NCBI GenBank assembly: GCA_001805645.1
Contig: MHGQ01000025.1
Location: forward strand, 1-46,864
DNA length: 46,864 nucleotides
Origin: Omnitrophica WOR_2 bacterium RIFCSPHIGHO2_02_FULL_50_17
GTDB taxonomy: Bacteria; Omnitrophota; Gorgyraeia; Zapsychrales; Zapsychraceae
Direction of reading: 5' to 3'
Below the pieces are notes generated by a model, which did no database searches, was not told where the DNA came from, and worked only from the letters and a program-made list of their open reading frames with translations. Position 1 is the stretch's first letter, and the number at the start of each line of letters is the position of its first letter. Both the position numbers and the translations under genes were made by a program. This document shows, piece by piece, positions 1 through 46,864 of the stretch.

Positions 1-340
1 TTTTGCTGTATTTTTCTGGGTCCTTTTGAAAATCCTTTACACACATTTTACAGCATAAATTGTATATCTTTCCGTTGTATTCATATTTCACAACTTCGCC
101 CATTTTACCGTCATCGACCGGATTGCCTGAAACAGGGCAGATCTTGTTGCCCACTTCAACGGCCTTTACTCCTTCTTCATCCATTTTATGATCCGTCATT
201 CCTGCGGATCCCATCCTGGAACCTTCTCCCATCATCGCAGGGTCTTCATCGGCGTCATGATCATGCCCTTCATTGGCAAAAACAGATCCGCCTGCAATCA
301 ACAAAAGAGTCATCATCGTCATAATAAATTTTGATTTCAT
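1..340 (-). CDS. Secreted YHS/TRASH-like heavy-metal-binding protein (3' end cut off)
   Basis: Reading leftward from ATG at 340, a GGGAGG ribosome site precedes the start. The first ~22 residues form a signal peptide (Lys-led, hydrophobic, ending GGSVFA). A His/Asp/Met-rich linker (GHDHDADEDP, then several Met) follows. The rest resembles a YHS/TRASH module: CPVSGNPVDD, then YNGKIYNLCCKMCVKDF and DPEKY, with Cys pairs suited to soft-metal binding. 113 residues are visible and the frame is open at the window edge. It is the last visible gene of the copper-efflux cluster, so a periplasmic metal-binding or chaperone role is inferred. The family is clear; the exact metal is not. Confidence 0.75.
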   Translation of the reverse strand, partial: MKSKFIMTMMTLLLIAGGSVFANEGHDHDADEDPAMMGEGSRMGSAGMTDHKMDEEGVKAVEVGNKICPVSGNPVDDGKMGEVVKYEYNGKIYNLCCKMCVKDFQKDPEKYSK

Positions 341-401
341 CTTTTATTCCTCCCTTTCTTTATTGCTGAATTTCTGATACCGGTTTTAACGAGTTCAATA
401 A

Positions 402-1745
402 TCACCAAAAGTTAAAGTGTAATTTCAAAAAAATCCCCGCGTAACTCACCAATAGCGCGGCCAGCCCTTGCGGCAGGGCTAATTTCAGCCAACGGCCCCA
501 ACCAATCTTGATGCCCTCCTTCTCCAGCGAGGAATAAGCCACGACATTAGCCGATGCCCCGATCGGCGTGAGATTGCCTCCCAAATCAACGCCTAAACTG
601 GTGGCCCAAACCATGATGCCGGCGCCCGGGACAATGTGACTCGCAACACTCTGCTTGATGATGTAAACCGTCGCCATGGCCAGCGGCACATTATCAACTA
701 GGGCCGAAGTGAGCCCAGCCCCCCAAAAGGTCGAACTGACAAAGCCCATCGGGGTTTTGAACAAACTCCCAAGAAAATTGACCGCCATTTGGATGATAAA
801 CTTCTTCTCCAAAGCGCCAATGATCATGAATAGGCCGATGAAAAACATGATGGTCTCGGCGTCAATCTTGCGCATAAAATGATGTTTGTAGACCCTCTGG
901 CCGCCGAAAGTCAGGATGACGAATGCCGGAAGAAGCGACGCGGTGGAGATATAAATCGGCATGCCCAGTTTATCAAACAAAGGCCTGCCAACGAGAAAAA
1001 CCAAGGCCGCGCCCATTCCTATTAATCCGCACCGCAAAAGATACCTGTCCTTGATCTGGGAACTCGGGTCAATATTTTTGATCTCCTCTAACTTCGCATG
1101 AGGATGCAGTTTAGAAAACTCCTTCCTGTTTGTTAAAAAACTTACCCCCAGCGCTGCCATACCGGCCGCAATGGCGATCGGGCCATTATGAATCAAAAAA
1201 TCATTAAAGTTGAAGCCCAACATTGTGCCTAAAATGACATTCGGCGGGTCACCGACGAGCGTGGCCGCGCCTCCGATATTGGACATCACCACCTCGCTCA
1301 CCACAACGGGGACAGGATCGAATTTCAGAAGCCGGGATAACTCCAAAGTGGCCACGGCGAGAAACACCATAACGGTAATGGAATTGATAAACGCAGACAA
1401 GCCGAAGGCTAAAAGAGGGAAAAAAAGCAAAATTTTAATCGGCTGATAGTTCAATTTTTGAGCCAGGACCAAGGAGATCCATCGGAAGAATCCGGCCTCA
1501 ATCAGAATTTCGATCAAAAGAAACATCCCCAACAAAAATCCGATCGTCTCCCAATTGACCATATCGATGGCCTCTTGGATGTCAAAGACCCCCAAGGCGA
1601 TGACAAAGACCGCGCCGAATATCGCCAGATACATCCGGGGAATTTTTTCCCAGACGATCAAACCAAAGACAAAAATGAATGTCAAAAAGGTGAGAAAACA
1701 AACAAAATCCATGATGTGAGGGCCGTTAGGAGTCTGAACGATCAT
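402..1745 (-). CDS. ArsB/NhaD-type (SLC13-like) ion transporter
   Basis: A 447-residue polytopic inner-membrane protein with about 11-12 hydrophobic segments. Two family signature loops are visible: NIGGAATLVGDPPN in the first half and GGNLTPIGASANV in the second, typical of the ArsB/NhaD ion-transporter superfamily. Members exchange Na+ for H+ or export oxyanions such as arsenite; substrate cannot be told from sequence. I chose ATG 1745 over TTG 1751 because AAGGA lies about 6 bases upstream. It overlaps the end of cusA by 20 bp, so it is almost certainly translated from the same message, suggesting ion or pH support for metal efflux. That link is inference. Confidence 0.8.
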   Translation of the reverse strand: MIVQTPNGPHIMDFVCFLTFLTFIFVFGLIVWEKIPRMYLAIFGAVFVIALGVFDIQEAIDMVNWETIGFLLGMFLLIEILIEAGFFRWISLVLAQKLNYQPIKILLFFPLLAFGLSAFINSITVMVFLAVATLELSRLLKFDPVPVVVSEVVMSNIGGAATLVGDPPNVILGTMLGFNFNDFLIHNGPIAIAAGMAALGVSFLTNRKEFSKLHPHAKLEEIKNIDPSSQIKDRYLLRCGLIGMGAALVFLVGRPLFDKLGMPIYISTASLLPAFVILTFGGQRVYKHHFMRKIDAETIMFFIGLFMIIGALEKKFIIQMAVNFLGSLFKTPMGFVSSTFWGAGLTSALVDNVPLAMATVYIIKQSVASHIVPGAGIMVWATSLGVDLGGNLTPIGASANVVAYSSLEKEGIKIGWGRWLKLALPQGLAALLVSYAGIFLKLHFNFW

Positions 1746-4700
1746 TCTCAATCCTTAATCCTTTTTTCTTCCAAAGAAAATATATGGCCGGATAAACCAC
1801 CAGTTCCATGAGAAACGAGGTGAATATCCCTCCGACCATCGGCGCGGCAATCCGCTTGGTGATATCCGCGCCCAGTTCATGGGACTGCGCCCACATGATC
1901 GGCAGCAGGCCGATGAACGTGGTGCCCACGGTCATCATCTTCGGTCTAATCCTTTTGACGGCACCGTGAAGTACCGCCTCCTTGAGGTGCTCGACGGTTT
2001 TCAATCGGCCGGCCTTCTTCATCTCTTCATACGAAAGATCGAGATAAAGAAGCATAAACACGCCGGTCTCGGCGTCGATCCCCAAGAGAGCGATGATGCC
2101 GGCCCAGACCCCGATGCTCAAATTGTATTTCAGAAGATACAGGATCCACACCACCCCGATGAGGGAAAACGGCACAGCCAGCAAAATGATGAAAGTCTTG
2201 ACGTAACTGCGCGTGTTGAGGTGCAGTAAAAAAACAATGATGAAAAGGGTCAGGGGCAAAACAATCTTCATCTTCTGTTTGACCCGCTCCATGAATTCAT
2301 ACTGCCCGCTGAAGACGATGGAATATCCTGCCGGAAGCGTTAATTTCTGTTTCAATAGACCTTTGGCCTCGTTGACAAAACTGCCGATATCTCTGCCGGC
2401 CACATCGATATAAACATACCCGGCCAGGCGGCCATTTTCATCCCTGATCATCGACGGCCCTGATGCCAGCTGGATATCCGCGAGCTGGGCAACCGGGACA
2501 TTGGCTCCCGAGGCCGTTGGGATATAGATTTTTTTGATCTTCTCGACATCGTCTCTGAACTCCCGAGGATAGCGGATGCTCACCGGGAATCGTTCCCTGC
2601 CCTCAATGGTCTGGGTGATATTCTCGCCGCCGATGGCTGACATCAACACCATCTGCACCTCCTTGACAGTCAAGCCATACCTGGCGATCTGATCTCTCTT
2701 CAAATGAAAATTGACAAAGTATCCGCCGGAGGTCCTTTCGGCATAAATACTTCTTGTCCCCCTGACTCCCTTGACTAAACCTTCGATCTTTGTGCCGATC
2801 TCTTCCACTTTCGTTAAATCATCGCCGTAAATCTTGATCCCGACAGGGGTGCGCACGCCTGTGCTAAGCATATCAATCCTCGCCTTAATAGGAAGCGTCC
2901 AGGCATTGACCTGGCCCGGCAGCTGCAATTTGCTATCCATCTCCTCGATAAGCTCCTCCCAGGAAAGGGTGTCCGGCCAGATTAATTTAAAAGGCGACTG
3001 CAGAAACCCCGGGATGATATCGCAATACCATTGAGACTTATGCCTCCATTCATTCTGCGGCTTCAAAACCACGACGGTCTCCATCATGGAGTATGGGGCC
3101 GGATCCGTGGAGGTGTTGGCCCTCCCTGCCTTTCCAAAGACGCTGATGACTTCCGGAAAGGTCTTGAGAATTTTGTCCTGCACCTGCAAAAGTTTGCTTG
3201 CCTCGGTGACGGAGATGCCCGGAGGCGTCGTGGGCATATAGAGGATGGTCCCTTCATTCAAAGGAGGCATGAACTCATTGCCGATCTTGAAAAAAAACGG
3301 CATGGTCACCAGAAATGCGCCGGCCGCCAAGGATATGATGAAGTAGGGTTTGCGCAGTACGAACTTGACCACGGGTTCATAAATCTTGAAAAGGAATCTG
3401 CTGACGGGGTGCTTTTCCTCGGAATGAATCTTCCCGACGAAGACATGATTGACAATGCCGCACAGCCACCCCGGCCGGAAATGGTAGAAGTCGAGCCGCG
3501 TGAATAAAAACCGCACCGCCGGATCCAGAGTGATGGCCAGGAACGCGGCAAAAAACATGGCAAAATTTTTAGTGAACGCCAAGGGCTTGAAAAGCCGGCC
3601 CTCAAAGCCTTCCAGCGTAAAGATCGGAATGAACGATACCGAGATGACTAAGAGCGAGAAAAACGAAGGCCCTCCCACTTCCTTGATTGCCTCCAGCAGG
3701 ACGGTCTTATAGTCGCCGACGCGGCCGGACTCCTCCCAATGCGACAGTTTCTTATGAGAATTTTCCACCACCACGATCGCGGCGTCAACCATGGCACCGA
3801 TGGCAATCGCGATCCCCCCTAAACTCATCACATTGGAAGTCAGCCCCATGAAATACATCGGGATGAATGAGATGATGACGGCAATGGGCAATGTGATGAT
3901 CGGGATGATGGCGGAGGGAATATGCAGTAAAAAAACCAGAATGACCAAACTGACGACGGTCATCTGTTGAAAAAGTTCTTTCTTGAGCGTATGGATCGCC
4001 GTGAGGATCAACTCCGAACGGTCGTAAGTCACAACGAGCTTGACTCCCTCGGGAAGCTGGATGTCCCTCAACTTCGCCTTGACACGCTCGATGACTTTCA
4101 GCGCGTTTTCCTTATAACGCATCACCACAATACCGCCGACCAGCTCGCCCTTGCCATCCAGCTCCGCGACGCCTCGCCGGATGTCAGGACCCAACTGCAC
4201 TCTGGCAATATTTTTGATCTTGACCGGCACACCGTTGGCATCCGACTTGATGACAATCTCTTCAATGTCCTGAAGCGACTTGAGATATCCCTTCAAGGTC
4301 ACCATATATTCTTTCCCGGAGAATTCCAAGAGCCGCGCCCCGGCCTCCTGATTCGATTTCTCCAAGGCCATCACCGCGTCATTGAGCGCAATATTGTAGG
4401 CCAAAAGTGCGTTGGGATTGAGCACCACTTGATACTGTTTGACGAATCCCCCGACGCTGGCCACCTCGGCCACGCCGTGCACGGACTGCAAGGCATATTT
4501 AAGGTGCCAATTCTGAAATGTGGTCAGATCCTGGAGAGAATGTCTTCCTGTCTCATCAACTAAGGCATACTCAAAGACCCAGCCGACACCTGTGGCATCG
4601 GGCCCGAGCTCAAGCTGAACGTCTGAGGGAAGCTGCGCCGTGACTTTCGAGAGATATTCCAAGACGCGCGAGCGCGCCCAGTACACATCCGTCCCGTCTT

Positions 4701-4998
4701 CAAAGATGACATAAACGTAAGAAAACCCATAGTCCGAGAAGGCCCGGATATCCTTGACCTTGGGGGCCCCCAGAAGGGCGGAGACAATCGGATAAGTGAC
4801 CTGATCTTCAATTACCTGCGGCGGCCTATCCCATTTAGAGAAGATGATGACCTGCGTGTCCGAAAGGTCCGGAATCGCATCCAAAGGCAGGTTATTCATG
4901 GCCACAACCCCGCCTAACACCGCGGCCCCGGCCATGATAAAGACGGTCGCTTTGTTATGGGCGCAGAATTCGATGATTTTATTGATGGAGGTAGTCAT
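1726..4998 (-). CDS. cusA: CusA/CzcA-family heavy-metal RND efflux pump
   Basis: A 1090-residue inner-membrane proton-driven pump of the HME-RND family, exporting monovalent Cu/Ag or related metals through a CusCBA-type complex. The TM4 proton-relay motif GAMVDAAIVVVEN is present with Asp405, the same number as in E. coli CusA. The three metal-relay Met sites of CusA have equivalents: ILYMP (Met588), APYSM (Met638) and RIDM (Met710). The second interval is 72 residues against 49 in E. coli, so about 23 residues are inserted in the cleft region (around 655-680). Conserved Met ligands favour Cu(I)/Ag(I) over Zn/Co. It sits 9 bp after cusB and overlaps the next transporter gene. Confidence 0.9.
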   Translation of the reverse strand: MTTSINKIIEFCAHNKATVFIMAGAAVLGGVVAMNNLPLDAIPDLSDTQVIIFSKWDRPPQVIEDQVTYPIVSALLGAPKVKDIRAFSDYGFSYVYVIFEDGTDVYWARSRVLEYLSKVTAQLPSDVQLELGPDATGVGWVFEYALVDETGRHSLQDLTTFQNWHLKYALQSVHGVAEVASVGGFVKQYQVVLNPNALLAYNIALNDAVMALEKSNQEAGARLLEFSGKEYMVTLKGYLKSLQDIEEIVIKSDANGVPVKIKNIARVQLGPDIRRGVAELDGKGELVGGIVVMRYKENALKVIERVKAKLRDIQLPEGVKLVVTYDRSELILTAIHTLKKELFQQMTVVSLVILVFLLHIPSAIIPIITLPIAVIISFIPMYFMGLTSNVMSLGGIAIAIGAMVDAAIVVVENSHKKLSHWEESGRVGDYKTVLLEAIKEVGGPSFFSLLVISVSFIPIFTLEGFEGRLFKPLAFTKNFAMFFAAFLAITLDPAVRFLFTRLDFYHFRPGWLCGIVNHVFVGKIHSEEKHPVSRFLFKIYEPVVKFVLRKPYFIISLAAGAFLVTMPFFFKIGNEFMPPLNEGTILYMPTTPPGISVTEASKLLQVQDKILKTFPEVISVFGKAGRANTSTDPAPYSMMETVVVLKPQNEWRHKSQWYCDIIPGFLQSPFKLIWPDTLSWEELIEEMDSKLQLPGQVNAWTLPIKARIDMLSTGVRTPVGIKIYGDDLTKVEEIGTKIEGLVKGVRGTRSIYAERTSGGYFVNFHLKRDQIARYGLTVKEVQMVLMSAIGGENITQTIEGRERFPVSIRYPREFRDDVEKIKKIYIPTASGANVPVAQLADIQLASGPSMIRDENGRLAGYVYIDVAGRDIGSFVNEAKGLLKQKLTLPAGYSIVFSGQYEFMERVKQKMKIVLPLTLFIIVFLLHLNTRSYVKTFIILLAVPFSLIGVVWILYLLKYNLSIGVWAGIIALLGIDAETGVFMLLYLDLSYEEMKKAGRLKTVEHLKEAVLHGAVKRIRPKMMTVGTTFIGLLPIMWAQSHELGADITKRIAAPMVGGIFTSFLMELVVYPAIYFLWKKKGLRIENDRSDS

Positions 4999-5007
4999 AT
5001 CTTAAAT

Positions 5008-6309
5008 TTATTGTAGGCTGTGCTGATGCTCCTGGGTATCGCTTATGACGGATTTTAACCGGCTTTCCGAGTCCACAAAGAAATTCCCCGATGCAACGAC
5101 CCTCTCTCCTTCTTCTACACCCGAGAGGACTTCATAATAATCGCCCGCCTTGTGCCCTAATCGGACCTCCCTCGGCTCAAAATAGCCGTTGGGCTTGGCG
5201 ATGAAAACAAGCGTGCGCTCGCCGGAGTCGACCACCGCCTCTTCGGATACCGCCAGCTTTTCCCCCAAATCAATGTTGATCCTGACATCCACAAACATCT
5301 GGGGCTTCAATTTGTGCGCCGGGTCTTCAACTTCTATCCTGGCCTCGGTTGCCCTCGTTGCAGGATCAAACACGGGCTTGACAGCGGAAATCTTTCCTTG
5401 AAAAATTTCCGACGGGTAAGCGAGCGCCTCCAGCTCAACGGGCAATCCTTCTTTAATCAGGCCGACTTCATATTCATAGACAGCCGCATAAATCCACGCC
5501 GTCTTTTCCTGAGTCGGCAGATAAAGATTCCCCTGCGGCTCGCTTTCTTGGGCAAATGCTTTAATCTCCGCCTCGCTCATGCCCCTCAGCATAAGTTTTC
5601 TCTGTGCCGCCGCGACCAAAGATTCGGCCTGGTCTTTTATGGATGACCCGCTCAAGGCTTCTCTTGTCTTCAAGGCCTCCAGGTACTCTTGTTGCGCGAC
5701 ATAAAGCTCAGGGTCATAAGCCACCTTTCCTACGGTCAAAATCTGACGGGTCAGCTTTCTCTTTTCTATTCCTTCTGTCTTTATCCCCATCAATTGTTGT
5801 TTCTCCGGGCTTATATAGACTTCTTGCTTGGAGGCGCCTTCTTCCTCCTCATAAACAGGGACGTAATCCATCCCCATGGCATCCTTCATCGGGACCGGGG
5901 AGGTGACTTCGGGGTTCATCGGGTTACGGTAGTAGAGAACCTTCTTGCCCTTGGTTAAATGCGCGCCGCAAAAGGGACAATCCTCCACTTTGCCGGTTAT
6001 GCGCATGGGGCAGTTGGTCATAGGGCAGTTATGCAAAAGGCAGATTTCCTCCGGCGTCATGGGCTTTTTTTCTATCTCCCGCGCGGCCTGTTTCTTGACG
6101 AGTTTCATGTTGCAGATGGGACAGTCCCCGGGCCTGTCCGAGGTATAGCCCGGGTGCATGGGACAATAATAAACATCCCCCTGCGCCTTATGGGTGGCGC
6201 TTAAGGGGCGGCCTTTCAAAATAGGATAGCGGGAATTCAAGAGAACTCCCACCGCCCCTAAAATCAAAACCGTGACCAAAGCCATTAGAAAGATATTTTT
6301 CTTTTTCAT
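5008..6309 (-). CDS. cusB: CusB-like periplasmic adaptor with stacked heavy-metal-binding domains
   Basis: A 433-residue membrane-fusion protein linking the RND pump to the TolC channel. Residues 5-25 are an N-terminal membrane anchor. Three short metal-binding modules precede the adaptor core: a classic one at 47-72 (YYCPMHP ... CPICNMKL), a Cys-rich one at about 90-118 (CLLHNCPMTNC ... CPFCG) and a degenerate one at 125-153 (YRNPMNP ... GMDYVPVY). The usual HlyD-like barrel-sandwich, alpha-hairpin and beta-barrel follow. Having three modules in a row is richer than the usual single one and fits metal capture before handover to the pump. The ATG overlaps the TolC-family gene stop as ATGA, and GAGGTGAAGAA is a good ribosome site. 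Confidence 0.9.
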   Translation of the reverse strand: MKKKNIFLMALVTVLILGAVGVLLNSRYPILKGRPLSATHKAQGDVYYCPMHPGYTSDRPGDCPICNMKLVKKQAAREIEKKPMTPEEICLLHNCPMTNCPMRITGKVEDCPFCGAHLTKGKKVLYYRNPMNPEVTSPVPMKDAMGMDYVPVYEEEEGASKQEVYISPEKQQLMGIKTEGIEKRKLTRQILTVGKVAYDPELYVAQQEYLEALKTREALSGSSIKDQAESLVAAAQRKLMLRGMSEAEIKAFAQESEPQGNLYLPTQEKTAWIYAAVYEYEVGLIKEGLPVELEALAYPSEIFQGKISAVKPVFDPATRATEARIEVEDPAHKLKPQMFVDVRINIDLGEKLAVSEEAVVDSGERTLVFIAKPNGYFEPREVRLGHKAGDYYEVLSGVEEGERVVASGNFFVDSESRLKSVISDTQEHQHSLQ

Positions 6310-7580
6310 TTCTTCACCTCGGTTTCCTGTGTCAGGGAGCCTCCCACAAGACGCTCCAAATCCGCCAAATTCCTATGATAGTCCACCACAGCCCGGTAAT
6401 AATCCATTTTGGTCTCTACAAGCATCCTTTGACTGTCCAGAAGGGTCATCAATTCGCCTTGTCCCGAGCGGAACGCCGCCTGCGAGACCTTCAAAGAGCT
6501 CTCCAGCAAAGGCAAAAGCTCGCCCTGGATGAGCCGTATTTTATTTCGGGCAATTTCTATTTTGACCGCCGCATCCTTGACCTCCGCGAAGGCCTTGTTT
6601 TTCATGGCCTCGTAGGCGGCCTCGGCTTCTTCTAAATTGGCAATGGCTTCCTTGACCTGATAACGCTGTTTCGTCCAAAACCAAAAAGGCATGCTGAAAG
6701 AAAGCATCAAATCCCACGGGCCGATTGCCCCGGAGGTGATGCCGCGCTGGGCAATATTCGCCATCAAATCCGGGAAAAAGCTCCTTTGGGCCAGCGACCG
6801 GGCGTATTTATTTTTCTCTATTGTATACGAGAATACAGTCAGCTCCGGCTGATTCAACTGCGCCATGACATAAAACGACCGGATGTCTTGAGTAAATTCC
6901 GTCTCCTCTTTCAAGACCGGCACGCCTAAAGGGCTTTCGGGGTCTCTATTCAAAAGCGCATTCAGGCGAGTCTGTTGGGCCAGGGCTTCCTGCTTCAAAT
7001 TGAATATCGCGTTATTGAGACGGGCCAGCTCCAGATGTATCTTGAAAAGCTCTTCCTGGGAAATCCCGCCGATCGCATACTGGGCCTCGGCTGTCTTGGA
7101 GAGGACTCTAAGAAGCGCGAGATTTTCCTCATTGAGCCCTGTTTCCTTGTAATTCATAAAAAGGTCAAAGTAGGCGTTCTTGACGGCGTTCATAACCTCC
7201 AGCTCCTTGCCCTTGTATTCGGCGGCAAGCATCCGCGATTCCACCAGGGCTATCTTCCCCCTTAAAGACAGTTTTCCGAAAAGCGGCAGAAACTGCGAAA
7301 AGGAAAGCATGCGGTCATCCGGCATGGTGTTATTGAGCTGAAAAGTGCCCTTGGGAATTTTCTCGACGGTCAAAGAAAGGGACGGGGCCTCCAGGGATTT
7401 CTCCTGCGGGATACGCTCCTGGGCCGCCTCCCAGCGCTTCTTGGCCGCCAGGATTTCCGGATTACGCCCCTGCGCCTCCTGGAGAAGCGCCTCCAAAGAC
7501 AAGGTCTCGGCCGCCGGCAAAAAGATTGGATGGGCCGCAAGAGCGAAGGCAATAAATGTAGAAAGGATTTTCTTGAACAT
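6306..7580 (-). CDS. TolC-family outer-membrane efflux channel (CusC/CzcC-like)
   Basis: A 424-residue outer-membrane factor with an N-terminal signal peptide (about residues 1-23, ending FLPAAETL). Two repeats of long alpha-helical barrel sequence follow, typical of the OEP family. It would form the exit duct for the CusA/CusB pump. No lipobox Cys is visible, so unlike E. coli CusC it is probably not lipidated. It lies 11 bp after csoR and its stop overlaps the cusB start, placing it in the same operon. No strong ribosome site precedes ATG 7580. Confidence 0.87.
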   Translation of the reverse strand: MFKKILSTFIAFALAAHPIFLPAAETLSLEALLQEAQGRNPEILAAKKRWEAAQERIPQEKSLEAPSLSLTVEKIPKGTFQLNNTMPDDRMLSFSQFLPLFGKLSLRGKIALVESRMLAAEYKGKELEVMNAVKNAYFDLFMNYKETGLNEENLALLRVLSKTAEAQYAIGGISQEELFKIHLELARLNNAIFNLKQEALAQQTRLNALLNRDPESPLGVPVLKEETEFTQDIRSFYVMAQLNQPELTVFSYTIEKNKYARSLAQRSFFPDLMANIAQRGITSGAIGPWDLMLSFSMPFWFWTKQRYQVKEAIANLEEAEAAYEAMKNKAFAEVKDAAVKIEIARNKIRLIQGELLPLLESSLKVSQAAFRSGQGELMTLLDSQRMLVETKMDYYRAVVDYHRNLADLERLVGGSLTQETEVKK

Positions 7581-7591
7581 GGTTTGTTTTT

Positions 7592-7876
7592 TTAAGAAAT
7601 CTTTCTAAACCTTGAGATCAAGGCCATGATCTCGTCAATCTTCCGCTCTTTTTCCTTTTCCGATTTCCCCTTGAGGGCGCCCGCGACGCAGCCGTCTAAA
7701 TGTTTCTTAAAAATCCCGCTCTCGACTTTGGAGAGCGCGCCTATAATCGAGTGAATCTGCGTGATAATATCCACGCAGTATCTTCCCTCTTCGATCATGC
7801 GCTGGACGCCGCGGATCTGCCCCTCAATCTTCCTTAAGAACTCCAACTGCTCTTCGTGGGTGGCGTGTTGTTTCAT
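7592..7876 (-). CDS. csoR: CsoR/FrmR-family copper-sensing repressor
   Basis: A 94-residue all-helical DUF156 repressor. The Cu(I)-ligand set of CsoR is intact: Cys34, His59 and Cys63 (YCVD ... KKHLDGC). FrmR and RcnR differ at the last ligand, so Cys-His-Cys favours CsoR-type Cu(I) sensing, although Ni(II)-sensing InrS shares this set. It is the first gene of the efflux operon, so it should repress itself plus TolC-cusB-cusA and release DNA when metal binds. The promoter directly upstream carries the expected G-tract operator. GGAGG lies about 7 bases before the ATG. Confidence 0.9.
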   Translation of the reverse strand: MKQHATHEEQLEFLRKIEGQIRGVQRMIEEGRYCVDIITQIHSIIGALSKVESGIFKKHLDGCVAGALKGKSEKEKERKIDEIMALISRFRKIS

Positions 7877-7894
7877 GTCTTAACCTCCGCCCGA

Positions 7895-7924
7895 AATATA
7901 CCATACCCCCCTACCCTATGTCAA
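7895..7924 (-). promoter_or_regulatory. csoR-cus operon promoter with G-tract CsoR-type operator
   Basis: On the minus strand the -35 box TTGACA (7919-7924) and -10 box TATATT (7895-7900) are 18 bp apart. The spacer reads TAGGGTAGGGGGGTATGG, a G-run flanked by TA steps, which is the layout of CsoR/RcnR operators. A repressor bound there would cover both promoter boxes. The start codon of csoR is 18 bp downstream of the -10 box. Confidence 0.78.
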
Positions 7925-7939
7925 GCCCCATCTGTATTA

Positions 7940-7980
7940 TTCTCAAAAGGCGCCGCCGCAAAGGCGCTTCTTTTTGAGAA
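7940..7980 (-). terminator. Hairpin across the 3' end of the C-methyltransferase gene
   Basis: Inverted arms TTCTCAAAA...GCGCC and GGCGCC...TTTTGAGAA bracket the stop codon of the upstream gene, just before the csoR promoter. No clear U-run follows on the minus strand, so a termination role is only suggested; it may simply insulate the metal operon or protect the 3' end. Confidence 0.35.
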
Positions 7981-9226
7981 CAATTTCAACCTCCGGGAAA
8001 GGAAATAATGCCCCTCCGCCGCGCCCTAAAAAGGCTTTCTGGCGCTTGAGAAAATCGGCCCTTAAATGCCAGGGCAGGACCAAAAGATAGTCGGGGACGG
8101 CAGACCCGATTCTTTCTTCCGGGACAATGGGGATCAAAGTTCCTGGCGTAAAACATCCCCACTTATCCTCGTTAATCTCCGCAATAAAAAGAAGGTCATC
8201 CGCCGTTAAGCCGCAAAACTGAAGAAGCACATTTCCTTTAGTAGAGGCGCCATAGCCGGCTATATTTTTGCCTTCGGCGCGAATGTTTCGAATGGATGTC
8301 CGAAGCATCTCTCGATGACGCCATACCCGCTCAGCGTATTTCTTGTAAGGCGTCATTGTCCCCAAGCCTTGCCGCCCTTCTTCTTGGAGGAGTTTTTCAA
8401 TGAAGGCATTGTTCTCGCCCCAAGAAGATTTTCTCTTCGCCGCTGTCACCGACAGGCTCCCTCCGTTGATAGTGTTTAACTCCAAATCTACGATCTTTAA
8501 ATCAACCCTGTCCATCATCCACTTAATCTGCCTGAGGGCATAATACTCCAGATGCTCATGGCAAACGGCGTCATAAACTCCCCCCATCATCATGAGAGGC
8601 AGATAGCCTTGCTCAAAGATCCAAACTCCTTCATCGTCTAGGATATCATGCACCTGACGCATAAAATCCAACGGCGATTCCAAATCATAAAGCATGGCTA
8701 TCGATGTCACCACCTTGGCCCGTTTCCCCGAAAGACACTCCTTAACAGCGGCGGAAGGAAAAAAATCAGCAATGAGATGAATGGAGGGAGAATAATAAGA
8801 TCGAAACTTTTTGATGGTGGGGTCAATCCCCAGCAAGAAGAACTGGCCGCCAGGATAGGCATTGAGAAGAGTCCCGTCATTGCTCCCGATATCAACGATC
8901 ACATCGCCGGCCGCAAGAGGAAAAAAGCGGATAATCCGTTCAACTTTACGGCGCAGATGAACCGTCATAACACGGCTCAGACCGGAACGATAACCATAAC
9001 GGCTGCCGTACAACTCATAAGGATCATACGAATGTCTCAATTGCACCAGGCCGCAGCATTCTTCGCTGTTATCAGAAAAACATTTCACGAGCTCCAAAGG
9101 GCCGCGTTGCACCACCTCTTCTCTGGTCCGAGGAAAAACGCCGGTGAGGGCCTGCTCGCCCAGCGATAAAACAGAGACGAGCGTTTTATTCCCGCAAAGA
9201 CGGCATTGCTGAATTGTCTTCAACAT
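7943..9226 (-). CDS. SAM-dependent sugar C-methyltransferase (TylC3/NovU/KijD1 type)
   Basis: A 427-residue three-part enzyme. The N-terminal zinc-binding part has CRLC (Cys8, Cys11), Cys49 and Cys57/58. The SAM-binding Rossmann part has VIVDIGSNDGTL at about 109-120. The C-terminal part is a second Rossmann-like domain (NIAGYGASTKGN). The HEHLEYY motif at 223-229 carries the Glu224/His225 pair that is catalytic in TDP-3-amino-sugar C-methyltransferases such as KijD1. It probably C-methylates a nucleotide-activated deoxy or amino sugar, which suits the DegT aminotransferase upstream. It overlaps the GT2 gene by 41 bp. Confidence 0.82.
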   Translation of the reverse strand: MLKTIQQCRLCGNKTLVSVLSLGEQALTGVFPRTREEVVQRGPLELVKCFSDNSEECCGLVQLRHSYDPYELYGSRYGYRSGLSRVMTVHLRRKVERIIRFFPLAAGDVIVDIGSNDGTLLNAYPGGQFFLLGIDPTIKKFRSYYSPSIHLIADFFPSAAVKECLSGKRAKVVTSIAMLYDLESPLDFMRQVHDILDDEGVWIFEQGYLPLMMMGGVYDAVCHEHLEYYALRQIKWMMDRVDLKIVDLELNTINGGSLSVTAAKRKSSWGENNAFIEKLLQEEGRQGLGTMTPYKKYAERVWRHREMLRTSIRNIRAEGKNIAGYGASTKGNVLLQFCGLTADDLLFIAEINEDKWGCFTPGTLIPIVPEERIGSAVPDYLLVLPWHLRADFLKRQKAFLGRGGGALFPFPEVEIVLKKKRLCGGAF

Positions 9227-9935
9227 ATTGTTTTTGACGAACGATTCCTGCTAATTGCACCACGGCCATAAAATACCGATAAAACGTCTTCACAAAATGA
9301 CGATGGCCCTCCCCCGATCGCCTTCTCCCCGGCAACGCCGGCAATTCTAAAATGCGCGCCTTATTCTTCTGAAGGTAATAACACAACCGCATGCAATAAT
9401 CCCCGTGTCCCCAGAAAATTCTATCCTGAGGGCACTGTTCAAGGGCGCCGCGTTTAACCGCAAAAAATCCGTACAGAGTGTCGGTTAATTCAATACCCGT
9501 CATCTTTCGAACAAAGAGATTAAAAATCCAGCTCAAAATTTGCCGAGGAGGCACCCCCAACAGCCGTGGCCTTAAAAAACGGGAGAGAGAGACGCAATCA
9601 AAGCCGCAAAGCGACCGGATTAAAGAGCGCAGGGAGCGAGGATTATGGTCAAAATCAGAGTCCATGACAATCAGAACCTCTCCCCTGGAATTCTCTATCC
9701 CCTGTCGAATGGCATGGGCGAGCCCGGATTCTCCTCGACGCAGAAAGACTCTCACGCGAAAATCGTCAAGGAACAGAACGGCCCCGTATGTCCCATCAAG
9801 ACTCTCGTCATCCACGACAACGATCTCATAGCTATAACCTCTAAGCTCTTGATGGATACAGTCGATGAGGGGAACGACATTATCCCTTTCATTTCGAGTA
9901 GGAAGAATGACGGATATCGCAGGAATCGTGGGCAC
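9186..9935 (-). CDS. Family 2 glycosyltransferase (polyprenyl-phosphate-mannose-synthase-like)
   Basis: A 249-residue cytoplasmic GT-A enzyme. Visible motifs are ISVILPTRNERDN at the start, VVVDDESLDGT and the metal-binding VMDSDFD (DxD-type). The length and motif spacing match DPM1-like transferases that load a sugar onto polyprenyl phosphate. No C-terminal transmembrane pair is evident. The start is GTG, 7 bp after the aminotransferase gene, and the end overlaps the C-methyltransferase gene. The donor and acceptor are unknown. Confidence 0.8.
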   Translation of the reverse strand: MPTIPAISVILPTRNERDNVVPLIDCIHQELRGYSYEIVVVDDESLDGTYGAVLFLDDFRVRVFLRRGESGLAHAIRQGIENSRGEVLIVMDSDFDHNPRSLRSLIRSLCGFDCVSLSRFLRPRLLGVPPRQILSWIFNLFVRKMTGIELTDTLYGFFAVKRGALEQCPQDRIFWGHGDYCMRLCYYLQKNKARILELPALPGRRRSGEGHRHFVKTFYRYFMAVVQLAGIVRQKQYVEDNSAMPSLRE

Positions 9936-9942
9936 GGAAGCC

Positions 9943-11061
9943 TTAGGCGCTTAATTTCTTAACTTCCCCGCAAATCAAAGCAACTTGCTCTTCTAAGAGA
10001 TCGGGATAAAAGGGGAGACAAATGATGCGGCCGGCAACCTCTTCTGCAACCGGCAAACGCGGCGCCTGATATAATGGCATGGCGCTGAAAGGGTAAAAAC
10101 CCGGCCGCGTCTCTATTCCAACGCAGCTAAGGGCATTCATAACAAAATCCCTCTCCCCTTTAAAGAAAGCAGGGTCTAATTTCACTGCCAATGTCCAGAC
10201 TACCGGTTCAGTCTCCGGATTGAAAGCTTGCAATGTAATCCCCCTCACATCATTTAAATGCCGGTAGTACCATCCGTAAATCTGTCTGCGGCGGGAAATA
10301 ATATCTTTTATCCTTTCCAATTGCGCACAACCGACCGCCGCCTGCAAATTCGTCAAACGGAAATTATAACCCCTCACGTCATGCCAATACCGCTTATCCC
10401 GGCTCATACCGTGATCTCGCAAAATATGCATCTGGGTATAATAAGCCTCACGAGACGTAAGCACACACCCGCCCTCGCCCATTGCAATCGTTTTGGTGGC
10501 ATGAAAGCTAAAACAGCTTATATCCCCCCACGTACCTGCATATCGTCCTTTATAACGCGAGAATGCGGCTTGAGCTACATCTTCTATTATAAAAAGGCCT
10601 GACTGGCGCGCCATCTCCTGCAACGCCTCCATCTCGCAGACATTGCCATAAAGATGGACCGCCAGAATAGCCTTGGTGCGAGACGTTATGCTCTCTCTCA
10701 CTGAGGGCGTATCCAAGCACCACGTGGAAGAATCCACATCGGCATAAACAGGGGTGGCCCCCGTTTCTATGACCATATTCACAGGAGCCGCGAAGGTAAA
10801 TCCGGGAACAATAACCTCATCGCCTGGCCCAATGCCCAATGCCCGCAAGGCTAAATAAAGAGCCGCCGTGCCGCTGGTGACAGTAAGAACATAAGGAACG
10901 CTGTAGAGAGAAGCGAATTCCCGCTCAAACCGTTCCACATAACGGCCCCCCGAAATCCACGAAGAAAGAAGGGCGTCTTCTACGTACTCTTTCTCCCGCC
11001 CTGCCAAAGCAGGCTTCGCCCACGCGATACTGTCCTGAGAAGACATTTCCCCTGACCTCAT
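9943..11061 (-). CDS. DegT/DnrJ/EryC1/StrS-family PLP sugar aminotransferase
   Basis: A 372-residue fold-type I PLP enzyme that aminates nucleotide-linked keto-sugars. The PLP-binding Lys is Lys190 in FSFHATKTIAMGEGG. Other family landmarks are VTSGTAALYLAL (phosphate binding), PGFTFAAPVN and IIEDVAQAAF. Length is standard for ArnB/PglE-like enzymes. It starts at ATG 11061, 16 bp after the upstream methyltransferase, and forms a tight run with GT2 and the C-methyltransferase, pointing to an amino-deoxysugar for a surface glycan. ATG 11046 (MSSQDS) is a possible alternative start. Confidence 0.88.
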   Translation of the reverse strand: MRSGEMSSQDSIAWAKPALAGREKEYVEDALLSSWISGGRYVERFEREFASLYSVPYVLTVTSGTAALYLALRALGIGPGDEVIVPGFTFAAPVNMVIETGATPVYADVDSSTWCLDTPSVRESITSRTKAILAVHLYGNVCEMEALQEMARQSGLFIIEDVAQAAFSRYKGRYAGTWGDISCFSFHATKTIAMGEGGCVLTSREAYYTQMHILRDHGMSRDKRYWHDVRGYNFRLTNLQAAVGCAQLERIKDIISRRRQIYGWYYRHLNDVRGITLQAFNPETEPVVWTLAVKLDPAFFKGERDFVMNALSCVGIETRPGFYPFSAMPLYQAPRLPVAEEVAGRIICLPFYPDLLEEQVALICGEVKKLSA

Positions 11062-11077
11062 CTCTTCTGTCCCGATT

Positions 11078-11683
11078 TTAATGACGGTAATAACCTACGC
11101 AATATCTTTCATCGTACCGTATAAAATTATATTGATGCCTTTGCATAACATCTCTGAACTCATCCGGAGTAAACAAGGCGGCGGGGACAAAGAAATCCGC
11201 AGAACAGAAATAGCTCATCACCCTATCGGCTAAAGAATGCCCTTCGCGCTGCTGCGGAGAAATCTCTTCAACAATAATCACTCTCGAGCCCATGCCTTTT
11301 AAATTCTCAAGCAGATTGTTAACAGAAGTCTTTCTAAAATGATACAAAGAGATTATCATAACCGCTGCATCCACCTTAAAAGCAATATCGGGCATCCCCC
11401 GATGGAGATCCCAGCAGATATGTGCGATACCCTCTCTTTTTATTTGGGCAATGAATTCACGGCTGGCATCAAGGGCGGTATAGCGGCAATTTCTTGGCAG
11501 GAACCTCTTTAACCGCCCTGTCCCGGCACAGACATCAAGAACTGAAGACACATCCCGCAGATACTCCGAAGCAATCTTATACCGCCGTTGATAATTTACA
11601 CCCCTCTTCATATAATCAAAAAAATTATAAACCAAAGAGTCCCGATAGTGCATGCCCTTTCCCAAAACAGAAAAAGTCTTCAT
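11078..11683 (-). CDS. Class I SAM-dependent methyltransferase
   Basis: A 201-residue protein with the SAM motif VLDVCAGTGRLKRF and downstream ALDAS and motif-4-like sequence. The open frame continues upstream to 11785, but I place the start at ATG 11683 because it overlaps the stop of the preceding membrane-protein gene as ATGA, and the extra upstream residues would lie wholly inside that gene. The target is unknown. Its place in the glycan cluster suggests a sugar or lipid-linked substrate, which is inference. Confidence 0.72.
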   Translation of the reverse strand: MKTFSVLGKGMHYRDSLVYNFFDYMKRGVNYQRRYKIASEYLRDVSSVLDVCAGTGRLKRFLPRNCRYTALDASREFIAQIKREGIAHICWDLHRGMPDIAFKVDAAVMIISLYHFRKTSVNNLLENLKGMGSRVIIVEEISPQQREGHSLADRVMSYFCSADFFVPAALFTPDEFRDVMQRHQYNFIRYDERYCVGYYRH

Positions 11684-12183
11684 GGGGATAAAAAATGCGC
11701 CTTCACCCGCGGGCGCGTCAAATAATAAATAAAACAGCTCCAAAAAACAATTTCTAAAACATAGTAAACAACCAGCGCCGGCCATGCAACGGATGCTATG
11801 CTAAAATGCGGCGCCCCCAGCTCTGCAAAAAGCAAGCGAATGGCCGGCTGTTGTTCAAGATAATACACATGCTTTTGCCATGCCGGAAAGGGGTGTTTCC
11901 AAAAAACAAAAATCATCGTAATCCAGCCGATAAGAATAACCATCTGCCGAGCAATGTTTCTCCTGCAAAGCAATCCTATGCCTGCCCCCAGGCCTATGAT
12001 TCTCTGAGCCCAGGAAAACGCATATCTTGACAGCATTAACCACGACGGCAGATAATTATACGTTTCCATATACCACAAGCGATCAACGAGCAGTTTATGC
12101 ATATGCACCAGGGAGCTGGAAATCAGAATAAATCCCAAGACAGCAACTCCCCAAGGGCGTGCCCCTGCGCTCACCATTCGCAT
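11680..12183 (-). CDS. Unrecognised four-helix inner-membrane protein
   Basis: A 167-residue protein with about four transmembrane segments (around GVAVLGFILISS, RIIGLGAGIGLL, MVILIGWITMIFVFW and PALVVYYVLEIVFWSCF). I do not recognise the family. The start ATG 12183 is preferred over GTG 12192 because AGGTGA lies 5 bases upstream. It heads the glycan-type gene run and its stop overlaps the next start. It may be a membrane partner for polyprenyl-linked sugar transfer, but nothing in the sequence proves this. Confidence 0.6.
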   Translation of the reverse strand: MRMVSAGARPWGVAVLGFILISSSLVHMHKLLVDRLWYMETYNYLPSWLMLSRYAFSWAQRIIGLGAGIGLLCRRNIARQMVILIGWITMIFVFWKHPFPAWQKHVYYLEQQPAIRLLFAELGAPHFSIASVAWPALVVYYVLEIVFWSCFIYYLTRPRVKAHFLSP

Positions 12184-12244
12184 CTTTATCACCTGCCCCC
12201 CATCAAAAAAATCCTGTTTTCAAGACGGCGGATATCGTCCCCGT

Positions 12245-12508
12245 CTAATGTCTTTCAAGCAATTCTGAATCACCCTTAATTAAAGCCAGTTTCTCCCTTC
12301 TCCTGCACCCTTTAATCCGGGCTTCGCGCTTGAGGGCGGCTGATTTAGTCGAACACTTTTGCGAGTAGACGAGTTTATCGGCCTTAAAACTGCGAGTAAA
12401 TTTCCCGCCCTTGCCTTGCCGGTGCTCCTCAAGCCGTCTTTTGAGATCATTCGTAATCCCTGTGTATAAATCTTTATTGCGGCATTCTAAAATATACACA
12501 TACCACAT
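12245..12508 (-). CDS. Small GIY-YIG nuclease-fold protein (UPF0213/YhbQ-like)
   Basis: An 87-residue single-domain protein. The GIY-YIG signature is WYVYIL...LYTGIT, followed by the catalytic-Arg region DLKRRLEEH and a downstream Glu in KREARIKG. Small GIY-YIG proteins of this type are common stand-alone proteins of unknown physiological role and are sometimes mobile. AAGGA lies 6 bases before the ATG. It sits 24 bp after the antiporter gene. A second, only distantly similar GIY-YIG protein is encoded at 46517-46780. Confidence 0.8.
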   Translation of the reverse strand: MWYVYILECRNKDLYTGITNDLKRRLEEHRQGKGGKFTRSFKADKLVYSQKCSTKSAALKREARIKGCRRREKLALIKGDSELLERH

Positions 12509-12532
12509 CGTCTTATCCTTCGCCTCGCTTTA

Positions 12533-13738
12533 TTATTCCTCATCTATGCCACCTTCTGAGATTTTACCTATCTGCTTTTTCACCGTAACGTCCGGGAGAA
12601 GATGTTTGGGCAAAAATGCAAAGTTGGCAATCATGGTCGGAATAACAGCGCTCGCAATCACTGCGGCAACAAGAAAAGAATACTGTTCCTGCGTAACTAT
12701 GCCGTGGGAAAGACCATATAGGGCTGAAATTGTTCCAAACGTTAATCCCGTAGACATCATAAGCGTATAAAACCATCGCTCGGAAATATCTCGGCGGAAG
12801 CGACTAATCACCGGATATAGTCCAAAAATCTTGGATGCAACTTTGCCCCCCAACAAAATCAGAAAGATAATCGGCGCAGCTATCAATGCTGGCACCGAAA
12901 CGAGCGATCCCGCCCGAAGGAAATAAAACGGCGTAAGAAAACCGACCGTGAGAGTCCTTAGGCGTTTTACCCAATGCTCCTCTTTTGTTGCAAATTCAGC
13001 TAAAAGCATGCCGGCAATATAGGCCGGCAAGACGGCCTCACTCCCGGACCACAAGGCTAAAGCCCCCAGTCCGAATAAAACCAACACAACCCACTTTGCC
13101 CTGATAGCCGCAGTCCTGTTACCATAAATTTTTGTCAATAATGAGGTGAGAAATGGGAACAAGGCCAAAACAACGGCGCCCACGACAACAAAGATAACCG
13201 TTTTGTATGTAAATGGCGCAAACAAAAGTCCAAGCGCCAAAACAGTTCCCAGGTCATTGATAAAACAGGCCCCCAAAATGCCTTTCCCAAACTCAGTTCT
13301 ATTAAAGCCCGTCTCCAGCATCACGACATAGACGACAGCCATAGAGGTGGTTGAAAGCGCCACTCCCGCCAACCAGCTGGCCTGAATATTCCAATGGAGG
13401 ATAAAATATCCCAACGCTGCGCAGCCTAAAAACGGCGCTAAGAAACCAAATGTCCCAACAATTAAAACCTCTTTCCATTTTGTACGAATAACTCGCGGGT
13501 CAAGCTCTGCCCCTGCTAAAAATGTCAGCAAAACAGCACCGGTTGCCGCCAAAAAACGCACCCATTCAAGATTACTGCCCAGGGCATCCGGACCGAAAAA
13601 GTGCTTGGCAATGGCCGCAGCCACAATTCCTACACAGATTTCTACTAAAGCAATTGAAATTCTCAAATGATAAGCAACAATAGTCGATAAAACAGCGAGA
13701 CCGAGCCAGAGCGCAGCAATTGCAAAAATACCTTCCAT
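12533..13738 (-). CDS. CPA2-family cation:proton antiporter under a fluoride riboswitch
   Basis: A 401-residue polytopic membrane protein of the Kef/NapA/GerN type (Na+/H+ exchanger domain only; no C-terminal RCK/TrkA-N domain). The ion-binding helix reads CFINDLGTV, with an Asn-Asp pair as in electrogenic CPA2 antiporters rather than the Gln-Asp of KefC. About 12-13 hydrophobic segments are present. AGGAGG precedes ATG 13738. The leader contains a fluoride aptamer and a terminator, so expression should rise with cytosolic fluoride. Fluoride riboswitches are known to control some Na+/H+ antiporters besides CrcB and CLC-F. Whether this protein moves F- or only helps pH/ion balance is unknown. 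Confidence 0.85.
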   Translation of the reverse strand: MEGIFAIAALWLGLAVLSTIVAYHLRISIALVEICVGIVAAAIAKHFFGPDALGSNLEWVRFLAATGAVLLTFLAGAELDPRVIRTKWKEVLIVGTFGFLAPFLGCAALGYFILHWNIQASWLAGVALSTTSMAVVYVVMLETGFNRTEFGKGILGACFINDLGTVLALGLLFAPFTYKTVIFVVVGAVVLALFPFLTSLLTKIYGNRTAAIRAKWVVLVLFGLGALALWSGSEAVLPAYIAGMLLAEFATKEEHWVKRLRTLTVGFLTPFYFLRAGSLVSVPALIAAPIIFLILLGGKVASKIFGLYPVISRFRRDISERWFYTLMMSTGLTFGTISALYGLSHGIVTQEQYSFLVAAVIASAVIPTMIANFAFLPKHLLPDVTVKKQIGKISEGGIDEE

Positions 13739-13757
13739 ATATCCATTCCCCCTCCTA

Positions 13758-13790
13758 ATAAAAAACCTCTACCGTTTTCCAGCAGAGGTT
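13758..13790 (-). terminator. Intrinsic terminator of the fluoride riboswitch expression platform
   Basis: On the minus strand AACCTCT (13784-13790) pairs with AGAGGTT (13764-13770) across a 13-nt loop, followed directly by a run of six or seven T/A-rich bases. The left arm AACCTCT is also the 3' side of aptamer stem P1, so terminator and ligand-bound aptamer are mutually exclusive. This predicts an ON switch: fluoride stabilises the aptamer and allows read-through into the antiporter gene. Confidence 0.8.
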
Positions 13791-13835
13791 ATCATCCCGA
13801 CTTATCCCCGGGCAGTCTTGGCGAACCTCATCGCC
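13779..13835 (-). promoter_or_regulatory. Fluoride riboswitch (crcB motif) aptamer
   Basis: Reading leftward, the RNA begins GGCGATGAGGTTCGCC, continues AAGACTGCCCGGG ... GTCGGGATGATAACCTCTGCTG. This matches the crcB motif layout: GGCGAUG opening, pseudoknot between GGCG and CGCC, P1 formed by GAGGTT with AACCTC, a GC-rich P2 hairpin (CCCGgggataagtCGGG), and the conserved GAUG before the 3' P1 strand. It closely resembles the well-studied Thermotoga petrophila aptamer. Confidence 0.9.
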
Positions 13836-13846
13836 TTTTAAAATTA

Positions 13847-13874
13847 AGTATATCTAATCTGTAATCTCCCTCAA
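13847..13874 (-). promoter_or_regulatory. Promoter for riboswitch-antiporter transcript
   Basis: The -35 box TTGAGG (13869-13874) and -10 box TATACT (13847-13852) are 16 bp apart on the minus strand. The -10 box ends 11 bp before the first base of the aptamer, so transcription would start at or just before GGCGAUG. Confidence 0.65.
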
Positions 13875-13898
13875 TGCTTAATTTTTATTTATAAATAC

Positions 13899-13969
13899 TG
13901 CCCCGCTTGGACTCGAACCAAGACACTGAGATCCAGAGTCTCATGTGCTACCAATTACACCACAGGGCA
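13899..13969 (-). tRNA. tRNA-Gln (CTG)
   Basis: A 71-nt cloverleaf on the minus strand. Acceptor strands TGCCCTG and CGGGGCA pair. The anticodon arm TGAGA-CTCTGGA-TCTCA gives anticodon CTG. The T-arm has GGTTCGAGTCC. CCA is not encoded. It lies 5 bp after the small lipoprotein gene and downstream of gltX, so it may be processed from that message. Confidence 0.93.
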
Positions 13970-13974
13970 AAAAA

Positions 13975-14121
13975 TCACCACATATTCTCTCTTATCCAGT
14001 TATCCGCTTTAGAGAGAGTGCCCCACGTGGTTTTAACATCCTTTTGAAAACCTTTTGCCGTCTCGCACCCCTGCAGACACAAGAACAACGCTCCCATCAC
14101 AACAAGCCATGTCAACCTCAT
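13975..14121 (-). CDS. Very small lipoprotein (48 residues)
   Basis: ATG 14121 is preceded by AGGAGG. The product starts MRLTWLVVMGALFLCLQGC, a short signal with lipobox LQGC, so lipidated Cys19 would be the mature N-terminus. The mature part is only about 30 residues (CETAKGFQKDVKTTW ... WIRENMW), charged and amphipathic. It recalls entericidin-like small lipoproteins (C-x-TA-x-GF), but the aromatic C-terminus is different. The gene is directly after gltX and before tRNA-Gln. Function unknown. Confidence 0.75.
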   Translation of the reverse strand: MRLTWLVVMGALFLCLQGCETAKGFQKDVKTTWGTLSKADNWIRENMW

Positions 14122-14165
14122 CGGCAATTCCTCCTCTTAAAAACGTCAAGCCTCAGCCAATCTGC

Positions 14166-15443
14166 CTACGGCGCAAAAGCCCCTTTCAGGCGCTTGACCG
14201 TTTTTTCCTTGCCTAAGACAGCCATTGTCTCAAACAGCCCCGGCCCAACCGCCCGCCCCGTTAAGGCCACGCGCACCGGATGCACCAAATCTGATGCCTT
14301 TATTCCCAATTCGGCCACCAAGTCGCGAAAGGCCTTCTCGACATGAGCGATATCGAATAAATCCAGCCGGCCTATCCTGTCGCTCAACATCTCAAATTCT
14401 CTATGTCTATTCTGGGAAAGATATTTTTGCCTGGCCTCCTCATCCACTCGGGGAGAATCGATAAAAATAAAGTCGGCCCATTCCAGAAACTCCACAAACG
14501 TCTCTGACCTGTTTTTAAATAAATCTACAATATTTTGCAATTCTTGCCTATCAAAATCCTCATCGATATAGCCTTTTTCCATTAAAAAAGGCGCGAGCAA
14601 TTCTGTCAACTGCACCGTGGGCATCTGTTTAATATATTGGCCGTTGAGCCATGTCAATTTATCCATGGAAAAAACAGCCGCCGTCTTGTTGACCTTTTTG
14701 ATGGAAAATTTTTTAACCGCCGAGGCGATATCAATCTTCTCCTGATTATTCCCCGGCGACCAGCCCAAAAGCATCAAATAGTTGACAATGGCCTCAGGAA
14801 GAAACCCGGCCCTTCTGTAATCCGAGACGGCCACGGCTCCGGTGCGCTTGGAAAGCCTGCCGCCCTCCTCACCCATAATCAAAGGCAAATGGGCAAACTT
14901 CGGGATCGCCAAACCCAAGGCATTATAAATGACAATCTGCTTCGGGGTGTTGGAAATATGATCCTCCCCGCGGATGACATGCGTAATGCCCATGAGGGCA
15001 TCATCTACGACACAGGCAAAACTATACGCGGGAGACCCGTCGCTTTTGAGCAAAACTTGGTCTTTGATCGTTGCCGTATCGAAGGTAATCTCCCCGCGGA
15101 TCAAATCATAAATCTTGATCTCCTCCTGCGGTATTTTTAAAATAACCGCCTCGCCGTCTTTATAGCCCCCCCCCGACTCTAAAAGGCGCTGGGCATGCTG
15201 GCGATAGATATCAAAACGCTCGCTTTGATAATACAGCTCGTCCCACTTAAGCCCCAGCCAGCGCAGGCTCTCCAGAATCTCGTCGACAAACTCCGGACGG
15301 GAGCGCTGCCTGTCGGTATCCTCGATGCGCAGGATAAATTGCCCCCCCTGCGCCTTCGCATACATCCAGTTAAAAAGCGCGGTACGCGCGCCGCCGATAT
15401 GCAGATATCCCGTCGGACTTGGCGCAAATCTAACTCTGACCAT
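14166..15443 (-). CDS. gltX: Glutamyl-tRNA synthetase, shortened
   Basis: A 425-residue class I synthetase that charges tRNA-Glu (and possibly tRNA-Gln, if an amidotransferase exists). Landmarks are RFAPSPTGYLHIGGART (HIGH-type), LKSDGSPAY, RGEDH and GRLSKRTG (KMSKS-type). Bacterial GltX is usually about 465-490 residues. Here the segment after AQRLLESGG jumps directly to KDGEAVILKIP, so the roughly 40-residue subdomain that often carries the zinc-binding Cys residues is missing. The gap coincides with a run of nine G on the coding strand. The frame stays open, so this is not a simple frameshift. AGGA precedes the ATG. Confidence 0.9.
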   Translation of the reverse strand: MVRVRFAPSPTGYLHIGGARTALFNWMYAKAQGGQFILRIEDTDRQRSRPEFVDEILESLRWLGLKWDELYYQSERFDIYRQHAQRLLESGGGYKDGEAVILKIPQEEIKIYDLIRGEITFDTATIKDQVLLKSDGSPAYSFACVVDDALMGITHVIRGEDHISNTPKQIVIYNALGLAIPKFAHLPLIMGEEGGRLSKRTGAVAVSDYRRAGFLPEAIVNYLMLLGWSPGNNQEKIDIASAVKKFSIKKVNKTAAVFSMDKLTWLNGQYIKQMPTVQLTELLAPFLMEKGYIDEDFDRQELQNIVDLFKNRSETFVEFLEWADFIFIDSPRVDEEARQKYLSQNRHREFEMLSDRIGRLDLFDIAHVEKAFRDLVAELGIKASDLVHPVRVALTGRAVGPGLFETMAVLGKEKTVKRLKGAFAP

Positions 15444-15515
15444 AGGTTATCCTAAAAATTCCCGGAAACATATATATAAGGGCGTGAATTGCAAACAATG
15501 GGAAAGAAATCCTGC

Positions 15516-15908
15516 TTATTCGGGGTAGGCGGTCTCTTCGGCATTTTGAACCAGCCGCTTGACAATGCGCTCCAGGCGCTGCTGCTCTTTATCTTCTATA
15601 TCCAAAAATTCTATTCCGATATCATAGAACAAGGGCTTATTGGGGACGTCATCTTTGCGCTGGACATTCCAGACGACCTTTCCCTTGCATCGAATATGAT
15701 TCTCCAGGTCCAGCAAATCCAGCTCCAGATCAACCAGGCTGAACATCTTGAGATCCTGCTTTAAAATGACGCATACCCCTCCGATGCCGATATTTTCCGT
15801 ATGCGTTAAGATCACATCCCTTTCCGCCCCTTCATTTTGAATAACGACCAAACAGGGATAAATTACCCGAGGAAATTTTCTGCGATTCAAACCACCCCAC
15901 CTTGTCAT
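15516..15908 (-). CDS. PilZ-domain protein (probable c-di-GMP binder)
   Basis: A 130-residue single-domain protein. The N-terminal RRKFPR gives the RxxxR motif of PilZ domains. The second motif reads ENIGIGG, where a Gly replaces the usual Ser of (D/N)xSxxG, so c-di-GMP affinity may be altered. I chose ATG 15908 because AGGAGG lies 6 bases upstream; an upstream TTG at 15953 has no such signal. It stands between ymdB and gltX. The target system is not evident from neighbours. Confidence 0.75.
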   Translation of the reverse strand: MTRWGGLNRRKFPRVIYPCLVVIQNEGAERDVILTHTENIGIGGVCVILKQDLKMFSLVDLELDLLDLENHIRCKGKVVWNVQRKDDVPNKPLFYDIGIEFLDIEDKEQQRLERIVKRLVQNAEETAYPE

Positions 15909-16102
15909 TGAATCCTCCTGGCTTCGATGCCGCTCACTATCTTTAATTCCCAAAATACATTGGCGGATAGGCTACGAAACTCCCGAGTGACATCGAAAGA
16001 GTCCTTCAGCCCACGCGCTAAATCCCAAACCCTTTTCTGATAAAATTCAACTTTAGGTTTGATAAAAGTATAGCATATCTATAAAGATAGGCTATGCTTT
16101 CT

Positions 16103-16933
16103 TCAGTTTTTTTCCTCAACCGTTTCTGATTTTGTCTCTGCCGCAGCCCCTCGAAACAGCCGTTGCAGACGTATGATCGTGTCTGCCTTCCCTGTCCGTT
16201 CATCCATCCTAACTACGATACCGTTTAGCCTCATGTCGTCCTTGGCCACCTCAAAGCGCGCAGGCATGCTGGTTAGGAAACGTTTTAAGATGTCTTCCTT
16301 CCTCTGGCCGATAACGGAGTCGTGCGGCCCGGTCATACCCACATCAGTGATGTAAGCGGTCCCTTCGGGCAATATCCTTTCATCGGATGTCTGCACATGG
16401 GTATGCGTCCCGAAAACCACAGAGGCCTTGCCGTCGATAAAATGCCCCATGGCCACCTTCTCGCTGGTGGCCTCGGCGTGCATATCAACGACGATAAGAG
16501 GGGTCTCTTGCCTTACGTGCTCCACAATATTTTTCAACGTCCGAAAAGGGCAATCCAGATGATAACGCATAAAGACGCGCCCCAAGAGATTCACGACGCT
16601 GATCTTTTGGCCCGACGCTGTTGTCTGAACGCACCAACCCTTCCCGGGAACGCCCTCTGGAAAATTGGCCGGTCTTAAAACCGCCTCGGTCTCTCCCAAA
16701 TATCCTTCCAGCTCTTTTTGGTCCCAAACATGATCCCCCAGCGTCAGAACATCGCATCCAGCGCGTAGCAATTGCTTGGCAATGCGCGAGGTCAGGCCGG
16801 AACCTCCGGCGGCATTTTCGGCATTGGCCACCACAAAGTCGATCTGAAACTCTTCTTTGAGATCTGCCAGAAGCCCCTCCACGGCCATGCGGCCGGGTTT
16901 CCCCACGATATCGCCGATGCAAAGGATATTCAT
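16103..16933 (-). CDS. ymdB: YmdB-family metallophosphoesterase
   Basis: A 276-residue cytoplasmic phosphodiesterase (TIGR00282 family, described as acting on 2',3'- or 3',5'-cyclic nucleotides). Metal-binding motifs seen are GDIVGKPGR near the N-terminus, NAENAAGG, TLGDHVWD and GTHTHVQTSDE. It follows rny by only 3 bp, the common rny-ymdB pairing, and has no clear ribosome site of its own, so coupled translation is likely. The last ~10 residues are Lys/Glu rich. Confidence 0.88.
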   Translation of the reverse strand: MNILCIGDIVGKPGRMAVEGLLADLKEEFQIDFVVANAENAAGGSGLTSRIAKQLLRAGCDVLTLGDHVWDQKELEGYLGETEAVLRPANFPEGVPGKGWCVQTTASGQKISVVNLLGRVFMRYHLDCPFRTLKNIVEHVRQETPLIVVDMHAEATSEKVAMGHFIDGKASVVFGTHTHVQTSDERILPEGTAYITDVGMTGPHDSVIGQRKEDILKRFLTSMPARFEVAKDDMRLNGIVVRMDERTGKADTIIRLQRLFRGAAAETKSETVEEKN

Positions 16934-16936
16934 AAA

Positions 16937-18514
16937 TTATTTTGCGTATTCCACGGCCCTCTTCTCGCGAAGGACAATAATCTTGATCTGACCGGGATAT
17001 TCCATGCCCTCTTCGATTTTTTTGCGAAGATCCGTCGCCAGCACAACAGCCTCGTCGTCATTAATCTTGTCCGGGTCAACAATCACGCGCAGTTCCCGCC
17101 CGGCCTGCAAGGCATAGGACTTGTTGATACCCTTAAAAGAATTGGCAATTTTCTCCAGGCTTTCAATCCGCTTGATATAAGTTTCCAAGGTCTCGGCTCG
17201 GGCGCCTGGACGCGCCGCGCTGATTGCATCCGCAGCGCAGACCAATGCCCCATATAAGGAGCCCATCTCGACTTCTTCATGATGAGATTCGATGGCGTTG
17301 GCCACCTCTTCCAACTCTCCGTATTTACGCGCCAAATTTCCGCCGACAATAGCATGGGTACCTTCTTCCACGTCCTGGCCCACGACTTTGCCGATATCAT
17401 GCAAAAGCCCGGCGCGCATGGCCACCTTGACATCCAATCCCAGCTGAGAGGCAATCGATCCCATCAGCATAGCCACCTCTTTGGTATGCTGAAGGCCGTT
17501 TTGCCCGTAGCTTGTCCTGAATTTCAGCCGGCCCACCAGCTTTAATAATTCCGAATGCATGCCATGAACACCCAAATCAAAAGCGGTTTTTTCCCCCTCT
17601 TCTTTAATAATCACTTCCATTTCTTTCTTAGCCTTTTCCACCACCTCTTCAATCCGTCCGGGATGGATTCTACCGTCGCTAATCAAATTCTGCAAGGCGA
17701 TCCGGGCGATTTCCCTGCGGTACATGTCAAAGCTGGAGATCGTAACGGCCTCAGGGGTGTCATCGATGATAATATCGACGCTCGCGGCGGCCTCGAGGGC
17801 GCGGATATTACGGCCTTCCCGGCCGATGATGCGGCCTTTCATCTCGTCGCTCGGCAACGCAACGACCGTTACCGTCGAGCTGGACGTATGATCCGAGGCG
17901 CAGCGCTGAATAGCGCTGGAGATAATTTGGCGCGCCTTTTTATCCGCGGTCTCCCGGATCTCCTCCTCTGCGGCCCGAAGACGCACGGCCTTCTCGTGAA
18001 CAATCTCCGCATCCAAACGCGACAAAAGAAGGCTCTTGGCATCCTCCTCGCTCATAGAGGCTATTTTCTGCAAGCGCTGTTTTTCCTCCTGAATCAGCTC
18101 ATTGAGCTGCTTTTCCTTCTCTTGAGTAGATTTTTCATTCTCCTGCACTTTGGCCAGCCGGCCGCTGATATCCTTTTCCTTGCGCTCCAGGAGGTCTACC
18201 CGCTTATCGAGATTTTCCTCCTTTTGCTGAATCCTCTTCTCGGCGGCCAGTATCTCTTCGCGGCGCTCCTTTGTCTCGGCCTCAAAGTTCTGATGCAATT
18301 TAATCATCAAGTCTTTTCCCTGCAGCTCAAGCTCTTTCTTGCGGCTTTCCGACTCTCTCTCGGCGGATTCAATCAGGCTTCTGGCCTTATGCCCGGCCTC
18401 TTTGAGCCTTCGACCAGCAAAAAACCACCTTACGAGATAACCGGTGAAAAAAGAACCGACGAAGAAAAGAAATAAAGCGACACTGCGGAGATATATGTTA
18501 AGTTCTTCAAGCAT
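16937..18514 (-). CDS. rny: Ribonuclease Y
   Basis: A 525-residue membrane-anchored endoribonuclease that starts mRNA decay. Order of parts: N-terminal transmembrane helix (about 8-30), long Lys/Glu-rich coiled coil (about 35-200), KH domain (KGRIIGREGRNIRALE) and HD domain with GLLHDIGKVVG. All core residues are present and length is typical. GGGAGG precedes ATG 18514. The upstream gap holds a palindromic repeat but no clear promoter. Confidence 0.95.
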   Translation of the reverse strand: MLEELNIYLRSVALFLFFVGSFFTGYLVRWFFAGRRLKEAGHKARSLIESAERESESRKKELELQGKDLMIKLHQNFEAETKERREEILAAEKRIQQKEENLDKRVDLLERKEKDISGRLAKVQENEKSTQEKEKQLNELIQEEKQRLQKIASMSEEDAKSLLLSRLDAEIVHEKAVRLRAAEEEIRETADKKARQIISSAIQRCASDHTSSSTVTVVALPSDEMKGRIIGREGRNIRALEAAASVDIIIDDTPEAVTISSFDMYRREIARIALQNLISDGRIHPGRIEEVVEKAKKEMEVIIKEEGEKTAFDLGVHGMHSELLKLVGRLKFRTSYGQNGLQHTKEVAMLMGSIASQLGLDVKVAMRAGLLHDIGKVVGQDVEEGTHAIVGGNLARKYGELEEVANAIESHHEEVEMGSLYGALVCAADAISAARPGARAETLETYIKRIESLEKIANSFKGINKSYALQAGRELRVIVDPDKINDDEAVVLATDLRKKIEEGMEYPGQIKIIVLREKRAVEYAK

Positions 18515-18574
18515 ATGCCAATCCCTCCCTTAGAGACTCCTCGTTTCTCATCATTAACGGAAACCTTGCACAAA

Positions 18575-18686
18575 AATGAAGCCTTCTAAGCTTCCCGATG
18601 CTTGCATCGGGGTATCCAGACAGGGCTTCATTCCTGCGATTTTGAATTCCCCTCCGCCTTAGGCGGACGGGGTTGACCAGAATCAC
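18575..18686 (+). repeat. Composite palindromic repeat, copy A
   Basis: Between rny and the 5-formyl-THF cyclo-ligase gene. Outer arms AATGAAGCC ... GGCTTCATT enclose a shortened hairpin CCCGATGC-TTGCATCGGG. After CCTGCGATTTTGAAT comes a second palindrome around CCGCCTTAGGCGG. It is the same family as the copies at 27193, 30285 and 35436, but here the inner GCCTGCCGGACGGCCAGGC part is absent. Confidence 0.85.
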
Positions 18687-18717
18687 GAATCAATAAATAG
18701 AGAGAAGCCAGAATGAC

Positions 18718-19335
18718 TTAATTGACAAGAACACAAGAAACCGGCACATCGTGTTCTTCTTGCGGGGAGAGCTGATCCACGATTTGAAAGTCGAACGCCA
18801 GCCCGATGATGGGGGTATCTGAAGGCAGCCCTTTTAAGAAACGGTCATAGTATCCCGCGCCCCTTCCCAAGCGGTTATTGCGCCTGTCAAAGGCTACTGC
18901 AGGAACTATCACCAAATCGATCTCCTCCGGGCATAATCGCTGGGCAGGATCCAGGCGCTTGGGCTGTCGGACCCCGTAAGGGCCCAGGGCAAGATCGTTT
19001 TCTATGGATTCCACGAGGACCGGGATGATCTCTCGCGTATCCCGAACCACATAGGGCAATCCTATTCTTTTACCTAACTTTTGGGCATGTTTCATCATTT
19101 CAAATGTATCTACTTCCCCGTCAAATGATGCGTAAAACAGAATCGTTCTCGCATGCTGAAATTCCGGCTTCCGCAAGAGCTTGTCCCAAATCACCAAGCT
19201 TTTAACGAATCGTTCTTCCTCTTTCTGGCTTCTTAAAAGCGTCAATATCCTTTCTCTAACATTCTTTTTTGCGTTGATTGACACCTGGGACTCTAAACTC
19301 GTCTCTGTTAGTAGCATATCCTTCATTAAAAACAT
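18718..19335 (-). CDS. 5-formyltetrahydrofolate cyclo-ligase
   Basis: A protein of up to 205 residues that converts 5-formyl-THF to 5,10-methenyl-THF with ATP. Motifs include FYASFDGEVDT, PYGVRQP and the ATP-binding GRGAGYYDRFL. The start is uncertain: ATG 19335 lies only 3 bp after a good -10 box, so the message probably begins at or after it, and ATG 19326 or 19317 may be used. It lies downstream of rarA and 6S RNA, recalling the ssrS-ygfA pairing in other bacteria. Confidence 0.88.
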   Translation of the reverse strand: MFLMKDMLLTETSLESQVSINAKKNVRERILTLLRSQKEEERFVKSLVIWDKLLRKPEFQHARTILFYASFDGEVDTFEMMKHAQKLGKRIGLPYVVRDTREIIPVLVESIENDLALGPYGVRQPKRLDPAQRLCPEEIDLVIVPAVAFDRRNNRLGRGAGYYDRFLKGLPSDTPIIGLAFDFQIVDQLSPQEEHDVPVSCVLVN

Positions 19336-19338
19336 TTT

Positions 19339-19367
19339 ATTGTATCATTTTTATAAAAAATACACAA
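19339..19367 (-). promoter_or_regulatory. Promoter of 5-formyl-THF cyclo-ligase, nearly leaderless
   Basis: TTGTGT (19362-19367) and TACAAT (19339-19344) are 17 bp apart on the minus strand. The first ATG follows the -10 box by 3 bp, so the transcript should have little or no 5' leader. Confidence 0.6.
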
Positions 19368-19432
19368 ATGGTTTTCTTAATCTCTTCCAATGCCGCAACT
19401 ATTTATTTGCCATTGGGATAGAACATTTACGT

Positions 19433-20767
19433 CTAATCTCTCCTTGTCTTCTGCAGCCTCTCTTTAATCTGCTTCTCTTCCCCCATTTCGGTGGGCTCAT
19501 AATATCTTGCCTTTACGGACAAATACGCCTGGTCGACATAATGACCTTCAAAATTATGTGCATATTTATAATCTGTCCCGCGGCCTAATTGCTTGGCCCC
19601 CTGATAAGAGGCGTCTTTGAGATGGGCCGGCACCTCCTGGGCTCTTTGGGCCTTCACGTCTTCCAAGGCCTTATCAATCCCGAGATACACCGCATTGGAT
19701 TTCGGGGCGCAGGCCACGTACACCGCAGCCTGAGCCAAAGGAATACGCGCCTCAGGAAGACCGATAAACTCAGATGTCTGTAAGGCGGCGTTGGCAATAA
19801 CCAGTGCGCGCGTATCCGCGTTTCCCACGTCTTCGGCCGCGCAGATACAAATGCGCCTGGCAATAAACCGGGGGTCCTCGCCGGCATAAATCATTTTGGC
19901 CATCCAGTACAACGCCGCATCCGGATCCGAGCCGCGCATAGACTTAATAAAGGCCGAAGCGGTATCATAATGGGCGTCGCCGTCGCGGTCATAGACCACC
20001 TGTTTTTTCTGAATCGATTCCTGCGCCGCCTCAAGCGTAAAGGAGATGCTGCCATCAGCGCCTGGAGGGGTCGTCAGGCATCCGATTTCCAAGGCATTGA
20101 GGGCCCGGCGCGCATCACCGTCGCATGTCCCGGCCAAAAACTCCAAGGCCTTGGCATCGATTTTTACTTTTAAATTCCCCAATCCCCTCTGTTTGTCATA
20201 AACCGCCCCAGTTAAAATCGTGATGATCTCCGACGAGGACAGAGACTTAAGCTCAAAGACCAGCGAGCGCGATAAAAGAGGGCTGGTCAAAGAAAAAAAT
20301 GGATTAAAAGCCGTGGCGCCGATAAGAATCAAATGCCCTTCTTCCAGATCGGGCATAAGGACATCCTGCTGGGCCTTGTTAAAACGATGAATCTCGTCTA
20401 TAAAAAGAATGGTCTTGCGCTGGGTTGTGACATACCGGTTCTGGCTGGCGGCAATCACCCGGCGCAAATCCTCGACGTTTGAGGCAACCGCATTGACCCG
20501 TTCAAAATGGGCCTTGGTTCTCTGCTGGATGCAGTGGGCTAAGGTGGTCTTGCCTGTCCCCGGCGGGCCGTAAAGAATCAGGGAGCTGAGCCTGTCCGAG
20601 GCCATGGCCCTCGGGAGCAGTTTCCCCTCGCCTACGATATGTTCCTGGCCGACAAATTCCTCTAAAGAGCTGGGGCGCATACGCACGCTTAAAGGGGCGT
20701 GCTGAAAAAGCAGCTCTTTATTGGCCTCGGCAAATAAATCCTGTGATAGAAAAGAAGAAGGGCTCAT
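19433..20767 (-). CDS. rarA: Replication-associated recombination protein RarA/MgsA
   Basis: An AAA+ ATPase of about 444 residues acting at stalled replication forks. It has Walker A (YGPPGTGKTTLA), Walker B (FIDEIHRF) and the MgsA C-terminal region (GTDYKYAHNF). The frame is open up to 20869, but codons upstream of ATG 20767 overlap the predicted 6S RNA, and the family normally begins near APLSVRMRPSSLEEFVGQ. I therefore place the start at ATG 20767; ATG 20788 is also possible. RarA genes are a known neighbour of 6S RNA in several phyla. Confidence 0.88.
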   Translation of the reverse strand: MSPSSFLSQDLFAEANKELLFQHAPLSVRMRPSSLEEFVGQEHIVGEGKLLPRAMASDRLSSLILYGPPGTGKTTLAHCIQQRTKAHFERVNAVASNVEDLRRVIAASQNRYVTTQRKTILFIDEIHRFNKAQQDVLMPDLEEGHLILIGATAFNPFFSLTSPLLSRSLVFELKSLSSSEIITILTGAVYDKQRGLGNLKVKIDAKALEFLAGTCDGDARRALNALEIGCLTTPPGADGSISFTLEAAQESIQKKQVVYDRDGDAHYDTASAFIKSMRGSDPDAALYWMAKMIYAGEDPRFIARRICICAAEDVGNADTRALVIANAALQTSEFIGLPEARIPLAQAAVYVACAPKSNAVYLGIDKALEDVKAQRAQEVPAHLKDASYQGAKQLGRGTDYKYAHNFEGHYVDQAYLSVKARYYEPTEMGEEKQIKERLQKTRRD

Positions 20768-20817
20768 AACCTTCTGGATAGGGTACATCCCCTGACTGCG
20801 GGGAAGGGGCATATGGA

Positions 20818-20974
20818 ATAAATCCCCACCTGTGCCGTCGAGAAAGAATTTGATGAACCGAGTCATCAAGTGGGGCCATTACCGAAGATATCCACGGATA
20901 TCCCGGAAGTTGAAGCCCCCTATTAAAGGCATTGGTTCTTTAAATTGCCTTCTCTAACGCACACCGCAGGGAAT
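20818..20974 (-). ncRNA. ssrS: 6S RNA (RNA polymerase regulator)
   Basis: The minus-strand transcript starts about ATTCCCTGCGGTGTGCG and ends about CGGCACAGGTGGGGAT, the paired terminal strands of 6S RNA (AUUCCC with GGGGAU, and GGUG with CAC). The apical arm is a long hairpin, GGGGGC ... CCGGGATATCC-GT-GGATATCTTCGG ... GGCCCC, and A/U-rich loops between these form the promoter-like bubble. A strong promoter lies directly upstream and rarA and the folate cyclo-ligase gene lie downstream. Length is about 157 nt. Ends are estimates. Confidence 0.8.
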
Positions 20975-20985
20975 AAATTTATTTT

Positions 20986-21013
20986 ATTATATCATCAAAG
21001 ATTTGATTTCAAA
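20986..21013 (-). promoter_or_regulatory. 6S RNA promoter
   Basis: A perfect -10 box TATAAT (20986-20991) lies 12 bp before the RNA start. The -35 region holds TTTGAAATCAAA (21002-21013), an inverted repeat TTTGA-AA-TCAAA. The same 12-mer and the same TGATATAATAAAA block occur in front of dnaA. Confidence 0.7.
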
Positions 21014-21070
21014 GAATAAATTTCTTGAGCGGCCAGAAGGCGGAAAAGGAGAGGGGGGAAGGCGAATTGA

Positions 21071-23098
21071 TTAGCGCTGAATAGCGCCCAATTCAAAGAT
21101 GCAGGCCTGAACAATGCTTCCATGAAGCGCATTGACCTCATCTTCGCGCAGAGTGCGCTCGCTGGATTGATAGATTAAGGAGAAAACCATTCCCCTGCAT
21201 CCGGAGGGAATCTTCTCTCCCAGATATTCTTCCCGGAACTGCACAGAGGACAAGATCTCCTCTCCCAAGCGAAAGGCGATCTCTTTGACCTGTTGAAAAT
21301 CAATATCCCTCTTCACGGCCAGGCTGACATCGCGGATGACGGCCGGATACTCGCACACAGGCCGATAAGATTGCTTAAGCGCGCAGTGACTCCAAATTCT
21401 TTCCAGATCAAGCTGGGCAAAATACACATTTTTTTGCTTTATATCCCAATTGGCCAAGACGCCCTCTTCGACCTTCCCCAGCATCCCCACCGACGATCCC
21501 TCGACGCTCACGCAAGCCCCCTGCCCCTTTTCAAACCACGCGTAATCACTTCTTTCAAATTGCACATCTTTTAAACCGCCTCTCGAAAGGAGATGCTCCA
21601 CGGCCCCTTTTATGTCATAAAAATCCGTTTCGGAATTTTCCTGCCGGCGCCAATCTCGGCCATGCTGGCCCATTATAACAAGCCCGAGGACATCCTGTTC
21701 GCCCAAAGGAAGATAAATCTTGCCTATCTCAAACAACTTAAGATTCTTCTGATCGCGATTTATATTAAAAGCCGCTGCCGATAAAAGGCTCGGCAAAAGC
21801 GACGGTCGCAGAACCGCCTGATCCTGACTTAAAGGATTTCGCACCTTGATTCCCTCAAGGTCAGCCTGCCTAGATCGAACAAGGCTTTCCGGGTTAATCA
21901 TCGCATAAGTCACCACCTCATAAAATCCCTGCGCCACAACCAAATCACTGATTGTCCGACGGAATTCTCTTTTGGCATCGGCTTGTATGGGCGCGGCCTG
22001 AATAAGGGGCAGGCTGGATGGAAGACGGTCGTATCCTGAAATACGCGCGATCTCCTCAATCACGTCAACATCTTGACGGATATCGGCACGAAACGGCGGC
22101 GCCTTGAGTTTCAGGACGCCTCCGGCCGCCATTGCTACGGAAAATCCAAGCCGTTTCAAAATTTGTTTATAACGACTGGCGCTCTCATCGGCGCCCAGAA
22201 AGGCATTGATCCTTTCTACAGAAAGCGGCACTGCGGGTCGGGTGCGCCTGAAAGCGGCCGCGACATCGGATCGTCGCACAACACGGCCTTGAGCGCAATC
22301 CAGGATCAAGGAAACAGCCCGATCCATTCCTGTCTTAACGGTATCATAATCAACACCCCGCTCAAAACGGTAGGAGGAATCGCTGGACAGGCCGAGCTTG
22401 CGCGAGGCACGGCGAATGAGAACGGGGTCAAAATAGGCGCTTTCCAAAAGGATGTTTTTGGTATTCCCCTCCACCTCAGTCTCTTTGCCGCCCATGACGC
22501 CGGCGATGGCAACCGGCTTTTCGGCATCGGCAATAACCAGAATAGACGGATCAAGCGGCCGCTCGACCTCGTCAAGGGTAATAATCCTCTCGCCTTCTTT
22601 GGCCCGGCGCACAACAATCTTTCCTCCGGCCAGCTTGTCATAATCAAAGGCGTGCAGGGGCTGGCCTGTTTCTATGAGGCAGAAATTCGTAATATCAACG
22701 ACGTTGTTAATCAGGCGCGTACCCAGCGCCGTGAGGCGCCTTTGAATCGCGCGGGGCGCCTCAGCAATTTGAACATCTTCGATAAGCGTGGCGATATAGC
22801 GGGGACACCCTTTTTTGTCCAGGACATCAATGGTGCACTTTTTCGACGGGTATTTTAACCCTCTGACGATTGGCTCCTTCCATCTTTTATTTAAAACAGC
22901 CGCCGTTTCCCGGGCAATGCCCAGCATATTCAGGCAGTCCGGGCGGTTAGGGGTGATCTCGAGCTCAAAGACCGTATCGCCGTCTACGGCGCTGATTTTT
23001 TTGACCTCTAACCCTGCCATGGTCAGCGCATGGGCCAGCCTCTCGGCAGGGATGCCAAACCTCACATAATCCTTAAGCCAATTTAAACTAATTTTCAT
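21071..23098 (-). CDS. pheT: Phenylalanyl-tRNA synthetase beta subunit lacking the OB/EMAP domain
   Basis: A 675-residue subunit of the (alpha-beta)2 enzyme; the usual bacterial form is about 790-800. After the start MKISLNWLKDYV ... MAGLEV the chain passes straight to ELEITPNRPDCLNMLGIARE, so the roughly 110-residue tRNA-binding OB (EMAP II-like) domain normally inserted there is missing. The B3/B4 editing domain (RYIATLIEDV ... ETGQPLHAFDYDKL), B5, the catalytic-like fold (GFYEVVTYAMI) and the C-terminal FDX-ACB anticodon domain are present. It follows pheS by 37 bp. Confidence 0.92.
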   Translation of the reverse strand: MKISLNWLKDYVRFGIPAERLAHALTMAGLEVKKISAVDGDTVFELEITPNRPDCLNMLGIARETAAVLNKRWKEPIVRGLKYPSKKCTIDVLDKKGCPRYIATLIEDVQIAEAPRAIQRRLTALGTRLINNVVDITNFCLIETGQPLHAFDYDKLAGGKIVVRRAKEGERIITLDEVERPLDPSILVIADAEKPVAIAGVMGGKETEVEGNTKNILLESAYFDPVLIRRASRKLGLSSDSSYRFERGVDYDTVKTGMDRAVSLILDCAQGRVVRRSDVAAAFRRTRPAVPLSVERINAFLGADESASRYKQILKRLGFSVAMAAGGVLKLKAPPFRADIRQDVDVIEEIARISGYDRLPSSLPLIQAAPIQADAKREFRRTISDLVVAQGFYEVVTYAMINPESLVRSRQADLEGIKVRNPLSQDQAVLRPSLLPSLLSAAAFNINRDQKNLKLFEIGKIYLPLGEQDVLGLVIMGQHGRDWRRQENSETDFYDIKGAVEHLLSRGGLKDVQFERSDYAWFEKGQGACVSVEGSSVGMLGKVEEGVLANWDIKQKNVYFAQLDLERIWSHCALKQSYRPVCEYPAVIRDVSLAVKRDIDFQQVKEIAFRLGEEILSSVQFREEYLGEKIPSGCRGMVFSLIYQSSERTLREDEVNALHGSIVQACIFELGAIQR

Positions 23099-23135
23099 AA
23101 TAAAAATCGTTAATGGTGGCTGTCATTTTACCAAC

Positions 23136-24236
23136 CTAAAATTGCTCCAAGAACCTCACATCATTCTCAAAAAAGATGCGGATATCCTGAACGCCGTATT
23201 TAAGCATGGCGATGCGTTCTACCCCCAGGCCAAAGGCCAGGCCAGTGTAGCGATTTTGGGGGTAGCCAGCCGCCTCAAAGACATGGGGGTGCACCATGCC
23301 GCAGCCCATGATCTCCAGCCACCCTTTGCGGCCGCAGACTGAACACCCCTTAGAACCCTTCGGGTCACGGGGCAGGCTCATCTTGGCCGAGGGCGAATGG
23401 ACGAGCCATCCCTTGCCATCGCAGATGTAGCAGGAGATGTCCACTTCCGCCGACGGCTCTGTGAATGGGAAAAAGTGCGGCCGAAACCGCATCTTGATTT
23501 TATCGCCAAACAGCCTTTTGCAGAAAACCGTCAAAAGCCCTTTCAAATCCGAAAATTTCACATGCCTATCCACCAAAAGTCCCTCGACTTGATGGAACAT
23601 AAACGAATGGCTGGCATCCACCGCATCCGGCCGATACACCCTTCCGGGCACAACCACGGCCAGAGGCGGCTTATGTTTTTGCATAATGCGGATTTGCGCC
23701 GGCGAGGTATGACTGCGCAACAACAGATACCGCCCCTTATTCTTGGGATCAGGCTTATCTAAATAAAATGTATCAAAGGCATCGCGGGAGGGATGGTCCA
23801 CGGCGATATTAAGCGCTGTAAAATTGTTAAACTCCGTTTCAATTTCAGGCCCTTCCTGAACCGTAAAGCCCAGCCTCTCAAAGACACCGCAAATCTCGTC
23901 GATCGTCTGCGTTAAGATATGCCTGTGTCCCGCCAAAGGGGCAACGCCGGGGAGGGTTATGTCCATCAAAGGATGCCTCGCCTGGTTTTCTTTTTCCCGG
24001 ATTTCTGTCTTCTTTTTTTCAATAACAGCCGTGATCCGACTTCTTAATTCATTGGCGCCTTTGCCGACAAGGGGCTTTTGCTCGTCAGGTAGGCCCGCCA
24101 ATGACGCAAAGATCTCCTGAATCATCCCCTTTCGTCCCAAATACTTAATCCGAAAGGCCTCGAGATCCTGCGCGCTCAAGATCCCTTGAGTTTCTTCTTC
24201 AACCCTTTCCTGAATTTCCTGAAAATTCCAGTTCAT
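23136..24236 (-). CDS. pheS: Phenylalanyl-tRNA synthetase alpha subunit
   Basis: A 366-residue catalytic subunit. The N-terminal coiled coil (about 1-85) is followed by the class II core with GPEIETEFNNFTALNI, LLRSHTSPAQIR, the Phe-binding FTEPSAEVDI and the terminal GLAFGLGVERIAMLKYG. Between CYICDGKGW and CSVCGRKGWLEIMGCGMVHP there is an extra Ser/Lys/Pro-rich stretch of about 20 residues, so the two CxxC pairs are further apart than usual and may bind zinc. pheS and pheT form an operon. Confidence 0.94.
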   Translation of the reverse strand: MNWNFQEIQERVEEETQGILSAQDLEAFRIKYLGRKGMIQEIFASLAGLPDEQKPLVGKGANELRSRITAVIEKKKTEIREKENQARHPLMDITLPGVAPLAGHRHILTQTIDEICGVFERLGFTVQEGPEIETEFNNFTALNIAVDHPSRDAFDTFYLDKPDPKNKGRYLLLRSHTSPAQIRIMQKHKPPLAVVVPGRVYRPDAVDASHSFMFHQVEGLLVDRHVKFSDLKGLLTVFCKRLFGDKIKMRFRPHFFPFTEPSAEVDISCYICDGKGWLVHSPSAKMSLPRDPKGSKGCSVCGRKGWLEIMGCGMVHPHVFEAAGYPQNRYTGLAFGLGVERIAMLKYGVQDIRIFFENDVRFLEQF

Positions 24237-24273
24237 GACTAATTCCCGCCTCTCGCGGCCATCCCTGAAAGAA

Positions 24274-25728
24274 TCATTTCTTCCACGTCGACGGCTGGAG
24301 AAGGATTAAAATCGGATAAAGCTCAAGGCGTCCGGCCAGCATCAAAAAGGTCAAAATCCATTTGCCGGGCAGGGACATCCAGCCGTAATTCTGCACCGCC
24401 CCCACCCTCTCCAGGCCCGGCCCAACGTTACTTAACATGGCAATGGGTGCGGAAAAAGCCGTTACGATATCGCACGCCTCTGTGGCCAACAACAGCAATC
24501 CACCCATCAGCCACAGCAAGATGTACAGCGAAAAAAAAGATAACACCCCAATGATAATTTTGTTTTCCAGGGGATGGGCATCCACCTTGACAGGGATAAC
24601 CGCATTGGGATAAAGGGTCTGCACAACCGAACGGAAACAGATCTTCAGCGTCAGAAAAAACCTTATGATCTTCACGCCGCCGGATGTTGACCCTGTGCAG
24701 CCGCCTACAAACATCAATAATACCAGGGCATACCTTAATAAGTCCGGCCATTGGTCATAATCCGCGGTGATATACCCCGTTGTCGTCAATATCGAGACCA
24801 CCTGAAAGGCCGCATCCCGCAAGGAATTTTTGGATAGCGCAGTTGCCGAAAGGACCGCCGTAAATAGCCCGACGAAAATAAGGGTTGTATAAAAATAAAA
24901 TCGAAATTCTTCGTTTTTTAAAAAATTGTGGATATCCCCCTTCCAAAGCTGATAATACAGCAAGAAATTGGCTCCGCCCAAGAACATAAATAAAATCACC
25001 ACCCACTGATGATACGCATTGAACGCCCCCAGGCTAAAATTTTTCGTCGAAAAACCACCCGTCGCTATTGTGCCGAACATATGACACAGCGCATCAAAAA
25101 AAGGCATGTCCCCTATCAGATGCAATGTCAGCTGAACCAAAGAGAGAAAAAGATACATCAGGCAAAGGATCTTGGCCGTTTCTTTAATCCGCGGATCGAG
25201 GCGCTCTCCCCTCAAATCGGATTTTTCCGCTCTAAACAACTGCAAGGCGGTCTGTCCCAGGGCGGGCAAAATAGCCAAATAGAGAACAATAATGCCGATT
25301 CCTCCCAGCCAGTGAGTTAAGCTCCGCCAGAAAAGAATTCCCCGCGGGAGCACCTCCACATTGGCGAAGATGCTGGCGCCGGTTGTCGTATAACCGCTTA
25401 CTGTTTCAAACAAGGCATCCGTATAGGTAGGGACAACGCCGCCGAGACAAAAAGGCGCCGCGCCCAAGAGAGAGAGACAGACCCACGACAATCCCACAAT
25501 GGCCAGGCCGTCCTTGGCGTTAATCTTCTTGAAATCCTCTTTCTTGATGTGGAACAAAAATACAAAGGCGCCCGCGAGGACCGCCCCGCCAAGAATCGCG
25601 ATTGCAAAGGCCTTCACCTCCTGACTATGCGGGTTGTCGTAAAGCGCCCAGGCCAGCGGCAGGAGCATAATACAACATTCGATGAGCAGAATACGCGCGA
25701 CGATATTGGCGACAAATCGTTTATGCAA
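24274..25728 (-). CDS. trkH: TrkH-family potassium uptake channel subunit
   Basis: A 484-residue membrane protein with four M1-P-M2-like repeats. The four filter loops are visible as TTTGASIF, GTIATGGFST, TTTGYITADYDQWP and MLSNVGPG, each with a conserved Gly. It pairs with the TrkA protein encoded 20 bp upstream. The start is a TTG at 25728 behind AAAGGG; no in-frame ATG exists nearby that would keep the first helix. Confidence 0.92.
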   Translation of the reverse strand: MHKRFVANIVARILLIECCIMLLPLAWALYDNPHSQEVKAFAIAILGGAVLAGAFVFLFHIKKEDFKKINAKDGLAIVGLSWVCLSLLGAAPFCLGGVVPTYTDALFETVSGYTTTGASIFANVEVLPRGILFWRSLTHWLGGIGIIVLYLAILPALGQTALQLFRAEKSDLRGERLDPRIKETAKILCLMYLFLSLVQLTLHLIGDMPFFDALCHMFGTIATGGFSTKNFSLGAFNAYHQWVVILFMFLGGANFLLYYQLWKGDIHNFLKNEEFRFYFYTTLIFVGLFTAVLSATALSKNSLRDAAFQVVSILTTTGYITADYDQWPDLLRYALVLLMFVGGCTGSTSGGVKIIRFFLTLKICFRSVVQTLYPNAVIPVKVDAHPLENKIIIGVLSFFSLYILLWLMGGLLLLATEACDIVTAFSAPIAMLSNVGPGLERVGAVQNYGWMSLPGKWILTFLMLAGRLELYPILILLQPSTWKK

Positions 25729-25748
25729 AGCCCTTTACCCTTTTTATC

Positions 25749-27098
25749 TTATCTGTTCGTAAATAAGGCCTGAAGTTTCTTGACGGCTGTCTTTTGGCAA
25801 AAGACGATGACTTTTTTGCCTGCCTCGATCTGGGTATTGCCTTTGGCGAGGATGACCTCTTTGTCCGTATACATGGCCCCCACAATAGCGTCTTTGGGGA
25901 ATTTGATATTCCCGATAGTTGTTCTCGTGACAGGAGAGCCTTCTTCGGGGATAAATTCCAGCGCCTCTGTCTCCCCCTCCAGAAACTTGGCAACCGAGCT
26001 GATGCCCTTGCCGCGGACCAGACGGAGGATGCGCTCTACGGCGAGGTAGTAAGGATTGATGGTCGCGTCGATATCCAGGGCGTTGATAACCGGCAAAAAG
26101 TCCTGATGCTGCGAAATAACAATCGTCGTCTTGGCCCCCATTTTCTTGGCAAGGATAGAGCTGATCAGATTCACATGATCGTTATCCGAGGTGGCAACAA
26201 ACACATCCGCGGCCTCAATGCCGCATTCGGCAAGGATATTGGTCTCCGACGCAGAGCCGTTGATAACCCTCACAGACTCCAATTCGCCGGCGACTTCCTG
26301 GGCCAGCTCTGTGTTCTCCTCTAAGAGAATCACATCCCGGATTTGTTTGGATAAAACCGACGCCGCGTGCCTGCCTATGATCCCGGCGCCGTAAACCACC
26401 GCCTTTTGGGGGAGTTTAACATCGGGGTTGACAAAGGTTAAGAATTCCCCTAATGACGGCGCCGGCAAGAGCACATAAATGCGATCCGTGGCCTGAACCG
26501 CCGTATCGCCTTTGGGGATAATAACCAAGTCGTTGCGGACAATGGAAATAATCAAAAACGGCCACGGGAAATCCTCGTCGCGGATATCTTCCATCTTAAG
26601 GCCGCATAAGGGAGAGGTGGCTGGGATATCAAAAGCGCGCAGGAGAATCCGTCCATTGGCAAAATCCGCCACCTCGCTGGAGCCCGGCGCCGCCACCAGC
26701 TTGACAATGGCCTGGGCCGCCACCAGCTCAGGGTTGATAATTTCGTCAATGCGAAACTGGCTGTACCCGACCTGCGCAATCATCTGACTTAAAGAGATAT
26801 TCCTGACGCGCGCAATCCTGCGCTTGGCCCCCAGCATACCAGCCAGGGAGCAGACAATCAAATTCGTCTCGTCGGAGGTCGTTACCGCCAGAACAAGCTC
26901 GGCCTCCTCAACACAGGCCTTGCGCAAGACGCCCGGATCCGCCCCGCTGCCGATAATGACCTTAACGTCGAGCTTTTCGATGTTTTTCTGGGCGACTTTT
27001 TCGTTGGACTCAATGAGATAAACTTCATTGTTCTCCTCAGACAAAGACTTGGCTAAGTTTGTCCCAATCTTGCCAGCTCCGACAATAATAATTTTCAT
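25749..27098 (-). CDS. trkA: TrkA, regulatory subunit of Trk potassium transport
   Basis: A 449-residue cytoplasmic protein made of two RCK halves. Each half has a Rossmann NAD(H)-binding motif (GAGKIGTNLAKSL at the start; GAGIIGRHAASVL in the middle) followed by a TrkA-C domain. It gates TrkH in response to nucleotides. It is placed directly before trkH. Upstream lie 217 bp with a palindromic repeat, a GC-rich hairpin after rplT and no clear promoter. Confidence 0.93.
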   Translation of the reverse strand: MKIIIVGAGKIGTNLAKSLSEENNEVYLIESNEKVAQKNIEKLDVKVIIGSGADPGVLRKACVEEAELVLAVTTSDETNLIVCSLAGMLGAKRRIARVRNISLSQMIAQVGYSQFRIDEIINPELVAAQAIVKLVAAPGSSEVADFANGRILLRAFDIPATSPLCGLKMEDIRDEDFPWPFLIISIVRNDLVIIPKGDTAVQATDRIYVLLPAPSLGEFLTFVNPDVKLPQKAVVYGAGIIGRHAASVLSKQIRDVILLEENTELAQEVAGELESVRVINGSASETNILAECGIEAADVFVATSDNDHVNLISSILAKKMGAKTTIVISQHQDFLPVINALDIDATINPYYLAVERILRLVRGKGISSVAKFLEGETEALEFIPEEGSPVTRTTIGNIKFPKDAIVGAMYTDKEVILAKGNTQIEAGKKVIVFCQKTAVKKLQALFTNR

Positions 27099-27148
27099 CG
27101 TGCCAATGAATCCTTTATCTTCATGCTAAAGTCTGTCCCCATAATTTT

Positions 27149-27188
27149 GCCCCGCTTCTTGTCCCGCTAAAAAACGGGACGGCGGGGC
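27149..27188. repeat. GC-rich nested hairpin between trkA and rplT
   Basis: GCCCCGC...GTCCCG-CTAAAAAA-CGGGAC...GCGGGGC-type arms form a two-step stem. TTTT follows on the plus strand, so it looks like a terminator in the plus direction, yet no plus-strand gene precedes it. It adjoins palindromic repeat B and is probably part of the same repeat complex. In the same gap, GCCCGC-GGTGT-GCGGGC just after rplT may end the infC-rpmI-rplT message. Confidence 0.6.
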
Positions 27189-27192
27189 TTTT

Positions 27193-27266
27193 AATTCTGC
27201 TCATATACCCCGATGCTTGCCTGGCCGTCCGGCAGGCGGGCATCGGGGAGTTTAGAAGGCTTCATT
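27193..27266 (-). repeat. Composite palindromic repeat, copy B (short form)
   Basis: In minus orientation: AATGAAGCCTTCTAAACT, then CCCCGATGC ... GCCTGCCGGACGGCCAGGC ... GCATCGGGG, then TATATGAGCAGAAT. Relative to copies C and D, the whole right half (from ATCCAGG to the second palindrome) is missing: the sequence passes from GGGGTAT directly to ATGAGCAGAAT. Confidence 0.85.
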
Positions 27267-27315
27267 GCAAAACACAGATTGTTGGGCCGGCCCGCACACC
27301 GCGGGCGGAACCCGT

Positions 27316-27669
27316 CTAAGCAGAGGCCTTGGCCGTCTCCACAAGCCTTTTGAAAGCATCCGGCGCATGGACCGCTAACTCGGCAATGATCTTGCGGTTG
27401 ACCTCAACGCGGGCTGCTTTAAGGCCTTTTATGAAGCGGCTATACGAAATGCCGGCCTCCCGGCAAGCCGCATTGATGCGGACAATCCAAAGGTGCCTAA
27501 ATTCGCGCCTTCTGACTTTTCGATCGCGAAAAGCATACATAAGGCCCTTCATGACAGAGCGCTTGGCCTGACGATAACGCTTGCTTCTATGCCCAAACTG
27601 ACCCTTGGCCATTTTTAACACGCGTTTTTTCCGCTTATGGGCGGTAACAGAGTTCTTGATTCTAACCAT
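27316..27669 (-). CDS. rplT: Large ribosomal subunit protein bL20
   Basis: A 117-residue basic protein of normal length, starting MVRIKNSVTAHKRKKRVLK, with the conserved GHRSKRYRQAK and RRREFRHLWIVRINAA. bL20 binds 23S rRNA early in assembly and often autoregulates the infC-rpmI-rplT operon. Its ATG overlaps the end of rpmI by 8 bp, so translation is coupled. Confidence 0.97.
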   Translation of the reverse strand: MVRIKNSVTAHKRKKRVLKMAKGQFGHRSKRYRQAKRSVMKGLMYAFRDRKVRRREFRHLWIVRINAACREAGISYSRFIKGLKAARVEVNRKIIAELAVHAPDAFKRLVETAKASA

Positions 27670-27859
27670 ACGGCAACAGCCTCCTCATCTTTTTAGCATC
27701 TGCGCCCGAGAGATACGAACTTTGACGCAGTTTACGTTTTGTCTTGCGGGACATTTTCCCTAAGATATGCCCCCGGTTGGCACTGCGCTTCTTTATTTTT
27801 CCGCTCTTCGTAAACCTCAATCGTTTCGCCGCAGAGCGATTGGTCTTAAGTTTTGGCAT
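27662..27859 (-). CDS. rpmI: Large ribosomal subunit protein bL35
   Basis: A 65-residue, Lys/Arg-rich protein, starting MPKLKTNRSAAKRLRFT, with the typical KRSANRGHILGKMSRKTKRKLR. Middle gene of infC-rpmI-rplT, 47 bp after infC, with AAGGAAA just before the ATG. Confidence 0.97.
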   Translation of the reverse strand: MPKLKTNRSAAKRLRFTKSGKIKKRSANRGHILGKMSRKTKRKLRQSSYLSGADAKKMRRLLPYG

Positions 27860-27906
27860 AAATTTTCCTTTCTTTGAAAAATCCCAAGCCGATAAACGGC
27901 ACGGCG

Positions 27907-28446
27907 TTATCCTCCCTCGGCATGGCCCGTCAACTGGCTGGCATTCGGGGCAATCAAAACCGTCATGATGCGCCCCTCCATAGCTGGCGCTTTCTCTGCC
28001 TGGCCGTATTCGGAAAGGTCTGCAACCGCCCGCGCCAATATCTTGGCCCCGAAATCCCTGTGCATCATTTCCCGGCCGCGGAAGAACAAGTTGATCTTCA
28101 CCTTGTCCTTTTTCTTCAAAAAATTAATGGCTTGTCTTAATTTTATCTGATAATCTCCCTCTCCGATGTTAGGCTTTAGCCGCATCTGCTTTAAATGCAT
28201 GACATGCTGATTCCTTTTGATGCGCCGCTCTTTCTTCTCCTGATCATATTTGAATTTGCTGTAATCCATAATGCGGCACACCGGAGGATTCGCTGTCGGA
28301 GCCACTTCCACAAGATCCAGACCGTGTTCCTTGGCCAGATCCAATGCCCGGCGAATGACCACGACACCTAGCTGCTCGGACTCCGGGCCGATGACCCTGA
28401 CCTCCGGAGATCTGATCCGCTCATTAACGCGTATGTACTTTTGGAT
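27907..28446 (-). CDS. infC: Translation initiation factor IF-3 with an apparent AUC start codon
   Basis: A product of 179 residues: (I/M)QKYIRVNERIRSPEVRVIG ... VAPTANPPVCRIMDYSKFKYDQ, then the C-terminal domain MRLKPNIGEGDYQIKL. Upstream of the family-conserved RVNERIRSPEVR there is no in-frame ATG, GTG or TTG before an in-frame TGA (about 28464-28466). A GGAGG site (28454-28458) stands 7 bases before ATC (28444-28446), so AUC is the best start. The first standard codon, GTG 28362, would remove the N-terminal ~28 conserved residues. IF-3 discriminates against non-standard starts, and E. coli infC uses AUU, giving self-regulation. thrS lies just upstream. Confidence 0.9.
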   Translation of the reverse strand: MQKYIRVNERIRSPEVRVIGPESEQLGVVVIRRALDLAKEHGLDLVEVAPTANPPVCRIMDYSKFKYDQEKKERRIKRNQHVMHLKQMRLKPNIGEGDYQIKLRQAINFLKKKDKVKINLFFRGREMMHRDFGAKILARAVADLSEYGQAEKAPAMEGRIMTVLIAPNASQLTGHAEGG

Positions 28447-28468
28447 GGCTACACCTCCTTCTCGTCAT

Positions 28469-30238
28469 TTACGATTCTTTCAAACAGACTTCTTCCTGAA
28501 CATTCCGAAGGAACGTTTGCACCTCTAGTGCCCCCTGATCGCCTTTTCCATATCTGCGCACAGCTATCGTGTTGGCCTGCGCCTCTTTGTCACCGACGAT
28601 TAAAAGATAAGGGACTTTTCTAATAGTTCCCTCCCGTATGCGCTTATTAAGACTTTCGTTGCGCTGGTCAATTATAACGCGAAGGCCTCCTTTTTGTAAA
28701 TCATCTTTTACGCGATCCGCATAGGCCCGATGCTCATCTCTTATAGGAATGATGACCGCCTGTGTCGGAGCGAGCCACACCGGGAATGCCCCGCCATAAT
28801 GTTCGACCAACATCCCAATAAACCGCTCAATGCTTCCCAAGATCGCCCGGTGAACCATGATCAGCCGCTCTTCTTTCCCTTGATTATTGATATAGTTTAA
28901 ACCGAACCGCTGGGGAAGCGCAAAATCGCATTGAATCGTCGCGCACTGCCATTCCCTGCCCAAGGCATCCTTGAGTTTGACATCGATTTTAGGACCATAA
29001 AACGCGCCGTCTCCTTCATTGATTTCATAAGGCAGCTTCATGTGCTGCAAAGAAGATTCCAAGGCATGCGTCGCCATTCCCCATTGCTCCGGGCTTCCGA
29101 TATAATCGTCGGGACGCGTGCTTAATTCGAAACGGATGTCTTTGCCGACAACCTTAAAGCCGAAATCTTTCATAATTTCCAAAGCAAACATGATCACCTG
29201 GCACACTTCCGATTCAATCTGATCTTCGCGGCAGAAGATATGCGCGTCGTCCTGCGTAAAGCCGCGCACCCGCAGCAACCCGTGCAGGACACCCGCCTTT
29301 TCTCGTCGATAAACGCTCCCCAGTTCAAAATAACGGATCGGCAGTTCGTTATACGAGCGCAATTTAGATTTATAAATCAAGATGTGCCCCGGGCAGTTCA
29401 TCGGTTTAACGGCAAACGGCTCCTCGTCAACATCGAAATAATACATGTTCTGCTTGTAATGTTCGGCGTGTCCGCTGATTTCCCATAGCTTCCCCTTCAA
29501 GATATGCGGCGTAATAACCATCTGGTATTCGTGTTTGAGGTGCTGCTCGCGCAGGTAATCTTCAATTGTTTTGCGCAGCATGGCGCCGGCGGGATGATAA
29601 AACACAAGCCCCGCTCCGGCGGTCTCATGATAGAAGTCAAACAAATCAAGCTGGGGGCCCAGCTTGCGGTGGTCCCTTTTCTCGGCCTCTTCCAGCCGCT
29701 TCAAATAATCCTCCAGATCTTTCTGGCTTAAAAAACATGTTCCGTAAATTCTCTGAAGACGCGCCTTGCGCTCATCCCCGCGCCAGTAAGAACCGGCGAC
29801 CGAAAGCAGCTTAAAGGCCGTGATCTCTCCCGCATTGTCCACATGCGGGCCTTTACACAGGTCGGCAAACTCCTCGCCGGTTTTATAAATCGAGACTTTC
29901 TCGTCAGGGATGTCATGAATCAGCTCCACCTTGTAATCCTCGTGCCGCCCGGCAAAAAATTTAAGCGCCTCCTCTTTGGACATAAAGCCCTGCTTAAAAG
30001 ACGGCTTGCGTTTAATAATCTGGCACATGCGCTCTTCAATTCTTTTAAGATCCTCGTCGGTAAACGGCTTTTTTTTATCAAAATCGTAATAAAAGCCGTC
30101 TTCGATCGCCGGCCCGATCGTGATCTGGGTATCCGGCCACAGCTCTTTAACCGCCTGGGCCATCACATGCGAACAACTGTGCCTCAATTTGTCTAAATCC
30201 GTTTTATATTCCATTGTCTCGTTCTTCATCGTTCGCAC
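28469..30238 (-). CDS. thrS: Threonyl-tRNA synthetase without TGS domain
   Basis: A 589-residue class II synthetase; standard bacterial ThrS is about 640. The protein begins almost directly with the editing domain (LRHSCSHVMAQAVKEL, with HxxxH), so the ~60-residue N-terminal TGS domain is absent. The catalytic core has MNCPGHILIYKS (zinc Cys), RVRGFTQDDAHIFC and the C-terminal anticodon domain (QAVIIPIRDEHRAYA). I use GTG 30238 behind GAGG; ATG 30229 is an alternative. A palindromic repeat lies directly upstream. Confidence 0.92.
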   Translation of the reverse strand: MRTMKNETMEYKTDLDKLRHSCSHVMAQAVKELWPDTQITIGPAIEDGFYYDFDKKKPFTDEDLKRIEERMCQIIKRKPSFKQGFMSKEEALKFFAGRHEDYKVELIHDIPDEKVSIYKTGEEFADLCKGPHVDNAGEITAFKLLSVAGSYWRGDERKARLQRIYGTCFLSQKDLEDYLKRLEEAEKRDHRKLGPQLDLFDFYHETAGAGLVFYHPAGAMLRKTIEDYLREQHLKHEYQMVITPHILKGKLWEISGHAEHYKQNMYYFDVDEEPFAVKPMNCPGHILIYKSKLRSYNELPIRYFELGSVYRREKAGVLHGLLRVRGFTQDDAHIFCREDQIESEVCQVIMFALEIMKDFGFKVVGKDIRFELSTRPDDYIGSPEQWGMATHALESSLQHMKLPYEINEGDGAFYGPKIDVKLKDALGREWQCATIQCDFALPQRFGLNYINNQGKEERLIMVHRAILGSIERFIGMLVEHYGGAFPVWLAPTQAVIIPIRDEHRAYADRVKDDLQKGGLRVIIDQRNESLNKRIREGTIRKVPYLLIVGDKEAQANTIAVRRYGKGDQGALEVQTFLRNVQEEVCLKES

Positions 30239-30284
30239 ATCGCACCTCGAAGGACGATGTACGAAGTACTAACAACGATTTTTA

Positions 30285-30418
30285 AATGAAGCCTTCTAAA
30301 CTCCCCGATGCCCGCCTGCCGGACGGCCAGGCAAGCATCGGGGTATCCAGGTAGGGCTTCATTCCTGCGATTTTGAATCCCCGTCCGCCTAAGGCGGACG
30401 GGGTATATGAGCAGAATC
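30285..30418 (+). repeat. Composite palindromic repeat, copy C (full form)
   Basis: Full structure: AATGAAGCC outer arm; hairpin 1 CCCCGATGC ... GCCTGCCGGACGGCCAGGC ... GCATCGGGG; GGCTTCATT outer arm; spacer CCTGCGATTTTGAAT; hairpin 2 CCCCGTCCGCC-TA-AGGCGGACGGGG-like palindrome; tail TATATGAGCAGAATC. It lies between tRNA-Val and thrS. Confidence 0.9.
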
Positions 30419-30422
30419 AAAA

Positions 30423-30496
30423 TGGACCCAAGAGGGATCGAACCTCTGACCTCTTCCATGTCAAGGAAGCACTCTAACCAGCTGAGCTATGGGTCC
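30423..30496 (-). tRNA. tRNA-Val (GAC)
   Basis: A 74-nt cloverleaf. Acceptor GGACCCA pairs with TGGGTCC; anticodon arm CTTCC-TTGACAT-GGAAG gives GAC; T-arm GGTTCGATCC. CCA is not encoded. Last of three tRNA genes read toward thrS. The 113-bp gap to tRNA-Leu holds a degenerate tract rich in CGA/CGTT words but no recognisable gene. Confidence 0.94.
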
Positions 30497-30609
30497 GCGT
30501 CTAATAAATTTATATCGTCTTTCATCGCTCGTAATTCATCGTTCGCAAAATAGATTCTCGCTTCCAACCGCTAACGAACGACCACCGACGAACAACGATC
30601 GATGAGACA

Positions 30610-30692
30610 TGGGCAAGGTGGGAGTCGAACCCACACAGCCTTACGGCCACAGGATTTTAAGTCCTGCGTGTATGCCATTCCACCACTTGCCC
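30610..30692 (-). tRNA. tRNA-Leu (TAA)
   Basis: An 83-nt class II tRNA. Acceptor GGGCAAG pairs with CTTGCCC; anticodon arm CAGGA-CTTAAAA-TCCTG gives TAA; the long variable arm (TGGCCGTAAGGCT) is present; T-arm GGGTTCGACTCCC. CCA is not encoded. Confidence 0.94.
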
Positions 30693-30698
30693 AATACA

Positions 30699-30770
30699 AG
30701 GCGTGGACCGGGATCGAACCGGTGCATAGTGGTTTTGCAGACCACTGCCTTACCGCTTGGCTACCACGCC
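30699..30770 (-). tRNA. tRNA-Cys (GCA)
   Basis: A 72-nt cloverleaf. Acceptor GGCGTGG pairs with CCACGCC, with U73 as expected for tRNA-Cys. Anticodon arm GTGGT-CTGCAAA-ACCAC gives GCA. It lies 23 bp after coaC and 6 bp before tRNA-Leu. Confidence 0.94.
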
Positions 30771-30793
30771 ATTATATCTTTTCGGCATAAAAT

Positions 30794-31339
30794 TCACTTT
30801 ACTGCGTCTGCCACAGCCTTGACGATTATATCCACATCCGCGATATGCCCTTCCCCAACGACACCGCAGGCTAATTTCCCCTTCACCGAAGAAATAAACC
30901 GCACACCCTGTTTCTCTAATCTTGCGCGGTTATCCTGCACAAGAGGATTCTGATACATCTGCGTATTCATCGCCGGCGCTATTAAAATAGGCGCCTTCGT
31001 CGCCAAGGCCAGGCACGTCAGCAGATTATCCGCTATACCATAAGCCATTTTCCCAATAATGGCCGCTGTTGCCGGCGCAATGAGAAGAATATCCGCCTCC
31101 TGCGCCAAGGCGATATGCGGCATCTTCCATGCGTCGTCGTAAGAATCGAACGTGTCTCGGCAAACCTTTTCACCAGCAAGCGTTGACAAAGTCAGGGGAG
31201 TTATAAAATGCTCCGCCTCCCTGGTCATAACAACAGACACGCTAAATCCTTTTTCGTGCAATCGCCGTATAATATCCGCGGCCTTATACGCGGCAATGCT
31301 TCCCGTCACCCCTAAAACAACTTTTTTCGGCTTCGTCAC
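30794..31339 (-). CDS. coaC: Phosphopantothenoylcysteine decarboxylase (CoaC-only flavoprotein)
   Basis: A 181-residue HFCD-family FMN enzyme that decarboxylates 4'-phosphopantothenoyl-cysteine in CoA synthesis. Landmarks are GVTGSIAAYKA, the catalytic-His region MPHIALAQEAD, the substrate motif APAMNTQMY and the active-Cys flap LACGVVGEGH. The CoaB synthetase half, usually fused in bacteria (~400 residues), is missing and not found in this window, so CoaB must be separate. The start is GTG 31339. Gene order gmk-rpoZ-coaC is classical. Confidence 0.88.
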   Translation of the reverse strand: MTKPKKVVLGVTGSIAAYKAADIIRRLHEKGFSVSVVMTREAEHFITPLTLSTLAGEKVCRDTFDSYDDAWKMPHIALAQEADILLIAPATAAIIGKMAYGIADNLLTCLALATKAPILIAPAMNTQMYQNPLVQDNRARLEKQGVRFISSVKGKLACGVVGEGHIADVDIIVKAVADAVK

Positions 31340-31345
31340 GTCTCT

Positions 31346-31582
31346 TTACTCGCTTTCTGGTTTTTCCGCAAACGAAAGAGTATCTTTAGCCTGCTTGACC
31401 TCGATTTTACCCTGCAAAATTTCTTCCAAGGCGATAGTAGTCGCCTTGTCCGTGGAAGAATTGTTGATAAGGGATGGGTTGCCCTCTGAAATCTCAAGGG
31501 CACGCCCGGCCGCCATACGGATCAGGCGATAAACGCTCCCGCCGGATCGCGGCAACAGCTTTTCAACAGACCTGTGACTCAT
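31346..31582 (-). CDS. rpoZ: RNA polymerase omega subunit
   Basis: A 78-residue omega-type protein with YRLIRMAAGRALEIS, NPSLINNSSTDKATTIALEEILQGKI. I chose ATG 31582 because AAGGAG lies 7 bases upstream; ATG 31600 is 6 codons earlier without a good site. Neighbours gmk and coaC support the call. Confidence 0.88.
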   Translation of the reverse strand: MSHRSVEKLLPRSGGSVYRLIRMAAGRALEISEGNPSLINNSSTDKATTIALEEILQGKIEVKQAKDTLSFAEKPESE

Positions 31583-31623
31583 CGATTCGCTCCTTTTCAT
31601 GTTTAAACGATATTAAAAATGTA

Positions 31624-31652
31624 TATATAGCATACCGCGCTCGTATTGTCAA
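31624..31652 (-). promoter_or_regulatory. rpoZ-coaC promoter
   Basis: A consensus -35 TTGACA (31647-31652) and -10 TATATA (31624-31629) are exactly 17 bp apart, about 40 bp before the rpoZ start. Confidence 0.75.
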
Positions 31653-31716
31653 AAAATAATTCTTATACCTGCGGATCTCGGAACCAAGAGCACATTTTCT
31701 CCAACTCCCTATTTGG

Positions 31717-32304
31717 CTATAAGTTACGGCCGGAATAAATATGGAACAAAATAATTTGTTCGATCTCCCGATAGGCCTTGCGCAGGTCTTCGTTGATGAC
31801 GATATAATCATAATGCCCGGCTTCTTTTAATTCCTCGCGGGCAGTGTTTAATCTCAGGCGGATCCCCCCATCGTCTTCCGAACCTCTTTTCAAAAGACGC
31901 TCTTTTAACGCGGCCAGCGAAGCGGTTTTAATAAATATTCTTACCGCCTCCGGGAATTTACGGCCAACAACCCCTGCTCCCTTGACGTCAATGCACAGCA
32001 GGACATTTTTCTCATCCCTTAAAAGCTCCTGCACCTGCTTCTTCGGTGTCCCATAATAATTATCAAACACCTTCTGCGATTCTAAAAAATGCCCCGCCTT
32101 TTTCTTGTAAAGAAACGTCTTGCGGCTGACAAAAAAATAGTCGCGCCCCCCCCTCTCGCCAGGACGCGGGAGGCGCGTTGTTACCGACACGGCTTTAACG
32201 ATTTTCCCCTTGAATATTCGGCTGGCTAAAAGCTTTTTATAAAGAGTGGTTTTCCCGGAGCCGGAAGGGCCGGAGAGAATAATAATCTTGCCCTTTTTGA
32301 TCAC
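31717..32304 (-). CDS. gmk: Guanylate kinase
   Basis: A 195-residue P-loop kinase converting GMP to GDP. P-loop LSGPSGSGKTTL is at the start, followed by the GMP-binding TTRLPRPGERGGRDYFFVS. Start is GTG 32304 with GGGGGA upstream. It lies 12 bp after yicC, the usual pairing. Confidence 0.95.
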   Translation of the reverse strand: MIKKGKIIILSGPSGSGKTTLYKKLLASRIFKGKIVKAVSVTTRLPRPGERGGRDYFFVSRKTFLYKKKAGHFLESQKVFDNYYGTPKKQVQELLRDEKNVLLCIDVKGAGVVGRKFPEAVRIFIKTASLAALKERLLKRGSEDDGGIRLRLNTAREELKEAGHYDYIVINEDLRKAYREIEQIILFHIYSGRNL

Positions 32305-32316
32305 TTCTTCCCCCGG

Positions 32317-33138
32317 TTATTCAATATTCTGCGCCTGTTCCCGGATCTTTTCAATCTTACTTTTTAAGGCAACCACGGCGTTGATAACCTCTTTATCCGG
32401 CAGCTTTGCGCCGATCGTATTTGTCTCGCGCTGCATCTCCTGGGCGAGAAAATCGAGCTTTTTCCCGACAGAAGCCTTTCCCCTAAGAAGCAGTTTTGCT
32501 TCATCAATAAAATGGGTCAGGCGCGAGATCTCTTCATTGATATCACAGCTTTTTTGAAACGACTGAAACTCCTCTACGGACGAAATCTTTCTCTTGTCGC
32601 TTAAAATCACGCCTGCCTTCGATTGTATCTTCTTTATCTGCAAGGCCATACGCTTAAGCTTATCGCCCACATCCATTGCCAGACTGCGACCTTCGCGTTT
32701 GCGCATATTCTCCAACCCCTTTAATGCGACGTGAAGACATTTCTCAAGACTTGGCCAGAGGATCTCTGGGTCCATGGACACCTCTTTGGTTTCCAAAACA
32801 GCCGGAAGCTGAATAATGTCGGAGATCTTCACGTCGTTTTCCAAATGAAATTCTTTTCTCAAAAGCCTGGCATACTGCAGGTATTTTCTAACGGCCTCTT
32901 TATTAAGGACCGCTTCCTGGGCAGGCTTTTGTATAATCTTAACAGAAACCGTCACCTTCCCTCGCTCGATATATCTCTGCACCAATTGGCGTATTTTATC
33001 TTCGATCGCTCCAAAACCTATAGGAAGGTAATAAGTTATATCAAAATAGCGGTGATTGAGACTCTTTGCCTCTATAAGTGCCTTGATTTTCCCAGCAGAC
33101 CACTGGGCACTGCCGAATCCCGTCATTCCCTTAATCAT
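32317..33138 (-). CDS. yicC: YicC/YloC-family endoribonuclease
   Basis: A 273-residue protein with the family start MIKGMTGFGSA, SLNHRYFDI and the C-terminal DUF1732 region (GKKLDFLAQEMQRETNTIGAK). YicC proteins form hexameric endoribonucleases. ATG 33138 is used because AGAAGG is 7 bases upstream and it overlaps the ndk stop as ATGA. Confidence 0.92.
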   Translation of the reverse strand: MIKGMTGFGSAQWSAGKIKALIEAKSLNHRYFDITYYLPIGFGAIEDKIRQLVQRYIERGKVTVSVKIIQKPAQEAVLNKEAVRKYLQYARLLRKEFHLENDVKISDIIQLPAVLETKEVSMDPEILWPSLEKCLHVALKGLENMRKREGRSLAMDVGDKLKRMALQIKKIQSKAGVILSDKRKISSVEEFQSFQKSCDINEEISRLTHFIDEAKLLLRGKASVGKKLDFLAQEMQRETNTIGAKLPDKEVINAVVALKSKIEKIREQAQNIE

Positions 33139-33638
33139 GTCCACACCTTCTTTTTGTATGTCCTAACTTTTTTTATTGTTGTCGGATAAATCTCCTCTAT
33201 GATGTCGTCGGGCTCAAACCAGAGCTTGATTTCCCGTTCGGCCTCCTTTTTATCTGAAGACACATGAACGACATTTTCAAAAAGTCCGTCTCTGGTGATG
33301 CGCCCGTAAGAGCCGCGAACAGTCTGGGGATCGGCCATTTCAGGATTGGTGTCTCCGGCAATTTTGCGGCACCTTTTTATGGCCCGCGATCCGTAATAAA
33401 TAACGGCAATCAGTTTATTGGTTTTATGGTATTCGCCAGCGAGATACGAGACGATCTGAGGGAAAAAAGGCTTGCTCTCAAGATGTTTGTAGTGCGCGTA
33501 TGCGAGCTCGCGCGAGGCTCTAACAACGCGGATTCCGACGAGATCAAGATTAGCTTGCGCCAATTTTGTCAGCACGCTGCCCACAAGGCGCTTGCTGATT
33601 CCGTCGGGTTTTATAATGACGAGGGCGGGCTCTTTCAT
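33135..33638 (-). CDS. ndk: Nucleoside diphosphate kinase
   Basis: A 167-residue enzyme exchanging gamma-phosphate between NTPs and NDPs. VIIKPDG opens the fold and the phospho-accepting His is in FENVVHVSSD. Usual length is 140-150; the extra C-terminal tail (PTTIKKVRTYKKKVWT) is basic. Its ATG overlaps the parB stop and its stop overlaps the yicC start, so parB-ndk-yicC are coupled. Confidence 0.93.
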   Translation of the reverse strand: MKEPALVIIKPDGISKRLVGSVLTKLAQANLDLVGIRVVRASRELAYAHYKHLESKPFFPQIVSYLAGEYHKTNKLIAVIYYGSRAIKRCRKIAGDTNPEMADPQTVRGSYGRITRDGLFENVVHVSSDKKEAEREIKLWFEPDDIIEEIYPTTIKKVRTYKKKVWT

Positions 33639-34480
33639 GGCTTGATAATTTCAAGGATGCGGTCCAAGTCCTCCAAAGAATAGTATTCGATAATAATCTT
33701 GCCTTTTTTGTTTCGAGAATGGATGGAAACCTTCGTTCCGAGGATTCTCTGCAACCGTTCCTCCAGGGCAGACACCTCCTGGTCCTTCGGGACTTGGACT
33801 TTTTCCCGTCGAGAAACAGCCTGAGAGGGGAGCTTAACCAGATCTTCCAATTCGCGGACAGAAAGCCCCTTTTTTAGGACCAGGGCAAACAATCGCCTCT
33901 GTTCGCTTAGAATCTCTACGCTCAACAGCGCGCGCGCATGCCCAACCGAAAGAGCTCCCTCGTAAACACTCTTTTGGATCTCGGGCGGCAACTTTAACAA
34001 GCGCAGAAGATTGCTGACGGTCGAACGATCCTTCCCGACGGATTCAGCCACCTGATCGTGCGTGTAGCGAAACTCTTCAATGAGACGCCTGTAAGCCTCG
34101 GCCTCCTCAATAGGATTAAGCTCTTCACGCTGAATGTTCTCCACCAAGGCCAGCACAAGCGCTTCCTGATCCGTCACGTCTTTGATGATAACCGGCACCT
34201 CAGGCATATTGAGTGCCCGCGCCGCTTTAAGCCGCCGCTCGCCGGCAATAACTTCGTATCCCCCTCCTTTGGCGCGGACCAAAATGGGCTGCAACACCCC
34301 CTTTTCCCGAATAGAGGCCTTTAACTCTTCGAGCTTGGTCTCATCATAATATGTACGCGGCTGAAAGGCGTTACCTTTAAGAATCTCCGTTTTTAGATAA
34401 GCAACCGTCTCATTCTTTCTTGCCTCAGCCCTTTCTGGAATAAGGGCCGCCAATCCTTTGCCCAAAGCCCTATGCTCCAT
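33635..34480 (-). CDS. parB: ParB/Spo0J chromosome partition protein
   Basis: A 281-residue CTPase clamp that loads at parS. It has the N-terminal GKGLAALIPE (ParA-contact), the CTP-binding GERRLKAAR box, the HTH KDRSTVSNLLRLLKLP and a C-terminal dimer domain. ATG 34480 is preferred: AAGGGGGT lies 4 bases upstream, and the longer frame begins at a TTG in a DnaA box. Upstream parA is 55 bp away. Confidence 0.94.
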   Translation of the reverse strand: MEHRALGKGLAALIPERAEARKNETVAYLKTEILKGNAFQPRTYYDETKLEELKASIREKGVLQPILVRAKGGGYEVIAGERRLKAARALNMPEVPVIIKDVTDQEALVLALVENIQREELNPIEEAEAYRRLIEEFRYTHDQVAESVGKDRSTVSNLLRLLKLPPEIQKSVYEGALSVGHARALLSVEILSEQRRLFALVLKKGLSVRELEDLVKLPSQAVSRREKVQVPKDQEVSALEERLQRILGTKVSIHSRNKKGKIIIEYYSLEDLDRILEIIKP

Positions 34481-34497
34481 CTGTACCCCCTTATATT

Positions 34498-34506
34498 TTA
34501 TCCACA
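34498..34506 (+). promoter_or_regulatory. DnaA box between parA and parB
   Basis: A perfect TTATCCACA in the 55-bp parA-parB gap, 4 kb from dnaA. It may be chance or a DnaA titration/regulatory site. Confidence 0.5.
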
Positions 34507-34535
34507 AACGTTCAATATTTGAACAATATTAAAGC

Positions 34536-35381
34536 TTACACTGCCTGCTCAACAGACCCAGCTTCTCCAGATGCCCCAAAGTCGCCTAACACATTTGTTC
34601 TCAGCTGGTTATGTTCGAGTGGCTGCCAATTTAAAATCTCAACGGCGAGCTCCCTGTATTTCCTGGAGCCGATTGAGGCGCCATCATAAATCGTTATGGG
34701 TTTGCCATGGCTGGGCGCCTCGCTAAGTCGAATGTTTCTTGGAATAACCGTCTTATAAACCTTCTCTTTAAAATAGCCTCGGATTTCATTGATAACTTCT
34801 GTTGTCAAGTTCGTTCTATAATCCGCCATCGTAAGAAGGACACCTTCAATGCTCAGTCCGGGATTAAGGCTGTCCCGTATCAGATTGAGCGTATTCATAA
34901 GCTGAGAAACTCCCTCTAAGGCATAAAATTCGCATTGGATAGGGATGATCACAGAGTCGCTGGCCACTAACGCATTAAGCGTCAGCAGACCAAGCGACGG
35001 CGGAGAATCAATGAAAACATAATCATATTCTGGAGCAATCGGCGCAACAAATTTCTTAAGACGGGTTTCTCTTGAGAGCGCCCCAACTAACTCAATTTCA
35101 GCGCCGGTCAGGTTAATATTGCATGGAATAATGTCCAAGCCCGGATAAACATTCTTTATCAATACATCTTTCACAGAGGCTTTATTTATTATCAACTCGT
35201 AAACGGAGATCTCCAATTCGTTCTTATTAACTCCGACACCGCTCGTTGCATTCCCCTGAGGATCCGCGTCTATGATTAAAACCCTCTTACCGAATTCAGC
35301 AATCGCGGTTGATAAATTAACCGTAGTTGTAGTCTTCCCCGTGCCGCCTTTCTGATTACATACAGAAATTATCTTGCCCAT
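34536..35381 (-). CDS. parA: ParA/Soj chromosome partition ATPase
   Basis: A 281-residue deviant-Walker ATPase (NQKGGTGKTTTTVNLSTA; DADPQGNAT; VFIDSPPSLGLLTLNA). With ParB and parS it segregates the origin and may control DnaA. Immediately upstream is a parS site. The C-terminus has an extra ~20 residues (LEHNQLRTNVLGDFGASGEAG) beyond the usual end. Confidence 0.95.
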   Translation of the reverse strand: MGKIISVCNQKGGTGKTTTTVNLSTAIAEFGKRVLIIDADPQGNATSGVGVNKNELEISVYELIINKASVKDVLIKNVYPGLDIIPCNINLTGAEIELVGALSRETRLKKFVAPIAPEYDYVFIDSPPSLGLLTLNALVASDSVIIPIQCEFYALEGVSQLMNTLNLIRDSLNPGLSIEGVLLTMADYRTNLTTEVINEIRGYFKEKVYKTVIPRNIRLSEAPSHGKPITIYDGASIGSRKYRELAVEILNWQPLEHNQLRTNVLGDFGASGEAGSVEQAV

Positions 35382-35404
35382 ATCAACCTATATTTGTTGC
35401 CAAA

Positions 35405-35420
35405 TGTTTCACGTGAAACA
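35405..35420. promoter_or_regulatory. parS: parS centromere site
   Basis: TGTTTCACGTGAAACA is a perfect 16-bp palindrome matching the bacterial parS consensus. It lies 24 bp upstream of parA and about 2.5-4.4 kb from the origin elements. Confidence 0.93.
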
Positions 35421-35435
35421 TTGCTGAATGTCAAA

Positions 35436-35578
35436 ATAAATTCTTCTAAGCTCCCCGATGCCCGCCTGCCGGACGGCCAGGCAAGCATCGGTATATCCAG
35501 GCAGGGATTCATTCCTGCGATTTTAAATCCCCGTCCACCTAAGACGGACGGGGCATATGAGCAGAATCAACATCTATT
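35436..35578 (+). repeat. Composite palindromic repeat, copy D (full form, slightly decayed)
   Basis: Same order as copy C but with point changes: the left outer arm is ATAAATTCTTC, hairpin 1 lacks one G at its right end (GCATCGG-TAT), and hairpin 2 reads CCGTCCACCTAAGACGG. The tail ATATGAGCAGAATC is identical. It occupies the gap between jag and parA where mnmE/mnmG/rsmG often stand. Confidence 0.88.
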
Positions 35579-35634
35579 CAAATCGGCCTAACAACACCTG
35601 TCTATTGCCTATTTTTACTAAAAATGTAAAAGAA

Positions 35635-35859
35635 TCAAGGAATATTTTCTTTTTTTTCTTTATTAATTGTAACCTTAATCTTGGCAGGTTTTTCCCCCTC
35701 CATTCCAAAAAGCCCCTTCTTCTCCTCGCAAACGACCTTCACGGCGATCTCGTCGCGCGAAACCCCAAGAATCTCTGAGGCTTTTTTTATAGCATCTTCG
35801 ACGGTGCTTCCCTCAACCTCTATGCTCTTAGCAACATTTTTATTAATTCTTTTTATCAT
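35635..35859 (-). CDS. Stand-alone Jag N-terminal domain protein
   Basis: A 74-residue protein equal to only the Jag_N domain (IEVEGSTVEDAIKKASEILGVSRDEI ... KKGLFGMEG). Full Jag/EloR/KhpB has KH and R3H RNA-binding domains after it (200+ residues); neither is found downstream up to parA. It overlaps the yidC stop by 4 bp (ATGA), the standard yidC-jag arrangement. Either Jag_N works alone here or the gene has lost its 3' part; the clean stop and intact frame do not decide between these. Confidence 0.85.
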   Translation of the reverse strand: MIKRINKNVAKSIEVEGSTVEDAIKKASEILGVSRDEIAVKVVCEEKKGLFGMEGEKPAKIKVTINKEKKENIP

Positions 35860-37481
35860 TGCACAATCGCAGGCTCTCTAGACATTTTCCACTGCATTGC
35901 AGTGGAAAAGGCATAAAACATTGTAAAATATAATGTCAAGCCGCTGGCAAAGTTATAGAAGACGATCCCGAGAAATACGGGCATGATAACGCTCATAATT
36001 TTCTGCTGGGCAGCCTGTGCCGGATCCGACATAATCATTGTCTTAGAAGTCAGTTTTTGTTGGGCAGCCATGACAAAAATCATAATCACGGGCAACACAT
36101 TGAACTCGTTGCCAACAATGGGAAGTTTAAACGGAAATATAAACAGCCGGTCGGGCTCAGAAAGATCCTTGATCCACAAAAAATTCGCCCCTTTCAGGGA
36201 AACAGAACGCCACAAAACCTGGTAAAGTCCTATGAAGACAGGCATTTGCAGAAGCATCGGCAGGCACCCACCCATAGGATTAATTTTATGCTTTTTATAC
36301 AGCTCCATCACCTCCGTGTTCATTTTCTGGGGATTATCTTTATATTTTGACCGGATATTGGCAATTTGCGGATTCATGGCCTGCATTTTCTTCATAGACA
36401 TCATGCTTTTCAAGGTAAGCGGATACATGGCAAAATATATAACTGTGCTAATCAAGATAATACAAACGCCCCAATTCGGTATGATTCTATGAAGTCCGTG
36501 CATGGCGCTATAAATGATTTTTGCAATTGCATCAAACAAGGTTAGCCTGTAGTAGCGCGCGATATCTTCCAGCCCATATTTGTAGCGTTGCAATGCCTCA
36601 AAATTTTCTGGTCCTGCATAAATAAAAGACGCAAAACTAACTTGCGATCCCGGCTCAACGCGAACGCCCCTAGACTGGATAGTCAATGCAAGTTTTTCGT
36701 CGCTTAACGGGGCAAGAACATATCCGTACGTTTCATAAAGCGGTTTAAATATGGCGCAAAAATAGCGATTCCTAAATCCGACCCAACGAACAGGCCCGAC
36801 ATGATTCTTGGCATCTTTAGACGAAAACCGAAAGGCATTATTTTTTCGATCAATAACGCTTTCCGACGCGACGACATATTCAAACATGGCCCGGTCGCGT
36901 TCATAATTATGCTTGTCAATATTATTTTTAATCCCCAGACTGGACATATCAATGACCATCCCGTACGCATCCCAATTTATCAGTTTGGACATATTTGTCT
37001 TGTTTTTAAAACTTATGTCGGCCGTAATCGTATAATCAGCGTCTGAAATTTTGTATGATTTATTTATGACATATTCCTCATTTTCGAATGTAAACAGAAT
37101 TTCATGCGAACTCACTCTATCGAAGGCAAAAGACAATTTATCGTATTGGACAATAGTTCCGATATTTGACAGCGGAAGGGAGGCGGCATATTCCTTTATA
37201 TAAATCTTGCTTAAGACACCACCGATATTTGAAAACTCTGCAGCCAGGCGGTCCGTTTCGATACGCTCAGTCTTCTCTCCAAATGCCTGGCGCAATGGGG
37301 CAGGCTGATTGACAAAATTAGCCACATAAGAAGCAGATGTGTGCTCTGCTACCTCATTCATGCCAACATGTTGTGCCATTTTGTGCCCGTAATTTCTTGA
37401 CGGCTGGTTTGGCGTTATGGCCGCCCAGAAATATAATATAAACAATGATAAAATTATGGCTAAAAGAAATCTTTTTTCCAT
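35856..37481 (-). CDS. yidC: Membrane protein insertase YidC
   Basis: A 541-residue insertase of the Gram-negative type: N-terminal anchor (about 5-22), large periplasmic domain (about 60-340) and a five-helix C-terminal core with WGVCIILISTVIYFAMYPLT, the MSMKKMQAMNPQI cytoplasmic hairpin and MGGCLPMLLQMPVFIGLY. It lies between yidD and jag. Confidence 0.96.
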   Translation of the reverse strand: MEKRFLLAIILSLFILYFWAAITPNQPSRNYGHKMAQHVGMNEVAEHTSASYVANFVNQPAPLRQAFGEKTERIETDRLAAEFSNIGGVLSKIYIKEYAASLPLSNIGTIVQYDKLSFAFDRVSSHEILFTFENEEYVINKSYKISDADYTITADISFKNKTNMSKLINWDAYGMVIDMSSLGIKNNIDKHNYERDRAMFEYVVASESVIDRKNNAFRFSSKDAKNHVGPVRWVGFRNRYFCAIFKPLYETYGYVLAPLSDEKLALTIQSRGVRVEPGSQVSFASFIYAGPENFEALQRYKYGLEDIARYYRLTLFDAIAKIIYSAMHGLHRIIPNWGVCIILISTVIYFAMYPLTLKSMMSMKKMQAMNPQIANIRSKYKDNPQKMNTEVMELYKKHKINPMGGCLPMLLQMPVFIGLYQVLWRSVSLKGANFLWIKDLSEPDRLFIFPFKLPIVGNEFNVLPVIMIFVMAAQQKLTSKTMIMSDPAQAAQQKIMSVIMPVFLGIVFYNFASGLTLYFTMFYAFSTAMQWKMSREPAIVQ

Positions 37482-37504
37482 AAAAGTATGCGGGAATTAA
37501 GCCT

Positions 37505-37714
37505 TCATTCTACAGGATCGTATCCGCCTTGAGAAAGCGGGGAGCAGCGTATGATACGCCGTAATGCCTTGATGCCCCCCTTAAAAGCGCCGTGTCTTTC
37601 AACGGCTTCCAGGGCATAGTGTGAACACGAGGGATAAAAACGACAAGTCCTGGGCAAAAAAATCCGGCCTGTGCGCTGGTACAGTCGAATTATTGCCTTC
37701 AAAACATATCTCAT
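37505..37714 (-). CDS. yidD: Membrane protein insertion efficiency factor YidD
   Basis: A 69-residue protein with the family core CRFYPSCSHYALEAVERHGAFKGG and RIIRCSPLSQGGYDPV. It starts only 71 bp after rpmH, because rnpA, which normally lies between them, is absent. No ribosome site is evident. Confidence 0.94.
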   Translation of the reverse strand: MRYVLKAIIRLYQRTGRIFLPRTCRFYPSCSHYALEAVERHGAFKGGIKALRRIIRCSPLSQGGYDPVE

Positions 37715-37785
37715 GGGGAATGCGCTGTTTCTCGATCTTAATGGAAATTGCCGCGCCTAACGCGCAAGGGATACCAGTGCCGGAG

Positions 37786-37920
37786 TTAAGCAAGCCGCTT
37801 GCGCCCTTTGGATCGTCGACGCTTAAGGACATCGCGTCCGTCAGCAGTTTTCATGCGCCTGCGAAAACCGTGAAGGCGTTTGCCTTTTAAATGGGTTGGA
37901 GTCTTTAAATGCTTCTTCAT
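37786..37920 (-). CDS. rpmH: Large ribosomal subunit protein bL34
   Basis: A 44-residue Lys/Arg-rich protein: [36 protein letters not shown], ending KGRKRLA. This is the bL34 pattern (HGFRxRM.T..GR.VL..RR.KGRK.L). A strong promoter ends 9 bp before the ATG and no Shine-Dalgarno is present, so the mRNA is probably leaderless. Confidence 0.95.
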
Positions 37921-37929
37921 AATTGGTCA

Positions 37930-37957
37930 ATTATAACACACGACTTTGGTTAGTCAA
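37930..37957 (-). promoter_or_regulatory. rpmH promoter (leaderless message)
   Basis: TTGACT (37952-37957) and TATAAT (37930-37935) are 16 bp apart on the minus strand. Only 9 bp separate the -10 box from ATG 37920, so the transcript begins 0-3 nt before the start codon. Confidence 0.75.
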
Positions 37958-38100
37958 GCCATTTCCCCGAAGGGGTGTCTCGGCGAGACATCAAACAACC
38001 GATCAAAGAATCCGTGCCGCCTAAAAACCCCGTCGACACGGCAAGAAAGCCGCCGCCGGCCGCGAGTTTTTGAAATATCTATCTTGCGTCTAAAATTTAA

Positions 38101-38129
38101 TTTGAAATCAAAATTTTCTCTGATATAAT
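38101..38129 (+). promoter_or_regulatory. dnaA promoter
   Basis: TTTGAAATCAAA (38101-38112) contains the -35 TTGAAA; TATAAT is at 38124-38129, spacer 16 bp. The dnaA leader would be about 290 nt. The -35 block and the TGATATAATAAAA block are the same as those before 6S RNA. Confidence 0.72.
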
Positions 38130-38210
38130 AAAACACTTTTGTGAGGCTCTTTTTTAACCGTTCGCGTTTGCATCATAAATTGCGCTGGTTGAATCTGCGG
38201 CGCCCGGCAG

Positions 38211-38219
38211 TTATCCACA
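38211..38219 (+). promoter_or_regulatory. DnaA box (perfect)
   Basis: TTATCCACA, consensus, in the dnaA leader region. Confidence 0.75.
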
Positions 38220-38262
38220 CCCATTAACCGCCTGCCGGCCAAGCAAGGATGGGCAGGACAGG
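38219..38262 (+). repeat. Decayed palindromic repeat, copy E
   Basis: CCCATTAACCGCCTGCCGG-CCAAGCAAGGATGGG resembles hairpin 1 of copies B-D with deletions and substitutions. It abuts a DnaA box inside the dnaA leader. Confidence 0.5.
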
Positions 38263-38328
38263 TGCGGCAATAAACTTTTCGAATGCTGGTCTACCTCCCT
38301 AATTTTTTGTAGAAACAAAATTTGGTCT

Positions 38329-38337
38329 TGTGGAAAA
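38329..38337 (-). promoter_or_regulatory. DnaA box (one mismatch)
   Basis: TTTTCCACA on the minus strand, about 90 bp before dnaA. Confidence 0.55.
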
Positions 38338-38425
38338 CCTGTTAATGTTTTTTTGAGAAGCCTGTAACCAGTTTGAATCAAACAAGTTGTGCTTAAACAA
38401 CGTTTCACACAAGTTCGGCGCGCTC

Positions 38426-39760
38426 ATGAATTTAACATCCCTCTGGGAGCAATCGCAGCAACAAATTCGCGAAAAGGTTGGAACCGCCTCGTACGAAACA
38501 TGGTTTTCTGCCATACGTGTCAAAGAAAAAGCTCCTCAGACGCTTATTGTTGAGGCTCCTGACGATTTTTTCAAAAACTGGATTGTCGAACATTACCGGC
38601 ATTGCATTCAAGAGATTATAAGCCGAGCGGCCTCTTGCCCTGTGCAGATTGAGTATTCTGTGAATGCGCACCTTCTTAAAGAAGACACCCAGAGCCGCCT
38701 CATGCAGTTCGAAGAGAATTTCTCTGACAGCGAAAGCCCGCAATCCCGCCTCAATTCCCGTTTTACTTTTGACAATTTCGTTGTCGGGCCGTCTAATCGT
38801 TTCGCATGTGCGGCCAGCCTGGCTGTCGCGGAATCCCCGGCCAAGGCTTACAATCCGTTATTTATCTACGGTCCGGTTGGGCTTGGGAAAACGCATCTTA
38901 TCCAGGCCGTTACCCATAAAATACGCCAGCTTCATCCGCATTTAAAACACTGCTACATGTCATCGGAACAATTTACAAACGAGCTTATCAATGCTATCCG
39001 CAACCGCTCCACGCCCCAATTCCGCAAAAAATACCGAGAGATGGGCGTCCTTTTAATTGACGACATTCAATTTATCGCCGGCAAAGAATCTACCCAGGAA
39101 GAATTCTTCCACACATTTAACAATTTGCACGATAATCGCAAGCAAATTATCATCACTTCCGACCGCCCTCCTAGAGAAATCGCGAACCTGGAGGAGCGCC
39201 TGAGCTCTCGTTTTGCCTGGGGGCTTATCGCGGATATCCAACCGCCGGATTTTGAGACGAGGGTGGCGATTCTCAAAAAAAAGATAAAACAAGAGCCGGT
39301 GACTGTTCCGGATGCGGTGATTTATTTTATCGCGGAACAAATCAAAACCAATATCCGCGAATTGGAGGGAGCATTAATACGGGTGGCCGCTTATTCTTTG
39401 CTCGAAGAATGCCCCATCACCCTGGATATGGCGAAAATGATTCTTAAGGATATGGTAAAGAACACAGCGAAGGTTATAAATATTGAGGAAATTCAAAAGT
39501 CGGTTGCAGATTTTTTCCGGGTACCTCTCTCAGAATTAAGGGCAAAAAAAAGACACAAAACAATTGTTTTGCCCAGGCAAATTGCCATGTATTTATGCCG
39601 GCAGCTAACCAATTTTTCATTGCCGGAAATCGGCAATGCCTTTGGGGGCAAAGATCACACAACCGTCTTACATTCCTATAAGAAAATTGAACAAGTCCTA
39701 ATAGAAGATGGGGAGATAAAAACAATTATTGAGCGATTAATCACTGTTCTACAAAAATAA
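38426..39760 (+). CDS. dnaA: Chromosomal replication initiator DnaA
   Basis: A 444-residue initiator with domain I (LWEQSQQQIREKVGTASYETWF), a short linker, AAA+ domain (Walker A GPVGLGKTHL; Walker B LLIDDIQF; the ELEGALIRV sensor-2-side helix) and domain IV with the DnaA signature GGKDHTTVLHSYKKIE. The frame opens at 38387, but ATG 38426 fits the family N-terminus; no strong ribosome site is visible. First gene on the plus arm; followed by the unwinding element and dnaN. Confidence 0.96.
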   Translation: MNLTSLWEQSQQQIREKVGTASYETWFSAIRVKEKAPQTLIVEAPDDFFKNWIVEHYRHCIQEIISRAASCPVQIEYSVNAHLLKEDTQSRLMQFEENFSDSESPQSRLNSRFTFDNFVVGPSNRFACAASLAVAESPAKAYNPLFIYGPVGLGKTHLIQAVTHKIRQLHPHLKHCYMSSEQFTNELINAIRNRSTPQFRKKYREMGVLLIDDIQFIAGKESTQEEFFHTFNNLHDNRKQIIITSDRPPREIANLEERLSSRFAWGLIADIQPPDFETRVAILKKKIKQEPVTVPDAVIYFIAEQIKTNIRELEGALIRVAAYSLLEECPITLDMAKMILKDMVKNTAKVINIEEIQKSVADFFRVPLSELRAKKRHKTIVLPRQIAMYLCRQLTNFSLPEIGNAFGGKDHTTVLHSYKKIEQVLIEDGEIKTIIERLITVLQK

Positions 39761-39840
39761 TCCCAGTATAATAAAAACTAAATCACAGGCAAATTTAATA
39801 TAATCAATTTAAAATCAACAACTTAAAGTTTTATTCAAGT

Positions 39841-39874
39841 TATCCACATGCCCTACTAAAACTATTACTACTAA
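39841..39874 (+). promoter_or_regulatory. oriC: Basal origin unwinding element: DnaA box plus DnaA-trios
   Basis: A perfect DnaA box TTATCCACA (39841-39849) is followed by the GC-rich step TGCC and then CTA-CTA-AAA-CTA-TTA-CTA-CTA (39854-39874), leading into AT-rich sequence before dnaN. On the complementary strand these triplets are 3'-GAT/AAT-5', the DnaA-trio pattern described for bacterial origins. The whole 151-bp dnaA-dnaN gap is strongly AT-rich. Confidence 0.75.
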
Positions 39875-39911
39875 ATATTATAAAACAGAACAGCTTTAAA
39901 GAGGACTGAAA

Positions 39912-41000
39912 ATGAAAATTAAAACTTCAAAAGAAAATTTATTAAATGGAATTCAAATAGTTCAAAATATTGTTTCCAGTAAAATTACATTGCCTATCCT
40001 ATCTAATATTCTTCTTGAAACCCATGAAACAACACTCAAATTAAATACTACAGATTTAGATATCGGCATATCTTGTGAAATACCTGTGGAAATTCTTGAA
40101 GAAGGGTCTATAACTATTCCCGCTAAACGATTCGGAGATATTATTCGCGAGTTGCCCGCAGGAGATATTATGGTGAATGCGAAGAAAAATTGTCAAGTAG
40201 ACATTGAGGGGAAACAGTGCCGGTTTAAATTGAACGGTCTTCCTAGGGAGGAATTTCCTAAATTCCCAGAATTTAAAGATAAAGAGGCTATCCAGATTAA
40301 GCAGGCTATATTAAAGGAGATGCTACAATTAACTTCTTTTGCTGTCTCTCATGAAGAATCGCGGTATGTTTTAAATGGGATTTTAATGGAAATTTCTGAA
40401 AATAGTATCCGTATCGTCGCCACAGATGGAAGACGGCTGGCTAAAATTGAAAAAAAACTATCCATAGCTATTCCCAAAGACATCACTGTTATTATTCCCG
40501 TTAAAGCCATACAGGAAGTCACCCGCAATTTAAAAGAGGAGGGGGATCTTTCGTTTATTGTGGGGGCCAATCAAGTTTTATTTGATATCGATGGGGTATT
40601 GATAGCAACGCGCATTATTGAAGGCGAATTCCCTAACTATAATCAGGTTATTCCTAAACCGATCAAACACCGCATACGCATGAACACCCAGGAATTTTTA
40701 TCGTCGATTCGAAGAGCAAATTTGTTATCAACGCCGGATTTCCAGACAATGAAATTCGAGGTCTTCCCGGACAAATTGGTGATTTCCAAAACAACGCCCG
40801 ATGTGGGAGAGTCCAGGGAAGTTATCCCGATAGAATATCAGGGGGAGCAGATGATTGTTGGTTTTAATCCGCAATTTTTTATTGATTTTTTAAAAAATAT
40901 TAATGAAGAACACGTGGATATGGAGCTCTTGGGCGCAGATCAACCGGCGGTCATGCGTCAGCAGGATTATTTGTATTTGGCCCTGCCCATGAGAACATAG
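39912..41000 (+). CDS. dnaN: DNA polymerase III beta sliding clamp
   Basis: A 362-residue three-domain clamp. Typical elements are SKITLPILSNILLE near the start, SHEESRYVLNGILMEI in the middle and the C-terminal PAVMRQQDYLYLALPMRT (family P-[MLV]R). GAGGA is 6 bases before the ATG. It is AT-richer than its neighbours. Confidence 0.96.
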   Translation: MKIKTSKENLLNGIQIVQNIVSSKITLPILSNILLETHETTLKLNTTDLDIGISCEIPVEILEEGSITIPAKRFGDIIRELPAGDIMVNAKKNCQVDIEGKQCRFKLNGLPREEFPKFPEFKDKEAIQIKQAILKEMLQLTSFAVSHEESRYVLNGILMEISENSIRIVATDGRRLAKIEKKLSIAIPKDITVIIPVKAIQEVTRNLKEEGDLSFIVGANQVLFDIDGVLIATRIIEGEFPNYNQVIPKPIKHRIRMNTQEFLSSIRRANLLSTPDFQTMKFEVFPDKLVISKTTPDVGESREVIPIEYQGEQMIVGFNPQFFIDFLKNINEEHVDMELLGADQPAVMRQQDYLYLALPMRT

Positions 41001-41035
41001 GAAATAAAAATTAAAATTTTCTAGAAATTTTGAAG

Positions 41036-43815
<2,780 letters not shown>

Positions 43816-43827
43816 AGGGGAAGCGTT

Positions 43828-46275
43828 GTGACCAATTTGGCATCGCAAGAAAAAATCATCCCTGTGTATATCGAAGAGGAGATGAAGAATTCTTATCTTT
43901 CTTATTCGATGAGCGTCATCGTGGGCCGCGCCCTGCCGGATGTGCGCGATGGCCTTAAGCCCGTTCACCGCCGCGTCCTTTATGCCATGAAGGAGCTGGG
44001 TTTAGAGCACAGCAAGTCTTATAAGAAAAGTGCGCGCATTGTCGGCGAGGTCTTGGGCAAGTACCATCCCCACGGGGATATGGCCGTGTATGATACCTTG
44101 GTGCGCATGGCCCAGGATTTTTCCCTGCGGTATCCACTGGTGGACGGCCAGGGCAATTTCGGCTCGATTGACGGCGATGCCCCGGCCGCGATGCGCTATA
44201 CCGAGGTCCGGATGGCCGCCATTACCGACGAGGTTTTAGCGGATATCGACAAAGAGACCGTGGATTTCTCTCCCAATTTTGACGCAACCTTAAGCGAGCC
44301 CGTGCTTATGCCGGCGGCCTTGCCGAATTTATTGATCAACGGCTCCAGCGGGATTGCCGTTGGCATGGCCACTAACATCCCCCCGCATAATTTAGCCGAG
44401 GCGGTCGAGGCAACCGTCTATCTTATTGACAACCCGGAGGCCTCCATTAAAGAGCTTAACAAAATTGTCAAAGGGCCGGATTTCCCGACGGGAGGGATTA
44501 TCTGCGGCCGCGAAGGGATTGTCGAGGCCTATACAACCGGCCGGGGCAAGCTCAGCGTGAGGGCCAAGGCCAGCATTGAGCGGCAAAAGGGAAGCAAGGA
44601 CAGTATCATCATCACAGAGATTCCCTATCAGGTCAACAAGGCCAACTTGATTAGCAGCATGGCGGATCTTGTCCAGGACAAAAAGGTGGAAGGGATTACG
44701 GATATTCGTGATGAGTCGGACAAGGACGGTATCCGGGTTGTCCTGGAACTGCGGCGGGACGTCGAGCCCCAGATCGTCTTAAATTATCTTTACAAGCATA
44801 CCCAGATGGAGACGACCTTCGGCATCATCAATCTGGCCCTCGTCAACAACAGCCCGAAGGTTTTGAACCTTAAACAACTCCTTTCTTATTTTATTGATCA
44901 CCGCCGGCTGATTGTCCGCCGGAGGACGCAGTTTGACCTAGACCGGGCGCTGAAAAGGGCGCATATCTTGGAGGGCCTGCGCATCGCGATTCAGGCCATT
45001 AATCAGATTATTAAGACTATTCGCGAATCCAAGAGCACCCCGGAGGCCAAGACCGCCTTGATGGACAACTTTCATCTTTCAGAGATACAGGCCCAGGCTA
45101 TTTTGGAGATGCAGCTGCAGCGCCTCACCGCCCTGGAGCGGGATAAAATCGAATCCGAATACAAAGCCCTGTTAAAAGATATCGAGAATTATAAGGCTAT
45201 CCTCGCCTCGGAGAAAAAGATTGACGAGATCATCAAGAACGAATTGCTGGACATTAAGAAGAAATATGGCGACGAACGGCGCACCGAAATTACCGGCAAG
45301 GCCGAGGAGATTGAGATCGAGGATTTAATTGCCGAAGAGGATATGGCGATCACCATCAGCAATGCCGGCTATGTGAAGCGCCTCGCGGCTTCGGCTTACC
45401 GCAAGCAGAAGCGGGGCGGACGGGGTGTTACGGCCATGACCATCCAAGAAGAGGATTTTGTGCGGCATCTCTTTGTGGCCTCTTCCAAAGATTACTTATT
45501 GGTTTTCTCGAGCAAGGGCATCGTGCGATGGCTTAAGGTGTATGAGATCCCCGTCGCCTCCCGGGAGGCGAAAGGGAAAAATATCGTTAATTTACTCTCA
45601 ATGGAAAAGGACGAACAGATCAGCGCCATCGTGGCGGTCAAAGAATTCTTAGACGAATTATCTTTGGTGATGACGACGGCCCAAGGGTGCGTGAAGAAGG
45701 CAAAATTGTCGGCATTCAGCAACCCCAGGAAAGCAGGTATTGTGGGCATTACCCTGGATAAGGGCGACCGCCTTATCGCTACGGCCTTAAGTAACGGGAA
45801 AAACGAGATACTCTTGGCGACGAAAAACGGGAAGTCTCTGCGGTTTTCTGAGAAGCAAATCCGGGACATGGGCCGTGCGGCCAAGGGGGTTCGCGGCATC
45901 CGTTTAGCCTCCGGGGACGAGGTGGTGAGCATGATAGTCTTCCCGCCGGACATCGGGAAGACCGAGAGCACGCTTTTAACCGTTACGTCTTTAGGGTTTG
46001 CCAAGAGGTCTGATTTTAACGATTACCGTCTTCAGTCCCGCGGCGGCAAGGGGATTATTAACGTGAAGGTTACCGGGCGCAATGGGCATGTGGCCGGCGT
46101 ATTCCCTGTGACGCCCGAAGACGAAATTATGACGGCAACGAAAAATGGTATGGTCGTCCGCTGTTCTCCTGAGGAGATCCGCCAAACAGGCCGCAGCACC
46201 CAGGGTGTGCGGCTTGTTAATCTTAAAGGGGGGGATGTCGTCATCTCTGTTGCCAGCGTTGCGGCAAAAGAATGA
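43828..46275 (+). CDS. gyrA: DNA gyrase subunit A
   Basis: An 815-residue subunit. The catalytic Tyr is Tyr124 (AMRYTEVRM). The CTD has the GyrA box QKRGGRG, which separates it from ParC. The quinolone-determining loop reads [10 protein letters not shown], with Met85 at the E. coli Ser83 position and Asp retained at the Asp87 position. The start is GTG 43828 behind AAAGGGGAAG, 12 bp after gyrB. The next 160 bp hold no clear gene. Confidence 0.96.
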
Positions 46276-46414
46276 CACTTCCTTAGCATCCGTGGCGCCC
46301 AATCCCAGGGGGGCTCGAAATTCCCCTTGACCCGACGACAAACTTTATTATAATAAACAAAACCAAAAATTTGCGCAGAGATTCTTCGGGCCTACAAAAA
46401 TAAGTCCTCAGAAT

Positions 46415-46439
46415 CGAATTTTTACTTCGTAAAAATTCG
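46415..46439. repeat. AT-rich perfect hairpin touching the tRNA-Glu remnant
   Basis: CGAATTTTTAC-TTC-GTAAAAATTCG: 11-bp perfect stem and 3-nt loop. Its last base is the first base of the tRNA-Glu-like remnant. It may terminate gyrA transcription or belong to the element described at 46436-46839. Confidence 0.7.
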
Positions 46440-46500
46440 ACCCCATCGTCTAGCCTGGTCAGGACACCCCGCCTTTCGGCGGGGCAAGCACGGGTTCAAA
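46439..46500 (+). pseudogene. Truncated tRNA-Glu-like remnant
   Basis: The first 29 bases after 46439 (acceptor 5' strand, D-arm, A26) are identical to the intact tRNA-Glu at 46766. The anticodon arm is replaced by a tight palindrome CCCCGCC-TTTC-GGCGGGG that keeps TTTC but not a 7-nt loop. GCACGGGTTCAAA of the T-arm is present, then identity stops (GCAAGGGG instead of TCCCGTTGGGG), so the T-stem 3' strand and acceptor 3' strand are lost. It cannot fold as a tRNA. Confidence 0.8.
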
Positions 46501-46516
46501 GCAAGGGGAATGGGAA

Positions 46517-46780
46517 GTGTTTTTTGTTTATATTTTACAAAGTCAAAAAGATCGAAAATATTATGTTGGCCATACAAGCGATATCGATCGCAGAATGAAA
46601 GATCATAACCGTGGCAAATCGAAAAGCGTTCGCAATAGAGGCCCATTTCAATTGATATACAAAGAGCCTTTTGCCTCAAGGCTCGATGCCATTGAGCGAG
46701 AAAAGCAAATAAAAAGATATAAAAGCGGAGATGCCTTCAAAAGGCTGATCCAACAAAACACTTTCGACCCCATCGTCTAG
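46517..46780 (+). CDS. GIY-YIG nuclease-fold protein ending inside tRNA-Glu
   Basis: An 87-residue single-domain protein: MFFVYILQSQKDRKYYVGHTSD (GIY...YIG equivalents VYI and YVG), the Arg region DIDRRMKDHN, KSVRNRGPFQLIY and the Glu helix DAIEREKQIKRYKSG. The start is GTG 46517 with AAGGGG 8 bases upstream, just after the tRNA remnant. The last residues TFDPIV and the TAG stop are supplied by tRNA-Glu bases 46763-46780. The function of this family is unproven. The position between two tRNA-Glu copies suggests a small mobile unit. Confidence 0.82.
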   Translation: MFFVYILQSQKDRKYYVGHTSDIDRRMKDHNRGKSKSVRNRGPFQLIYKEPFASRLDAIEREKQIKRYKSGDAFKRLIQQNTFDPIV

Positions 46781-46839
46781 CCTGGTCAGGACACAAGCTT
46801 TTCAAGCTTGCAGCACGGGTTCAAATCCCGTTGGGGTCG
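46766..46839 (+). tRNA. tRNA-Glu (TTC), CCA encoded
   Basis: A 74-nt cloverleaf: acceptor GACCCCA with TGGGGTC and G73; D-arm GTCT ... AGGAC; anticodon arm CAAGC-TTTTCAA-GCTTG gives TTC; T-arm ACGGGTTCAAATCCCGT. CCA follows at 46840-46842, unlike the four other tRNAs here. Its 5' part overlaps the 3' end of the GIY-YIG gene by 15 bp. Confidence 0.95.
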
Positions 46840-46864
46840 CCATTTAGCGCTGTCCCATTGCGGT

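Follow-up and report, generated by a model that had tools for sequence, protein, structure and literature searches.

Well-studied homing endonucleases carry a DNA-binding domain, and some of the group I introns that encode GIY-YIG homing endonucleases (e.g. I-TevI) occur in tRNA genes. Such introns are comparable with the locus described here in that a GIY-YIG gene lies inside a host gene, but they depend on a ribozyme and on splicing, whereas the present locus is without a ribozyme and its function would be kept by tRNA duplication. A closer counterpart is SegB of T-even phages, a free-standing GIY-YIG homing endonuclease that reportedly cuts within tRNA genes, is associated with tRNAs across phages and amplifies tandem tRNA-segB repeats, with microhomology between the 5′ end of the tRNA and the 3′ end of segB (PMC13096335). 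The cleavage motif reported for SegB is RAWTSGAAC (PMC13096335), which, by our own reading of the two sequences, is what the T-loop consensus of tRNAs, GTTCSAWTY, gives when reverse-complemented; the corresponding tRNA sequence of the locus studied here (GTTCAAATC) differs from the SegB motif at one position.

The present locus and SegB have in common a GIY-YIG nuclease gene located beside tRNA genes. SegB is, however, phage-borne and has no reported isotype preference, whereas the genes of the type described here are chromosomal, encode a single domain of ~87 aa, are faithful to a tRNA isotype and are accompanied by broken copies of the host tRNA. No description of chromosomal GIY-YIG/tRNA elements was found in the literature searched, most subscription journals being outside its scope, and tiny selfish DNAs of a type that enters essential tRNA genes yet spares a functional copy are apparently undescribed. 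To the features of known homing endonuclease genes, the present type would add fidelity to an isotype, duplication of the host tRNA and an occurrence on chromosomes across multiple phyla.

Organization of the gyrA-tRNA-Glu locus

The locus is situated at the end of the stretch of DNA that was analysed, referred to here as the window, which is a whole contig of 46,864 bases and ends 22 bases past the right tRNA, leaving any downstream 3′ fragment out of view. The tRNA-Glu site adjoins a conserved upstream gene, gyrA (43828–46275, + strand; 815-aa ORF). It is followed by a sigma-70-like promoter, TTGACC-16-TATAAT (46327–46354, +), which matches the consensus at 11 of 12 positions, lies upstream of the whole unit and is presumably the native tRNA-Glu promoter; TTGACC...TATAAT-like boxes are also present 5′ of tRNA-Glu in relatives without a GIY-YIG gene (e.g. 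L117 and L122). Two hairpins were recognized in the sequence that follows, GATTCTTCGGGC..CCTCAGAATC (46380–46415, +) and TCGAATTTTTAC / GTAAAAATTCGA (46414–46440, +), the former being of a kind that is also located directly 5′ of tRNA-Glu in relatives G007, G008, G029 and G019.

The next feature is a broken tRNA-Glu copy (46439–46500, +) that terminates in the T-loop at TTCAAA and in which the anticodon arm is replaced by the palindrome CCCCGCCTTTCGGCGGGG (46467–46484), a palindrome type with 19 occurrences in the 1.92-Mb genome versus two for a reversed control pattern. A ribosome-binding site, AAGGGGA (46503–46509, +), precedes a gene with a GTG start (46517–46780, +) that was assigned to a single-domain GIY-YIG nuclease of 87 aa on the basis of its ORF, Pfam match, invariant residues and predicted fold, and this is the only ORF between the broken and the intact tRNA-Glu copy. 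The intact tRNA-Glu(TTC) (46766–46842, +) represents the single intact match of ARAGORN and Rfam (46766–46842/46839), while the left copy received no tRNA score from either.

The initial annotation, which was made from the sequence alone, had described these junctions accurately. Its 32-bp direct repeat (left copy, 46436–46467, +; right copy, 46763–46794, +) is exact, at 100% identity, and comprises a 3-nt leader and tRNA nt 1–29, and its second T-arm match, AGCACGGGTTCAAA, is present twice (46487–46500 and 46812–46825). The break of the left tRNA at TTCAAA and the completeness of the right one agree with the scoring of the right copy only, and the ribosome-binding site of the GIY-YIG gene directly follows the break. 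The stop codon of this gene was likewise shown to be the TAG at nt 13–15 of the intact tRNA-Glu, the leader and nt 1–15 of this tRNA doubling as the codons for the last residues of the ORF (FDPIV) and its stop. The arrangement of broken tRNA, GIY-YIG gene and intact tRNA is far beyond chance, and the broken-tRNA structure of the window is also found at L007/L146 and L147.

Features of the GIY-YIG protein

The 87-aa protein was matched by Pfam to the GIY-YIG domain (PF01541, 3.5e-17), and this catalytic domain takes up all 87 aa, with no separate DNA-binding domain in the Pfam assignment or the predicted model. Residues Y5, Y16, G18, R26, H30, A58, E62 and K66 are invariant across 38 relatives. 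The AlphaFold model (mean pLDDT of 84.8, with a disordered tail at residues 84–87) showed a predicted fold that matches UPF0213 protein BH0048 (1zg2) and SLX1. The protein is a member of the GIY-YIG nuclease superfamily of the UPF0213-like type, with the conserved Tyr, Arg and Glu present. UPF0213 single-domain GIY-YIG proteins (BH0048, 1zg2; EF2693, 1ywl) are of the same size and fold and represent the best sequence and fold match, and no description of tRNA association or mobility of UPF0213 proteins was found in the literature searched. The structure-specific endonuclease SLX1 has the fold of the catalytic GIY-YIG domain in common with the window protein; it is a multi-domain protein that acts with its partner SLX4 in DNA repair and is not known to be encoded by a mobile gene.

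With regard to the features that define free-standing homing endonucleases, the endonuclease ORF is intergenic and outside any intron or intein, and Rfam scans returned no intron. Presence and absence at the insertion site were observed and horizontal spread is indicated by the comparisons given below, whereas a separate DNA-binding domain conferring long-site specificity is lacking.

Empty and filled sites in related genomes

The gyrA-tRNA-Glu site was compared across 30 relatives, 28 of which possess a tRNA-Glu after gyrA (inverted in one of these). Insert-free sites, for which the initial annotation had suggested a search, were found in 22 of the 30 relatives, where tRNA-Glu follows gyrA without a GIY-YIG gene. 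In six relatives the gap is occupied by a GIY-YIG gene or by what is left of one, namely a window-type gene (G000 and G003), another GIY-YIG type (G007, G008 and G029) or a 3′ remnant only (G032). The suggested alignment of empty and filled sites was clean for the same-genus pair G031 (empty) and G003 (filled), with little difference on either side: the two gyrA ends match almost completely and identity is 93% over the 312 bases that begin with the tRNA, the filled gap being ~366 bases longer. The defined gyrA-tRNA-Glu site is thereby seen to exhibit a presence/absence polymorphism.

At three further loci (L119, L139 and L145), tRNA-Glu fragments were observed without an adjoining window-type GIY-YIG gene; these may be remains of elements that have since disappeared, or derivatives that lack the gene. 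A different GIY-YIG lineage is located between gyrA and tRNA-Glu at L124, L128 and L145, followed by hairpins of the GATCCTTCGG..CAGGATC and AATTTTTACTTCGTAAAAATT types, both of which are also present upstream of the broken tRNA of the window.

Association of small GIY-YIG genes with tRNA genes

Small GIY-YIG genes were frequently located at ≤260 bp from an intact tRNA gene (103/230, as compared with ~1% expected). Within the window's order, 41 of 117 such genes were linked in this way, where ~1.3 were expected (p ~1e-49), and all tRNAs concerned were on the strand of the GIY-YIG gene (45/45). A second set of 113 genes, collected from the window's phylum and other phyla by similarity to the window protein, contained 62 linked genes, with 65 tRNAs on the same strand and none on the opposite strand; 62/113 is not a census, as this set is biased to relatives of a tRNA-linked gene, and one of its loci duplicates G003. 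Across both sets, 110 linked tRNAs were on the same strand and none on the opposite strand. The linked loci span 16 amino-acid types, and their hosts belong to Omnitrophota, Kiritimatiellia, Bacteroidetes, Patescibacteria, Terriglobia and Dehalococcoidales. Several GIY-YIG copies may be present in a single genome, decayed copies were observed (L137 and L013), and a tRNA link is absent from numerous lineages within this GIY-YIG family.

Broken tRNA pieces accompany many of these genes, with 5′ pieces at 50 and 3′ pieces at 21 of 96 linked loci; 5′ pieces were detected in 42 of 120 cases near a GIY-YIG gene versus 3 of 42 at tRNAs without such a gene (p=0.0003). The commonest layout, which is that of the window, consists of a 5′ fragment, the GIY-YIG gene and an intact tRNA. 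Other layouts are an intact tRNA followed by the GIY-YIG gene and a 3′ fragment (L045 and L065), and a 5′ fragment, GIY-YIG gene, intact tRNA and 3′ fragment (L002, L008, L184 and L206); in the latter, the GIY-YIG gene and a whole tRNA are therefore nested inside a broken tRNA. Fragment ends were located in the T-loop, the variable region or the anticodon loop, and a 3′ fragment, alone or together with a 5′ one, is left by some elements; the clustering of ends at the anticodon loop is partly due to hairpins inserted there. The T-loop, at which insertion was proposed in the initial annotation, is thus one of the break points, but it is not upheld as a single universal site. In many tRNA-Glu elements, the end of the ORF is formed by tRNA sequence (SPSSSLV, FDPIV or GPIV).

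Tandem arrays of GIY-YIG genes and tRNA fragments were observed at L155, L159 and L156, in Cyclobacteriaceae and relatives (tRNA-Asp and tRNA-Pro).

Origin of the broken tRNA copy and the proposed element

A 5′ fragment suitable for comparison was available at 36 loci, and was set against the host's own intact tRNA and against tRNAs of that isotype in every other family that carries the element. It was closer to the host's own tRNA at 30 of the 36 loci (four ties and two losses). Given this agreement with the tRNA of its own host, the broken copy would seem to have arisen by duplication of host tRNA at insertion, rather than as imported DNA, and as such appears analogous to a long target-site duplication or to the repair-born repeats of SegB; among close relatives, both tRNA copies could also have been transferred jointly. 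An imported element end with a foreign tRNA part is disfavoured by the same match, and the replacement 5′ tRNA part that the initial annotation assigned to the inserted unit is thus probably not carried by it; this is the principal point on which the interpretation departs from that annotation.

Taken as a whole, a minimal mobile element that targets tRNA genes, as had been suspected from the window, is well supported by empty and filled sites and by dozens of other GIY-YIG/tRNA junctions; neither two intact, diverged tRNA-Glu genes flanking the GIY-YIG gene nor an absence of such junctions elsewhere was seen. We consider it likely that the locus represents a single-domain, tRNA-targeting, homing-endonuclease-like selfish element that resides in the tRNA genes of one isotype, with phage SegB as its nearest counterpart. 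The nuclease would cut inside a tRNA gene, in the T-loop, variable region or anticodon arm, and the GIY-YIG gene would enter at the break in the sense direction, after which repair would duplicate part of the host tRNA, with a complete copy remaining alongside the broken one. The GIY-YIG gene, lying downstream of the tRNA promoter and ahead of the intact tRNA, would be readable from that promoter and would obtain its stop codon from the tRNA end, and the broken copy would later decay and collect hairpin repeats. We infer the tRNA-gene cleavage, the repair route, the co-transcription and the current activity of the element.

Several points weigh against such an element: a protein without a DNA-binding domain does not account for isotype specificity, the presumed target is kept in the intact tRNA and would be open to re-cutting, the break points are variable, the gene is short, with a gyrA comparison that extends over 249 bases, and many lineages of the family have no tRNA link. 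If the proposal is correct, the essential tRNA genes of many uncultivated bacteria would be repeatedly invaded by elements that are among the smallest selfish DNA elements (~325 bp, duplicated tRNA part included). Duplication, breakage and altered neighbourhoods of tRNA genes would thereby have a natural source, and the proposal would explain scattered tRNA fragments in such genomes and would extend the newly described link between phage SegB and tRNAs to bacterial chromosomes, with isotype specificity. It would also raise the question of how an 87-residue nuclease without a DNA-binding domain distinguishes one tRNA gene from another and yet is not lethal to its host.

Isotype fidelity and probable horizontal movement

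In a phylogenetic tree of the GIY-YIG genes, tRNA-linked genes were shown to cluster by isotype, and the best match from another family was associated with the same isotype in 38 of 95 cases (shuffled mean of 9.3, maximum of 23). Elements associated with tRNA-Glu are present in Omnitrophota, Bacteroidetes and Wolfebacteria. This fidelity could be mere synteny if each GIY-YIG gene had entered its tRNA locus anciently and had since been immobile, inherited vertically and lost many times. In agreement with such a history, the Glu elements of several families adjoin gyrA, and flanking genes are also common to the pairs L174/L175, L029/L088, L042/L227 and L001/L147; given the synteny of several same-isotype relatives, part of the isotype signal is due to vertical descent.

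An old and immobile insertion is nonetheless an improbable explanation of the whole, as it conflicts with the existence of non-syntenic same-isotype pairs, some of them across phyla, and with the divergence of the window gene from its nearest named relative, that of UBA10147 (Candidatus Omnitrophota; L146, which is the same as G003). The GIY-YIG DNA of the two is 80.7% identical over 249 bases (59% at third positions), as compared with 69.9% (44% at third positions) for gyrA of the same two genomes, and the genus-mates of UBA10147 are without the window-type gene. In the same-isotype pairs L184/L206, L192/L198, L149/L160 and L048/L237, homology is limited to the GIY-YIG gene, the tRNA and the fragments. 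Horizontal movement over vertical descent is favoured by these sequence comparisons, since a patchy, non-essential gene is closer than gyrA and since some non-syntenic relatives match only in the GIY-YIG gene, the tRNA and its pieces. As to carriage by a virus or plasmid, IMG/VR yielded no close relative that could be confirmed, and the matches among phage and plasmid records were weak.

Hairpins in broken tRNA copies

Paired hairpins (TCCCGCC..GGCGGGA TCCCGCC..GGCGGGA) were identified where the D-loop, anticodon loop and T-loop would lie in the broken tRNA-Glu of several families, and a 20-bp palindrome, CCTGCCTGCCGGCAGGCAGG, is present in the D-, anticodon or T-loop of broken tRNA copies of unrelated hosts (L015, L029 and L153). 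The broken copy of the window contains a single palindrome, whereas those of its relatives contain hairpin pairs. The paired inverted hairpins are REPIN-like and are located in 5′ and 3′ tRNA fragments at L184, L194, L206, L181, L183 and L259. REPINs and their associated RAYTs (PMC3116915) are comparable in that they comprise paired inverted hairpins, as inside the broken tRNA copies of the relatives, but they differ in that the nuclease is a tyrosine transposase (PMC3116915).

These hairpins may be bystander repeats that gather in DNA under no selection, or they may serve the GIY-YIG nuclease as substrates. The latter would be expected if the system were guided by structure, i.e. if an SLX1-like nuclease recognized DNA hairpins of tRNA genes and the same activity moved hairpin pairs into the loops of broken tRNAs. 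The positions of the paired hairpins in the broken tRNA-Glu copies are consistent with this, as is the presence of SLX1, which acts on branched DNA, among the nearest solved folds. However, hairpins also occur elsewhere in the genome, their link with the nuclease is one of position, and isotype fidelity suggests sequence recognition, so that we regard structural guidance as unlikely. The wider proposition of a general hairpin-loop-directed system, in which SLX1-like GIY-YIG nucleases recognize tRNA-gene stem-loops, insert with duplication of the host tRNA and mobilize paired hairpins into D-, anticodon- and T-loops as a GIY-YIG counterpart of REPIN/RAYT, is doubtful.

Other explanations

A host gene for tRNA maturation or repair, kept by tRNA genes for co-expression, would account for the constant strand, the proximity to tRNAs and the conserved catalytic residues, yet it is very unlikely in view of the patchy presence of the gene, the decayed (L137 and L013) and tandem (L156 and L159) copies, the isotype-specific lineages and the several copies per genome.

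Decay of the left copy of a tandem tRNA-Glu pair with an unrelated orphan gene in between, as entertained in the initial annotation, finds some encouragement in the dissimilarity of the left anticodon arm to the right one and in natural tRNA pairs (e.g. tRNA-Ser in L003), but is highly improbable, being contradicted by empty sites with a single tRNA-Glu in relatives; the retention of an orphan gene between such a pair likewise disagrees with these sites and with the recurrence of the same layout for many isotypes.

The scar of a tRNA-integrating island or group I intron is just as hard to credit: islands and introns alike make use of tRNA genes and may leave pieces of tRNA behind, but the 87-aa ORF stands alone between the two copies, and Rfam identified tRNA and no intron in the window and 17 related loci. 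A group I intron as such was rejected on account of the absence of a ribozyme core from these loci, where only tRNA was found by Rfam, and a tRNA-integrating genomic island is disfavoured in that the stretch from the tRNA fragment to the intact tRNA encodes the GIY-YIG ORF alone and no integrase.

A second small GIY-YIG gene was observed in the window (12302–12505, −), ~1.4 kb downstream of a tRNA-Gln (13897–13970, −) on the same strand, without a direct tRNA link.
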